Virus record (IMG/VR): IMGVR_UViG_3300008122_000004
Location: 1 to 41,907 of that record
Reading direction: 5' to 3' (one strand)
Source of the DNA: a virus
Length of the DNA stretch: 41,907 bases
This document shows, piece by piece, positions 1 through 41,907 of the stretch. The notes under the pieces were generated by a model. That model ran no database searches, had not been told where the DNA came from, and was given only the letters and a program-made list of their open reading frames with translations. The position numbers were made by a program, and so were the translations under genes. The first letter of the stretch is position 1, and every line of letters starts with the position of its first letter.

Positions 1-83
1 CATCTGTCCATTGCTTTTGAGCCGTTATCGTAAAGGCCATTCTTGCGCATTGCTGACTCGAACATTTCCATTTTGGTTTTCAT
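1..83 (-). CDS. 5' fragment of the leftward gene completed at 41592-41876
   Basis: The complement of 83..1 begins with ATG at 83, behind GAGAGG, and encodes the first 27 residues of the 94-aa protein whose full copy is at 41592-41876. The reading frame runs off the left edge only because the circle was opened here. It is not a truncated gene in the real genome. Confidence 0.9.
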   Translation of the reverse strand, partial: MKTKMEMFESAMRKNGLYDNGSKAMDR

Positions 84-114
84 TGAATCACCTCTCGTTG
101 TTGACAGGTTCAAT
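1..114. repeat. Direct terminal repeat, left copy (114 bp)
   Basis: Bases 1-114 are identical to 41794-41907. The repeat covers the 5' part of a leftward gene and half of its promoter, so it has no functional boundary of its own. This is what an assembler leaves when a circular or circularly permuted phage genome is cut at an arbitrary point. A genuine short terminal redundancy is the less likely alternative. Confidence 0.97.
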
Positions 115-144
115 ATAGTGGTTCATAGTTGGCATGTCAACAAC
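97..144. promoter_or_regulatory. Divergent promoter with paired GTTGTTGACA/TGTCAACAAC boxes
   Basis: GTTGTTGACA (97-106) and its exact inverted copy TGTCAACAAC (135-144) are 38 bp apart. Rightward: TTGACA 101-106, 17-bp spacer, CATAGT 124-129, start near 136. Leftward: TTGACA (complement of 135-140), 17-bp spacer, TATATT, start near 105. Each box is therefore the -35 region of one promoter and the initial transcribed bases of the other. The rightward gene starts at 159 and the leftward gene at 83 (= 41876). The same plan recurs at 3964, 6538, 11160, 17639, 30002, 32332 and 35838. Confidence 0.8.
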
Positions 145-158
145 GAATGGAGATTGAG

Positions 159-368
159 ATGAACGAGAATGAATTTGAGTATGCAGGAAAGAATTACCAA
201 GCGGTTAACTACCAAGGTGGAGATTGTGGGTGCGAACATAACCAGCCTTGCGCATTTTCAGAGCGGGACATGCGGTTCTGCTCTCAATTAAAATGCACGC
301 CAGATAAGAGGGTTGATGGTCGCAACGTCATATTCATGGAGGTTCAGGATGAACGAACTGAAAGGTAA
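159..368 (+). CDS. Small cysteine-rich phage protein
   Basis: A 69-residue protein that I do not recognise by name. It has a Y-x-A-V segment near residue 15 followed by C-x-C, a third Cys about six residues on, and two more Cys before an N-V-I-F-M segment. The pattern suggests a small metal-binding or disulfide fold. I chose the ATG at 159 because GGAG lies six bases before it; an earlier ATG at 129 precedes the predicted transcription start near 136. It is the first gene behind the rightward arm of the 97-144 promoter. A similar Cys pattern appears in the leftward gene at 40718-40996, so the two may be distant paralogues on either side of the join. Confidence 0.7.
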   Translation: MNENEFEYAGKNYQAVNYQGGDCGCEHNQPCAFSERDMRFCSQLKCTPDKRVDGRNVIFMEVQDERTER

Positions 369-666
369 GCCCCGCCAAGTGCTGATAGATGCAGCCAATG
401 GCATGCCTAGTAAGGTGATTGCTGGCAAGTACGGAACCACCGAGTCAACGGTCGAGGCGCAGCTCAAGGCAGCCAGAGACCTGTTGGGGGCAAGGAATAC
501 GCATCAGGCCATCGCTCGGGCTCTCAAGCTCGGCATCATCAAGCCATTCGAGATTGCTGTGCTGGCTATGTTGTGCCTTGGTGGAATCAATGATGGCAAC
601 CTGCGGGTGAAGCGGGTGCAGCCAAAGCCCCCTGTGGTTCGGGTACAGAGACAGGAGATATTTTGA
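349..666 (+). CDS. LuxR-type helix-turn-helix DNA-binding protein
   Basis: A 105-residue protein. Residues 10-65 match the LuxR/GerE C-terminal HTH pattern: an AANGMPSKVIA segment, then TTESTVEAQLK as the recognition helix, then LGARNTHQAIARALKLGII. There is no receiver or ligand-binding domain, so it probably acts alone as a small regulator. Residues 66-80 are hydrophobic and could be a dimer interface or a membrane contact. Start ATG at 349 has GGAGG six bases upstream and overlaps the previous gene by 20 bases. Its target cannot be read from sequence; phage early genes are an obvious possibility. Confidence 0.8.
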   Translation: MNELKGKPRQVLIDAANGMPSKVIAGKYGTTESTVEAQLKAARDLLGARNTHQAIARALKLGIIKPFEIAVLAMLCLGGINDGNLRVKRVQPKPPVVRVQRQEIF

Positions 667-872
667 TGGCAGTTAAGAGCAGGGCTCGCAGCCAGGGTCG
701 ATACCCAGCGCAGCCAATCATCGGTCGCAGCATCGCGGTAGAGGGCGACGTGTTCTACTTCTCATCGATGCAGGAGGCCAAGGAGCAGGGGTTTCACCCT
801 CAGACGATAAGCCTGTGCTTGAAGGGCAAGCTGTCACAGACTGGCGGGTTTACATGGGAGAGGTGGGAATAA
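666..872 (+). CDS. Small NUMOD1-like DNA-binding protein
   Basis: A 68-residue protein. The core (GRSIAVEG, F-S-S-M-Q-E-A, T-I-S-L-C-L-K-G-K, then G-G-F-T-W) follows the NUMOD1 modular helix-turn-helix found beside homing nucleases. Here it stands alone with no nuclease domain. The ATG at 666 overlaps the preceding stop as TGATG, so translation is coupled; a TTG at 663 is the alternative start. DNA binding is inferred from the domain; no function is known. Confidence 0.65.
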   Translation: MAVKSRARSQGRYPAQPIIGRSIAVEGDVFYFSSMQEAKEQGFHPQTISLCLKGKLSQTGGFTWERWE

Positions 873-976
873 TGGACTGGCTCGGATGGATTGGCGCCAT
901 ATGGCTGACGGCATTCTGCGGAGTGCTGATATTCTGGGATGAAGTGCTGACATTGGCGATGGTGATGCTAAAGTGA
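872..976 (+). CDS. 34-aa single-span membrane peptide
   Basis: A short open frame of 34 codons starting at ATG 872, overlapping the previous stop as TAATG. Almost the whole peptide is hydrophobic with several Trp (W-L-G-W-I-G-A-I-W-L, then C-G-V-L-I-F-W), as expected for one membrane helix, ending in a Lys. Translational coupling and position in a tightly packed operon support it. The function is unknown; a membrane-acting host-takeover or lysis-timing peptide would be speculation. Confidence 0.55.
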   Translation: MDWLGWIGAIWLTAFCGVLIFWDEVLTLAMVMLK

Positions 977-1000
977 AGTTGTCAACAACGGAGAATTGAT

Positions 1001-1129
1001 ATGAGCGCACAACTCAACGAACACAGCCAGTCAGAAGTCCTGTTCTGGCATCTGATGAGCAACCGTAATACCGGATTTGCACTGGTGGTCGACGGCGACC
1101 GTGGCGTGGTAGTGGTGGAGGAAGAGTGA
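1001..1129 (+). CDS. 42-aa acidic hypothetical protein
   Basis: A 42-codon frame from ATG 1001 with GGAG seven bases upstream. The leader carries a single TGTCAACAAC box (980-989) directly before the Shine-Dalgarno, the same leader found at the paired promoters, although no matching upstream box is present here. The C-terminus is a run of Val followed by three Glu. The family is not recognised. The next gene starts within its stop (TGATG at 1128-1131). Confidence 0.6.
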   Translation: MSAQLNEHSQSEVLFWHLMSNRNTGFALVVDGDRGVVVVEEE

Positions 1130-1362
1130 TGGATAAGGTGCGGGAAGAGTTTGAGGCTTGGTTTGCTGATGTTGAAGGATTTAAGCCTGAGAAATCATCT
1201 GATGTAGGATATCACTACGAGCCAGCTGACTATATGTGGAACGCATGGAAAGCCTCCCGCGCCGCGCTGCGTGTGGAGTTGCCAGAAAACTGCAAAGGAA
1301 TGGCGCTAACAGTTGATGAGTTTCACGCGCAGCTAGACAAGGCCGGTGTATCATACAAGTAA
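1129..1362 (+). CDS. Small phage hypothetical protein (FExW / WNAWKASR type)
   Basis: A 77-residue protein with an N-terminal REEFEAWFADVEGF stretch, then Y-M-W-N-A-W-K-A-S-R-A-A-L followed by a V-E-L-P motif. This layout is common among small phage proteins of unknown function from enteric and aquatic hosts. ATG at 1129 overlaps the preceding stop; GGAGG lies near 1117. It is the last gene of the rightward early operon and is followed at once by a terminator. Confidence 0.7.
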   Translation: MDKVREEFEAWFADVEGFKPEKSSDVGYHYEPADYMWNAWKASRAALRVELPENCKGMALTVDEFHAQLDKAGVSYK

Positions 1363-1366
1363 AACA

Positions 1367-1390
1367 AACCCCTCGGCTGAGGGGTTTTCT
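1367..1390. terminator. Bidirectional terminator
   Basis: The arms AACCCCTC (1367-1374) and GAGGGGTT (1379-1386) close a GGCT loop, with a T-rich tract on the plus side and A-rich sequence upstream that serves the other strand. It separates the convergent genes ending at 1362 (+) and 1390 (-). Confidence 0.85.
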
Positions 1391-1680
1391 TATTGCATCA
1401 GCGATTTGATTTTGTCGATGTTGGGGATTACCCAAGCCACCACCGCGATTACCGCACTCCAGATCCACACCTTGCGCTCAACCGCAATCAGCCTAGGCTC
1501 AAGGTTGGCCATGCGCTCAAGGATTCCTGACATCTTCGTCAGCGCCGTGGTGCTCTGCTCACTAGACTCCGATAGCTTATCCAGCACCTTCTGCTGATGC
1601 TCCTGGTTGGCCTCCATCCGAGCCATGCGCTCGTTCAATTCGCTCACGTGTACCCCGTCAATAAAAGCTGCTGTGGTCAT
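1390..1680 (-). CDS. XhlA-like membrane protein, possible lysis accessory
   Basis: A 96-residue protein with a long amphipathic, coiled-coil-like N-terminal part (residues about 12-68, rich in Glu/Gln/Leu/Met) and one membrane segment near residues 71-87 (V-W-I-W-S-A-V-I-A-V-V-A-W-V). This is the topology of the haemolysin XhlA family, whose members act with holins or endolysins in some phages. It is alone on the minus strand, about 5.6 kb from the endolysin cassette, so a lysis role is only inferred. AAGG lies upstream of the start at 1680. No clear promoter was seen in 1681-1800. Confidence 0.65.
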   Translation of the reverse strand: MTTAAFIDGVHVSELNERMARMEANQEHQQKVLDKLSESSEQSTTALTKMSGILERMANLEPRLIAVERKVWIWSAVIAVVAWVIPNIDKIKSLMQ

Positions 1681-1808
1681 AGTTTATCACCTTGGAGTCG
1701 TCCAAATCCATTTCTAGCACAGATATTGCTTGCATTGTATTGGGGTTTTCCACAATGGCGCAATGCAGATTGATGGGCGACACTGTACCTAGACACGGAG
1801 GTGCCAGC

Positions 1809-2132
1809 ATGATTACCCATAGCCAACCAACCACGACCACATCCACCATCGAGCGAGACCCCATCGCCGGTATGTGGCATGAAGTTTCCGTAACCATCAC
1901 CGACCAGAATGGACAGCCGCTAGAGCGGGTTTCCTCCGGCCAAGCTCGGGCGACTGCGGTGATTTACGGACAGCCAACTCCCTTCGATGCTCCGCTGCCG
2001 CTTTCGAAGGGTGAGCGACTGTGGGCCGCCTTTACCGGGCCGCTTGAACTCGTGCGCGTGGACTTCTCCGGCCTGCCTGCTGGTGCCCTCGGTGTCCTTA
2101 ATGTGAACACATGGAGTGCATGCAATGACTGA
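1809..2132 (+). CDS. Probable virion protein, first of a four-gene cluster
   Basis: A 107-residue protein of unrecognised family. It is rich in Thr, Pro and beta-prone segments (W-H-E-V-S-V-T-I-T-D, A-T-A-V-I-Y-G). ATG 1809 has GGAGGT seven bases upstream, which rules out the longer frame from 1692. The three genes that follow are closely spaced or overlapping on the same strand and also look structural. The promoter is uncertain: the GACACTGTA at 1779-1787 echoes the late box at 14059 but lacks the TATAAT. Confidence 0.6.
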   Translation: MITHSQPTTTTSTIERDPIAGMWHEVSVTITDQNGQPLERVSSGQARATAVIYGQPTPFDAPLPLSKGERLWAAFTGPLELVRVDFSGLPAGALGVLNVNTWSACND

Positions 2133-2571
2133 TGAGGAGCTGTTAGCGCTCGTCGCAAGGGCTGAGGCGGCTGCATCAAGCGCAGAATCAACGCTTGAGC
2201 ACGTCAAGAGTTACCATCTAAAGCCGCTTGAGGTTGGCAGGGATGGCGGGTTCGGCTTCCCAGTTAAGGAAATCCGCATTGGCTCTGGCTTGTCATTCAA
2301 TGCAAGCCAGCAAATCGGTCAGCTGTCATCCGCAATCTCACCTGAGCACATGCAGCAGCTATCAGACAAGGTTGATAGCCTGTTCATCGTCACCGAAAGC
2401 GACTTCATGTCAAAGTTATCAGCCGCCATGACAGATTCATTCAGCAGGCTATCATTATGCGAGTCATCAGTCGCTGACATTCAGCACAGGCTTGATGCGG
2501 CCGAAACGTCACACGATAGCATTCTGCAAAGGCTCTCAGCTATTGAGTCGCAATTAGCAAACGGAGGCTGA
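2125..2571 (+). CDS. Probable virion protein with coiled-coil termini
   Basis: A 148-residue protein. The N-terminal 30 residues (DEELLALVARAEAAASSAES) and the C-terminal 45 residues (heptad-like Leu/Ile with S-A-I-E-S-Q-L) look like coiled coils around a Gly- and Ser-rich middle. Such proteins often trimerise in phage fibres or connectors. Start ATG 2125 has GGAG eight bases upstream and overlaps the previous stop by eight bases; GTG at 2116 is an alternative. A fibre role is inferred from composition and neighbours. Confidence 0.6.
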   Translation: MTDEELLALVARAEAAASSAESTLEHVKSYHLKPLEVGRDGGFGFPVKEIRIGSGLSFNASQQIGQLSSAISPEHMQQLSDKVDSLFIVTESDFMSKLSAAMTDSFSRLSLCESSVADIQHRLDAAETSHDSILQRLSAIESQLANGG

Positions 2572-2572
2572 C

Positions 2573-2941
2573 ATGGCCCAATCTGAATACGCATTTGTAA
2601 GCCAGACTGGTAGCTCTGTGTGCCAAGCCACTGACGGCGAATACATCACCATCGACATGAATCAAGGAAATCACCGAGAGGCCGAGTTTTCTCAAATCCG
2701 ATTCTTCTCTGATGTTGAGTGTCAGAACCAAGTAACTCCAACTGCCGGAACCATTCAAGTTGTAGGTTCTCCCGATGGCTTTGTGTGGTTCACCATTGAT
2801 AACGGAGAGTTCGCGGCTGCCGATGTTTACGAGCCAACCAGAGTAAGGCCTTACGCGCAGGGTGACATGCTAAAGGCCAAGTTAATCCTAAGTGGCGTAA
2901 CTGGCGCGGCATACTTCAAAGCATCCATGTGGAGGGCGTAG
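2573..2941 (+). CDS. Probable virion or decoration protein
   Basis: A 122-residue beta-rich protein of unknown family, with segments such as A-G-T-I-Q-V-V-G-S-P-D-G-F-V-W-F-T-I and a C-terminal K-A-S-M-W-R-A. The start lies one base after the preceding stop, behind GGAGG. Small all-beta proteins of this kind are typical of head decoration or fibre-tip subunits. I see no motif that decides between them. Confidence 0.6.
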   Translation: MAQSEYAFVSQTGSSVCQATDGEYITIDMNQGNHREAEFSQIRFFSDVECQNQVTPTAGTIQVVGSPDGFVWFTIDNGEFAAADVYEPTRVRPYAQGDMLKAKLILSGVTGAAYFKASMWRA

Positions 2942-2942
2942 C

Positions 2943-3446
2943 GTGAGCGGATACAGGGGAAGAGAAGGGCCAATTCCTAATGGCGTAGCGGTACACCGAT
3001 TCATTCAGGTATCAAACTCAGCTAACAGCACCAACACAGTGGCCAATATAGCCACAACAAACCTATTGCCGCTACTTGGCAATGGATCATTTAATGACGG
3101 ATTCAACAACCAAACGGGCTATGGCTCGCTTGATGTTGCAAACAACAGAATAGATGTAAGCAAGTTAGACAGAAACGCTAACATGATTTGTCGAGTGACA
3201 ATGACAAACAACGGTGTTGGCACGGTTGCTGGCGCTACCATGGTTATGCGCATGATACCAGACATCAACACGCCAGCTGTTTTCACTGACATTCTTAACG
3301 TTCCTGAGAGCTTCGGTTCGCAGGCTGCATTTATGACAATGGCGTTCCACGGTGGTGTTGATGCAGTTCAGATTGGCATCAGGACGGCACAGGCAGAGAA
3401 CGTTAGGCTAAACGGCGTTTATCTATCAATAACAGATGTTGCATGA
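2943..3446 (+). CDS. Probable virion protein (GTG start)
   Basis: A 167-residue protein rich in Asn, Thr and Gly, with alternating beta-strand segments; the final half (A-G-A-T-M-V-M-R-M-I-P through G-V-Y-L-S-I-T-D) resembles a jelly-roll fibre tip in composition only. The GTG at 2943 is one base past the preceding stop, with GGAGG seven to eleven bases upstream. It is the last gene of the cluster and is followed by a terminator at 3498. Family unknown. Confidence 0.6.
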   Translation: MSGYRGREGPIPNGVAVHRFIQVSNSANSTNTVANIATTNLLPLLGNGSFNDGFNNQTGYGSLDVANNRIDVSKLDRNANMICRVTMTNNGVGTVAGATMVMRMIPDINTPAVFTDILNVPESFGSQAAFMTMAFHGGVDAVQIGIRTAQAENVRLNGVYLSITDVA

Positions 3447-3497
3447 ACACGAGAATCGTCATCACCATGCGTCACTGACCAATCAAAGCTGTAACAA

Positions 3498-3524
3498 AAA
3501 GCCCCTCTCGAGGGGCTTTGTTTT
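3498..3524. terminator. Bidirectional terminator
   Basis: AAAGCCCCTC and GAGGGGCTTT are nearly back to back (3498-3519), followed on the plus strand by GTTTT and preceded by an A-run for the minus strand. It closes both the rightward virion cluster and the leftward YopX-like gene ending at 3527. Confidence 0.85.
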
Positions 3525-3526
3525 GC

Positions 3527-3949
3527 TCAGCTTAAAAGCTCTGGGTTTTGGTGGATATTGCCAATAACCTCTATTGATTCTCGCTCTCCGCGAAGGTTGT
3601 AATCAATAAACCATTTCGCAAATCCGTCGTGATAATTAACCTTGAACGAAGCCTTTTTGTCTGAGTACATCACCTCACCAACTCCAACATGGTCTCGCAC
3701 AATGTCACCTTCGAATATCTTGGTGCCGTTACAGTCAAATAACCCAGTGAACTGGCCAACCGTTTCAGTCTTGACGTGAAACCTGTGGGTTACGTTAAAC
3801 CACCCGCCATTTCCAAACGCCATGGTAACAATCCAGTGCTTTGTGTGGCACATTGGCATTTTTTTAATAAACAGATTTGTGGTAACCAAGCTTCCCACGT
3901 GCATGAGGCCATTCTTATCAATTCCGCGAAACTCAATTTCTCTTTTCAT
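3527..3949 (-). CDS. YopX family protein
   Basis: A 140-residue protein matching the YopX layout: N-terminal EIEFRGIDKNG, central T-V-G-Q-F-T-G-L-F-D-C-N-G followed by K-I-F-E-G-D-I-V, and C-terminal E-V-I-G-N-I-H-Q-N-P-E. YopX proteins are common phage accessory proteins of unknown function. The ATG at 3949 is chosen because GGAG lies eight bases upstream. The ATG at 3976 lies at the predicted transcription start and inside the conserved GTCAACAAT leader. It is a single-gene unit with its own promoter (3964-4010). Confidence 0.85.
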   Translation of the reverse strand: MKREIEFRGIDKNGLMHVGSLVTTNLFIKKMPMCHTKHWIVTMAFGNGGWFNVTHRFHVKTETVGQFTGLFDCNGTKIFEGDIVRDHVGVGEVMYSDKKASFKVNYHDGFAKWFIDYNLRGERESIEVIGNIHQNPELLS

Positions 3950-3963
3950 TCCAATGACTCCAT

Positions 3964-4010
3964 ATTGTTGACTCATTTATATTATCAACCACGAAACACA
4001 TGTCAACAAA
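3964..4010 (-). promoter_or_regulatory. Leftward promoter with paired TTGTTGAC boxes
   Basis: ATTGTTGACT (3964-3973) and TGTCAACAAA (4001-4010) are inverted and 37 bp apart. Read leftward: TTGACA from 4001-4006, a 17-bp spacer, then an AATATA -10-like box. Transcription should start close to the 3973 box, which lies just before the GGAG of the YopX-like gene. Confidence 0.7.
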
Positions 4011-4018
4011 TGCAACCT

Positions 4019-4042
4019 AAAAAAATCCCCTCTTTCGAGGGG
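4019..4042 (-). terminator. Strong leftward intrinsic terminator
   Basis: Read leftward: CCCCTC, a GAAA tetraloop, GAGGGG (4042 to 4027), then AU and seven U (4025-4019 are all A on the plus strand). There is no T-run on the plus side, so it acts leftward only. It ends whatever is transcribed from the 4050-4460 region and any read-through from SSB. Confidence 0.9.
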
Positions 4043-4170
4043 CAATGTCAACATGGAGTGTTGGTGGTGCAGTGAATTGGTTGTGGCATGGATGAATCTA
4101 TTCGGCATGGGCCCACTCATCTAGGCCATTTGCAGACACGCAGCATTGCTGAGCGTGATGCCTTATTAAC

Positions 4171-4277
4171 CACAACTGAGGTTGCTATCCAAGGAGATGC
4201 GGTCGCCAACCCGCATTCTTAGCTGCGCTCATCCTTTTTGCTTACCTCGTCAGGCGTAGATAGCAACCTCAGTTGTG
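4171..4277. repeat. 19-bp perfect inverted repeat with 69-nt loop
   Basis: CACAACTGAGGTTGCTATC (4171-4189) is the exact reverse complement of 4259-4277. The loop contains ATGCGG and CCGCAT separated by eight bases, giving an inner hairpin. It lies in a region without a supported gene, which favours an RNA stem over a protein-coding coincidence. Confidence 0.85.
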
Positions 4278-4450
4278 TGCCTGTCTTAACGCTTCAGGCT
4301 CGGCGTGTGGTGGCCGGTGCTGAACTCCGTACATAATATCTTGCTCATCAACGTGTAAGGCACTAAGGCGGCCTTCGCTCAGATTGTTCGTCCTCGCCGT
4401 ATCTAGGACCCTACGTCGCGCATCAGCCTGCGCATTCACCACAAAACGAA

Positions 4451-4478
4451 TTATCATCTAACTGTTGTCACAAGTCAA
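4451..4478 (-). promoter_or_regulatory. Candidate promoter for the 4019-4444 RNA
   Basis: Read leftward: TTGACT (complement of 4473-4478), 16 bp, TGATAA (complement of 4451-4456). It lies immediately after the SSB stop at 4482. It does not have the paired GTTGTTGACA arrangement, so it would be under different control. Confidence 0.45.
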
Positions 4479-4481
4479 GAT

Positions 4482-4886
4482 CTAGAAGGGAATATCGTCC
4501 GTGTAGTTTTGGGGTGGCTGGACATACCCTTGCTGTTGCTGCCCTTGATGTTGATGCGTTTGCTGCTGCTGTCTAGTATTGGGTTGCTGCTGGTTCATCG
4601 GTGGCTGTCGCTGCATTTGCTGCTGAGGCGCTGGTGATGGCTGACCCCAACCTTGCTGATGTTGTTGCTGTTGCTTTGGCTCGAAGCAGCTGATGAGCAC
4701 TGAGTCGCGATTCTCTGGGTTAGGTACACCAGCCGGATTGAACCAGCGGTTCAGCACGATGAACTCGTTGCCTTCATCACTGCGCATCAGGCTGCCGACG
4801 TTCTGATAGCGACCCTTCTCCTGGCCTTGGCTGTCAGTGTAAGACCCAACCTTAACCGCCAAATCCTTAATCTTATGTGCTGCCAT
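4482..4886 (-). CDS. ssb: Single-stranded DNA-binding protein
   Basis: A 134-residue protein. Residues 1-70 form the predicted DNA-binding domain, with a K-V-G-S-Y-T-D-S-Q-G-Q-E-K-G-R-Y start, a F-I-V-L-N-R-W-F-N-P strand and a VLISCFEP end. Residues 71-125 are a disordered Gln/Pro/His tail, and the last residues are D-D-I-P-F, the acidic tip by which SSB proteins recruit replication partners. It coats single-stranded DNA during replication and RecT-mediated recombination. The start at 4886 lies inside the upstream gene (14-base overlap), behind AAGG. The tail codes for long CAG/CAA tracts, which may be prone to repeat-length change. Confidence 0.88.
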   Translation of the reverse strand: MAAHKIKDLAVKVGSYTDSQGQEKGRYQNVGSLMRSDEGNEFIVLNRWFNPAGVPNPENRDSVLISCFEPKQQQQHQQGWGQPSPAPQQQMQRQPPMNQQQPNTRQQQQTHQHQGQQQQGYVQPPQNYTDDIPF

Positions 4887-5025
4887 TCTTCAATACCTTC
4901 TCAATTTGATTTGCTGCAAAAGCCATGCTCTCCGTCGAGCAATGACCCTGTGACGCCATGCGCAGGACTGACTCAGCCTGGCGCAGTTGGTTTTCTAGTT
5001 TCTCTATTCTCTCTCCATCCGACAT
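4873..5025 (-). CDS. 50-aa hypothetical protein
   Basis: A small helical protein (E-R-I-E-K-L-E-N-Q-L-R-Q-A-E-S-V-L at the N-terminus, then A-F-A-A-N-Q-I-E-K-V-L). The first 20 residues look like a coiled coil. ATG 5025 has AGGAGG eight bases upstream. It sits in a chain of overlapping genes upstream of ssb, which it overlaps by 14 bases. Family not recognised. Confidence 0.65.
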   Translation of the reverse strand: MSDGERIEKLENQLRQAESVLRMASQGHCSTESMAFAANQIEKVLKNGST

Positions 5026-5261
5026 TGCATAACCTCCTGCTTTGCCATCTCGCGGCATCGCTGATAGAACACCTCTTCGTCTTCATAGTCGAACATATCG
5101 ACATGCACGGCGCGGCCATTAACCCAGAACATGGTTACCTGCTGCGCTTGAAGCTGCTTCCATCTGTCATCAAGCAGCGCATCAATAGCATCATCCAGTG
5201 CGTCAAGGTACGCCAGATTGTCCGCATGCTGGTCGGCGCGCATTGAGTTAAAGCAGGTCAC
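5004..5261 (-). CDS. 85-aa hypothetical protein, coupled GTG start
   Basis: An acidic protein with long helices (L-D-A-L-D-D-A-I-D-A-L-L-D-D-R-W) and a C-terminal E-D-E-E-V-F-Y-Q-R-C-R segment; no known family was recognised. The GTG start at 5261 overlaps the upstream stop as GTGA, and GAGGAA lies about eight bases upstream, which supports coupled translation. An ATG at 5243 is the alternative. Its 3' end overlaps the next gene by 22 bases. Confidence 0.65.
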   Translation of the reverse strand: MTCFNSMRADQHADNLAYLDALDDAIDALLDDRWKQLQAQQVTMFWVNGRAVHVDMFDYEDEEVFYQRCREMAKQEVMQCRMERE

Positions 5262-5758
5262 TTTGATTCTTCCTCAATCTGTAGCAGGAACATGATGCAG
5301 CAAGCTGCGTGAGCAAGGTGGCTTTCGCCAGACTCTGAATCAACCTGCTCGCCACGACGATGAGCATTCAGATGTCGAAGTGCTGCATCCATGTACCTAA
5401 CATCCATTTCGGTAACCTTGCGCCAGTTGTCGCGGGCATACTTCTCAGCACCGAACGTCAGCACTCTAGCAACTGCCAGCTCCGCATCCGGCGGTATTGC
5501 ACCCATGATCACCTTGCCGCCGTCAAGCTTGCGGCCTTCTGGCTGAGCATCCTCGATGCTGGTAAGTGGAATGAATGAATGTATTTCATGAACGCCAGGA
5601 TCTCCATGCATCATGCCTGTGGTAACACTTGTCCCATCTATTATTCTGTGTAAAACACCGTACTCACCAGGGAAAAGCCATGTTACCCCGCCACCACTGC
5701 CATTCTTAATGTAGTGAGTTGCTCCTTCAGGAGCCTTACTCCAATCAACTTCACTCAT
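5258..5758 (-). CDS. dATP/dGTP diphosphohydrolase-like protein (DUF5664, MazZ-related)
   Basis: A 166-residue protein. The C-terminal half carries the DUF5664 / dGTP-diphosphohydrolase pattern: K-L-D-G-G-K-V, F-G-A-E-K-Y-A-R-D-N-W-R-K-V, then Y-M-D-A-A-L-R-H-L-N-A-H-R-R-G-E and S-H-L-A-H-A-A-C-C. These all-alpha MazG-like enzymes remove pyrophosphate from purine nucleotides; MazZ of 2-aminoadenine phages is a relative. The N-terminal 80 residues are an additional domain of unknown role. No PurZ-like gene is present, so a Z-DNA pathway is not indicated; pool adjustment or signalling-nucleotide removal is possible. ATG 5758 overlaps the upstream stop as ATGA, with a G-rich Shine-Dalgarno. Confidence 0.8.
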   Translation of the reverse strand: MSEVDWSKAPEGATHYIKNGSGGGVTWLFPGEYGVLHRIIDGTSVTTGMMHGDPGVHEIHSFIPLTSIEDAQPEGRKLDGGKVIMGAIPPDAELAVARVLTFGAEKYARDNWRKVTEMDVRYMDAALRHLNAHRRGEQVDSESGESHLAHAACCIMFLLQIEEESK

Positions 5759-5988
5759 GCCAATTCCCCCATTGGTTTCTGGCTGCGCTGCCACATCAGT
5801 TTCTCGTGGTCGGCTGCGCAATCGTGGTCACAAAACAAGGCGCCTGCATTATCAAGAGGCTCGGTGCAGAAGTGGCACTGGCCTTTAGGCTTGAGCATGC
5901 GGCTACCGATAGATGCGCGGACGTTGTGTATCCGGCGTTCGATGCTGCGTTGAATCTCGCGGTCTGCGATGTCGATGATATCTGCCAT
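5755..5988 (-). CDS. Putative zinc-finger protein, TraR/DksA-like
   Basis: A 77-residue protein. It begins M-A-D-I-I-D-I-A-D-R-E-I-Q-R, the usual start of phage TraR-type proteins, followed by a basic helix and a C-terminal C-H-F-C then F-C-D-H-D-C-A-A-D-H-E cluster. The four Cys could bind one zinc. TraR-like proteins bind the RNA polymerase secondary channel; here the spacing between Cys pairs differs from the classical finger, so that role is uncertain. It is the first gene of the leftward operon reaching ssb. GGAGG lies upstream of ATG 5988. Confidence 0.65.
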   Translation of the reverse strand: MADIIDIADREIQRSIERRIHNVRASIGSRMLKPKGQCHFCTEPLDNAGALFCDHDCAADHEKLMWQRSQKPMGELA

Positions 5989-6053
5989 TGGTTAACTCCT
6001 CCGTGGTTGCCAGTGCATTGTATCAGCATCGGCCGCCTTGGTCTGCGTTGGTA

Positions 6054-6094
6054 TGTCAACAACAGTAATGTCTATCCTATGGCATGTCAACACA
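6054..6094 (-). promoter_or_regulatory. Leftward promoter with two TGTCAACA boxes in tandem
   Basis: Leftward TTGACA (complement of 6085-6090), 17-bp spacer, TACTGT (6067-6062). A second full TGTCAACAAC box lies at 6054-6063, but in the same orientation as the first, unlike the inverted pairs elsewhere. Expected start near 6055. It would drive the operon 5988 to 4482. Confidence 0.65.
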
Positions 6095-6103
6095 TTCAGC
6101 ATT

Positions 6104-6128
6104 AAAAAAGCCCCTTTCTAGGGGCTTT
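6104..6128. terminator. Bidirectional terminator
   Basis: AAAGCCCC (6107-6114) pairs with GGGGCTTT (6121-6128). Leftward it is followed by six U, ending the gene at 6132; on the plus strand it is followed by GTTTT. Confidence 0.85.
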
Positions 6129-6131
6129 GTT

Positions 6132-6527
6132 TTACTCGTACTTCACAGCAAGTCCTCTAGCAAATCTGATGCCGCCAGACTTAAAAAAGCTGCCTTGAGA
6201 TGAGAAGCTGTCTCTAGCAATCCATCCAAGCCCCTCATTATCAAGGATTCTTTGCATTTCTTGCGCTGCCACCAATTTCATATTTGAGTAGTCATGCTCT
6301 GGCATCTCAAACTCTACTGTTTTTGATTTCCTGCTTTTACCGATTACATCAATATTAGAAACTTCTGCGTCACACCTAATGTACGAAAGCCCTGTAATCG
6401 CCATTGAGAAGTCATGAGGACTAATCTCAATAGTTAAAAACTTTGATAAGCTACACTCGTCTCTCACCTCAATTGATATTTTCCCATCACTTCTTCTTCC
6501 AATAGAAACAGATGCTTCAATTTTCAT
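6132..6527 (-). CDS. Conserved phage protein of unknown function
   Basis: A 131-residue protein starting M-K-I-E-A-S-V-S-I-G-R-R-S-D-G-K-I-S-I-E. This opening, the F-S-M-A-I-T-G-L segment and the S-K-T-V-E-F-E-M-P segment are features I associate with a widespread phage hypothetical family. No enzyme motif is visible. ATG 6527 directly follows the leader AACCGGAGG of the paired promoter at 6538, which rules out the longer frame to 6608. It is a monocistronic unit with its own promoter and terminator. Confidence 0.75.
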   Translation of the reverse strand: MKIEASVSIGRRSDGKISIEVRDECSLSKFLTIEISPHDFSMAITGLSYIRCDAEVSNIDVIGKSRKSKTVEFEMPEHDYSNMKLVAAQEMQRILDNEGLGWIARDSFSSQGSFFKSGGIRFARGLAVKYE

Positions 6528-6537
6528 AAAACCTCCG

Positions 6538-6584
6538 GTTGTTGACTTGTTTATATTAACAACCACACATGGCATGTCAACAAC
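6538..6584 (-). promoter_or_regulatory. Leftward promoter with paired GTTGTTGAC boxes
   Basis: GTTGTTGACT (6538-6547) and TGTCAACAAC (6575-6584) are 37 bp apart. Leftward TTGACA from 6575-6580, then AATATA (17-bp spacer) or TAATAT (16-bp spacer). Start is expected at the 6547 box, which leads straight into GGAGG. Confidence 0.75.
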
Positions 6585-6592
6585 ATAGTTAG

Positions 6593-6618
6593 AAAAAAAC
6601 TCCGGCATTACACCGGAG
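6593..6618 (-). terminator. Leftward intrinsic terminator
   Basis: Read leftward: CTCCGG, a seven-base loop, CCGGAG, then seven U. It ends the gene at 6631-6855 just before the next promoter. Confidence 0.85.
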
Positions 6619-6630
6619 CTTTATCGCTGG

Positions 6631-6855
6631 TTACTTGATGGTGTCTACAGTGACACCACCCTCCATCACATAAGCTCGCTGGTACTTGGTGTCGCACTCA
6701 GAAACAGGAAGGCTGGATTGTGACACGATTGCATCCTTGACCTCGTTGCCACCATTGAATGCTCGAACTCGATATCCGTGCTCGATAACTTCGGTGGATA
6801 CCATGTCGCACTGATATGTGTGGGAGATTCCAGCGTCAACGAATTTGATAAGCAT
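6631..6855 (-). CDS. 74-aa hypothetical protein with long leader
   Basis: A small protein (M-L-I-K-F-V-D-A-G-I-S-H-T-Y-Q-C-D-M) with no recognised family; it has two Cys and beta-rich segments. ATG 6855 has AGAGAGG upstream. The longer frame to 7005 begins with TTG inside the promoter and is not credible. The predicted start near 6970 leaves an untranslated leader of about 115 bases containing a CTTCG/CGAAG hairpin, which is unusual here because the other leaders are about 20-30 bases. Confidence 0.65.
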   Translation of the reverse strand: MLIKFVDAGISHTYQCDMVSTEVIEHGYRVRAFNGGNEVKDAIVSQSSLPVSECDTKYQRAYVMEGGVTVDTIK

Positions 6856-6976
6856 ACCAATACCTCTCTGTCTGATTGAATGTCTTTCTGGATCTTCTAG
6901 CTCTCGATTTGCTATCACGGATGCCGTATCGCTTAGACTCTGTGAAACTTCGTCGAAGACTCTAGAAGTGTCACTG

Positions 6977-7005
6977 AGTCTAGCACGAATACTAGCAAAA
7001 GTCAA
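6977..7005 (-). promoter_or_regulatory. Leftward sigma70-like promoter
   Basis: Read leftward: TTGACT (7005-7000), 17-bp spacer TTTGCTAGTATTCGTGC, TAGACT (6982-6977). The box and spacer closely resemble the rightward promoter at 36424-36452, TTTACT with spacer TTTGCTAAGATAGCCTC and TAAACT. Confidence 0.75.
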
Positions 7006-7051
7006 CAGTAAAAAGTCAATAGATTCAACGACTTATGTCAACTTGCAGCAA

Positions 7052-7151
7052 TTGGATGTTAGCCATAAGAGTCACGATTGAAATATATCAATGAAATCAA
7101 CGAATTAAAAGTTGGATATCAAGCGTAAGAAGTTGGATGTTAAGCGTAAGG
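7052..7151. repeat. Iteron-like repeats TTGGATRTYAAGCGTAAG
   Basis: Three related copies: 7052-7070 (diverged in the middle), 7112-7130 and 7133-7151; the last two are 21 bp apart. Between them is an inverted ATTGA/TCAAT pair around AATATA (about 7077-7092), and AAGTCGTTGA is present leftward at 7024-7033. They lie in the divergent region between the leftward gene at 6855 and the lysis operon. The region may be an operator cluster or a replication origin. Confidence 0.7.
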
Positions 7152-7212
7152 ATGGTTAATGCTAGTCGTAATGCGGAATGAACATCGGCGAGCAAAGGCT
7201 GTCTGTTGGTGG

Positions 7213-7218
7213 TAAAAT
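7213..7218 (+). promoter_or_regulatory. Candidate late promoter box TAAAAT
   Basis: TAAAAT 25 bases before the endolysin start, with no recognisable -35 at the right distance. Similar boxes precede other late genes. The repeats at 7052-7151 lie directly upstream and could bind an activator or repressor. Confidence 0.45.
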
Positions 7219-7242
7219 AGACATGCAACAAAGGAGGTAGTT

Positions 7243-7584
7243 ATGTCTGAGACTATGGGCCAGAAGCAGCGACGATTCACACGTATGCTGGCAGACCTTA
7301 TCAACTTTGCCTACGCCAATGGCTACGAGCTCACCGTTGGTGACGCATACCGTGACCCGCGCCTGCATGGAGAGATGGGCGTTAAGCGCGGTTACGGACA
7401 CGCATCAAGTAACCACAAGCAGCGGCTGGCGATGGACTTCAATCTGTTCAAGGATGGCAAGTTCCTGCAGAGCACCGAAGACCACCGACCGCTAGGTGAA
7501 TACTGGGAGAGTATCGGCGGCTCATGGGGCGGCCGCTTCAGTGATGGAAACCACTATTCTATCGAACACAACGGGGTGAAATAA
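7243..7584 (+). CDS. Endolysin, M15 (VanY-like) peptidase
   Basis: A 113-residue protein that cleaves peptidoglycan cross-bridge peptides, releasing progeny. It shows the short M15 phage endolysin pattern: DAYRDPRLH, then S-N-H-K-Q-R-L-A-M-D (zinc ligands H58 and D65), L-G-E-Y-W-E-S-I-G-G-S-W-G-G-R-F, and a final G-N-H-Y (ligand H104). Length is typical. There is no signal peptide, so it needs a holin. GGAGG lies just upstream of ATG 7243. It is the first gene of the rightward lysis cassette. Confidence 0.9.
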   Translation: MSETMGQKQRRFTRMLADLINFAYANGYELTVGDAYRDPRLHGEMGVKRGYGHASSNHKQRLAMDFNLFKDGKFLQSTEDHRPLGEYWESIGGSWGGRFSDGNHYSIEHNGVK

Positions 7585-7730
7585 TGGACTTCAAAAAACT
7601 GCTCAACAAGAAAGTGATCGCCGCCGTCGTAGCTCTGGCAGTCGCAGCCGCAAGCTCATACGGCTACAACGTGTCTCCGGAGTTCCAGCAGGCAGTCAAC
7701 GAAGTGCTAGGTGCGCTGGTGTCGCAATGA
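7584..7730 (+). CDS. 48-aa membrane protein, candidate holin
   Basis: A 48-codon frame whose ATG overlaps the endolysin stop (TAATG). It has a basic N-terminus (F-K-K-L-L-N-K-K), one membrane segment at residues 11-25 (V-I-A-A-V-V-A-L-A-V-A-A-A) and an amphipathic C-terminus. The position between endolysin and spanins and the single-span topology suggest a small holin or antiholin. No family match is claimed. Confidence 0.65.
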   Translation: MDFKKLLNKKVIAAVVALAVAAASSYGYNVSPEFQQAVNEVLGALVSQ

Positions 7731-7933
7731 AGATTGCCATTCAGCTGCTAATCACGCTCGGCATCGAGCTGTGGAAGGCATACAAGGAGGCTAAGCGTCA
7801 GGATGAACTGGATAAGCTGCAAGCCAATCCTGGTCGGTGGATGGCTGGTCATTTCGCTGGCCGGATGCCAGAGCATGCCGGAGATAAAGCCGAGGCAACC
7901 AAGGCCGACGCTGGCCGTGATGGCTCAACCTGA
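7727..7933 (+). CDS. Putative inner-membrane spanin (Rz-like)
   Basis: A 68-residue protein with a short N-terminal hydrophobic stretch (residues 3-16) followed by a charged helix (K-A-Y-K-E-A-K-R-Q-D-E-L-D-K-L). The start overlaps the previous stop as ATGA. Another frame within it encodes a lipoprotein, the arrangement of Rz/Rz1 pairs, which link inner and outer membranes and fuse them during lysis. It is shorter than most i-spanins and the hydrophobic segment is weak, so the assignment leans on position. Confidence 0.55.
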   Translation: MKIAIQLLITLGIELWKAYKEAKRQDELDKLQANPGRWMAGHFAGRMPEHAGDKAEATKADAGRDGST

Positions 7934-8006
7934 TGGCGGAATGTGCCTGAGTCGTGAGGATACCGAGCGACTAGGGCGCTACCTGATGGCGCTTGAAGGC
8001 GATTGA
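7803..8006 (+). CDS. Outer-membrane lipoprotein spanin (Rz1-like)
   Basis: A 67-residue protein with a signal sequence and lipobox L-A-G-C at residues 19-22 (I-L-V-G-G-W-L-V-I-S-L-A-G-C), so the mature form would begin at Cys22. The following segment is Pro-rich (P-E-I-K-P-R-Q-P-R-P), as in Rz1. It starts inside the i-spanin frame (+1 frame) and runs 73 bases past its end. AAGGAGG lies 12 bases upstream of ATG 7803. Confidence 0.8.
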   Translation: MNWISCKPILVGGWLVISLAGCQSMPEIKPRQPRPTLAVMAQPDGGMCLSREDTERLGRYLMALEGD

Positions 8007-8009
8007 CTG

Positions 8010-8042
8010 TAAAATAGCCCTATCACACCGATAGGGCTTTTT
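8010..8042 (+). promoter_or_regulatory. Late box overlapping an intrinsic terminator (portal leader)
   Basis: TAAAAT (8010-8015) is followed at once by GCCCTATC (8017-8024), loop ACACC, GATAGGGC (8030-8037) and TTTTT (8038-8042). The portal ATG is at 8044. The hairpin plus U-run is a complete terminator for transcripts arriving from the lysis genes. A transcript initiating about seven bases past the box (near 8022) would lack most of the left arm and could not form it. The only Shine-Dalgarno-like sequence, AGGG (8033-8036), lies in the right arm. Confidence 0.6.
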
Positions 8043-8043
8043 C

Positions 8044-9357
8044 ATGTTCGATAAACTGCGAAGCCTGTTTCAGCCCGCGATTGTTGCGGCACCTGAGCAG
8101 CAACAAGACATTCGAGAGGATAGCTGGGTAAACTCAGCTTCCGGCATGGGTATCGCTGGCATCGATAAGACCGCCAGCACCACCTACTCATCCATGCCTT
8201 TCCACTTGAGCCAGTCACAGCTTGAGAACATGTTCCAGCGAGACTGGCTATCCCGCAAGATTTGCATGCGACCCGCCGAAGATGCAACCCGCAAGTGGCT
8301 GCGCATTGATGGCGACTCAGACAAAGCCATCCTGAAAGAGATGGAGCGCCTGAAGTTCCGCCAGAAGATCCGAACCGCCATGGCATGGGGAGACCTGTTT
8401 GGCGGCGCTGGCATCGTGCTGATTACGCAAGGAGACGACCCAGAGGAAGAGCTGGTTCCTGAGCGCGTATCCAAGCTGCTTGCGCTTGAGGTGTATGACC
8501 GCTATTGGCTGGCGCCTGTAGTCTACGACACCGACATCTACTCGCCGATGTATATGCAGCCGCTTATCTACCAGACCGCAACAGGGCAGCGATTCCACCG
8601 CTCTCGGGTGCTGAAGTTCATCGGCGCAGAGCTTACTCGTGACCGGATGATCACAAACAACTGGTGGGGAGGGTCTAAGGTCGAGTGCGCATTCCAAGCC
8701 ATCAAGGACTTCCAAGGCACCACCAACGACGTTCGCCACATCATGACCGAGCTTAACATAGGCATATTGAAGGTTGATAAACTTCAAGAGCGAGACGTCA
8801 TGGGCGGCACCGTTCGCGAAAAGATGCAGCGCAGACTTGATGCATTCAACCTGTTCAAAAGCAACTATAGAACGGCCGCAATCGACAAAGAGCGGGAAGA
8901 CTTCCAATTCGTCAACCGCACGGTTACGGGTGTGCCAGAGGTAATGGATCGATTCATGACCTCCGTTGCCGCATCCACCGATATGACTGAGCTTGTCCTG
9001 TTCGGCAAGTCGCCAACTGGCCTGAACGCATCGCAAGAAGAGCAGATGCAGGTGTGGTACGACAAAGTTGATTCACGCAGAGAGGATGAGCTTGCGCCTA
9101 ACATTCAGGTCGTCATGGATGTGATGACGCGTGGCAACTCTCCGGATTGGGAGTTCGAGCAGCTGTGGAAGATGAGCGACACCCAGAAGGCGGACGTCAT
9201 GCAGAAGTCGGCCGCAGCAGTTCAAGCTGTTGTTGATGTCGCAGGACTGACACCTGAAGAGGCCCGCCGCCAGCTGAACACCCTTGAGGCGTGGGATTTG
9301 GAAGAGGATGACGCTCCAGCCCCTGATATTCTTGGCGGTGGCAATGAAACTTACTGA
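8044..9357 (+). CDS. Portal protein (DUF1073 type)
   Basis: A 437-residue protein. The N-terminal D-K-T-A-S-T-T-Y-S-S-M-P then R-D-W-L-S-R-K-I-C-M-R-P-A-E-D-A-T-R-K-W matches the DUF1073 portal family, which forms the dodecameric ring through which DNA enters and leaves the head. The central A-W-G-D-L-F-G-G-A-G-I and C-terminal F-G-K-S-P-T-G-L-N-A-S-Q-E-E are also typical. Some databases label this family 'anti-CBASS Acb1-like'; position before the Mu F-like gene argues for the portal role. The start lies two bases beyond the terminator U-run. Confidence 0.92.
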   Translation: MFDKLRSLFQPAIVAAPEQQQDIREDSWVNSASGMGIAGIDKTASTTYSSMPFHLSQSQLENMFQRDWLSRKICMRPAEDATRKWLRIDGDSDKAILKEMERLKFRQKIRTAMAWGDLFGGAGIVLITQGDDPEEELVPERVSKLLALEVYDRYWLAPVVYDTDIYSPMYMQPLIYQTATGQRFHRSRVLKFIGAELTRDRMITNNWWGGSKVECAFQAIKDFQGTTNDVRHIMTELNIGILKVDKLQERDVMGGTVREKMQRRLDAFNLFKSNYRTAAIDKEREDFQFVNRTVTGVPEVMDRFMTSVAASTDMTELVLFGKSPTGLNASQEEQMQVWYDKVDSRREDELAPNIQVVMDVMTRGNSPDWEFEQLWKMSDTQKADVMQKSAAAVQAVVDVAGLTPEEARRQLNTLEAWDLEEDDAPAPDILGGGNETY

Positions 9358-10255
9358 TTCACTCAAGCCATTCAAGCGCAGTAACTGTCCGGTGCGCATC
9401 CGCATCGGCCACACCTACCCGCGCAGGGTTGAGGCTGGTTATGCTGCCGACCTGCGCAAGATGGTTAAGGCCATCTCTGAAGAGGTTAAGCAAAGCGTCA
9501 TGCCTGCGCTAAAGCAGGAGTTGCAGGCGCGAGACTTTCGCATGGACTCTGCAGATGTCCAGCGAATCCCGTTCATCGATAACCTTGTGCGATATGACGA
9601 GGCTGACGTTGGCCTGATGACTCAGCCAGACCCAGAGCGTCTTGATGGATTGGCTGATGTGCTTGGGCTAATCAGGCGCCTGCTGTCCAGCCTGCTCCCT
9701 GGACAGTCACTTGCAGAGCAGTACGCGGCGGCCACCTACGCATCAAACGAGAAGGACATAGCCAAGGCTGTGACGAGCTCGCTTGGCATTCAGGTTGCTT
9801 TGCCTGGCGGAGATACTAACCTTCTCAACGCATGGGTTGTCGATAACACCAGCATCATCGAAGACCTGCAGGGCACTTACCTTCGCCGCATCCAGCGCAG
9901 CATCAGTGACGGGTTCGTAAAGGGTTTGCGGTACGAGGAGATTGCCAAGCAGATTCAGCAAGACACCGACATCAGCTGGCGCAGAGCAAAGAACATCGCC
10001 CGCGACCAAGTTGGCACGCTGAATGCAATGGTGACGAAGGAGCGCAACTCAGAGCTCGGGGTTGATGAGTTTATCTGGCGAACAATGCGTGACGAGCGAG
10101 TGCGCGGGAACCCTGGGGGTAGATACCCGAACGCACGACCAAGCCACTATGCTCGAGAAGGACAGAGGTACAGCTGGAAGACTGGAGCAAACGGAGAGTT
10201 CCCTGGAACTCCAATCCTGTGCAGGTGTTACGCAGAGTCAGTTATAGAGATATGA
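9344..10255 (+). CDS. Mu F-like minor head protein
   Basis: A 303-residue protein. The C-terminal half carries the phage Mu F-type head morphogenesis pattern: R-A-K-N-I-A-R-D-Q-V-G-T-L-N-A, E-F-I-W-R-T-M-R-D-E-R-V-R, then P-G-T-P-I-L-C-R-C-Y-A. It is expected to sit inside or at the portal vertex and be needed for head assembly or DNA delivery. ATG 9344 overlaps the portal end by 14 bases. A terminator follows directly. Confidence 0.88.
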   Translation: MKLTDSLKPFKRSNCPVRIRIGHTYPRRVEAGYAADLRKMVKAISEEVKQSVMPALKQELQARDFRMDSADVQRIPFIDNLVRYDEADVGLMTQPDPERLDGLADVLGLIRRLLSSLLPGQSLAEQYAAATYASNEKDIAKAVTSSLGIQVALPGGDTNLLNAWVVDNTSIIEDLQGTYLRRIQRSISDGFVKGLRYEEIAKQIQQDTDISWRRAKNIARDQVGTLNAMVTKERNSELGVDEFIWRTMRDERVRGNPGGRYPNARPSHYAREGQRYSWKTGANGEFPGTPILCRCYAESVIEI

Positions 10256-10257
10256 AA

Positions 10258-10284
10258 AAGGCCCCGTGATGGGGCCTTATTTTT
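10258..10284. terminator. Bidirectional terminator
   Basis: AAGGCCCC (10258-10265) pairs with GGGGCCTT (10271-10278), followed by ATTTTT on the plus strand and preceded by an A-run. It is shared by the convergent genes ending at 10255 (+) and 10283 (-). Confidence 0.88.
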
Positions 10285-11146
10285 ATAAAGTTAATGAGCC
10301 AACTCTTTCGCGCTCAGTGCGACTAAGGCAATAACTGGCTAACTCGTAGTGCTGCCCAAGCCTCTTTCCGCAGCCTTCACATATGGAGTTATTATTTGTT
10401 TCACTGTATTCAGGTGATTCACCTAGCTCCGCATTATAGAATTTTCCGCTGTATACGTGCGTTATCTCCACACTAAGAAACAGCCCAATTTCCCTTCCGG
10501 CAGCAACTAGCTCTGCCAACTTAGCCTCGGCATCAGCCTTGGCTGCATCAGCCTCCTCCTGCTTGCGGTCTGCGTAGTCCTTGCGGTTTCGGTAGTCTGC
10601 TGCCAGCTGTTCGATGGATGGCTTTGTCTCAGGCTCAGGAATTGACCGAGTTACTGACTCGCAGAATTTAGGTTCAGATTGCTCTGGCTTGTGCATTCGG
10701 TAGGCTATGATATCTGCGGAACCACCAGAGTTACCCCAGAATGTGGTTGCATATAAATCAGTGTCGCATCTGTCACGTGCTCTGCATTCAGTTTGAAAAT
10801 GGCCATCTCTGTATTTTACATCAATTAATTCCCCAAACTCGACGGGACACTCGCCGCCATTCCACTCAATCCACCCATCAGCATCCGGAGCTGGATGCAG
10901 GTGGAAGTATTCTTCGCGGGATAGGATGGTTTGGTGCCAGTTTTTGAGATAAGAGCAAAGCTCAATTCTGTATCCCATGAACCCACCAGAAGCAGTAAAC
11001 CCATATTTTGATGTGTATTCTGGCTTATTCCTTGAGAATGCAATGGTGCCACTGCATGTTGATACAGAGAACTCCGCGCCATCACGCCACCCGCCATTCT
11101 CTCTGATGATGCGAGCCAGTTCTTTTTTGCTGTTGCTGATTTTCAT
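10283..11146 (-). CDS. Reverse-strand accessory protein inside the head module
   Basis: A 287-residue protein. The middle contains W-I-E-W-N-G-G-E-C-P-V then a D-V-K-Y-R-D-G and D-I-I-A-Y-R-M motif, a module repeated in many enteric-phage early proteins of unknown function. A charged Ala/Glu/Lys helix follows (about 190-225), and the C-terminus has a C-E-G-C-G-K-R motif with another Cys farther on, a possible zinc site. Start at 11146 has AGGAG behind the AACAACAGGAG leader. It is a one-gene unit with its own promoter and shared terminator, inserted antisense between late genes, the pattern of a moron. Confidence 0.7.
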   Translation of the reverse strand: MKISNSKKELARIIRENGGWRDGAEFSVSTCSGTIAFSRNKPEYTSKYGFTASGGFMGYRIELCSYLKNWHQTILSREEYFHLHPAPDADGWIEWNGGECPVEFGELIDVKYRDGHFQTECRARDRCDTDLYATTFWGNSGGSADIIAYRMHKPEQSEPKFCESVTRSIPEPETKPSIEQLAADYRNRKDYADRKQEEADAAKADAEAKLAELVAAGREIGLFLSVEITHVYSGKFYNAELGESPEYSETNNNSICEGCGKRLGQHYELASYCLSRTERERVGSLTL

Positions 11147-11159
11147 ATCGTCATCTCCT

Positions 11160-11206
11160 GTTGTTGACATGGAGATATTAGCGCATCACCAATCAATGTC
11201 AACACA
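11160..11206 (-). promoter_or_regulatory. Leftward promoter with paired GTTGTTGACA boxes
   Basis: GTTGTTGACA (11160-11169) and TGTCAACACA (11197-11206) are 37 bp apart. Leftward TTGACA, 17-bp spacer, AATATC. The start falls at the 11169 box, just before the Shine-Dalgarno of the gene at 11146. Confidence 0.75.
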
Positions 11207-11219
11207 TTAAAAGTATTTT

Positions 11220-11247
11220 TTGCAGCAATTCTTGCAGGTGGTACAAT
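11220..11247 (+). promoter_or_regulatory. Rightward promoter for the capsid genes
   Basis: TTGCAG (11220-11225), 16-bp spacer, TACAAT (11242-11247). This restarts rightward late transcription after the antisense gene. Among the late-type boxes it has the best -35. Confidence 0.6.
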
Positions 11248-11272
11248 GTGACCAATCAACTGAGGAATTGGC

Positions 11273-12385
11273 ATGCGTTTTGATTCTCCCACAGAGTTCA
11301 GCATTACCGAGGATGAGAATGGATATATCGTGGCTCAGGGGGTCATTGCCACCGCTGGCGAGGAGCTTGTTTACAAGGAAGGCAAAGAGGTTGTCGGTGA
11401 GTCCGCACTGTTCGAGAATATGGATTCATGGGTCGGACTGCCTGTCACCCTTCAACACCCAAAGACCGGCCTCCTAAACCCATCTAACACCCAGCGCCAT
11501 CAAGTCGGCAGCGTCACCTCTGTGTGGCGTCAAGACAATCAACTTTGGGCAAAATTCCGCGTCACTGTTAAAGATGCTATAGATGCTGTAAAATCAGGGA
11601 TGCGCGGGCTTTCTGCTGGCTATCGTGTTGCGATTGACGGCATTACCCAAGTTGCTAGATCTAACAACCACCTCGCCATCTGCGACCTCGGGCGCTCGCC
11701 TTCAAGCGGCATTCGTGGTGACGAGCGGCGGGATTCTCATGACATCAACGGAGAAGAACCGATGATCATTAAGTTCCCGAACGGGAAAGAGATCAAGCTG
11801 GACTGCTCGGACGCTGAGGCTCAGCTCCTGCAATATCAGATTGACGCTCTAGCATTGCGAGCTGACGAAGCTGAGGGGGATCTTGAAAAGGTTCTGTCTC
11901 AGGTTGATGAAGATGAAGATATGCCAGCAAGCGAAAAGATGCTTAAGTTGAAGATGATGCTCGATCAAGCCAAGAAAGATGGCGAGGACATCACCAAACT
12001 TCAGGCTCAGTACGACGAGCTGAAAGCGCAGTGTGATGAAGATGCTGACAAGATGGATAGCGCCGACATCGACGCCATCCTGACCGCACACGAAAAGGCG
12101 CAGCGCATCGACAGCTCAATCAAGCTGCGCAAGGATGATGGATCCATCAAGTCCGCTAAGGAGCTGATGACCGAGGCCGTAACCAAGCACGATAAAGACA
12201 TCAAGCTTGATGGCAAGTCTGATGGCTACCTGGAGGCTCGTCTTGATGCTGCAATTGAGCACATCGACGCCAACAACGTCCGCAAGCAGCGACAAGATGG
12301 CAACAGCAAGCCGACCGAGAAGAAGACCGTTCAAGAGCGGGCTGATGAAGCATTCCGCAACAGCTGGAAGAAGGAGACCAAGTAA
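11273..12385 (+). CDS. Prohead protease-scaffold fusion (DUF2213)
   Basis: A 370-residue protein. Residues 1-160 match the DUF2213 layout (A-Q-G-V-I-A-T-A-G-E, V-G-L-P-V-T-L-Q-H-P, G-L-S-A-G-Y-R-V, N-N-H-L-A-I-C-D-L-G-R), a presumed head-maturation protease. Residues 190-280 are highly charged and helical, like an assembly scaffold, and the C-terminus is Lys-rich. It probably drives capsid assembly and is then degraded. GAGGAA lies upstream of ATG 11273. The order before cement and DUF2184 capsid is as expected. Confidence 0.88.
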   Translation: MRFDSPTEFSITEDENGYIVAQGVIATAGEELVYKEGKEVVGESALFENMDSWVGLPVTLQHPKTGLLNPSNTQRHQVGSVTSVWRQDNQLWAKFRVTVKDAIDAVKSGMRGLSAGYRVAIDGITQVARSNNHLAICDLGRSPSSGIRGDERRDSHDINGEEPMIIKFPNGKEIKLDCSDAEAQLLQYQIDALALRADEAEGDLEKVLSQVDEDEDMPASEKMLKLKMMLDQAKKDGEDITKLQAQYDELKAQCDEDADKMDSADIDAILTAHEKAQRIDSSIKLRKDDGSIKSAKELMTEAVTKHDKDIKLDGKSDGYLEARLDAAIEHIDANNVRKQRQDGNSKPTEKKTVQERADEAFRNSWKKETK

Positions 12386-12870
12386 TGCCTCTTAACACTA
12401 CCTACTCAATCAGCGCTGACCAAGCTGTCGCAGGCATGGTTGCCGACTCCCGCGTTGGCTTCAATACCGTAACCCGAACTCCTTCCGTTGCGCTGGCTGC
12501 TGGTTTGCTGGTGACCAAAGACACCGCAGTTGGAAAAGCCAAGCTGCCGGCCGCAGTTACCGACTACATCATCGGCGCCACCCGCTGGACTCCGACCATG
12601 GTGCAGGAAGATGACGGAACCACTGCTTACAAAGCTGGCCGCGCTGCTCCGGTGTTTACCGAAGGCCCAATCTGGCTGAACGCTGCCGAGGCTATCGGTG
12701 AGTTCGATCTGGTTTACGCCACCATCTCCGGTGCTGGCAAAATCGGCTGGGTAAAAAAGACTGCTGGTGCCGATACCACCACCAAGCCGATTGGCCGCGC
12801 AGAGACCGTGACCACCGCATCCGGCCAGCTGGTACTGGTTAACCTGCGCCCCGCATTGCAGAACGCTTAA
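12385..12870 (+). CDS. Capsid cement/decoration protein (DUF2190-like)
   Basis: A 161-residue protein rich in Ala, Gly and Thr with few charges, typical of small beta-barrel decoration proteins that stabilise the expanded head. Landmarks are A-G-L-L-V-T-K-D-T-A-V-G, A-A-P-V-F-T-E-G-P-I-W-L-N and A-E-T-V-T-T-A-S-G-Q-L-V. The ATG overlaps the scaffold stop (TAATG). Assignment rests on position directly before the capsid gene and composition. Confidence 0.75.
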   Translation: MPLNTTYSISADQAVAGMVADSRVGFNTVTRTPSVALAAGLLVTKDTAVGKAKLPAAVTDYIIGATRWTPTMVQEDDGTTAYKAGRAAPVFTEGPIWLNAAEAIGEFDLVYATISGAGKIGWVKKTAGADTTTKPIGRAETVTTASGQLVLVNLRPALQNA

Positions 12871-12885
12871 CAGGAGAAGCAGCAC

Positions 12886-13887
12886 ATGACCGCATATAAC
12901 AAACAGGTACGCATGGCCCACCTCGACTCAGTGGAGTTGGAGGATTGGGACTTTGTACCGAACATGATCACCCAGGGCATGGAAATGTCTGGCCGTCGCT
13001 GCGATGCTGGCGAGTCCATGATCTTCGCCCTGCAACTGCAGCATATGCGCGCCCAGGTTCTGGAACGCCCATACCCTGAGCTTAAGGCTCGCGTCCTCAT
13101 CCCGCAGCAGTCTGAGTCTCCTGTTGGTGCTGAAGAGTTTGCCTACCGCATCGCCGACCAAGTTGGCATGTTCGAGCTCATCACCAACTACGCTGATGAC
13201 CTGCCTGTTACCGACGTCAAGGGTGAGAAAAAGGTCGCCAACATCAGCACCTTCGGCGGCGCCGTTCACTACTCCATCGACGAGATTGAGCGTGCTTCCA
13301 TGGCTGGCCTGCCAATCCAGCAGCGCAAGATGCAGTCCAACCGAGATGCCGCAGAGCGCAAGTTTGAGCAGATCGCGTGGCTGGGTGAGTTGGCTTCCGG
13401 CCAGTACGGTATGCTTAACCACCCGAACATCACCAAGTCTACCGCTGCAAAAGCGTGGAGCGCGGCTGATATCACTGCTCAGCAGATTTACGACACCATG
13501 GTGAAGCCGATCCTTCAGCAGATTAACGACACCAACGGTATCGAATCCCCTGACACCATTGTGCTTTCTCCGGCTGACTACGAGAAGGCGAACAACACCT
13601 ACTTCGCAGACGTGACTGGCCAGTCAGCCATGAAGCGATTCAAGGAAGCTTACCCGGAAGTCACTGTAGAGAAGTGCATCTACATGAAGGGTAACGGTTC
13701 CGGTGGCACCAACGTGCTTCTGGCTTACCGTAAAGACCCCAACAAGGTCGCCATGGAAAGCCCGCTGCCGTACACCATTGAGCCGCCGCAGATGCGCAAC
13801 TTGGCAACCATCATTAATGCCCGTATGAAGACCGCTGGCGTTATCGCTTACTTCCCGCTGTCCATCAGCTTGATTGAGGGTCTGTAA
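12886..13887 (+). CDS. Major capsid protein (DUF2184)
   Basis: A 333-residue protein of the DUF2184 capsid family with an HK97-like fold expected. Landmarks: Y-P-E-L-K-A-R-V-L-I-P then A-E-E-F-A-Y-R, D-L-P-V-T-D-V-K, and C-terminal P-P-Q-M-R-N-L-A-T-I-I-N-A-R-M-K-T-A-G-V. AGGAG lies behind the start. Codon choice here is the most GC-leaning of the window by eye, as expected for the most abundant protein. Confidence 0.93.
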   Translation: MTAYNKQVRMAHLDSVELEDWDFVPNMITQGMEMSGRRCDAGESMIFALQLQHMRAQVLERPYPELKARVLIPQQSESPVGAEEFAYRIADQVGMFELITNYADDLPVTDVKGEKKVANISTFGGAVHYSIDEIERASMAGLPIQQRKMQSNRDAAERKFEQIAWLGELASGQYGMLNHPNITKSTAAKAWSAADITAQQIYDTMVKPILQQINDTNGIESPDTIVLSPADYEKANNTYFADVTGQSAMKRFKEAYPEVTVEKCIYMKGNGSGGTNVLLAYRKDPNKVAMESPLPYTIEPPQMRNLATIINARMKTAGVIAYFPLSISLIEGL

Positions 13888-14046
13888 ATGGCACAAGTAA
13901 AAAACACCTCCAAAGGCCTGCGCTATATCGGCGATGTGAAAATCATCCCTGGTAAAACCGAAGAAGTTGCCGATGCAGACCTGAAATCCGCGGTAGTTCA
14001 GGCGTGGGTAGAAGCTGGTGACATCGAAGTTGTGAAGGCGAAGTAA
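13888..14046 (+). CDS. 52-aa small late protein after the capsid gene
   Basis: A 52-codon frame starting immediately after the capsid stop. It reads M-A-Q-V-K-N-T-S-K-G-L-R-Y-I-G, then I-I-P-G-K-T-E-E-V-A and a helical end. Small proteins with this start and a P-G-x-T-x-E-V motif follow the capsid gene in many phages; their role (head fibre, completion or decoration) is not established. Coding strength and spacing make it credible. Confidence 0.75.
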   Translation: MAQVKNTSKGLRYIGDVKIIPGKTEEVADADLKSAVVQAWVEAGDIEVVKAK

Positions 14047-14058
14047 CAGCCGACACTG

Positions 14059-14086
14059 TATAATGGGGGCTGCGGCCCCCGTTTTT
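14059..14086 (+). promoter_or_regulatory. Late box overlapping an intrinsic terminator
   Basis: TATAAT (14059-14064) abuts GGGGGC (14065-14070), loop TGCG, GCCCCC (14075-14080), then GTTTTTATT. It is a complete terminator for transcripts from the capsid gene. The predicted start seven bases past the box (about 14071) lies just beyond the left arm, so new transcripts would escape it. The next gene starts at 14099. The geometry matches 8010 and 38835. Confidence 0.65.
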
Positions 14087-14098
14087 ATTGGTGAGTCT

Positions 14099-14455
14099 AT
14101 GACGCTAGAAGAGTGGAAATCACAATACCAAGACATCGTTGCTGATGACCCAGTTATTCAGCGATACCTTGACCTATTCATGTGCATGTTTTCTGGCGGC
14201 TACGGTTGCATGGCTGACTACCTACAAGGTCTGTTTGTGGCCCATCGCGTTGTCATGTCGCAGAAAGGATCCGGACCTGTGCTGGTGACTACATCGCGCT
14301 CGGTTGGTGATGTGTCGGTTAGCGGTCAGGTGGCAGGGCTTAACGCTGGCTCATCCGTTGTGGATTACTCTGGAACTCGCTACGGATTGGAGTTTCTGGA
14401 AACCATCATGCTGTTCGGAAGCGGCCCCATGATTGCTGGTGCATACAATGGCTAA
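14099..14455 (+). CDS. Head-tail connector (DUF4054)
   Basis: A 118-residue protein. The S-G-G-Y-G-C-M-A-D-Y-L-Q-G-L-F-V-A-H segment, S-V-G-D-V-S-V-S and the C-terminal Y-G-L-E-F-L-E-T-I-M-L-F-G-S-G-P are the DUF4054 signature. It probably joins the portal to the neck. ATG 14099 is chosen with GGTGAG upstream; the frame from 14063 would begin before the predicted start. Confidence 0.85.
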   Translation: MTLEEWKSQYQDIVADDPVIQRYLDLFMCMFSGGYGCMADYLQGLFVAHRVVMSQKGSGPVLVTTSRSVGDVSVSGQVAGLNAGSSVVDYSGTRYGLEFLETIMLFGSGPMIAGAYNG

Positions 14456-14921
14456 GGCTAAGTTGGTATCGTCTGGTGGATCTGGGCTTGCTGCTGTGCT
14501 TGCAAAGGTGGCAGCGCTAGACAAGTTCGCTGTCGGCGTTGGCATCCATGAAAGCGCAGGCATGCACGATGAGGCAGGAGTAACAGTTGCTCAGGTTGGT
14601 GCATGGAACGAATACGGCACCGAGCGCATGCCTGAGAGGTCATTCATGCGCACCACGATGGAAGAGCGCAGGAGCGAGCACAGATCCACGATATTTCGCA
14701 TCGTTAAGCGGGTGCTGAAAGGTGATGATGCAAAGCGACTGATGGGACTACTTGGCCAGCAGGTTCAGAACCAAGTTCAGGCAAAGATTGTCAGCATACA
14801 AGAGCCACCAAACGCCGAGTCAACCATCAAGCGCAAGAAGTCCAGCAAGCCACTGGTTGATTCTGGCCAGCTTTCACAGTCCATAAAATGGGAGTACCTG
14901 AATGTCGGGGACGTTGATTGA
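14448..14921 (+). CDS. Neck/tail completion protein (HK97 gp10-like)
   Basis: A 157-residue protein with V-G-I-H-E-S-A, V-A-Q-V-G-A-W-N-E-Y-G-T, M-P-E-R-S-F-M-R-T and a C-terminal P-L-V-D-S-G-Q-L-S-Q-S-I, the common pattern of HK97-gp10-type neck proteins. It overlaps the upstream gene by eight bases and the next by 20. Confidence 0.8.
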   Translation: MAKAKLVSSGGSGLAAVLAKVAALDKFAVGVGIHESAGMHDEAGVTVAQVGAWNEYGTERMPERSFMRTTMEERRSEHRSTIFRIVKRVLKGDDAKRLMGLLGQQVQNQVQAKIVSIQEPPNAESTIKRKKSSKPLVDSGQLSQSIKWEYLNVGDVD

Positions 14922-15294
14922 TTTCGATGATTCATTTGGTGACATGCTGATTCGCTGGACTGGAAACAGGTACAGCCCAGGCTTCACCAATGACGAGGGC
15001 GTGTGGGTGGATGGCCTATCGCAGCCAATCTCGTTCATGGCCACGCCTCACCAGCCAGCAGGTTCTGAGTCAATGCAGCTAGCCAAGAAAGAGGATGGTC
15101 AGCTTGTGGATGACTTGCGCAAAGTCTACACCAGCTTTGCCCTGCGCTCTCGTGATGAGTCAAAGAACCCTGACATCATCACCGACCCAGACTCCGGATT
15201 GCGGTACGAGGTTATCAGAGTAGCCCAGCGCAACCGTCAGGGTGGTTACTACAAGGCCATCATCGAGAAGCTGCAGGGGGATTCTGGGGAATGA
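14902..15294 (+). CDS. Neck/tail structural protein
   Basis: A 130-residue protein between the gp10-like gene and the tail-terminator gene. It starts M-S-G-T-L-I-D-F-D-D-S-F and contains Y-E-V-I-R-V-A-Q-R-N-R-Q-G-G-Y-Y near the end. I recognise the position (head-tail stopper or adaptor) rather than the family. GGGAG precedes ATG 14902. Confidence 0.65.
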   Translation: MSGTLIDFDDSFGDMLIRWTGNRYSPGFTNDEGVWVDGLSQPISFMATPHQPAGSESMQLAKKEDGQLVDDLRKVYTSFALRSRDESKNPDIITDPDSGLRYEVIRVAQRNRQGGYYKAIIEKLQGDSGE

Positions 15295-15815
15295 GCATTG
15301 AAAAGAACCTGATGAGCTGGATGAAGCGCAACGTGATTGGTGCGTCTACGTTCATTCAGTTGCCGTTTGATGGCGATAGACCTAAAGCGGATTACCTTGC
15401 GTTTCAGGTTACGTCGCTAGTTCCAGAGCAGCACAGCTTCGACACGGTGCGCACGCTGAAATCAACTGGACTTATTGATGAAACGAAGCGCTTCAACGCC
15501 ACGCTAACAGTAAGCATCAACGCATTCAGCTATCAGGGCTATCAGTGGCTTAATCGCCTGCATGCGTCAGCCGAGGACTGGCAATCTCGCGAGCTGCTGC
15601 GTGCTGACGGTGTGGATATGAACCTTGCTGGAATGGTGTCAACTCGCAACCTGACCGGACTTGGTGATGAGAAGTCGCGCCCGCGCCATCAGGGGGACTT
15701 CCGCTTCTACATCACCACCGACAACACGTTTGAGATCCACCGCCTGTCAGAGTTCATCATCACCGGAAAGTGGGTAAAGGATGATGTGCTGTTTCGGCAT
15801 GAAATTACTGTATAA
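15291..15815 (+). CDS. Tail terminator / neck protein (LIC_12616-like)
   Basis: A 174-residue protein overlapping its predecessor by four bases (ATGA). Features: F-N-A-T-L-T-V-S-I-N-A-F-S near the middle and an alternating beta/alpha pattern, ending F-R-H-E-I-T-V. This suits the neck terminator proteins that lie just before a DUF3383 sheath gene, capping the tail before head joining. Assignment is mainly from gene order. Confidence 0.65.
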   Translation: MSIEKNLMSWMKRNVIGASTFIQLPFDGDRPKADYLAFQVTSLVPEQHSFDTVRTLKSTGLIDETKRFNATLTVSINAFSYQGYQWLNRLHASAEDWQSRELLRADGVDMNLAGMVSTRNLTGLGDEKSRPRHQGDFRFYITTDNTFEIHRLSEFIITGKWVKDDVLFRHEITV

Positions 15816-15816
15816 T
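15811..15816 (+). promoter_or_regulatory. Late box TATAAT before the sheath gene
   Basis: ACTGTATAATGAAC: TATAAT at 15811-15816 with no -35 match at 16-18 bp. It overlaps the stop of the preceding gene. A CCATTG/CAATGG palindrome follows (15823-15834), without a U-run. Confidence 0.5.
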
Positions 15817-15845
15817 GAACACGCCATTGCAATGGAGACAATGAA

Positions 15846-16958
15846 ATGCCTACACCAATTCAACGCCGGTTCAACAACCAGACGTTGCTGCTTGATACCG
15901 CAGCGACCACTCCGGTTCTTGACGTTGGCGCACTGCTAACCACTGAGAACGTATTCGACAAGACCGTGCGATGTAAGTCGTACACGCCTGACGAGTGGAA
16001 GACCGCCATCACCAAGGTAGCAAACCCCATCACCTATGCGTGGCTTGAGGCTTACTTCGGCCAAGAGCTGAAGCCGTCAAAGGCCGTTGTCATCCGCTAC
16101 GACAAAACGCCATCCACTGGAGATGCCAACGTTGGCGCTGCGCTTGATGATGCAGTAAACAAGAAGGCCGCATTCTATGGCCTGTGCTATTCCGGCACCG
16201 CTGACACCGATATCACCGACCAGAAGGCGATCGCGACGTGGATTAACTCCGCAGAACTTGAGCGCCAGTGCGTACTGCTTACCAACGATGTTAAGGCCTA
16301 TGATGCCGTAAGCACTACCGACATCGGGCCGCAGTGCAAGACAGCAACCCTGTCGCGCACCACATGCATCTACCATCCGACCGGAACCATCAACGGCATC
16401 GTGTACACCAACGAGCGACCAGATGCTGCAATCCTTGGTCGCATGCTACCAACCTATCCGGAAATCGGCGGCGTGTTCGAGCAGTGGGATTACAAGCAGA
16501 TCTCTCTGGCGTCAGACTCTGCACTGACAAGCCAGCAGCAGACAGCGCTCACTTCCAAGGGCTACAACTTCGTGGAGAACTTCACGAATACCAGCTTCAC
16601 CCATATGTTCAAGGGTCGCACATGTACTGGTCGCGAAATCCGAGTTCAGTGGGCTGCTGACTGGTTCGATGCAAACGTGATCGCCAGCCTGGCCAACTAC
16701 GCTTTCCGAACTCCGCTGATGGCGTACGACGATATCACCTTTGCTGACGTAGAGGCCATATATCGTACGTGGCTTGATAGCGCCGTGCAGAAGCGGGTGC
16801 TTACCGAGTACAGCATCACCATGCCTGACCCTGAAAGCATTCCGGCGTCCGTGCGAGCGACTGGCAAGTGCAACATCAGCGACCTGTATGTCGGCACACT
16901 AAACAGCGCCATCGACGAGTGGAGCAATACGGGCAAGTGGAAGATTGGAGGGGTATAA
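15846..16958 (+). CDS. Tail sheath protein (DUF3383)
   Basis: A 370-residue protein of the DUF3383 contractile-sheath type. Landmarks: A-L-L-T-T-E-N-V-F, Y-P-E-I-G-G-V-F-E-Q-W-D-Y-K-Q, G-R-E-I-R-V-Q-W-A-A-D-W-F and L-M-A-Y-D-D-I-T-F. It surrounds the tube and contracts on infection, which makes this phage a myovirus. GGAG lies about nine bases before ATG 15846. Confidence 0.9.
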   Translation: MPTPIQRRFNNQTLLLDTAATTPVLDVGALLTTENVFDKTVRCKSYTPDEWKTAITKVANPITYAWLEAYFGQELKPSKAVVIRYDKTPSTGDANVGAALDDAVNKKAAFYGLCYSGTADTDITDQKAIATWINSAELERQCVLLTNDVKAYDAVSTTDIGPQCKTATLSRTTCIYHPTGTINGIVYTNERPDAAILGRMLPTYPEIGGVFEQWDYKQISLASDSALTSQQQTALTSKGYNFVENFTNTSFTHMFKGRTCTGREIRVQWAADWFDANVIASLANYAFRTPLMAYDDITFADVEAIYRTWLDSAVQKRVLTEYSITMPDPESIPASVRATGKCNISDLYVGTLNSAIDEWSNTGKWKIGGV

Positions 16959-17375
16959 ATGAGCTATTCAACTAAGCGATTCGGCATCACATATGGCGTC
17001 ATTAGCGCTCGCGGTCTTGCCTCTGATGTGGATATCGAGTGGGAGCTTGATGCTGACGAATCCGCCTCGTACTCAGACATGCGCGGCGAGGATGGCATCA
17101 TCGTCCACAACAACCAGACAAAGGGCACCGCTCGCTGCACCCTGCAGGCCAACAGCCCGACAGCTGCCGCATGGGTAACTCAGTACGCGATGTCGAAGTC
17201 TACTGGTGAAGACTTGCCGCTGATGATGTACGACCGAAACAAGGAAACGGCAGCAGTGGCATTCGCGCAGAAGGCAACCATGAAGCGGACACCTAAGTTG
17301 GCACGCGGTTCCGGTGAGCCTCGCGTTGAGTTCGAGTTTACATTCCCGTTCTGCACACCACCGTTGCAGGTATGA
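16959..17375 (+). CDS. Tail tube protein (DUF3277)
   Basis: A 138-residue protein directly after the sheath. It is beta-rich with H-N-N-Q-T-K-G-T-A-R-C-T-L-Q and C-terminal P-R-V-E-F-E-F-T-F-P-F. Length and position fit the DUF3277 tube subunits that polymerise on the tape measure. A terminator follows and the next gene is antisense. Confidence 0.87.
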   Translation: MSYSTKRFGITYGVISARGLASDVDIEWELDADESASYSDMRGEDGIIVHNNQTKGTARCTLQANSPTAAAWVTQYAMSKSTGEDLPLMMYDRNKETAAVAFAQKATMKRTPKLARGSGEPRVEFEFTFPFCTPPLQV

Positions 17376-17376
17376 G

Positions 17377-17402
17377 AAAGGGGCCTATGGCCCCTTTGCT
17401 TT
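17377..17402. terminator. Bidirectional terminator
   Basis: AAAGGGGCC (17377-17385), loop TAT, GGCCCCTTT (17389-17397), then GCTTT. Shared by the tube gene and the antisense gene at 17401. Confidence 0.87.
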
Positions 17403-17625
17403 AGTTGCTTTCAGCTAATCCATCGATTGCGATATCTTCAAGCTCGCACTCATCGATGCCTTCGTCATAGCAGTAGTCTTCTGCTACAATTACTTCAATC
17501 CTTACAACACAATCCCTGTAGACCGCTATTACAGCAGAGCTTGCTGATGCACCAATGCGTCGATTATCAGTTATCTCATCATCAATAAACTTTGCAAGCG
17601 CCTCACCATTAATGCGAATAGACAT
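17401..17625 (-). CDS. Antisense accessory protein inside the tail module
   Basis: A 74-residue acidic protein (C-terminus with Y-C-Y-D-E-G-I-D-E-C-E-L-E-D). The N-terminal M-S-I-R-I-N-G-E-A-L-A-K-F-I suggests a compact alpha-beta fold; family unknown. ATG 17625 follows the leader AACAACAAAGGAG. Like 10283-11146 it is a single gene with its own promoter and a shared terminator, inserted against the direction of the virion genes, which fits a moron. Confidence 0.7.
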   Translation of the reverse strand: MSIRINGEALAKFIDDEITDNRRIGASASSAVIAVYRDCVVRIEVIVAEDYCYDEGIDECELEDIAIDGLAESN

Positions 17626-17638
17626 GTCAATCTCCTTT

Positions 17639-17685
17639 GTTGTTGACGAAATCAAGATAGCAAATCCACGCACCATGTCAACACC
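17639..17685 (-). promoter_or_regulatory. Leftward promoter with paired GTTGTTGAC boxes
   Basis: GTTGTTGACG (17639-17648) and TGTCAACACC (17676-17685) are 37 bp apart. Leftward TTGACA, 16-bp spacer, TATCTT. Two further weaker copies (ATCAACACG and GTCAACATG) follow at 17692-17708, up to the rightward late box. Confidence 0.75.
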
Positions 17686-17708
17686 TATCACATCAACACG
17701 TCAACATG

Positions 17709-17714
17709 TATAAT
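17709..17714 (+). promoter_or_regulatory. Late box TATAAT before the chaperone gene
   Basis: ACATGTATAATGACAAC with TATAAT at 17709-17714 and no -35 match. It restarts rightward late transcription after the antisense gene. It lies beside extra GTCAACA copies, so both directions may be influenced by one protein. Confidence 0.5.
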
Positions 17715-17738
17715 GACAACACCAACACAGGAGGGTTT

Positions 17739-18131
17739 ATGCCAATCAAAGAAATCAACGGTCGCCGGTACGACTTCCAAGAGATGAGTCTCGAGGATAG
17801 TCTTGAGATTGAGGAGATGATCCCCGTATTCGTGTCTGCATACCAAGGCAAGGCAATGCCGAAAGGTACGCTGATGCAGGTGGCACGAAAGGTATTTGCA
17901 TGGTGTATGGTTGACGGTAAAGAGATGGGTGACCCGTCTGATTTCTTCGCCAAGAAAGAGATGCGCGCCGACTTCCACCTTGCGCTAATGGAGGGGCTGA
18001 AGCTGAACTTCGCAGACGTTTTTATCCAGCTGCTCGGTTCACTTGCAGGGAAAGCGAAGGCATCCGAGTTAATGGAAAAAGCGTCCGGATTCATGACATC
18101 AAGCCAAGCTACTCAGGGAGAACAGCGCTAA
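17739..18131 (+). CDS. Tail assembly chaperone, short product
   Basis: A 130-residue protein starting M-P-I-K-E-I-N-G-R-R-Y-D-F, followed by long helices (E-D-S-L-E-I-E-E-M-I-P-V-F-V). It lies between tube and tape measure, where tail assembly chaperones are made as two products by frameshifting. AGGAGGG precedes ATG 17739; the frame from 17706 starts inside the promoter box. Its last residues overlap the -1 extension described separately. Confidence 0.82.
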   Translation: MPIKEINGRRYDFQEMSLEDSLEIEEMIPVFVSAYQGKAMPKGTLMQVARKVFAWCMVDGKEMGDPSDFFAKKEMRADFHLALMEGLKLNFADVFIQLLGSLAGKAKASELMEKASGFMTSSQATQGEQR

Positions 18132-18271
18132 TACTGCAAGTATCCAAGGAGTTCAGTTCCAGCCCGCTTGAGATACGCAAGCAATGGAGCCGCTCTCAAT
18201 TCCTTGATGCTGTCGAGTACATGCATGTGCAGGCCGAGATTGAGATGCGCAAGGCTGATGCGATGAAATGA
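17739..18271 (+). CDS. Tail assembly chaperone, long product by -1 frameshift
   Basis: The -1 frame stays open from about 18070 to TGA 18269-18271 and encodes a protein-like helical end (S-P-L-E-I-R-K-Q-W-S-R-S-Q-F-L-D-A-V-E-Y-M, then E-I-E-M-R-K-A-D-A-M-K) with no ATG, GTG or TTG start near its beginning. The most likely slip site is GGAAAAAG (18074-18081). Slipping at Lys AAA (18078-18080) would give 114 + 63 = 177 residues. The site is not a perfect X-XXY-YYZ heptamer because the P-site Glu codon would re-pair on GGA. Such fusions are the rule for tail chaperones. Confidence 0.65.
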
Positions 18272-18273
18272 AT

Positions 18274-18298
18274 GGGAGCTTAGGCTCCCTTTCTTTTT
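18274..18298 (+). terminator. Rightward terminator before the tape measure
   Basis: GGGAGC (18274-18279), loop TTAG, GCTCCC (18284-18289), then TTTCTTTTT. It follows the chaperone extension by two bases and is followed by a late box. Confidence 0.8.
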
Positions 18299-18302
18299 GG
18301 TG

Positions 18303-18308
18303 TAAAAT
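18303..18308 (+). promoter_or_regulatory. Late box TAAAAT before the tape measure
   Basis: GGTGTAAAATGG directly after the terminator U-run; no -35 match. Expected start near 18315, 21 bases before the tape-measure ATG. Confidence 0.45.
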
Positions 18309-18335
18309 GGAGCAAATGAATTCAGGGGCATAGAT

Positions 18336-19781
18336 ATGATCGTTGACCGTTTGCTTGCTTACTTCGGAGTTGATGTTGACGAGAAGTCATTCAAGGACGC
18401 ACAAGGTGAGCTGCAAGAGCTGGAAGGCCAGATGATGGGCATCATCACAGCTGCTGGCGCTATGGGTGCAGCAATCGGCGCGGCGGCGTTTGCCATGGTG
18501 ACCGACTTCGCCAACACAGCAGACGCCACCAACAAGCTGGCCCGCCGGATTGGCACCACCGCAGAGACTCTGCAGGAGTATGACTACGTTGCAGAGCGGT
18601 CAGGGGTAACCACCGACCTTATGCGCAACTCGCTGGAGAAGCTGCAAGGCAAGGTGTCTGATGCCGCCAACGGCAACAAGGACATGACTTCCACCCTTAA
18701 GGAGCTAGGGATAGAGGCAAAGGCATTCGCTGCCATGCCTCTTGGCGATCAGATGGAGGCTATTGCAAAAGGCTTTCAAGGTCTCAAGTCTGACGGAGAC
18801 CGAACACGCTTAGCAATGAAGCTCTTCGAGGAAGAAGGGCGCGGGATGGTCACCTTGTTCGAGGGTGGCGCCGATGCTATCGCAAAGATGCGGGCAGAGG
18901 CTCGCGGATTTGGCGTCTACTCAACAGAAGATGCGGCTATGGCAGAGGAGTTCAACGACCGCCTGCTTGATGCCAAGATGTCGCTCGGTGCAATCCAGAA
19001 GTTGGTATCCATCGAGCTGCTTCCGGTTATCACCGAGATGCTGGTGGCGTTCCGTGACTTCTTTCTTGAGAACAAGGAGTGGATCAAGTCCGGAATCGTA
19101 GTGGCGTTCAACTCGCTGACGTTTGCCGTCAAAGGATTGGCTGCGGCGTTCACTCTGCTGGCACTTAACCGCATTGGTGCTGGAATCATCTACGCAACAA
19201 CAGCAATTAGAGCTATGACAGCCGCAATGACAACGGCAAGGCTGGTTGCTCTATCTCTTGCGGCTGCTCAGATTGTAATGGCATACGCAATCCCAGCAGC
19301 CATCGGGGCGGCGGCAGCGGCTATCGTTCTGGTGCTTGAGGACATCATCAGCTACTTCCGTGGTGACAAGTCAATCACCGGTCTTATCGTCGATGAGATG
19401 ACTTCTGCGTGGGAGAAAGTGGCATCAACAGCAAAGCGCATATGGGGCCAGATGATTGATGACATGAAGGCCATGTTCAAAGACCTGCTGCCAGAGTGGG
19501 CAATCGAGATATTCACAGGAGTTGACCAGACCAATGCTGGCTTTGAATTCAGTGGGTTTGGTGGTGCTGGTGGCAATGCCGCTATGGCAGGTGGATGGTC
19601 TGGCGGTTCAGTGTGGGACAAGATGCCGGTGCCGCAATCATCTGGTCAGCCCGTACAGGTGCAGGTGACCACCAACCTCAATGGCACCACCATTGACCAA
19701 GTTAACCAGAGCGTGGCAACTAATGCCCGCATGGCCAACGCTGCAACATACCGAGATACTCGCAAAGGGGTGGACTACTAA
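18336..19781 (+). CDS. Tape measure protein
   Basis: A 481-residue protein. It has an N-terminal heptad-like helix (A-Q-G-E-L-Q-E-L-E-G-Q-M), a Gly/Ala-rich hydrophobic segment (about 35-55), a long helical middle, and two more hydrophobic segments (about 255-330) able to enter the host membrane. Gly-rich sequence near 400-430 precedes the C-terminus. At roughly 1.5 angstrom per residue it predicts a tail of about 70 nm, short for a myovirus. AGGGG lies seven bases before ATG 18336. Confidence 0.88.
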   Translation: MIVDRLLAYFGVDVDEKSFKDAQGELQELEGQMMGIITAAGAMGAAIGAAAFAMVTDFANTADATNKLARRIGTTAETLQEYDYVAERSGVTTDLMRNSLEKLQGKVSDAANGNKDMTSTLKELGIEAKAFAAMPLGDQMEAIAKGFQGLKSDGDRTRLAMKLFEEEGRGMVTLFEGGADAIAKMRAEARGFGVYSTEDAAMAEEFNDRLLDAKMSLGAIQKLVSIELLPVITEMLVAFRDFFLENKEWIKSGIVVAFNSLTFAVKGLAAAFTLLALNRIGAGIIYATTAIRAMTAAMTTARLVALSLAAAQIVMAYAIPAAIGAAAAAIVLVLEDIISYFRGDKSITGLIVDEMTSAWEKVASTAKRIWGQMIDDMKAMFKDLLPEWAIEIFTGVDQTNAGFEFSGFGGAGGNAAMAGGWSGGSVWDKMPVPQSSGQPVQVQVTTNLNGTTIDQVNQSVATNARMANAATYRDTRKGVDY

Positions 19782-20368
19782 TGAGCTTCATATTCAGCCC
19801 TGGGACTCTAGGCAAATACTTCGGAAGCAGCATGAGCAAGCTGCAGGTGATACCGATTGACGTGGTTAACAGCGAGAACCTGACACGCACGTTCGATATC
19901 ACCAACAAGACCGTTGAGGATGGAAGCGTCATCTCAGACAACATCATCGAGCATCCAATCACCATCCGCATGGACTGCATCATGAAAGGTACGCTTTTCA
20001 CCAGCTGGAAGGATAAGAAGGCGGCTATAGACCAATTGGCAAGCGCCCGCGAGCCGTTCGACGTGGTGAGCCACTTCGGCACGTTCACCAACATGTTCTT
20101 CAAAGAGATACCGTACGTCGCAAACGCCGAGTTTAACAACGTGTTGCGCTTTACCTGCACGCTGCAACAGATACCTATTGTGAAGAGCTCTACAGTAGAA
20201 ATACCAGCCTCAGCCCAGAAAGGCGAGGAAGGCAAGAAGCAGCGAGCGCCAGCGCAGGACAAAGGTAAGGTTCAGGGGCAGAAGGTATCAAAGGAATCAG
20301 CAGAAAGCGGTAAGGATGGCAAGCGCAAGGAAAGCTGGCTGTCTTCTATGACTGGGATTGGGAGGTAA
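19781..20368 (+). CDS. Baseplate protein (Dit-like N-terminal domain)
   Basis: A 195-residue protein whose first 140 residues (V-N-S-E-N-L-T-R-T-F-D-I-T, E-H-P-I-T-I-R-M-D-C, D-V-V-S-H-F-G-T-F) resemble Dit-like baseplate domains that attach to the tail tube end. The last 50 residues are a Lys/Glu/Ser-rich disordered tail. The start overlaps the tape-measure stop (TAATG). Confidence 0.72.
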   Translation: MSFIFSPGTLGKYFGSSMSKLQVIPIDVVNSENLTRTFDITNKTVEDGSVISDNIIEHPITIRMDCIMKGTLFTSWKDKKAAIDQLASAREPFDVVSHFGTFTNMFFKEIPYVANAEFNNVLRFTCTLQQIPIVKSSTVEIPASAQKGEEGKKQRAPAQDKGKVQGQKVSKESAESGKDGKRKESWLSSMTGIGR

Positions 20369-20369
20369 A

Positions 20370-20744
20370 ATGGCAATCAACATTCCTGTCACATCTGGAC
20401 TACCAGAGCAGTCGCTGCGCATAGAGATGGATGGCGCTGCGTACAACATCCGCGTTTACTGGAACCAGTACGATGAAGCCATCCGCAAAGTAACCGGTGA
20501 TGAGGATGGAAAATGGTACATGGACCTGGCTGGAGATGACTTCACCATCAACGGAATTGCGCTGGTAGGCGGTGCTGACCTGTTCGAGCCATACGGTTAT
20601 CGCCAACTCGGGTCGCTGTTTGTGGCCGACACCAGCGGAAACTCGCAAGACCCTGTGTTTGATGGCCTAGGAGATAGGTGGATCCTTCGCTATTACGACA
20701 CCACAGAGAACGAGCAATTCCTTAAGGATATCGGCTACCTATGA
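20370..20744 (+). CDS. Baseplate plug-like protein
   Basis: A 124-residue protein. R-I-E-M-D-G-A-A-Y-N-I-R-V-Y-W-N near the start and Y-G-Y-R-Q-L-G-S-L-F-V-A-D-T-S-G in the second half fit the small beta-rich baseplate plug proteins found at this position. GGGAGG lies six bases before ATG 20370. It overlaps the next gene by four bases. Confidence 0.7.
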   Translation: MAINIPVTSGLPEQSLRIEMDGAAYNIRVYWNQYDEAIRKVTGDEDGKWYMDLAGDDFTINGIALVGGADLFEPYGYRQLGSLFVADTSGNSQDPVFDGLGDRWILRYYDTTENEQFLKDIGYL

Positions 20745-21706
20745 GACTATTCAAGAGCGATGCCTATATCGAGGTGGATACCGACAGCGAGACCATCAAG
20801 CTAGACCAGCGAGATCCGATTTACGGTCGCCGCTTGGTAGTTGAGTTCGACTGCCTGCTAACCAACTCCAGCCACCCTAACAAGGGCATGGTGCGCATAT
20901 ACAACCTCACTGAATCAACCCGACGAAAGATTGTAACCAACGGCAAGAAGGTGCGACTGTACGCTGGCTATGATGGAAACGAGAAGCTGATTTGCGTTGG
21001 CGACCTGATGTTTGCTGACTCTCGCAAGGAGGGAGCTGAGTGGATTCTTGAAATGCGATTCGGTGATGGCGCAACCGCGTTCGATAATGCCACCACCACC
21101 ATCAGCGTCAGCGACGGAACCAGTGTGCAGACGGTTATCGACATGCTGGCGCGTGACATGGGTATCGTATTGAAGACGGCCAAGGATGCGCTTGCTGGTG
21201 TGCTCAATGGCAGCCTGTCGCTGGATGGCCTCAGCAAAGACCAGCTGGACAAGTTCACTGCCGACCACGGCCTATCATGGTCTATTCAGGATGAGGAGCT
21301 GCAAGTAACCATCGCCAACGAGCCAATCGATTTCGAGGCCATAGTTATCTCAGCTGCCACAGGATTGCTAGAAGCGCCTCAGAGGCTCATCAAGCCGCCC
21401 AAGCCTAAGAAGGTGGTGAAGTCAGGAGAGGAATCCAAGGAGAAGAAAACAATGGTCAAAGAAGCTGACGCATCCGGCGACATCAAGTTTCGCGCACAGC
21501 TACACCCTGACCTGCGCCCTGGAAAGCTGGTTAAGTTGGAGTCGGTAGCCTTCTCAGTTGAAAACAGCAAGGACAAAACCAAGCAGGATAAGCCCATCGA
21601 TACATCGTATAATGGCGTATACATCTGCAAGAACGTTGTGTTCAGTGGCGACAACAACGGCGGCGCATTCGATGCCATAGTGGAGGCTGACGCATACAAT
21701 GGCTGA
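20741..21706 (+). CDS. Baseplate hub protein
   Basis: A 321-residue protein, next to the plug and spike genes as expected for a gp27/GpD-type hub. Landmarks: V-R-I-Y-N-L-T-E-S-T-R-R-K-I, V-R-L-Y-A-G-Y-D-G-N-E-K-L and G-L-S-W-S-I-Q-D-E-E-L-Q. A Lys-rich linker at about 215-245 is unusual. It should form the ring that carries the central spike. Confidence 0.78.
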   Translation: MRLFKSDAYIEVDTDSETIKLDQRDPIYGRRLVVEFDCLLTNSSHPNKGMVRIYNLTESTRRKIVTNGKKVRLYAGYDGNEKLICVGDLMFADSRKEGAEWILEMRFGDGATAFDNATTTISVSDGTSVQTVIDMLARDMGIVLKTAKDALAGVLNGSLSLDGLSKDQLDKFTADHGLSWSIQDEELQVTIANEPIDFEAIVISAATGLLEAPQRLIKPPKPKKVVKSGEESKEKKTMVKEADASGDIKFRAQLHPDLRPGKLVKLESVAFSVENSKDKTKQDKPIDTSYNGVYICKNVVFSGDNNGGAFDAIVEADAYNG

Positions 21707-22346
21707 TATGGAAAAGACAGAGATAACCGACTCAGAGTTGCTTGATGAGGTTATCAATCAGGCGCTGCTGATGACGCGCACAATCATGATCGCCGAGTGC
21801 GTGTCGTTCGATGAGTTACATAACACGGTAGACGTGCAGCCAGTGCTTAAGCGCAAGTTCTCCGGCAAGCCTGATGCATCACTAGCGCCAATCATCCGTG
21901 ACGTTCCGGTGGCATTCTATGGCGCTGGCGGCGTGGTCGTAACATATAAGCCAGCTGCTGGTGATGTGTGCGAGCTACACATCGTTGACCGCGCCATTGA
22001 CGCATGGAAGAAGCTTGGCGGGATAGTTGACCCATCCAAGCCTCGCCATCACGACATGAGCGACGCAGTGGCATACTTCGGTCTTAATGCATATCCGAAC
22101 GCATACAAGAATCTGCGCGGAGGAATGGACATCAGGACGCGCGACGGGGCAACCAGCCTTAACGTGCTGGCAGGATCTATCGTGGCGACGGTTGGCGGAA
22201 CAAAGGTGGCCACCATGACATCTAGCAAAGTTGTTTTCGATGTGCCTATCGAAGCGCCGAAAGTTAAGGCTGCTGGCAAGGAGCTTTCTGGGCACACTCA
22301 CAGTGGAGTACAGACTGGCGGCGGAAACACAGGAGTTAACAACTGA
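21699..22346 (+). CDS. Baseplate central spike (Gp138-like) with HxH tip
   Basis: A 215-residue protein. The N-terminal part (F-D-E-L-H-N-T-V-D-V-Q-P-V-L, Y-K-P-A-A-G-D-V-C-E-L) fits the Gp138 OB-fold spike family. The C-terminus ends G-H-T-H-S-G-V-Q-T-G-G-G-N-T-G; H-x-H motifs in trimeric spike tips bind a metal ion and sharpen the membrane-piercing end. It overlaps the hub gene by eight bases. Confidence 0.85.
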   Translation: MADMEKTEITDSELLDEVINQALLMTRTIMIAECVSFDELHNTVDVQPVLKRKFSGKPDASLAPIIRDVPVAFYGAGGVVVTYKPAAGDVCELHIVDRAIDAWKKLGGIVDPSKPRHHDMSDAVAYFGLNAYPNAYKNLRGGMDIRTRDGATSLNVLAGSIVATVGGTKVATMTSSKVVFDVPIEAPKVKAAGKELSGHTHSGVQTGGGNTGVNN

Positions 22347-22813
22347 TGGCAGACTTCTACCTAAATCCGGATTCGTGGGATATCGAGTTCACCAACACTG
22401 GCGACATCTATATTATCGAAGGCCCGCGCGAGACCAATCAGAACAGCAAGTTTCGCCTGCAGATTATTCAAGGAGAGATGTTCGATGACACTCGACAAGG
22501 CATGCCGTGGCTGACTGACATGGTTAACCCAGCCATCGACATTAGCGCCAAGAAGCGCATCCTGGAGCGCGTAATACTGTCAACTCCTGGAGCAATCAGC
22601 GTTGACTCGATGGATATTGGCGTAGACGCCAACGGTTTGGCAACTGCTCAATGGGCAGGAACCTGCTCAACAGGGGAGTCATTCTCTGGTACAATATCAG
22701 GAACAACCACTGACACTCCAGATGACTCGCTATCAATCTATGAGCAGTCAGTGATGCTCGAGTCATCAGTTCGAGCGTGGGAGCTGGCAGGAATTTATTA
22801 CGGAGTTCACTAA
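22346..22813 (+). CDS. Baseplate wedge protein (gp25/GpW-like)
   Basis: A 155-residue protein. The N-terminal W-D-I-E-F-T-N-T-G-D-I-Y-I-I-E-G-P-R, then L-Q-I-I-Q-G-E-M and R-Q-G-M-P-W match the wedge type that normally precedes baseplate J. Here a tailspike gene separates it from J. The stop codon lies within an 11-bp repeat that reappears after the tailspike gene. Confidence 0.8.
   Translation: MADFYLNPDSWDIEFTNTGDIYIIEGPRETNQNSKFRLQIIQGEMFDDTRQGMPWLTDMVNPAIDISAKKRILERVILSTPGAISVDSMDIGVDANGLATAQWAGTCSTGESFSGTISGTTTDTPDDSLSIYEQSVMLESSVRAWELAGIYYGVH
22803..22813 (+). repeat. 11-bp direct repeat flanking the tailspike gene (left copy)
   Basis: GAGTTCACTAA at 22803-22813, the last codons of the wedge gene, recurs at 24888-24898 after the tailspike gene. 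A TATT lies just upstream of both copies. This is consistent with insertion of the tailspike gene by recombination at the wedge-J junction. Confidence 0.7.
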
Positions 22814-24840
22814 TGAGCAGTCAAGATTTGGATAAGGCAATCAAGTCGATCAACGAGTCGGCAAGCAGGGCTAACACCACAACCGACTTTTTTAACCGAG
22901 TTCTTGATGGCGGCAAGACTGAATCAGCACAAAACCCACTAACAGGCGCCATTGTACCAAGTGTACAGAAGGCAGTTTACGACCAGTACAAGAACGACAT
23001 CAACCAGATCCATCAGGATGTATCTGACTCTCGGGAGGCAGCAGACAGATCTGAATCTGCCGCAAATGCAGTTTGGAATAGGCGCACTGTTTACGCAGCA
23101 GTTAATGCATCTTTCGCTGATTACCAAGAGGATGGCCGAACCCTGACTCCTCGCTTGAGCTTCGATGGTTCTCAATACCTTCCTATGTTTGACGCAACCG
23201 ACAACGTCATCTTCACCGGCCTTCCTGTAAAGAATGGGGATGGAACTATCACAGTCGCTACCGATAAGGGCGATCGTAAATTCAGCTGCGTAGATGCTGA
23301 GGCTGTTGCTAGAGTTGATTTGGAAGGAAATTTAATTCCAATTGTAAACAAGACGTCGTTCAGCATACCATCAGATTTTTCTAACTTGTTTGCTTTGGGA
23401 GAGTACCTAAGCGGATTCAGGTTCGGTGGAAATGTAATCACCGTAACAATAGCCGCCGGGTCGATCAACGAAAAAACTCTACACCCTGTTTTTGGTGGTG
23501 AGTTTGGATTCGGAAGAGCAAAAATAATCGGTAGTGGAACTACCGCAACCGTTCTCAAGTTTGATAGGCAGGATGGAATATATGCGCCAGCTGGATCCTG
23601 CTTTGGTAAAGCCCCGCAATACCCAGTTGCTGGCGGTGACATCTCTCCAATCATGCGCAATCTTACTCTAGATGGTATCAACAGAGACTACGCTATCGAC
23701 GATCCATACAGGGATGCCATGGGAGTTAGAGTATTTGATGGTGGAGTAGTTGTTCTAGACGAGACTGTTCGCATCACAAACTTTGCTAGAGTTGGTGTAA
23801 TGGCCGAAAGACTTGGAATTGCATTCACCCCTGGAGTAAAAGTGGACACCACTGGATCCGACTGCTTTGCTGCGTCTGAAGGAGGATACATATACTGCCC
23901 TAATTCTATTGCAGATAATCCGAAAGGGCATTGCTACATAGGGTACTCAGGTGGTCAACTCTACATGCCTAATTGCGAGTCCAAGAATGCAGTACTCCAC
24001 ACACCTGCCAATGTTGGTGGTTCTGGGCTTGTACTGACAGGGGGTAGCTACGCTTATGCCATTAACCACAATGCGCACCACAACGCACAGCGTGGGGTGT
24101 CTATTGCAATGGGCTCTTTTGCTAATATGAGCGGGCTAGTAGAGAATGACAACGCACTGCCTGTAACTGTTTCACAAGACTCCACCATGGTTGCACCCAA
24201 CTCCACCATCACAAAGCCATCAGGAGCTCTAGCCCTGCTGGTAGAAAAGGGTGGTAAAGCATTTTTCCAGATTGGCAGCTCAGACTCCTTCTCTATTCAA
24301 GGAAGGGTGACTGTGCAATCCATGGGTACTCTCCATGCACCTGATGGGTCTATCGATAACTCATCAGGTAATAGTGTAACTGCCATCAACTCAACAGTAG
24401 ACCTTGACAGAACTGACTTCAAAGGGGCTCCAGCAGTTGCCATATTCGCGCAAGAAGGGGCCATGGTGAAGTGTGTAGCGGGCTCTTCGCAAACCACTAC
24501 AGGGACAACAATTATCGCGCAGAATGCAGAGGTAAGCGCAGATAATTTTATAGCCTCGGGCACTCCTTCAAACGGGTTCAGAGCAATATCTGCTGGCAGG
24601 ATTTACGCTAAACAGGCAAAGGTAGCTCAAGCTGGGCAGTATGGGTTTGAGGCTAATGGATTAGGGTCTTTCATTGATGCCACAGGCTCAACTGTAGGTA
24701 ATGCCTTTACAGGGTACAAAGCACTTAGTGGAGGACAGATTAATGCTACCGGAACATCGGCAACAGGTAACTATGGTGATGCAGGATACAACCCAGCAAT
24801 AAATACAGCGGATAACAAGCTAACTATAATCATAAAATGA
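22813..24840 (+). CDS. Tailspike, receptor-binding (predicted beta-helix)
   Basis: A 675-residue protein. The first 100 residues form a helical adaptor (R-A-N-T-T-T-D-F-F-N-R-V-L, then D-S-R-E-A-A-D-R-S-E-S-A-A-N). A head-binding-like segment about 95-170 is followed by a long body of short repeated beta strands rich in Gly, Asn, Thr and Ser, as in right-handed beta-helix tailspikes that bind or cut surface polysaccharide. No catalytic residues can be assigned by eye. ATG 22813 overlaps the wedge stop. By eye it is more A+T-rich than its neighbours, and it is an unusual insert within the baseplate genes. Confidence 0.82.
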   Translation: MSSQDLDKAIKSINESASRANTTTDFFNRVLDGGKTESAQNPLTGAIVPSVQKAVYDQYKNDINQIHQDVSDSREAADRSESAANAVWNRRTVYAAVNASFADYQEDGRTLTPRLSFDGSQYLPMFDATDNVIFTGLPVKNGDGTITVATDKGDRKFSCVDAEAVARVDLEGNLIPIVNKTSFSIPSDFSNLFALGEYLSGFRFGGNVITVTIAAGSINEKTLHPVFGGEFGFGRAKIIGSGTTATVLKFDRQDGIYAPAGSCFGKAPQYPVAGGDISPIMRNLTLDGINRDYAIDDPYRDAMGVRVFDGGVVVLDETVRITNFARVGVMAERLGIAFTPGVKVDTTGSDCFAASEGGYIYCPNSIADNPKGHCYIGYSGGQLYMPNCESKNAVLHTPANVGGSGLVLTGGSYAYAINHNAHHNAQRGVSIAMGSFANMSGLVENDNALPVTVSQDSTMVAPNSTITKPSGALALLVEKGGKAFFQIGSSDSFSIQGRVTVQSMGTLHAPDGSIDNSSGNSVTAINSTVDLDRTDFKGAPAVAIFAQEGAMVKCVAGSSQTTTGTTIIAQNAEVSADNFIASGTPSNGFRAISAGRIYAKQAKVAQAGQYGFEANGLGSFIDATGSTVGNAFTGYKALSGGQINATGTSATGNYGDAGYNPAINTADNKLTIIIK

Positions 24841-24932
24841 CAGAATAAATAACTGCGTCACCCCAAACAAAGAGACATGTTATTTTAGAGTTCACTAAAT
24901 TTTTACATTTAAATAAATAAAAAAGGTTTCAA
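24841..24932 (+). other. A+T-rich spacer after the tailspike gene
   Basis: These 92 bases hold the second GAGTTCACTAA copy (24888-24898) and a very A+T-rich tail before AAGG and the J-gene start. No hairpin with a U-run was seen. Late genes elsewhere overlap or abut, so the gap itself marks a recombination scar. Confidence 0.6.
24888..24898 (+). repeat. 11-bp direct repeat flanking the tailspike gene (right copy)
   Basis: GAGTTCACTAA, identical to the end of the wedge gene at 22803-22813, here in non-coding sequence. Confidence 0.7.
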
Positions 24933-26099
24933 ATGGCATCAACAATTGACGACAGCGGATTCAAAAAGCAGCGATACCAAGAGCTTCGCAAGGACATCGC
25001 AGGTGATTGGGCTGCTGATGGGCTGCCAGATGTAACAAACAACCTGCAATCAGTTCCAGCTCGCATCGTTAGCCAGACAACTAACCTGCAGGAGCGCAAT
25101 GATTCTTACGTGCAGGCCGTGCTTGATGCATTCAATCCGTATTCCGTCACAGGCGTAGCTCAAGACCGCCTTGCCCCGCTGATGGGAAAGAATCGCAACA
25201 AGGAGGCAAAATCAACGGTAACGCTCACCGTTACCGCTGACGCTAATGGCTGCACCGTACCAGCTGGTTCTCAATGCAGTGACGGGAAGAACAGGGTTGC
25301 AACTGTGGTTGATGTTACAGTGGCTCCAAATGGTTCAGCGTCAGTTATTGCTGAGTCAGTTGAATATGGGTCAATTGAATTCTCAAGCGGAACAATCACC
25401 AAGATTGAGACGGCTGTTTATGGTTGGGCGTCGGTAACAAACAAAGCAGCAGCGCAGCCTGGAGTATACCGAGAGACTGACACGCAACTTAGGTTCAGGA
25501 TGCTGAAAAGCCAGGGCCGTGCATCAGCGTCAACGCTGGGTATTTACACTGCCATCTCGGAGATTGATGGTGTGACTTATGCATACTGCGATGACAACAA
25601 GAAGGACGTGGTTGATAAGAACCTTCAACCAAAAAGCTACATAGTTATCGTTGATGGTGGAAGTGACGATGATATCGCCAACGCCATGCTGAGCTATGGG
25701 CCAGCGGGAATTGGAACTCAGCAGCTAGCGATCGCAGCAACTGCAACAATGATGACGCCATACAACCCAGCAAACAGGCAGCAGGTTCCGGTCTACTTCT
25801 ACCGACCAGTTGATACCGCTCTGAAAGTTAAGGCTGTGATTCAGGCAGATCCGAAGCTTCCTCCTGACTACGAAAAGCAGATTAAGGATGCGCTAATTTC
25901 GTACATGGATGGACTTGAGGTAGGTACCAAGATTATCGCATCTCGACTGTACAGCCCAATTAACACAGTGAGCGGGTTTGAGATTAACTCTGTGCAGGTA
26001 GCAAAGAAGGCTGGAACTCTGGCTAATGAAGTTGTGTTGCAGCCGTTCGAGAGACCATCATTGCTGGCAGCTGACATTGATATTCAGGTGGTTCCATGA
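24933..26099 (+). CDS. Baseplate J-like protein
   Basis: A 388-residue protein of the baseplate J family, the outer wedge component that triggers sheath contraction. Landmarks: A-Q-D-R-L-A-P-L-M-G, then E-T-D-T-Q-L-R-F-R-M-L-K, and C-terminal R-L-Y-S-P-I-N-T-V-S-G-F. AAGG precedes ATG 24933. It overlaps the next gene by four bases. Confidence 0.9.
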   Translation: MASTIDDSGFKKQRYQELRKDIAGDWAADGLPDVTNNLQSVPARIVSQTTNLQERNDSYVQAVLDAFNPYSVTGVAQDRLAPLMGKNRNKEAKSTVTLTVTADANGCTVPAGSQCSDGKNRVATVVDVTVAPNGSASVIAESVEYGSIEFSSGTITKIETAVYGWASVTNKAAAQPGVYRETDTQLRFRMLKSQGRASASTLGIYTAISEIDGVTYAYCDDNKKDVVDKNLQPKSYIVIVDGGSDDDIANAMLSYGPAGIGTQQLAIAATATMMTPYNPANRQQVPVYFYRPVDTALKVKAVIQADPKLPPDYEKQIKDALISYMDGLEVGTKIIASRLYSPINTVSGFEINSVQVAKKAGTLANEVVLQPFERPSLLAADIDIQVVP

Positions 26100-26764
26100 C
26101 TCCTACACTGAAGCAGGATATGGCGCTATCTCTGGTGCTGAACCAGATGACAGAGTCTCCGAACTATCTGGCGATCATCCGCGCAATCGCTAGGACGTAT
26201 GACGATCAGGATGCAGTTCTTGAGTATATCGGAAAGCTTGACGTATACACGGCTAGAGGAGTTTGGCTTGACCTGATTGGGTCGATAGTTGGAGCGTCGC
26301 GCAGGGTAGATATAGACCTCAAGTACACTTACTTTGGTTACTCAAACCTAGACCCTGTTGCCGCTGGATACGGCAATGGTAGGTATTGGTACTACGGAGC
26401 ACCATCTTCAGTTTCAAGCCTGCTTGGCGATGAGGAGTATCGCAGATACATACTCGCAAAGGCGGCACAGAACGCAGGTGATTGCAGCCATATATCTGTT
26501 GTTGATGTTATGCAATCCGTGCTTGATACCAACAATGTTTTCAGCTTCAACGGAGGAAATGGAAACCTAGATATCATGTTTGATGGGGAAATAAGCGATA
26601 ACATGCTAGCTCTAATCAAAAGTGGTAAAATCATACCAACTGCTGCTGGTGTGGGCCTTCGCCTTATGCTGCAGTACGATAGCAAAAAGTCTTTCGGATA
26701 CTCGAACCTTAACGCAAATGCAAAAGGCTATGGCGTTGGGTCATACCCAAGGAGAGTTAACTAA
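26096..26764 (+). CDS. Tail protein of the DUF2612 family
   Basis: A 222-residue protein. T-A-R-G-V-W-L-D-L-I-G-S-I-V-G, D-E-E-Y-R-R-Y-I-L-A-K and an internally repeated F-G-Y-S-N-L motif (near residues 82 and 203) identify DUF2612, a baseplate-distal protein that usually links J to the tail fibre. It is coupled to J (ATGA) and to the fibre gene (TAATG). Confidence 0.88.
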   Translation: MTPTLKQDMALSLVLNQMTESPNYLAIIRAIARTYDDQDAVLEYIGKLDVYTARGVWLDLIGSIVGASRRVDIDLKYTYFGYSNLDPVAAGYGNGRYWYYGAPSSVSSLLGDEEYRRYILAKAAQNAGDCSHISVVDVMQSVLDTNNVFSFNGGNGNLDIMFDGEISDNMLALIKSGKIIPTAAGVGLRLMLQYDSKKSFGYSNLNANAKGYGVGSYPRRVN

Positions 26765-27351
26765 TGTCAAAACCATCAACACCGTCTGTATGGGCTAGCG
26801 GTAAGTCATTCGCATTCCAGCCTTCACTAGCGCAGCAGGCGCAGGGGTTTGACTACATAGCAACCGTTCGTCCTGGAACGGGAGCCCCTATTACTGATGA
26901 CCACGACTGGCCATTAAATCAAGTAACTAGTGCCATTAAATGGATTATGGATCAAATCCCTAATGATGGGTTAAAGTCTGCAGCATTTAGAGACGTTGGA
27001 GCTGGCCAAAATCAAATACCAGATATGTCTTATTTTCAGGCTACAAAATCTGCGTCCGGAAGGTTTATGCTACCAAATGGTTATGTAAAGCAATGGGGAG
27101 TTGGGACACCAAATCAAACTGGAGACTTCTCAATTTTATATGATGTTGCTTTTTCATCAAAACCAACTTTCATTAGTTTCGGGTGTAGACAACTTGGTGC
27201 TCCAAACGTTATTCAATCCATAATTGTAAACGAATCAACAAACATTAACACTGGCTTTTCAGGAAAAGCCCTATTGATTAGGTCTGGAACAAACGGCCTT
27301 CTTGAGCCATCACCAAGTACTTTTTACTGGTCTGCAGAGGGGTTTGTATGA
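26764..27351 (+). CDS. Tail fibre protein
   Basis: A 195-residue protein. The N-terminal 90 residues (K-S-F-A-F-Q-P-S-L-A-Q-Q-A, H-D-W-P-L-N-Q-V-T-S-A-I-K-W) are the baseplate-binding part. The C-terminal V-K-Q-W-G-V-G-T then F-S-S-K-P-T-F-I-S resembles gp53-type fibre tips with an antiparallel beta fold. Base composition turns visibly A+T-rich after about 26,920, which suggests a mosaic tip. It is short for a fibre, so the separate tailspike probably shares receptor binding. Confidence 0.8.
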   Translation: MSKPSTPSVWASGKSFAFQPSLAQQAQGFDYIATVRPGTGAPITDDHDWPLNQVTSAIKWIMDQIPNDGLKSAAFRDVGAGQNQIPDMSYFQATKSASGRFMLPNGYVKQWGVGTPNQTGDFSILYDVAFSSKPTFISFGCRQLGAPNVIQSIIVNESTNINTGFSGKALLIRSGTNGLLEPSPSTFYWSAEGFV

Positions 27352-27779
27352 GCTACGGATACAGTGCAAAAAATAACACATTTTATGTCTTGGAAAGGAC
27401 ATCAAGCTACGAATCGGCTGGAACTTGGCCTGATGATGTAGTAGATGTATCTGATGAAATGTTTATTGAGTATTCAGGAGACAGGCCGCTAGGTAAAGTG
27501 CGCGCTGCAGGAGACTGCGGGCTTCCTGTGTGGGTTGATGAAAATAAAGATGACATCACTACAGATGCAGACCTGATTCGCTTAGCTGAAACAAAAAAAT
27601 CACTGCTTATGGCTTTTGCTGATAATTCAATCAGGCCGCTTGAGCGAGCGAAGCAGCTCGGAATTGCTACCGACGATGAGCTGTCACTGCTTGCAGAGTG
27701 GGAGCGATACAGCGTGTTCCTGATGCGCGTAGACACATCAAATGCGCCAGACATAGACTGGCCAAAAGTTCCGCAATAA
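27348..27779 (+). CDS. Tail fibre assembly chaperone
   Basis: A 143-residue protein of the tail-fibre-assembly (Tfa) type: N-terminal M-S-Y-G-Y-S-A-K-N-N-T-F-Y, middle G-D-R-P-L-G-K-V, helical segment with A-D-N-S-I-R-P-L, and C-terminal E-W-E-R-Y-S-V-F-L-M-R-V-D then I-D-W-P-K-V-P-Q. It folds or tips the fibre encoded just upstream, which it overlaps by four bases. It is the last gene of the late block. Confidence 0.87.
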   Translation: MSYGYSAKNNTFYVLERTSSYESAGTWPDDVVDVSDEMFIEYSGDRPLGKVRAAGDCGLPVWVDENKDDITTDADLIRLAETKKSLLMAFADNSIRPLERAKQLGIATDDELSLLAEWERYSVFLMRVDTSNAPDIDWPKVPQ

Positions 27780-27781
27780 GA

Positions 27782-27803
27782 AAAGGGGCCATCAGGCCCC
27801 TTT
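27782..27803. terminator. Bidirectional terminator ending the late block
   Basis: AAAGGGGCC (27782-27790), loop ATCA, GGCCCCTTT (27795-27803). It lies between convergent genes ending at 27779 (+) and 27802 (-). Confidence 0.85.
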
Positions 27804-28497
27804 ATAATTTCCACTGATCTCCGAACTTGAATCCTATCAGTTCCAACTTGCGATCCATCTCCAGGCAGAACTGCGGTACCGCGTCATCAAACAGCTTCAT
27901 GTGCTTATCGCTGCGCTCGATGGTGGTGTGGAACAGGTTAGAACGACGCATGCGCGGGTCGAAGCTAACGAACTCCCACTCGTTTAGTCCAGACACCCAC
28001 ATGCTGAACTGGACTTGATCCATGTACTCCTTCTTGATGCGGCCATCAACCAGCGCCTCGACATGGTAGCGGGTGTTCCAGGGGCATTTAATTTCTACAC
28101 CCTTCAGCTTTCCGGCGATGATGCCATCAGGTGAGCACCCAACCCGCATGTCTGCGCCAAACACAAACGGGAACTGCTCGATGACATCTTCTGACATGAA
28201 GCCGAACATCTCTCGCGCTGATGGCTCGTGAGTGTTACCCCACTCGATAGCCTTTCCGGATGGCTGGTCTCCGTCCAGTGGCGAGCCAGTGCAAATCTCA
28301 CCAATGAGTGACGCCATGTAACCATCGCGTGTAGCGCTGCCAACCTTGGATAATACAGAGCTTGCATTGGATGCAGTAATAACCCCAAGCCGCGCCATGT
28401 GCCAGTTGTAGCTGCCCTGCTCCTCTGCCGCCAAGTCGAATCCTAGATGAACGCTGGCCGCAGCCAGGCGCTCGTTAAATTGAGCGATGATATCCAT
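27802..28497 (-). CDS. YqaJ/lambda-type recombination exonuclease
   Basis: A 231-residue protein with the lambda-exonuclease fold motifs: R-L-G-V-I-T-A-S, W-G-N-T-H-E-P-S-A-R, catalytic G-C-S-P-D-G-I and V-E-I-K-C-P-W, and Q-V-Q-F-S-M-W-V. It resects one strand of double-stranded ends so that RecT, encoded in the same operon, can anneal or invade. The start overlaps the preceding tiny gene as TGATG. Confidence 0.9.
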   Translation of the reverse strand: MDIIAQFNERLAAASVHLGFDLAAEEQGSYNWHMARLGVITASNASSVLSKVGSATRDGYMASLIGEICTGSPLDGDQPSGKAIEWGNTHEPSAREMFGFMSEDVIEQFPFVFGADMRVGCSPDGIIAGKLKGVEIKCPWNTRYHVEALVDGRIKKEYMDQVQFSMWVSGLNEWEFVSFDPRMRRSNLFHTTIERSDKHMKLFDDAVPQFCLEMDRKLELIGFKFGDQWKL

Positions 28498-28604
28498 CAG
28501 TTTTGCTCCTTGAAATCGAATGCTTCTTGCGGGCGCTTTGCTCTTGGCTTTGACATAGCTTTCGGTGATACATATTTGAAAGTAAGGCTGCGCTGACCAG
28601 CCAT
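28497..28604 (-). CDS. 35-aa small protein between recT and the exonuclease
   Basis: M-A-G-Q-R-S-L-T-F-K-Y-V-S-P-K-A-M then K-P-R-A-K-R-P and a final F-D-F-K-E-Q-N. It is basic and probably disordered. No Shine-Dalgarno is obvious at 28604, and the same frame stays open farther upstream, so the start is uncertain. Its TGA overlaps the exonuclease ATG. Confidence 0.5.
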   Translation of the reverse strand: MAGQRSLTFKYVSPKAMSKPRAKRPQEAFDFKEQN

Positions 28605-28617
28605 CAAGCCAGCGTAG

Positions 28618-28773
28618 TCACACGCATTCGTTGAATGCGTTCTTGCTATTGCCAATGCGCTGCTTGTAGTGGGTAACGCCCTGTTGCGCACACCACTCAG
28701 CGTTTGCTGAATCAAGCCCGCACCCGACAAGGTGGCGCTTGATGTTGTCGTGAATGAATTTGTTAACGTCCAT
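28618..28773 (-). CDS. 51-aa small protein downstream of recT
   Basis: A 51-residue frame starting inside the recT stop (TGATG). It reads M-D-V-N-K-F-I-H-D-N-I-K-R-H-L, with an A-E-W-C-A-Q-Q-G-V-T-H-Y-K segment and a final F-N-E-C-V. Small proteins of this form accompany phage recombination genes. The function is unknown. Confidence 0.65.
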   Translation of the reverse strand: MDVNKFIHDNIKRHLVGCGLDSANAEWCAQQGVTHYKQRIGNSKNAFNECV

Positions 28774-29711
28774 CAAAATACCCCGCCTTGTTGTTGTTCT
28801 TTGGCAAGCTTCGCATCGACCATCTGATTCAGTGTCGCCAGCATCTTGCCAGCCTCTTCCGCTGTCAGGTCTGCCAAGTCCGCCACGGCGCGCTTGAACA
28901 GCGTTGACGAGAAGTGGTTTAGCGCTCCATCAACCTGGCGGCCAAGCACCTGCAACGCCTGCTGGATGCTGCAAATGGTCTCGTCGTTTATTGGAGTTAC
29001 GTCACGTCCGGATGACTGCTCGCTTTTGAAGTCGATACCCTCTTGGGTGTTGAGCATATCGACAGCGGCAGTCATGCGGTCAGACTTCGGCCAGTACTTG
29101 TAAGCGCGCTTGATAACAGTCTTTCGCACCATTTCGCCATAGTCGGTGCCCCATGGTGACGTGCCACCCTTCTTGAACGACTCTGAGCGAGCGCGGATTG
29201 CGTGGATGGCGTCGATATCCATCTCCTCGGTAAGGAAGCTGCCATCGTGCGTCTTGGCCACGCAGTACGCACCAACTGGCTCGCCGCGACTCTTGGTGAA
29301 CGGGCTGTACTCGTGGGTTGGCGCCTTGTCCACTCCGTTGCTGCGGTAGTTGTCTTTGGCGTAAACAATCTTGCACTGAGCCCACAGGATTGAGCCTGAC
29401 TCTGTAGCGATATGCAGCAGTCCGAGATAGCCAACATCAAGGCAAATCTTTCCGCCACGCGGCACTAGGTAAGCATGCTTGGCTGCTGGGTTCAGGCTGA
29501 TACCGATGGCCGCCACGTTGCGGATAGCCGCCACAAGGCTCTGCTGGTTCTGCATCGCAATGCGTGCGGAGTAGCTGTTACCTTGCAGTATCTGGACTGC
29601 AAACTCGGCTTCCTTGGCGAAGTTAATATCCTTTGGAGCCACCGATTCAAAGTGCTGCTGCTGGGCATAGATGATTTCGCCAGGGTTTTGGTATTGGATT
29701 ACTTTGTTCAT
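28773..29711 (-). CDS. recT: RecT single-strand annealing protein
   Basis: A 312-residue RecT-family protein. S-L-V-A-A-I-R-N-V-A-A-I-G-I-S-L-N-P-A and A-Y-L-V-P-R-G-G-K-I-C-L-D-V-G-Y are the family core; W-G-T-D-Y-G-E-M-V-R-K-T-V-I-K-R-A and the final helical third complete it. It coats single strands produced by the exonuclease and anneals homologous DNA, aiding replication and genome circularisation. The ATG overlaps the preceding stop (TAATG). Confidence 0.93.
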   Translation of the reverse strand: MNKVIQYQNPGEIIYAQQQHFESVAPKDINFAKEAEFAVQILQGNSYSARIAMQNQQSLVAAIRNVAAIGISLNPAAKHAYLVPRGGKICLDVGYLGLLHIATESGSILWAQCKIVYAKDNYRSNGVDKAPTHEYSPFTKSRGEPVGAYCVAKTHDGSFLTEEMDIDAIHAIRARSESFKKGGTSPWGTDYGEMVRKTVIKRAYKYWPKSDRMTAAVDMLNTQEGIDFKSEQSSGRDVTPINDETICSIQQALQVLGRQVDGALNHFSSTLFKRAVADLADLTAEEAGKMLATLNQMVDAKLAKEQQQGGVF

Positions 29712-29989
29712 TAATAGTTACCCTCCGCCTTGGCTATCGCAATATCGCATCTTGATGGAAATGACCTAGACTGAGGTGTTTCACCTATCGCTTCTCTCAG
29801 TAGCGCCAGCAGCTCCTTATTCATCTCCACCAGATCATCGTGGGAGTTGATGGCGTGGCAAATTGGCTCATAGTAGTCTTCTGCAATGTCAGTGCTGCCT
29901 CGGAAATACTTGTCATCGCAAATCTGTCCGTCTGCATTGATTGTTACGTTGCCAATGAAATAACCACTCATGGCCAAATATTCTTTCAT
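29711..29989 (-). CDS. 92-aa hypothetical protein, first gene of the recombination operon
   Basis: The N-terminal half is beta-like (F-I-G-N-V-T-I-N-A-D-G-Q-I) and the C-terminal half helical (D-D-L-V-E-M-N-K-E-L-L-A-L-L-R-E). Family not recognised. ATG 29989 has GGAGG in the conserved AACAACGGAGG leader of the 30002 promoter. It precedes recT and is coupled to it. Confidence 0.7.
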   Translation of the reverse strand: MKEYLAMSGYFIGNVTINADGQICDDKYFRGSTDIAEDYYEPICHAINSHDDLVEMNKELLALLREAIGETPQSRSFPSRCDIAIAKAEGNY

Positions 29990-30001
29990 GGTAAATCCTC
30001 C

Positions 30002-30048
30002 GTTGTTGACATGGTGAGTATAAGCAACTGACAGATGATGTCAACAAA
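30002..30048 (-). promoter_or_regulatory. Leftward promoter with paired GTTGTTGACA boxes
   Basis: GTTGTTGACA (30002-30011) and TGTCAACAAA (30039-30048), 37 bp apart. Leftward TTGACA, 16-bp spacer, TATACT, start near the 30011 box. It drives the recT/exonuclease operon and has the best -10 of the group. Confidence 0.8.
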
Positions 30049-30070
30049 TAAAAACCCGCCGAAGCGGGTT
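30045..30070 (-). terminator. Leftward terminator
   Basis: Read leftward: ACCCGC, TTCG tetraloop, GCGGGT, then TTTTATTTG. It ends the helicase/VRR-NUC transcript directly before the next promoter. Confidence 0.85.
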
Positions 30071-30530
30071 AGATTAGGTGGTCAGCCTTCGACCTCATTG
30101 ATAGGTCGTAGATGCCGAGATAGTCCAGCCATGCATGCCATCCAGCGTATGCGCCGTAGGCCACGGCGGCGAATCCAGATTGCTCCTCGTGCGCCAGTAG
30201 AAAGTCCTTCTGGTCTTTACTGATGGTGCTTTTGCTGCGCATTGCCCGCTTAAGTTCGATGGCGCAGGAAGCATGCTTGGCGCCTCGGTATACAGATATG
30301 ACATCAGCCACCCCTGAAACCATGCCAGCAACCGCCATCGCGTGGCGATACTGCGGCTTTGCCATGCCCTCGTTTACGGTGTGCCAGACCAGAGTGGCGG
30401 TCCACGGAGTATGCGCTTTGATTAGCTGCATCAGGTGCGCCTGTTCGACATCCTCCTTTGGGCATGACTTCGGCTGCGGGTGTTGCAGGTAGCACAGGAT
30501 GCCAGCTCGGTTTCGCTCGGTGATGATCAT
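30069..30530 (-). CDS. VRR-NUC nuclease
   Basis: A 153-residue protein of the VRR-NUC type in the PD-(D/E)xK superfamily: H-T-V-N-E-G near residue 45, then S-G-V-A-D-V-I-S-V-Y, the catalytic C-A-I-E-L-K-R, and S-K-D-Q-K-D-F-L. Such proteins cut branched DNA or nick near ends. The true start is ATG 30530, overlapping the helicase stop as ATGA; the longer frame runs inside the helicase gene. Co-translation with a helicase suggests joint work on recombination or replication forks. Confidence 0.85.
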   Translation of the reverse strand: MIITERNRAGILCYLQHPQPKSCPKEDVEQAHLMQLIKAHTPWTATLVWHTVNEGMAKPQYRHAMAVAGMVSGVADVISVYRGAKHASCAIELKRAMRSKSTISKDQKDFLLAHEEQSGFAAVAYGAYAGWHAWLDYLGIYDLSMRSKADHLI

Positions 30531-32320
30531 GCCGCCACCTCCTGACTTCCAAACCAGCGCCGACCGATTACGAACTGCTGCTTTTCGTTGATGCGGTACG
30601 CGATGTGCGTTGGCGCCTTGAATGCATCCTTCATCATGCAAATCTGCTCTGCTGTGCTCATCCCCAAAACCTTCGGCCTCCATCCCCATGACTTAATGTG
30701 AACGTTCACGAATTTTACCTCGAATATGCGCTTGCTACCTTCCTTGTGAAGACCAAAGAACAGCTCGTAAGGGTGTCCATGCTCCGGCTCATACTCAAGC
30801 TCGTAAGTGACCTTGAGCGCCCCGTTCTTGCTTGGTGATAGCGTCATGCCAACAACTCGGCGCATCTCGTCATCGGTATAAGCCTTGTTGAGCAGCTTGC
30901 GGTTCGGGTCAATCAGCTCATGGCTGCATGAGCGGCACACCTGCGCGGTTACGTCATTCTGAGTCATGCACTTCGGACACTCGATGGACTTACCAAAGAA
31001 GTGGCCGCACCGACCATCCGGCTCGCTTGCTGACTTGCCTCGGCAGCGGCGGGCCTTGAGTCCATTCTCTTCGTGGCACACTGGGCAGTATTGAATGGTC
31101 TCGTCCTTTTCCTTGCTTCTGGCCAGCTCGGCATCGTTGATGATTGGGCTATCAAGCAGGTGGCCCAGGCGGTCGAAAACTCCAGCATAGTCGAGCACCA
31201 GATAGTTAGGCTTCACATATCCTTTCTCAATCATCCAGTCCTTCAGCAGGCGGGCGGCACGACCAAGGCACTGCACCAGCAGCGTCAGGCTTCCAACTGG
31301 GCGCAGAAACAGCACGGTATCGATTAGAGGGCTATCGAAGCCAGTGGTCAGGCATGAGACGTTGATAAGCCATCGCAGCTCGCCAGCCTTAGACTTATCG
31401 ATGGCGTCATCGCGATCCTTCTCTGGAGTGTCGTCAGTGACCAAGCCAATCATCGATTCCTTCTCACCAAGGGCAAGCAGCACCCGCTTAACCTCCGCGG
31501 CGTGACGCTTGGTGGATGCGAAGATGATGATTTGGTTACGGTCGGCCGTCTTAATTTTGACCTCAGTCAATATCCGAACCAGCCGTTCCTTGCCAGCGCC
31601 GCTCATGACGATTTCGTCCAGCGCCTTCTCGTCGAACTCCCAGCTTCCAGACTTGGTGTCGATGCTAGAGAAGTCCAGCGTCTCGTCATCTTCATCTGGG
31701 TAGCCGTATACTGGTGGAGTGAGATACCCCTCCTCAGTCAGCTTCTCGATACCGATGTTGTAAACAATGCGATCCCAGAAGCTACCAATAATGCTGTCGA
31801 TGTTTCGGTATGGTGATCCAGTAAGTCCAACTATTTGAAGTTTTCTCTTACTCCCAAGCGTTTCCGCGTTTTTCTTAAAATGACTAATTATGCGCATGTA
31901 CTGGCTTGAATCACTGTCAAAGTCGAGCATGTGCGCCTCGTCTATGCATATTAAGTCAAACCTCTTGCTCTTAAAATCCGTATCAAGAGCGTTTACAATT
32001 GTACCCTCCGTTCCAACAACCACAGAGCCAGTAACTTGCCTGCTGTTGAACTTTGCTGCATACAGGCTGGCTGGAACTCCAAACTCCCACAACTCATCAT
32101 ATGACTGCTTGCACAGTATTGGCTGCCTACTAATAACCAAAACGCTACCGCCTTTTTTTGATACATGCTCCGACAGCATGGCTATCATCATGGTCTTACC
32201 AGAGCCAGGTCCAGCATCAACTATAAGGTTTGCAGCCTTACCTGATGAGGTGGCCTCTCTTATTGCCGAGAAAACAGATTCAACGGCCTCTGCCTGATAG
32301 TATCTTGGTTTCTTTTTCAT
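30527..32320 (-). CDS. DEAH-box superfamily 2 helicase with zinc ribbons
   Basis: A 597-residue protein. Walker A G-P-G-S-G-K-T at 37-43, DEAH at 127-130, motif V-like S-C-L-T-T-G-F-D-S-P and motif VI Q-C-L-G-R-A-A-R define a complete SF2 helicase. The C-terminal 200 residues carry Cys clusters (C-P-V-C, C-P-K-C, C-R-S-C) suggesting zinc ribbons for DNA binding. It probably remodels forks or recombination intermediates, or opens the origin. GAGG precedes ATG 32320. It shares a divergent promoter region with 32391. Confidence 0.9.
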   Translation of the reverse strand: MKKKPRYYQAEAVESVFSAIREATSSGKAANLIVDAGPGSGKTMMIAMLSEHVSKKGGSVLVISRQPILCKQSYDELWEFGVPASLYAAKFNSRQVTGSVVVGTEGTIVNALDTDFKSKRFDLICIDEAHMLDFDSDSSQYMRIISHFKKNAETLGSKRKLQIVGLTGSPYRNIDSIIGSFWDRIVYNIGIEKLTEEGYLTPPVYGYPDEDDETLDFSSIDTKSGSWEFDEKALDEIVMSGAGKERLVRILTEVKIKTADRNQIIIFASTKRHAAEVKRVLLALGEKESMIGLVTDDTPEKDRDDAIDKSKAGELRWLINVSCLTTGFDSPLIDTVLFLRPVGSLTLLVQCLGRAARLLKDWMIEKGYVKPNYLVLDYAGVFDRLGHLLDSPIINDAELARSKEKDETIQYCPVCHEENGLKARRCRGKSASEPDGRCGHFFGKSIECPKCMTQNDVTAQVCRSCSHELIDPNRKLLNKAYTDDEMRRVVGMTLSPSKNGALKVTYELEYEPEHGHPYELFFGLHKEGSKRIFEVKFVNVHIKSWGWRPKVLGMSTAEQICMMKDAFKAPTHIAYRINEKQQFVIGRRWFGSQEVAA

Positions 32321-32331
32321 TTCGTTACCTC

Positions 32332-32379
32332 ACTGTTGACAGCTGAACTCTATCGCCTTAATCTGTACCTGTCAACAAC
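32332..32379. promoter_or_regulatory. Divergent promoter with paired TTGACA boxes
   Basis: ACTGTTGACA (32332-32341) and TGTCAACAAC (32370-32379), 38 bp apart. Rightward: TTGACA, 17 bp, TAATCT (32359-32364). Leftward: TTGACA, 17 bp, TAGAGT (32352-32347). Each promoter starts at the other's -35 box, as at 97-144. Confidence 0.75.
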
Positions 32380-32390
32380 AAGGAGGCAAT

Positions 32391-32657
32391 ATGAAAAACT
32401 CAATGACAATCGCTATGATAGCCAACGATATCGCACTGCTAGCAGCCCAGATTAACGGCATCAACAGTCCTGTATCTATGACCGAGTTCGACTGCGAGGT
32501 TATCCGTGACATGAAGAAGCGGATATCTGATAAGTGCGCAGAGATGGCATCTCTCATCGCTGACATGGAAGACCCGAAGTCAATCAACCTTTACGGCCAG
32601 TCATTCAATGACCAACTGGAAGCAATGCGCAAGAAGTACCATGAGGAGAGTGTGTGA
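32391..32657 (+). CDS. 88-aa hypothetical protein
   Basis: A helical protein (M-T-I-A-M-I-A-N-D-I-A-L-L-A-A-Q at the start, then K-R-I-S-D-K-C-A-E-M-A-S-L). The family is unknown. It has a strong leader AACAACAAGGAGG before ATG 32391. It is one of only two rightward genes in the leftward replication block, and is coupled to the next gene. Confidence 0.7.
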   Translation: MKNSMTIAMIANDIALLAAQINGINSPVSMTEFDCEVIRDMKKRISDKCAEMASLIADMEDPKSINLYGQSFNDQLEAMRKKYHEESV

Positions 32658-32866
32658 TGGAGTGGATTAGCATTAAGAAAAAGAAGCCAAAGAAGGGTGA
32701 TGTAGTTGATATCTGGGGTAAGAATTCAAAGAGGCTTATTGGATACAGGTACATTGGTAAAGGGGAGTTCGAAGTTGGCAAGTCAGGCCCATGCTGGATG
32801 GATGATAAATGCAAGTTCGACCCAGTAACGCACTGGATGCCACAACCAGAGCCACCAAAAGACTAA
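32657..32866 (+). CDS. DUF551 family protein
   Basis: A 69-residue protein starting M-E-W-I-S-I-K-K-K-K-P and ending V-T-H-W-M-P-Q-P-E-P-P, the DUF551 signature. These small phage proteins have no assigned function. ATG 32657 overlaps the preceding stop (TGATG). Confidence 0.88.
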   Translation: MEWISIKKKKPKKGDVVDIWGKNSKRLIGYRYIGKGEFEVGKSGPCWMDDKCKFDPVTHWMPQPEPPKD

Positions 32867-32868
32867 AC

Positions 32869-32894
32869 AGGGCCCCTTTCGGGGCCTTTTTATT
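32869..32894. terminator. Bidirectional terminator
   Basis: GGCCCC (32871-32876), loop TTTC, GGGGCC (32881-32886), then TTTTTATTT. Lies between convergent genes ending at 32866 (+) and 32890 (-). Confidence 0.88.
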
Positions 32895-33288
32895 TGCATG
32901 GATAAAGTGAAGCAGCCTCATCGTATGCTGCCTTGATGTATGGGGTGCCGCCGCTCTGGTTCATCTCCACACCCTCCTTGACGTTACGCATGATGGTCTC
33001 ATAACCAATCATCTTTGCCTTGATGGTATCGAGGCACACGACCCCGCCAATCTGACCAGCGAGAAGCGCCCCATGCAGCAGGCCTTGCTCGTACATAGCA
33101 AACGACTGGTTGCCACCACCCTTCATCACCTCAGCAACCGTTGTTGCGGCTATGCTGATGCCATTCCCCCTGGCGAACTGACGCGCCTTCTCCTGGTCAA
33201 CATTAAGGTCGGCAGCCATCACCGCGTTTGCAGCAACGAACAGCATAATCACGATACAAACAGCGATACCAAAGAATAGTTTTTTCAT
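32890..33288 (-). CDS. Exported protein of unknown function
   Basis: A 132-residue protein with a clear signal peptide: K-K at residues 2-3, hydrophobic core to residue 20, and a probable signal peptidase I site after A-V-M-A (residue 25). The mature part has two Cys (V-V-C-L-D and final Y-P-C-K) that may pair in the periplasm. The layout is faintly like Rap1a/Tai-type periplasmic immunity proteins, but I would not assign it. An exported protein among replication genes suggests superinfection exclusion or envelope modification. GGAGG precedes ATG 33288. Confidence 0.72.
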   Translation of the reverse strand: MKKLFFGIAVCIVIMLFVAANAVMAADLNVDQEKARQFARGNGISIAATTVAEVMKGGGNQSFAMYEQGLLHGALLAGQIGGVVCLDTIKAKMIGYETIMRNVKEGVEMNQSGGTPYIKAAYDEAASLYPCK

Positions 33289-33305
33289 GTTACCTCCAAA
33301 TGAAT

Positions 33306-33330
33306 AAGGCCAGTTTATCAGACTGGCCTT
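33306..33330 (-). terminator. Probable leftward terminator
   Basis: AAGGCCAGT (33306-33314) and ACTGGCCTT (33322-33330) form a nine-pair stem with a seven-base loop. The leftward tail (ATTCATTT) is only moderately U-rich, so termination after the helicase gene may be partial. Confidence 0.6.
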
Positions 33331-33356
33331 GCTTCATCATTCGTGGTTTTCCCTAA

Positions 33357-34910
33357 TCAGAACACATCACCACCATTCGAGCGCGGAACGTCGAACGTTC
33401 CATCATCCAGCTTCACCAGCTGGCCCTGCGCCTCCATCTTTTCGCATATCTCGGCGATCTGGTCTCTGGTCGGAACCTTGCCTTCAAACCTGATGTTCTT
33501 GCGCTCTGCGAATATCTGGGCCTCTGACTGGCGACCGTTGCATCGCACGAAGTTGACTACAGCAGACACTCTGTCGCGGAACTCTGCGCGGCGCAGCTCT
33601 CCAGCATCCTCATCAGCAACAGCGATAGTCTCAAGTGTGCCACCATCCATCCGGCCAAGCAGTACGTCACGCGTCCAGTACGGCAGGTGGTTAGACTTGC
33701 GCAGCTCGACCACTACCTTGTTCTCGTCACCCTGCGAGATGGCGTTATCCTTGCCACCAGCAGCAGCCTTCTTCTGGGCCATGGTAGCCATAGAGATGTG
33801 GGTGCGAGCGCCGTCAACGAATGCCGATGCACCGCGGGCGCCACCTACGTCAGACTTGGCTGAGTGGTGAACCAGCAGCACTGCGGCCCCGGTAGCTCGA
33901 CAGATGCGGTTAATCTGGTTGATGAACATGGTGGCAGAGTGGTTGTCGTTCTCGCCGGCTCCATGAAAGCGGGTCATCGGGTCGATGATAATCAGGCGAA
34001 GGTTTTCCAGCGGCTCAAGCGTCTCGGCGAGCTCATCGGCCCACCCAGTGGGCTTTGCGCTGCCACGGTCTTCGGCAACGATGAGCATATCCTCACCAAC
34101 CAGGGACTTGACGATTACGTTACGCTGCACCATGCCAAGCTCCATCTCATCAAGGTCGAAGTCGTTCAGCACAGACTGGAAGCGGCGATGGTAATCGTTG
34201 TCGCTATCCTCGCCGCCCAGGATGAGTACCTTGCCCTTCTTCTTCGGCTGCAGGAATGGGTGGCTACCAGAGAACACCTTTCGTCCTGTTGCCACTGCGA
34301 CAGCCATCTGCACGGTAAAGAACGACTTGCCTACACCACCCTTAGCTGTCAGGATGCCAGGCTCTCCCATTGGTAGCGCCTCATAGAACACACTATCAAG
34401 CTCAGGTGCCGCCTCTGTCATCATCCGGATGGAGCGATCGATAGCAGAGCTCAGGTCGAACACTGGACGCTTCTTGCCAGTTCCTACGAACTTCCCTATC
34501 TCCTTGCGCAACTCCTCCAGTCGCGGCTTGTCGTTGTTCTGGATGGTCTCTGCCATCTCGTTTAGCATGGCCAGCTGCTTGCGCTTGTCTGACCACTCAG
34601 CCACGATGGCCGCATAGTGCTTCACGTTGGCAGCTGACGGAACCATGCGGGCCAGCTCGATTACGTACGCAAGGCCACCAGACTCGGCAAGCGTATCGTC
34701 CTTGGTCATCTGTTCCTGCAGCGTGGTCAGGTCGATAGGCATACCAGCGCCACGCAGTGACCGCATAGCACGGTAGATGTTGCGATGCACGTTAGACCCG
34801 AAGTCACCAGGTTGCAGGGTAACAAAGATTCCTGCCGACGCTGATTCGTCGATGAGTATTCCGCCGAGCACTGATTGCTCAGCTTCATGGCTATACATAG
34901 GCTGCTGCAT
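33357..34910 (-). CDS. Replicative helicase (DnaB N-terminal domain plus RecA-like ATPase)
   Basis: A 517-residue protein. Residues 5-105 match the DnaB N-terminal domain (E-A-E-Q-S-V-L-G-G-I-L-I-D at 9-21). Residues 175-400 are a RecA-fold ATPase with Walker A A-K-G-G-V-G-K-S (189-196), a Walker B L-I-I-I-D-P and a V-H-H-S-A motif, closer to RepA/AAA_25 helicases than to DnaB. It probably forms a hexamer that unwinds phage DNA for the host polymerase. The C-terminal 100 residues look like a DNA-binding winged helix. Start ATG 34910 behind GAGG. Confidence 0.88.
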   Translation of the reverse strand: MQQPMYSHEAEQSVLGGILIDESASAGIFVTLQPGDFGSNVHRNIYRAMRSLRGAGMPIDLTTLQEQMTKDDTLAESGGLAYVIELARMVPSAANVKHYAAIVAEWSDKRKQLAMLNEMAETIQNNDKPRLEELRKEIGKFVGTGKKRPVFDLSSAIDRSIRMMTEAAPELDSVFYEALPMGEPGILTAKGGVGKSFFTVQMAVAVATGRKVFSGSHPFLQPKKKGKVLILGGEDSDNDYHRRFQSVLNDFDLDEMELGMVQRNVIVKSLVGEDMLIVAEDRGSAKPTGWADELAETLEPLENLRLIIIDPMTRFHGAGENDNHSATMFINQINRICRATGAAVLLVHHSAKSDVGGARGASAFVDGARTHISMATMAQKKAAAGGKDNAISQGDENKVVVELRKSNHLPYWTRDVLLGRMDGGTLETIAVADEDAGELRRAEFRDRVSAVVNFVRCNGRQSEAQIFAERKNIRFEGKVPTRDQIAEICEKMEAQGQLVKLDDGTFDVPRSNGGDVF

Positions 34911-34912
34911 TA

Positions 34913-35137
34913 TTACCTCGGTGTGATGGTGATCTTGATGTCCATTCCGGCTCGGTCAAGGCAGTCAATCATGCACTTGATGTTCACGTTGCTGCCGCCA
35001 TGCTTGATGATGTTGTGAATGACATCGACCGATACACTCATTTTATCCGCCGCCTCCACGGCGCACCAACCGTTCATTTTGATGATGAGCTTAAGGTGCT
35101 GACAAAGATGGCGTTTTATTTGTTCTGATTGGCTCAT
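34913..35137 (-). CDS. XRE-type helix-turn-helix protein
   Basis: A 74-residue protein. A-V-E-A-A-D-K-M-S-V-S-V-D-V-I-H-N-I-I gives a Cro/XRE helix-turn-helix, and M-I-D-C-L-D-R-A-G-M-D-I-K-I is the usual closing segment of HigA2/COG5606-like proteins. It is the best single candidate for a regulator binding the repeated operator boxes in this genome, though nothing in the sequence proves it. The ATG overlaps the upstream stop (ATGA), so it is co-expressed with the methyltransferase-like and helicase genes. Confidence 0.78.
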   Translation of the reverse strand: MSQSEQIKRHLCQHLKLIIKMNGWCAVEAADKMSVSVDVIHNIIKHGGSNVNIKCMIDCLDRAGMDIKITITPR

Positions 35138-35823
35138 GAGTTAGAGTCCTTCCATGCATTGGCAAAACCTCTTGGAGTGGCGCTACGGATGTTCTTGGTG
35201 CGCAAGCTCTTGCCGCCACACTTTCTCCAACCTGGATTGTCTTTGCTAAGCGGCTCAATGCGCTTCCTCTCAGGTTCTACTGCTCCACCGCCAATCCAGA
35301 TGCAGGTATTCTTGTTGTACAGGTCTCGTCCTGGGTAAATCTCTGGATACACAGGGTGCTCATCAAACTCAGGAAGGTATCCAGCGTAATCGCACGGATG
35401 GAAGCTGAAGTCAGGTTTGCGGTACATGGTGCTCAATGCGCCAACAGGGTTCTCGAATCCCCAAGCGCATCCAAATGCCTCACCAATGTGTCGCACAAGG
35501 TCACACAGGGCAACGGCGTTCCTCTGGAAGTCAGGATTGGCAATCGACTTGGCTGCCCAGTGCTTTGCTCCTGCTACGGTAAGGTCTGTACACTCAGGGA
35601 ACCCAAACACCATCTCCACGCCATCTCCAACAAGCTCCTTGATGGCGGCAGCCTGGCGCTCAAGTCCTTCCGGGTAGAACCACATGCCGACCTTAACCAG
35701 ATTGCCTTCACGGGTAACGCCTGGCGAATGCTGACCATCGAACAGCCAGCATTCATAGTTATCATCAAGCCACGGCTTCGCCATCAGGCCGGTATAGTCG
35801 TAAAGGAATACTGCCTTCTTCAT
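35134..35823 (-). CDS. Cytosine-C5 methyltransferase-like protein, motifs altered
   Basis: A 229-residue protein. F-L-Y-D-Y-T-G at the N-terminus stands where motif I would be, F-G-F-P-E-C-T-D-L-T-V-A-G where motif IV (normally P-C) would be, and W-G-F-E-N-P-V-G where motif VI (E-N-V) would be. T-P-R-G-F-A-N-A ends the protein. This phage family is often labelled DNA methylase, but the catalytic P-C is P-E-C here and the target-recognition domain is small, so activity is uncertain. ATG 35823 has GGAG eight bases upstream in the AACAACATGGAG leader. Confidence 0.65.
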   Translation of the reverse strand: MKKAVFLYDYTGLMAKPWLDDNYECWLFDGQHSPGVTREGNLVKVGMWFYPEGLERQAAAIKELVGDGVEMVFGFPECTDLTVAGAKHWAAKSIANPDFQRNAVALCDLVRHIGEAFGCAWGFENPVGALSTMYRKPDFSFHPCDYAGYLPEFDEHPVYPEIYPGRDLYNKNTCIWIGGGAVEPERKRIEPLSKDNPGWRKCGGKSLRTKNIRSATPRGFANAWKDSNS

Positions 35824-35837
35824 TGTTATCACTCCAT

Positions 35838-35884
35838 GTTGTTGACTTGTTTATTGTAGTATCGCGGAGGGTTATGTCAACCAC
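35838..35884 (-). promoter_or_regulatory. Leftward promoter with paired GTTGTTGAC boxes
   Basis: GTTGTTGACT (35838-35847) and TGTCAACCAC (35875-35884), 37 bp apart. Leftward TTGACA, 16-bp spacer, TACAAT. It overlaps the last codons of the upstream gene and should drive the methyltransferase-like/XRE/helicase operon. Confidence 0.78.
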
Positions 35885-36206
35885 TAACCTTTTTGCCATC
35901 CATCTTCTTAATCATCCTGACAACCTCCATCACCCTGCGGTCATCAACGGTTTCGCCATTCATTGCCTTTGCCATGTCATTGCTTAAATCGAAAGGGGTC
36001 TCTCCATTCCCATTTACTCGCTTCTTCCTGACAAGCAGGCCAAGCCTGGCCATGTTCCACAGGCACACGGATGCGGAACTAACAGATGGAAAGGCGCCAT
36101 TGGTTCTCTTGAATATCCACGGAGCAGAGCTTGCCCCATATTTTCCTATGTACCGCACAACCCTAGCCATGCGCTCTGTGACCCTTACTCTCGTTATCTT
36201 CTTCAT
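35877..36206 (-). CDS. Probable winged-helix DNA-binding protein
   Basis: A 109-residue basic protein. R-M-A-R-V-V-R-Y-I-G-K-Y-G, then F-P-S-V-S-S-A-S-V-C-L-W-N-M-A-R-L-G-L-L and K-K-R-V-N-G form helix, recognition helix and wing of a winged-helix fold. GGAG lies eight bases before ATG 36206. It is the first leftward gene next to the repeat-rich control region, the usual place for a phage switch or origin-binding protein. Confidence 0.65.
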   Translation of the reverse strand: MKKITRVRVTERMARVVRYIGKYGASSAPWIFKRTNGAFPSVSSASVCLWNMARLGLLVRKKRVNGNGETPFDLSNDMAKAMNGETVDDRRVMEVVRMIKKMDGKKVSG

Positions 36207-36241
36207 TTCAAAGTCTCCACTCTTCCTTGGGTTATCTTGCC

Positions 36242-36452
36242 TTTAAGCGTAACAGTGCGCGATTCGTAAATCAACCATATTCCCGCTTAAAACCCAGATT
36301 TCCCGCTTAAAGTCAGCTATGTAAGTTGTTGATTTTAATGGATAATTCGTTATGGTTAAAATCCAAATGAAAAATATATCTATAAATAGATGCAAGTCGT
36401 TGATTTTGCTAGATTTTATTGCCTTTACTTTTGCTAAGATAGCCTCTAAACT
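36242..36452. promoter_or_regulatory. Divergent control region with TTTAAGCG repeats
   Basis: TTCCCGCTTAAAA (36280-36292) and TTCCCGCTTAAAG (36300-36312) are direct repeats 20 bp apart; TTTAAGCGTAA at 36242-36252 is inverted to them. AAGTYGTTGATTTT occurs twice (about 36323 and 36393). The rest is very A+T-rich. Leftward, TTGATT-17-TACGCT (about 36273-36245) could drive the gene at 36206. Rightward, TTTACT (36424-36429), 17 bp, TAAACT (36447-36452) should drive 36524. The layout could also serve as a replication origin. Confidence 0.65.
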
Positions 36453-36494
36453 ATAGGACGAAGACAAGCGAAGACGTCTTCGTCCTATAGTTTA
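36447..36494. repeat. 19-bp perfect inverted repeat over the 36524 promoter
   Basis: TAAACTATAGGACGAAGAC (36447-36465) is the exact reverse complement of 36476-36494, with a 10-base spacer. CGAAGACGTCTTCG (36469-36482) is a nested perfect palindrome. The left arm includes the predicted -10 and start site. No U-run follows, so it is not an ordinary terminator; an operator or a cruciform is more likely. Confidence 0.88.
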
Positions 36495-36523
36495 GGGCAT
36501 CATCGCACCGTGAAGGAGTAAAA

Positions 36524-36973
36524 ATGAAGGAAATTAGCCAGATCACAGTCGTTGAACTCGGGTTGATTCCTGAGCGCCTGAAGCTAGACAAGTCTTCACC
36601 AACTGGCATCTCGTGGACAGATAAGGCGTACCATGCAATCAGGGGAAAGCCGGCCGGAAAGATGGTAGATGGCGTGATGGTCATTCAGATATCTGGCAGA
36701 CTGTTCGCATTTGATGAGGTGAAGGCCGTCCTTGATTCACTGCATGGAAAGGTGCTGGATAAGGTTGCGTACATCACCAAGAACATCGTTATGGATGACG
36801 AGGTGCGCAGCGGGATGCGGTGGGCTGATGATGCCAATAGTAGGTACAAGGGCAAGCAATGCGGATACTTCAATAACAAGCATGGCTGGATGGTGGATAT
36901 CAAAGGTGAGCCAACAACTAGAGAAGCGATTCGTAGAGTTCTTGCTTGCCACAAAGTCAACACCACGTCATAA
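36524..36973 (+). CDS. Protein with two tandem GxxW modules
   Basis: A 149-residue protein. Two similar modules of about 45 residues can be aligned: G-I-S-W then R-G-K-P-A-G, G-V-M-V-I, F-D-E-V-K-A-V-L; and G-M-R-W then K-G-K-Q-C-G, G-W-M-V-D-I, T-R-E-A-I-R-R-V-L. Comparable modules occur beside HNH nucleases and may bind DNA. It is the first gene behind the promoter carrying the 19-bp inverted repeat, so it may be an early regulator. AAGGAG precedes ATG 36524. Confidence 0.65.
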   Translation: MKEISQITVVELGLIPERLKLDKSSPTGISWTDKAYHAIRGKPAGKMVDGVMVIQISGRLFAFDEVKAVLDSLHGKVLDKVAYITKNIVMDDEVRSGMRWADDANSRYKGKQCGYFNNKHGWMVDIKGEPTTREAIRRVLACHKVNTTS

Positions 36974-37002
36974 TGTAGCATGACAACAGTTAAGGAGACG
37001 TC

Positions 37003-37326
37003 ATGCTACAACTCAACGATGCCGGTGAAGTTACCCTGCGGGACTATACCCGTAGCGGTCACGGCTCAACTCTCGACAGAGTAGACCAAGGAAAGCCTCT
37101 GGTGCTGGTTCGAAGCTATTCTCGTGGTGATGCCAAGGCTGCCAAGTTCAAGGTGGAAGCATCTGCTGATGGCGGTGAATCCGTGAAGTCAAGCAAGTTC
37201 CGACCGAAGGTGTGCCACTACCTGAATAAACTGAAGAAGGTTGGTGACTCAATGCTGGTGGCTCGTGGTAGCCATGACCAGAAGCGGTTCTATAGCGTTA
37301 CATGCATTGAAATTGGGGGCGAGTGA
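37003..37326 (+). CDS. 107-aa hypothetical protein
   Basis: A basic protein with Y-T-R-S-G-H-G-S-T-L-D-R-V near the start and Y-L-N-K-L-K-K-V-G-D-S-M-L in the second half. The family was not recognised. GGAG lies seven bases before ATG 37003. It belongs to the operon leading to TerS. Confidence 0.68.
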   Translation: MLQLNDAGEVTLRDYTRSGHGSTLDRVDQGKPLVLVRSYSRGDAKAAKFKVEASADGGESVKSSKFRPKVCHYLNKLKKVGDSMLVARGSHDQKRFYSVTCIEIGGE

Positions 37327-37526
37327 TGGTTGATATTGACTCATTAATTAGTGACATCGCCAAATCACCATATGTAACAATAGAGCAGGCAGCATTGATT
37401 GCTGAAAGCCTTGGTGGTGACCCTGATGTTGTGATGGCATGCAACCGACTTGATATGTCAACGCCAATCAAGATTCAGACATATCTGTTTGCACTGGTTG
37501 CCAAGAAGCTGAAAGGAGGTGAGTGA
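37326..37526 (+). CDS. 66-aa hypothetical protein
   Basis: A small helical, acidic protein (D-S-L-I-S-D-I-A-K-S, then T-I-E-Q-A-A-L-I-A-E-S-L-G-G). ATG 37326 overlaps the preceding stop (TGATG). It ends K-K-L-K-G-G-E, where AAAGGAGG of its own codons forms the Shine-Dalgarno of terS. Unknown function. Confidence 0.65.
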   Translation: MVDIDSLISDIAKSPYVTIEQAALIAESLGGDPDVVMACNRLDMSTPIKIQTYLFALVAKKLKGGE

Positions 37527-37963
37527 TGAGCCTAAGCCTGCTGAACATGCGGCAGCAAAAGTTTGTCGATGAGTATATCAAGAATGATGGGAATGGCACT
37601 CAGGCCGCCATTGCTGCTGGATACTCGGAGGATAGTGCGGGGGCTATTGCTTACGAGAACCTCAAAAAGCCGCATATTAAAGAGGCCATAGAACAGCGTA
37701 AGCGCGATTTGAATGCGGCATCGAAGGTTGGGTTGGACTGGCGTCTAAGTATTCTTCAGAGAGCCGCTGAGGCTGGTCTAGAGACGTACCTTACAGAAGG
37801 CGGCCCGCGTTATCAAGCAATCTCTGCATCTGTCTCCGCAATCAACGAGATGAACAAGATGACCGGCGCCCACGCCCCAACCAAGACCGCTGAGACTGAC
37901 GCTGACGGGTTCGACAAGCCGGAAGCTATCCGTATAGAGATTGTGAGCAGCAAGGATGACTAA
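37526..37963 (+). CDS. terS: Terminase small subunit (Terminase_2 type)
   Basis: A 145-residue protein: M-R-Q-Q-K-F-V-D-E-Y, N-G-T-Q-A-A-I-A-A-G-Y-S, Y-E-N-L-K-K-P-H-I-K-E-A-I are the Terminase_2 helix-turn-helix signature that recognises the packaging site. The C-terminal half is helical and ends acidic. GGAGGTGAGTGATG gives a strong start and coupling to the upstream gene. The large subunit is about 0.9 kb downstream, after an interrupting gene. Confidence 0.9.
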   Translation: MSLSLLNMRQQKFVDEYIKNDGNGTQAAIAAGYSEDSAGAIAYENLKKPHIKEAIEQRKRDLNAASKVGLDWRLSILQRAAEAGLETYLTEGGPRYQAISASVSAINEMNKMTGAHAPTKTAETDADGFDKPEAIRIEIVSSKDD

Positions 37964-38084
37964 CCCTGTAGTCTGGTGCGAACGAAAGCGCGATGAAGCC
38001 AAGGATGGCGAGACTGCATACCACTATCACCAGATGGCGGAGATGTGGAAGGATAGAGAGGTCAATACTGGAAAACCACAATAG
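37956..38084 (+). CDS. 42-aa hypothetical protein
   Basis: A 42-codon frame starting eight bases before the terS stop. It reads M-T-N-P-V-V-W-C-E-R-K-R then Y-H-Y-H-Q-M-A-E-M-W. The Cys and His residues could bind metal. The overlap suggests coupled translation with terS. Family not recognised. Confidence 0.55.
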   Translation: MTNPVVWCERKRDEAKDGETAYHYHQMAEMWKDREVNTGKPQ

Positions 38085-38244
38085 ATAACAAGCTGCCTTG
38101 CTGGCATTATGTAGTTGTCAGCAGAGAGTAGGATCCGAGCTGAATGCAGGGCTAGGCCCGAAGTATCAGTCGGTATCGAATCAAGAGCTTTCGCAGGGTG
38201 CCACACCGACGGCCAATCCTAACCTGCGAGGGCTCTTTTCTTTT
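38085..38244 (+). ncRNA. Structured intergenic stretch, possible RNA element
   Basis: No gene is apparent. It folds into several local hairpins: GGGC-TAG-GCCC (about 38148-38158), CCGA/TCGG around 38158-38173, and a long stem AAGAGC-TT-TCGCAGG (38183-38197) with CCTGCGA-GG-GCTCTT (38223-38237). AGGAT (near 38131) can pair with ATCCT (38216-38220) inside the loop of that stem, which would make a pseudoknot. It ends in TTTTCTTTT. It may simply be an elaborate terminator after terS. Confidence 0.4.
38183..38244 (+). terminator. Long-stem terminator between terS and the GIY-YIG-like gene
   Basis: Thirteen base pairs in two blocks (AAGAGC/GCTCTT and TCGCAGG/CCTGCGA), a 25-base loop, then TTTTCTTTT at 38236-38244. 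GAGG for the next gene follows at once. Confidence 0.65.
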
Positions 38245-38255
38245 GAGGTAATGCC

Positions 38256-38834
38256 ATGACAATAACATCAAGCATCGGCCACATATACGTTGCACTTCTT
38301 GACGGCGGAATAGTAAAAACAGGTAAGACCAAGAAACCAAAAGCAAGAATATCGAAATCTGGATTCGGGAACAGAAAGGTGGTTGATTACTGGGTTTCCA
38401 GTGAGTTTGTTGGGTACTCTGACGCTGAAAGCGAGATGATTAGGTTCCTAGGCGAGGTTGGAACGGTCGCATTCGGTAGAGAATACTTTTCTGGCGTTGA
38501 TTATTCGATTGCCGTTGAGAGGGCAAAGGAGTGCTTTAACTCAAGGTCTTGCTCGAGCATATCTGAGACAAGAAGACTGGAGTCATTGCGTACAAAACAT
38601 GTCGTAGATAGGTGCTATGATGGGTTTTATCAAAAATCAACTGAGCAAATTACTGGCGTTCGTGTCAAGCCGCATGAGCTACCAGATGGGCGCGTAATAA
38701 TCGATAAGGATGAGTACATATCCATGCTTCACGCAGCTCTAGAGGATGCGCACAATGTGCTTAACGAAACAATGGCGCTCGTTGTTGAGTATAGGGAGAT
38801 GGTTGGCGAACTCCTAACTGACAACACCGAATGA
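38256..38834 (+). CDS. T5orf172/GIY-YIG-like protein
   Basis: A 192-residue protein. G-H-I-Y-V-A-L-L-D-G-G-I-V-K-T-G-K-T-K-K-P-K-A-R at the N-terminus and R-E-Y-F-S-G-V-D-Y-S-I-A-V at about 80-92 follow the T5orf172/MUG113 branch of the GIY-YIG nuclease fold. The first Tyr, the K-T-G-K-T strand and an Arg are present; a second catalytic Tyr is not obvious. The C-terminal half is helical with a K-P-H-E-L-P-D-G-R-V segment. It lies between terS and terL, a favoured site for mobile nucleases. GAGG lies seven bases before ATG 38256. Confidence 0.68.
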   Translation: MTITSSIGHIYVALLDGGIVKTGKTKKPKARISKSGFGNRKVVDYWVSSEFVGYSDAESEMIRFLGEVGTVAFGREYFSGVDYSIAVERAKECFNSRSCSSISETRRLESLRTKHVVDRCYDGFYQKSTEQITGVRVKPHELPDGRVIIDKDEYISMLHAALEDAHNVLNETMALVVEYREMVGELLTDNTE

Positions 38835-38865
38835 TATAATGGGCCCAAATGGAGGGCCCTTTTTT
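38835..38865 (+). promoter_or_regulatory. Late box overlapping an intrinsic terminator (terL leader)
   Basis: TATAAT (38835-38840) abuts GGGCCC (38841-38846), loop AAATGGA, GGGCCC (38854-38859), then TTTTTT (38860-38865) and the terL ATG at 38866. The predicted start near 38847 lies just past the left arm, so the new transcript keeps GGAGGG (38851-38856) single-stranded for ribosomes, whereas incoming transcripts would form the terminator and hide it. Confidence 0.68.
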
Positions 38866-40269
38866 ATGGCTGCTATGAAACTACAACTACCAGAGGCAAT
38901 GCAGGAGTTCCTGCAACCAGCGTTCTACAAGGTGGCATACGGAGGTCGAGCGTCAGCCAAGACCCAGAGCATGATGCGAATCGTGCTAATCAAGATGATG
39001 CAGGGGAGCAGTGTCCTGTGCGCCCGTGAAATTCAGAAGTCCATCCGAGACTCAATTAAGAAGTCGTTCGATACCCTGATTGATGAGCTGGGATGGTCTG
39101 GCTACTTCGCTGGCTCTACCGATACGGAGATACGCTGCTACAACGGCGCCAAGATGATATTCATGGGCCTCAAGCACAACGTTGCCAGCGTGAAGGGTTG
39201 CGACTGGGTTGATTGCGTATTCGTGGAGGAGGCAGAGAACATCAGCGAAGAGAGCTGGAACGTGCTTATCCCGACCTTGCGTAAGCCTGGAGCTGAGATA
39301 TTCGTATGCTTCAACCCTAAGAACCTGACCGACCCAACCTACCAGAGATTCATCGTCAACCCACCTCCTGAGTTCGATGACCGTGGCCGCCGTCGCTCAA
39401 TCATCCGCAAGGTGAACTACATGGATAACCCGTGGTTCACCGAGGAATCCAGGATGCAGATGGAAGAGATGCAGCGGGATGACGTTGAGCTCTACAAGCA
39501 CATCTGGCTTGGCGAGCCTATCAGCGACTCCGCGCTCTCCATCATTAAGCCTATGTGGATTGACGCGGCGATGGATGCTCACCTGAAGCTCGGGATTGGC
39601 CGAACTGGAAACCGATTTGCTGGACTTGACCCTGCAGATGAAGGCGAGGATTTCAATGCCCGCTGCTACCGTGATGGCGTCATCGTGTACCAGCTGGATG
39701 AGTGGAAGGACAAAGACCCTGTTGCAGTTGGTGATCGCGTTTACGACGAGGCGCAGATGGACGGCGTGAAGCAGGTTAGCTACGACAACATCGGCGTTGG
39801 CGCTGGGGTTAAGGGTAAGTTCCGAGAGAAGGAGGCCTTCCTGCTTGCTCGCGGCGATGAGCGCAGCACCCTGATTAACTTCACCGAGTTCACTGCGAGT
39901 GCATCACCAATTCCAGGCGACTACTCTGACGGCCGTCGCAACGAGGACCACTTCCTCAACCTGAAGGCTCAGGCGTGGTGGGAGTTGCGTGACAGGTTCC
40001 ACAACACATACAAGGCTGTAGTAGAGGGAAAGGCGGTTAACCTAGAGGATGTCATCTGCATAGATACCAGTGGCATCGACAGGCGCATGCTGGATAAGCT
40101 GAAGGCTGAGCTGTCATCACCGAACCGCGAGTACAGCAATGGGAAGCTGAAGGTTGAGAGCAAGCAATCCCTGAAGAAGCGCGGCATTCCGTCTCACAAC
40201 ATGGCTGACGCATTGGTGATGGCATTTGACCCGCAGACTGCTAAGGGTGATTGGCTGAGTTTGTGGTAA
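38866..40269 (+). CDS. terL: Terminase large subunit (Terminase_3 type)
   Basis: A 467-residue protein. The ATPase has Walker A G-G-R-A-S-A-K-T (26-33), Walker B V-F-V-E-E-A-E (118-124) and a C-F-N-P-K-N coupling motif. The nuclease half begins with F-A-G-L-D-P-A-D-E-G-E-D-F-N-A and ends with H-N-M-A-D-A-L-V-M-A-F. It cuts concatemers and drives DNA into the head. PBSX-type terminases usually package by headful, consistent with an arbitrarily opened circular sequence. ATG 38866 fits GGAGGG; the frame from 38839 would start inside the hairpin. Confidence 0.93.
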   Translation: MAAMKLQLPEAMQEFLQPAFYKVAYGGRASAKTQSMMRIVLIKMMQGSSVLCAREIQKSIRDSIKKSFDTLIDELGWSGYFAGSTDTEIRCYNGAKMIFMGLKHNVASVKGCDWVDCVFVEEAENISEESWNVLIPTLRKPGAEIFVCFNPKNLTDPTYQRFIVNPPPEFDDRGRRRSIIRKVNYMDNPWFTEESRMQMEEMQRDDVELYKHIWLGEPISDSALSIIKPMWIDAAMDAHLKLGIGRTGNRFAGLDPADEGEDFNARCYRDGVIVYQLDEWKDKDPVAVGDRVYDEAQMDGVKQVSYDNIGVGAGVKGKFREKEAFLLARGDERSTLINFTEFTASASPIPGDYSDGRRNEDHFLNLKAQAWWELRDRFHNTYKAVVEGKAVNLEDVICIDTSGIDRRMLDKLKAELSSPNREYSNGKLKVESKQSLKKRGIPSHNMADALVMAFDPQTAKGDWLSLW

Positions 40270-40273
40270 AGCA

Positions 40274-40298
40274 AAGGGGCCTATTGGCCCCTTGTTTA
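40274..40298. terminator. Bidirectional terminator after terL
   Basis: AAGGGGCC (40274-40281), loop TATT, GGCCCCTT (40286-40293), then GTTTATTT. Shared with the leftward gene ending at 40296. Confidence 0.85.
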
Positions 40299-40469
40299 TT
40301 TCTTGTCTATCAGCACCAGTCTGAATCTCACCTTGCCATTCCTACTTCTGCTGCACTGCATGAGGTGATACCCTTCATGCCCCTCTATTGCCTTAACGTC
40401 CTGCCACACGCTCCACCATGACCACCATTTGAGCACTGGAAACCTTGGCATAATGTCATAAAGATCCAT
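40296..40469 (-). CDS. 57-aa hypothetical protein
   Basis: M-D-L-Y-D-I-M-P-R-F-P-V-L-K-W-W-S-W-W then a basic beta-rich end (G-K-V-R-F-R-L-V-L-I-D-K-K). Unknown family. ATG 40469 has GGAGGGAGTTTT upstream, the same leader as the next gene upstream. It is the last gene of the leftward small-gene operon. Confidence 0.65.
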   Translation of the reverse strand: MDLYDIMPRFPVLKWWSWWSVWQDVKAIEGHEGYHLMQCSRSRNGKVRFRLVLIDKK

Positions 40470-40480
40470 AAAACTCCCTC

Positions 40481-40651
40481 CTACACTTTCTGCATGAACT
40501 TGATTATGTGGTGAGTGCATCCATCCATATTTTTCATTCTGTCAGTTGCGATGTCGCGAGCATCGATTGCTGACTTTGCCTTCACAACCAAGTCAATCTC
40601 AATTCGCTGCATGTTAATTGTTGCCTCTCCATACATGAAGTACTCATTCAT
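40481..40651 (-). CDS. 56-aa hypothetical protein
   Basis: A 56-codon frame with Shine-Dalgarno GGAGGGAGTTTT before ATG 40651. It reads M-N-E-Y-F-M-Y-G-E-A-T-I-N-M, then E-I-D-L-V-V-K-A-K-S-A-I-D-A-R-D-I-A-T-D-R and C-T-H-H. The His/Cys end might bind metal. Unknown family; good coding character and spacing. Confidence 0.62.
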   Translation of the reverse strand: MNEYFMYGEATINMQRIEIDLVVKAKSAIDARDIATDRMKNMDGCTHHIIKFMQKV

Positions 40652-40721
40652 AAAACTCCCTCCGATACTCGTTATAACTCATCCCAAGCCGAGCCAGCAC
40701 GTATGCCAGCTCGAGGTTCAC
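40644..40721 (-). CDS. 25-aa coupled peptide
   Basis: A GTG at 40721 overlaps the upstream stop (GTGA). The frame encodes N-L-E-L-A-Y-V-L-A-R-L-G-M-S-Y-N-E-Y-R and ends F-Y-E, overlapping the next start by eight bases. The helical, protein-like sequence and the exact coupling suggest a real tiny gene or the remnant of a longer one. The GGAGGG of the next gene lies within it. Confidence 0.4.
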   Translation of the reverse strand: MNLELAYVLARLGMSYNEYRREFYE

Positions 40722-40996
40722 ATGCTGACTAGCCACACAAGGCCTAGTAGTCCGGAGACCACGGCCCACTTGATAAGCGGATAGTGGCGCTCGAAGGTTT
40801 CGTACTTTGCGTCCCATTCGCCATCTCCATGGCAGGCCATCTCTTTCTTTACGAAAATCATACTTACGTCATCAGTTCGGCAGTTTGGTGTTGCTAGTGT
40901 TGCAGAGCACTTGTCGCCATTCTTGAACGCGCAGCCATTGCACCCTTGTTGCTCGACAGCCTCATATGCAACGCCATCGATAATTACTTCACTCAT
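40718..40996 (-). CDS. Cysteine-rich protein with C-terminal membrane segment
   Basis: A 92-residue protein. Y-E-A-V, then C-N-G-C, further Cys at about residues 30 and 39, and M-I-F-V resemble the Cys pattern of the gene at 159. Residues 74-91 (I-K-W-A-V-V-S-G-L-L-G-L-V-W-L-V) form one membrane span. GGGGGTGG precedes ATG 40996. Function unknown. Confidence 0.68.
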   Translation of the reverse strand: MSEVIIDGVAYEAVEQQGCNGCAFKNGDKCSATLATPNCRTDDVSMIFVKKEMACHGDGEWDAKYETFERHYPLIKWAVVSGLLGLVWLVSM

Positions 40997-41015
40997 ACCA
41001 CCCCCACATAAATCA

Positions 41016-41165
41016 TCACCTTGCCACTTGGCGTGGGCTCACAGCGAGCCCAGCGGTTGTTGCTTCCATCCAGCGGCCATTGACCGACTGGAAGCCGTTG
41101 CACTGCATCCAGTATCGCGCCATGGCGTCATTGGCTGCCTTGTGCGTTTCAGTTATTGCTGCCAT
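41016..41165 (-). CDS. 49-aa hypothetical protein
   Basis: A frame from ATG 41165 encoding M-A-A-I-T-E-T-H-K-A-A-N-D-A-M-A-R-Y-W-M, then G-F-Q-S-V-N-G-R-W-M-E-A. It overlaps the upstream gene by 17 bases. The Shine-Dalgarno is weak (GACGAG). The sequence looks protein-like and fills what would otherwise be a gap in a compact operon. Confidence 0.5.
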   Translation of the reverse strand: MAAITETHKAANDAMARYWMQCNGFQSVNGRWMEATTAGLAVSPRQVAR

Positions 41166-41448
41166 TCATGGTCTCGTCGATGTTGGCGTCGATAACCTCA
41201 CTGATATCAGGAATCATTGAGTATTCGTATCCACCATGCCAAGTGCATACAGCAAGCTCGCAATTGATGTCGTCATTCATCTCAATAAGCTTTCTCCACC
41301 GCGCCGCGTCCTTCTCGGCTTGGCGAAGGCGGATAATCAAAGCTCTAATTGCTCCAGCCTCATTACTTACCAAATAATGACCAAGGCCCTCACTAACAAG
41401 CTCATTGCACCCATCCTTAATTCTTTCAATCCAGCTATCATCAATCAT
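41149..41448 (-). CDS. 99-aa hypothetical protein
   Basis: Starts M-I-D-D-S-W-I-E-R-I-K-D-G, with a helical middle (A-I-R-A-L-I-I-R-L-R-Q-A-E-K-D-A-A-R-W), a pattern common in small phage early proteins, and an acidic end. ATG 41448 has GGAGG six bases upstream and overlaps the preceding gene by eight bases; the frame to 41469 is less likely. Unknown function. Confidence 0.68.
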   Translation of the reverse strand: MIDDSWIERIKDGCNELVSEGLGHYLVSNEAGAIRALIIRLRQAEKDAARWRKLIEMNDDINCELAVCTWHGGYEYSMIPDISEVIDANIDETMNGSNN

Positions 41449-41614
41449 CACAAACCTCCACTCTGTCATTCATCATAAACGCCACGTGACCACCGTTGAT
41501 TACTGCCACCTTGACCACTGGTGCGGATATCTCGACATCCGCTACCTCACACCATTTCCCTGAGTGCCTAACTATCATCCCTGGCTTGATGTTACTTGCC
41601 AGCACACAGAACAT
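41441..41614 (-). CDS. 57-aa small beta-barrel-like protein
   Basis: A frame from ATG 41614 with AAGG six bases upstream. N-I-K-P-G-M-I-V-R-H-S-G-K-W-C-E-V-A-D-V, then V-V-K-V-A-V-I-N-G-G and N-D-R-V-E-V suggest an SH3-like or KOW-like barrel, a common form among small phage proteins. It overlaps the upstream gene by 23 bases and the next by eight. Confidence 0.6.
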   Translation of the reverse strand: MFCVLASNIKPGMIVRHSGKWCEVADVEISAPVVKVAVINGGHVAFMMNDRVEVCDD

Positions 41615-41876
41615 TGTTGACCTTGATTACCGTATCGTTCACACCCTCAAAGTACCCAAACTCATAAGCATCAAGTGCAGGCCAGTCTGGCTTTTCGCGC
41701 TTCGGCATGGCGCCTGCAATCTCATCGAATGCTGCAAGGAATCCGGCCCACATGGCGTTGGTGTCAGCATCAACGTAACCGCCAGTTTCGGTGCATCTGT
41801 CCATTGCTTTTGAGCCGTTATCGTAAAGGCCATTCTTGCGCATTGCTGACTCGAACATTTCCATTTTGGTTTTCAT
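41592..41876 (-). CDS. 94-aa phage protein, first gene of the leftward operon
   Basis: Starts M-K-T-K-M-E-M-F-E-S-A-M-R-K-N-G-L-Y and contains N-A-M-W-A-G-F-L-A-A-F-D-E-I, a pattern of small phage hypothetical proteins. ATG 41876 lies behind GAGAGG and the AACAACGAGAGG leader of the divergent promoter at 97-144 (copied here at 41890-41899). The 5' part is repeated at 1-83. Confidence 0.72.
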   Translation of the reverse strand: MKTKMEMFESAMRKNGLYDNGSKAMDRCTETGGYVDADTNAMWAGFLAAFDEIAGAMPKREKPDWPALDAYEFGYFEGVNDTVIKVNNVLCAGK

Positions 41877-41907
41877 TGAATCACCTCTCGTTGTTGACAG
41901 GTTCAAT
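41794..41907. repeat. Direct terminal repeat, right copy (114 bp)
   Basis: Identical to 1-114. Joining the ends restores the complete divergent promoter and both flanking genes, which shows the circle is the natural context. Confidence 0.97.

Follow-up and report, generated by a model that had tools for sequence, protein, structure and literature searches.

GOLLD and ROOL are large, ornate non-coding RNAs of phages, several hundred nucleotides in length. STnc100 (RF02076), also phage-borne, consists of (A)UGGUGAAU, a hairpin, a variable middle and a hairpin abutting CACCA. STnc100 and PasD are prophage-borne small RNAs whose reported seed regions differ (PMC13192938). The locus described here resembles GOLLD and ROOL in length but differs from them in being a chain of small mobile modules, and it has no Rfam match. 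One of these units, module A, shares with STnc100 the order UGGUGAAU-hairpin-core-hairpin-CACCA, as judged by alignment and pairing, although the sequences of the hairpins and their loops differ between the two. A second unit, the B2 family, has the motif GAAUAAGGCA ... UGCCGA-AUAGA and the closing stem in common with Methylophilales-1 (RF03011).

Composition of the intergenic region

The window is the whole 41,907-nt stretch of viral DNA that was analysed. The gap of interest (4019-4444) lies between a YopX-like ORF (3976-3527, minus strand) and an ssb-like ORF (4886-4482, minus strand); both gene names were taken over from the preliminary description of this DNA. The phage is of the Aeromonas type, 14 of the 18 distant matches to its structural genes being in Aeromonas phages. 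The gap had been described as devoid of any credible gene and this view held up: ORFs in the interval measure 30 to 62 amino acids, and the longest (62 aa, 4457-4269), which spans module A, was rejected on the core lengths of the relatives (see below). The signals listed previously were all recovered by sequence scan, on the minus strand. They include a promoter-like pair, TTGACT-17-GATAAT (4450-4478), whose -10 motif ends 7 nt before module A and whose predicted +1 is near position 4443; an intrinsic terminator, CCCCTCGAAAGAGGGG followed by ATTTTTTTAG (4019-4042), with a GAAA loop and seven U; and a 19-bp perfect inverted repeat. Within a 3-kb region, promoter-like sites were no more frequent than chance would give (3, with 3.5 expected) and terminator-like sites were in mild excess (5 versus 2.5), so that the window's own signals gain weight only through its relatives. 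The relative in phage 62AhydR11PP likewise ends in a terminator of the window's sequence type.

No Rfam family matched the window at its gathering threshold, or the gap alone at E <= 10. The models for tmRNA, GOLLD, ROOL and HEARO gave no match in the window, and neither tRNA nor tmRNA was found in the gap by ARAGORN or Rfam, in agreement with the earlier placement of this RNA outside the four classes. The Rfam covariance search proposed at that time was run with no match; the accompanying proposal, examination of the stems of relatives, did reveal covariation. The 424-nt minus-strand RNA folds with an energy of -156.7 kcal/mol (z = -4.6). Folding energy was nonetheless rejected as evidence for an RNA: the plus strand of the gap scores well too (z = -3.5) and the excess is due to the 19-bp hairpin alone (z = -7.1), module A by itself being no better than shuffles (z = -0.4). 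With the excess confined to one hairpin, energy is misleading either way, and the proof of an RNA comes from the relatives rather than from low folding energy.

The preliminary description had envisaged one large ornate RNA. This part was not supported: the 424 nt consist of tandem, separately mobile modules, each of which occurs elsewhere alone or reordered. Module A (4307-4443, minus strand, 137 nt), delimited by a search for relatives, alignment and covariation, is followed by a linker hairpin (4303-4279), a 19-bp stem enclosing a variable insert, and module B2 (4176-4080). The linker hairpin, CCGA-GCCUG-AAGCGUUAAGA-CAGGC on the minus strand, is shared with four Aeromonas-type loci. It (4303-4277) is nearly matched by the hairpin at the 3′ end of the P22 sas RNA (PMC13397905); beyond this hairpin sas, which is antisense to sieB, is unrelated to the window. 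The 19-bp perfect stem (4171-4277, minus strand; arms 4277-4259 and 4189-4171), identified by inverted-repeat scan and folding, is the least widespread part of the gap RNA, and both of its arms are altered in Aeromonas phage 4_4512. The same phage carries a match to the int-alpA RNA (L008:269-335, 31.9 bits), just below the gathering score.

Module B2, GUUGUGG ... AAUAAGGCAU ... AUGCCGAAUAGA ... CCACAAC (4080-4176, minus strand), was recognised from its relatives and its fold. The 5′ strand of the module and the 3′ arm of the 19-bp stem share positions 4171-4176, where the two stems compete; hence, they cannot both close fully at once. The B2 family, AATAAGGCAT...ATGCCGAATAGA, is represented in 34 IMG/VR stretches, mostly behind the same leader as module A. 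A single phage contig (L401:6982-7411) carries a pair of B2-like modules on one strand at a distance of 357 nt from each other. A B2 relative in L254 scored 30.3 bits with the Methylophilales-1 model (gathering score 79.9), and the window's own B2 gave no match to this model at E <= 10.

Module order varies among Aeromonas phages. In 62AhydR11PP it is the same as in the window, followed by a tRNA and the terminator. In ST4, an STnc100-like module stands in module A's place before the linker hairpin; module A and B2 come after the linker, and then tRNA-Pro, -Thr and -Gly. The ST4 module scored 39.1 bits with the STnc100 model (E 1.2e-6 in that search), against a gathering score of 47 bits; searched with the same model, the window yielded no match at E <= 10.

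Module A and its relatives

Module A combines constant ends, the chassis, with a hypervariable core. The chassis can be written as UGUGGUG-AAU-GCGCA-GGCUGA-UGCGC ... GCCGG-AGAUCAGCA-CCGGC-CACCACA. On the minus strand of the window, an acceptor-like closing stem is formed by UGUGGUG (4437-4443) and CACCACA (4312-4306), with its six inner pairs covarying and the stem present in the fold. A D-arm-like hairpin, GCGCA-GGCUGA-UGCGC (4418-4433), is supported by covariation, and a T-arm-like hairpin, UACGG-AGUUCAGCA-CCGGC (4313-4331), by alignment and by covariation in relatives. The D-arm-like hairpin is invariant in our alignment (A1) save for compensated changes, namely GCACA/UGUGC in the P1-like phage and ACGCA/UGCGU in CUS-3. 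The T-arm-like stem undergoes a compensated change from GCCGG/CCGGC to GUCGG/CCGAC in CUS-3. In the window, this hairpin has lost its two outer pairs, keeping 3 bp, and it is missing from the minimum-energy fold. Its loop contains UCAGC, complementary to GCUGA (4427-4423) in the D-arm-like loop.

Across 117 distinct pairs of chassis ends, standard pairs filled 95% of the cells in the closing stem, both hairpins and the loop-loop positions. Double changes numbered 22, 14 and 10 in the acceptor, D and T stems, respectively, versus maxima of 8, 6 and 5 in 500 shuffles, and sliding the partners by one or two columns lowered pairing to 25-37% overall. The relatives having been fetched with exact ends, variation at the searched end is hidden and covariation, if anything, is underestimated. 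Thus, all three stems covary beyond shuffles and the chassis is well supported by these comparisons. The complementarity of GCUGA and UCAGC is 97% conserved; its covariation did not go beyond shuffles, although covariation says little on this pairing because both loops are nearly invariant.

A sensitive search produced matches to the gap in 234 annotated-phage records, mostly as two short blocks; as it was run to E 10, the weak tail of these records includes chance matches. The two blocks correspond to both ends of one element, TGTGGTGAATGCGCAGGCTGATGCGC and GCCGGAGATCAGCACCGGCCACCACA, separated by some 10-230 nt of unrelated sequence. Exact searches of IMG/VR with either end returned at least 120 stretches each, and one-per-species genomes, mostly of beta- and gammaproteobacteria, 57 stretches with the chassis. 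Numerous carriers are phages whose hosts are enteric bacteria, Pseudomonas or Aeromonas. The chassis lies between Q and the holin gene in CUS-3 and Pseudomonas phage Shamal, upstream of a tRNA array in Klebsiella phage UPM 2146 and just ahead of tRNA-Phe in phiEt88; ep3 and a Punavirus P1 also carry it. The chassis defines a real and widespread RNA family, present in hundreds of phages and unannotated in the sources searched. No description of it was found in the literature searched, which for the most part did not extend to subscription papers and bioRxiv-only preprints. In L036, L078, L060, L347 and L361, the chassis sits inside a longer outer stem, GGCTTTGGGAT ... ATCACCAAAGCC, making up a second context.

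The core (4332-4417, minus strand, 86 nt in the window) was defined by sequence comparison. That of the window occurs only here and in one near-identical contig (L132). Altogether, 202 distinct cores fell into 129 clusters at 75% identity. In 16 pairs of elements both 60-nt flanks are at least 85% identical and the cores less than 50% identical, and core clusters 0, 1, 6 and 8 recur behind different flanks. No pair of near-identical cores was found with both flanks unlike (<55%), a cut-off close to random global identity in a set where most elements share the leader; the movement of a core into new flanks consequently rests on the cluster examples. The 16 same-flank pairs provide the stronger evidence, and the exchange of cores between phages is a well-supported reading. 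A search of 3.5 Mb of fetched DNA for core sequences outside the listed chassis led almost exclusively to further chassis copies, and we dropped the idea that cores originate from, or lie antisense to, sequence elsewhere in the fetched loci. The window's core had short chance matches only in these loci. Likewise, we abandoned the notion of cores as a class of structured RNA, their folding being no better than that of control sequence from the same loci (z -0.34 and -0.29).

Possible tRNA likeness and the leader site

The elements of module A succeed one another as in tRNA: a closing stem, a hairpin after a linker of 2-3 nt and a second hairpin abutting the 3′ closing strand. The likeness may extend to stacking and to the complementary loops, and module A shares gene clusters and a leader site with tRNA and tRNA-like RNAs. 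Unlike tRNA, it has no anticodon arm, its D and T loops are non-canonical (the T-like loop has 9 nt instead of 7 and lacks the TTCRA motif) and its CCA is unfixed: in relatives, CCA is over-represented at offsets of 1-5 nt from the stem, at no set position, and it is absent from the window's module A. ARAGORN and the Rfam tRNA model (RF00005) called no tRNA on module A elements. The layout and covarying stems are found in relatives, with a loop pairing that is conserved without covarying, and are weakened in the window. The existence of elements inside a longer outer stem suggests that free tRNA-like ends are not required.

Directly before 84 of the 202 distinct contexts of the chassis we found a boxA-like leader, AGTGCTCTTTCCGTT, where 1.2 were expected; the boxA of rrn operons is TGCTCTTTAACA. 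A -10 hexamer 5-9 nt before the chassis was seen in 24 of the 202 contexts against 11 expected, a weak signal, and no context has both the leader and a -10 so placed. Terminator-like sites within 150 nt behind the element were present in 74 of 217 cases (14.3 expected), and 27 of 240 elements had a same-strand tRNA gene no more than 300 nt away, where 6.2 would be expected counting either strand. Since the elements are not phylogenetically independent, the ratios for leader, terminators and tRNAs are indicative. Together with the covarying stems, the -10 at the chassis start and the terminators enriched behind relatives speak for the earlier proposal of a non-coding RNA with start and stop signals of its own. 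As a whole, the earlier interpretation is partly supported.

In other phages, the leader site is occupied by other cassettes. It holds tRNA-Arg in L232, STnc100-like RNAs in L289 and L051, and a B2 family member in L254. In L238, L274, L259, L282, L309 and L323 it holds tRNA-like RNAs with canonical T-arms and long inserts that are not anticodon arms; strict matches to such RNAs were absent from shuffles. Three of these RNAs, with canonical acceptors, map to L238:7221-7345 (minus strand), L274:1243-1366 (plus strand) and L259:13616-13741 (plus strand). In the RNA of L309, both the D-arm and the T-loop are canonical, a long insert other than an anticodon arm is present and ACCA follows the stem; this RNA has exactly the 7-bp acceptor (UGUGGUG/CACCACA) and T-stem (GCCGG/CCGGC) of module A. 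The shared stems suggest that module A is laid out like a tRNA in which the core has taken the place of the anticodon arm, a reading that we regard as moderately supported.

In lambda, a closed cassette, GTGCTGAATTAAGCG...CAGCAC, is found at the position of module A in CUS-3. We discarded a generic test for closing stems in leader-anchored cassettes, as shuffles passed it in 78% of cases. Lambda PreS was considered as the same locus and rejected, its position being between ea10 and ral (PMC12197685); P22E was rejected because its sequence does not contain the chassis.

Candidate roles of the module

We lean towards the view that the region is a phage small-RNA gene, equipped with a promoter and a terminator of its own, with tandem modules, a tRNA-like chassis and a payload acting in trans. 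The gap would be transcribed leftward between these two signals. The chassis would constitute a stable tRNA-like holder that protects the RNA ends, its two hairpin loops touching at the elbow as the D-arm and T-arm do in tRNA, and maturation would borrow tRNA-like features. In other phages, the holder would often be made along with tRNAs from antiterminated, boxA-led late transcripts. The core would be an exchangeable payload directed in trans, by base pairing or as bait, at a target in the host or in a competitor, for which host defence, host mRNA and competitor phages are candidates. The folding of cores, similar to control sequence, argues against uniformly structured payloads, and because cores are unstructured and fast-changing, base pairing or bait fits better than a catalytic or uniformly folded domain.

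It is possible, if rather unlikely, that module A is instead a conventional small RNA of the STnc100/PasD type, in which the scaffold stabilises, the core is an Hfq-dependent mRNA seed and the resemblance to tRNA is coincidental. The architecture common with STnc100, the replacement of module A by an STnc100-like module in ST4, the different seeds reported for the prophage-borne PasD and STnc100 (PMC13192938) and the lack of unusual structure in cores all agree with such a role, but it leaves aside the acceptor and T-stem shared with the tRNA-like RNA of L309 and the tRNA neighbours, and the window's module A itself has no Hfq-type 3′ tail.

We consider improbable a cis-acting element of late or tRNA-operon transcripts, whereby boxA and a structured RNA protect untranslated transcripts from termination in a manner comparable to nut sites, rrn leaders or the HK022 put RNA. 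Despite the frequency of the boxA-like leader and the location between Q and holin in CUS-3, lambda and Shamal, boxA is missing from over half of the contexts and a terminator often comes immediately after the element. Moreover, the window copy has its own promoter and terminator with no gene behind, and a hypervariable core is not expected of a cis signal. Very improbable, in turn, is a site of exchange at the DNA level, that is, recombination boundaries bounded by inverted repeats and with no RNA role. Cores are indeed swapped within constant ends, and the CUS-3 record labels the flanks "boundary sequence"; yet such a site would not account for compensatory changes in three stems, for terminators and placed promoters, or for a location shared with tRNA. 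Finally, a small protein such as the 62-aa product is hardly credible even with an open frame at hand, as the core lengths of relatives (34, 35, 37, 38, 40 ... nt) ignore frame and stem covariation accounts for the conservation.

If the small-RNA gene reading is extended, phages of beta- and gammaproteobacteria might share a superfamily of tRNA-derived RNAs in which an exchangeable payload takes the place of the anticodon arm, a suggestion that we make tentatively. Module A, STnc100, the Methylophilales-1-like B2 family and the lambda late-leader cassette would be its members. Such a superfamily would parallel, in nature, the engineered tRNA scaffold, with payloads aimed at host defences or genes, and would bring STnc100, PasD, Methylophilales-1 and the unexplained late-leader RNA into a single framework. 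An RNA engaged in an arms race would be expected to combine a fixed chassis with a core that can be exchanged. A family so common in well-studied phages and outside Rfam would represent a blind spot in phage biology, to which the lambda late leader, with a different cassette at the same site, would add. The role of the non-coding RNAs in phage tRNA clusters would also become a testable question.

The lambda late leader (L133, lambda 44,845-44,945) lies between orf-64 and S and reads boxA-like AGTGCTCTTTCCGTT, then GTGCTGAATTAAGCG...CAACAGCAC. A recurring minimal pseudo-tRNA, made up of the hairpin CGGGTTCCCTACCCG and a T-arm, was observed behind a boxA-like leader in L120, L071, L354, L320 and L248.
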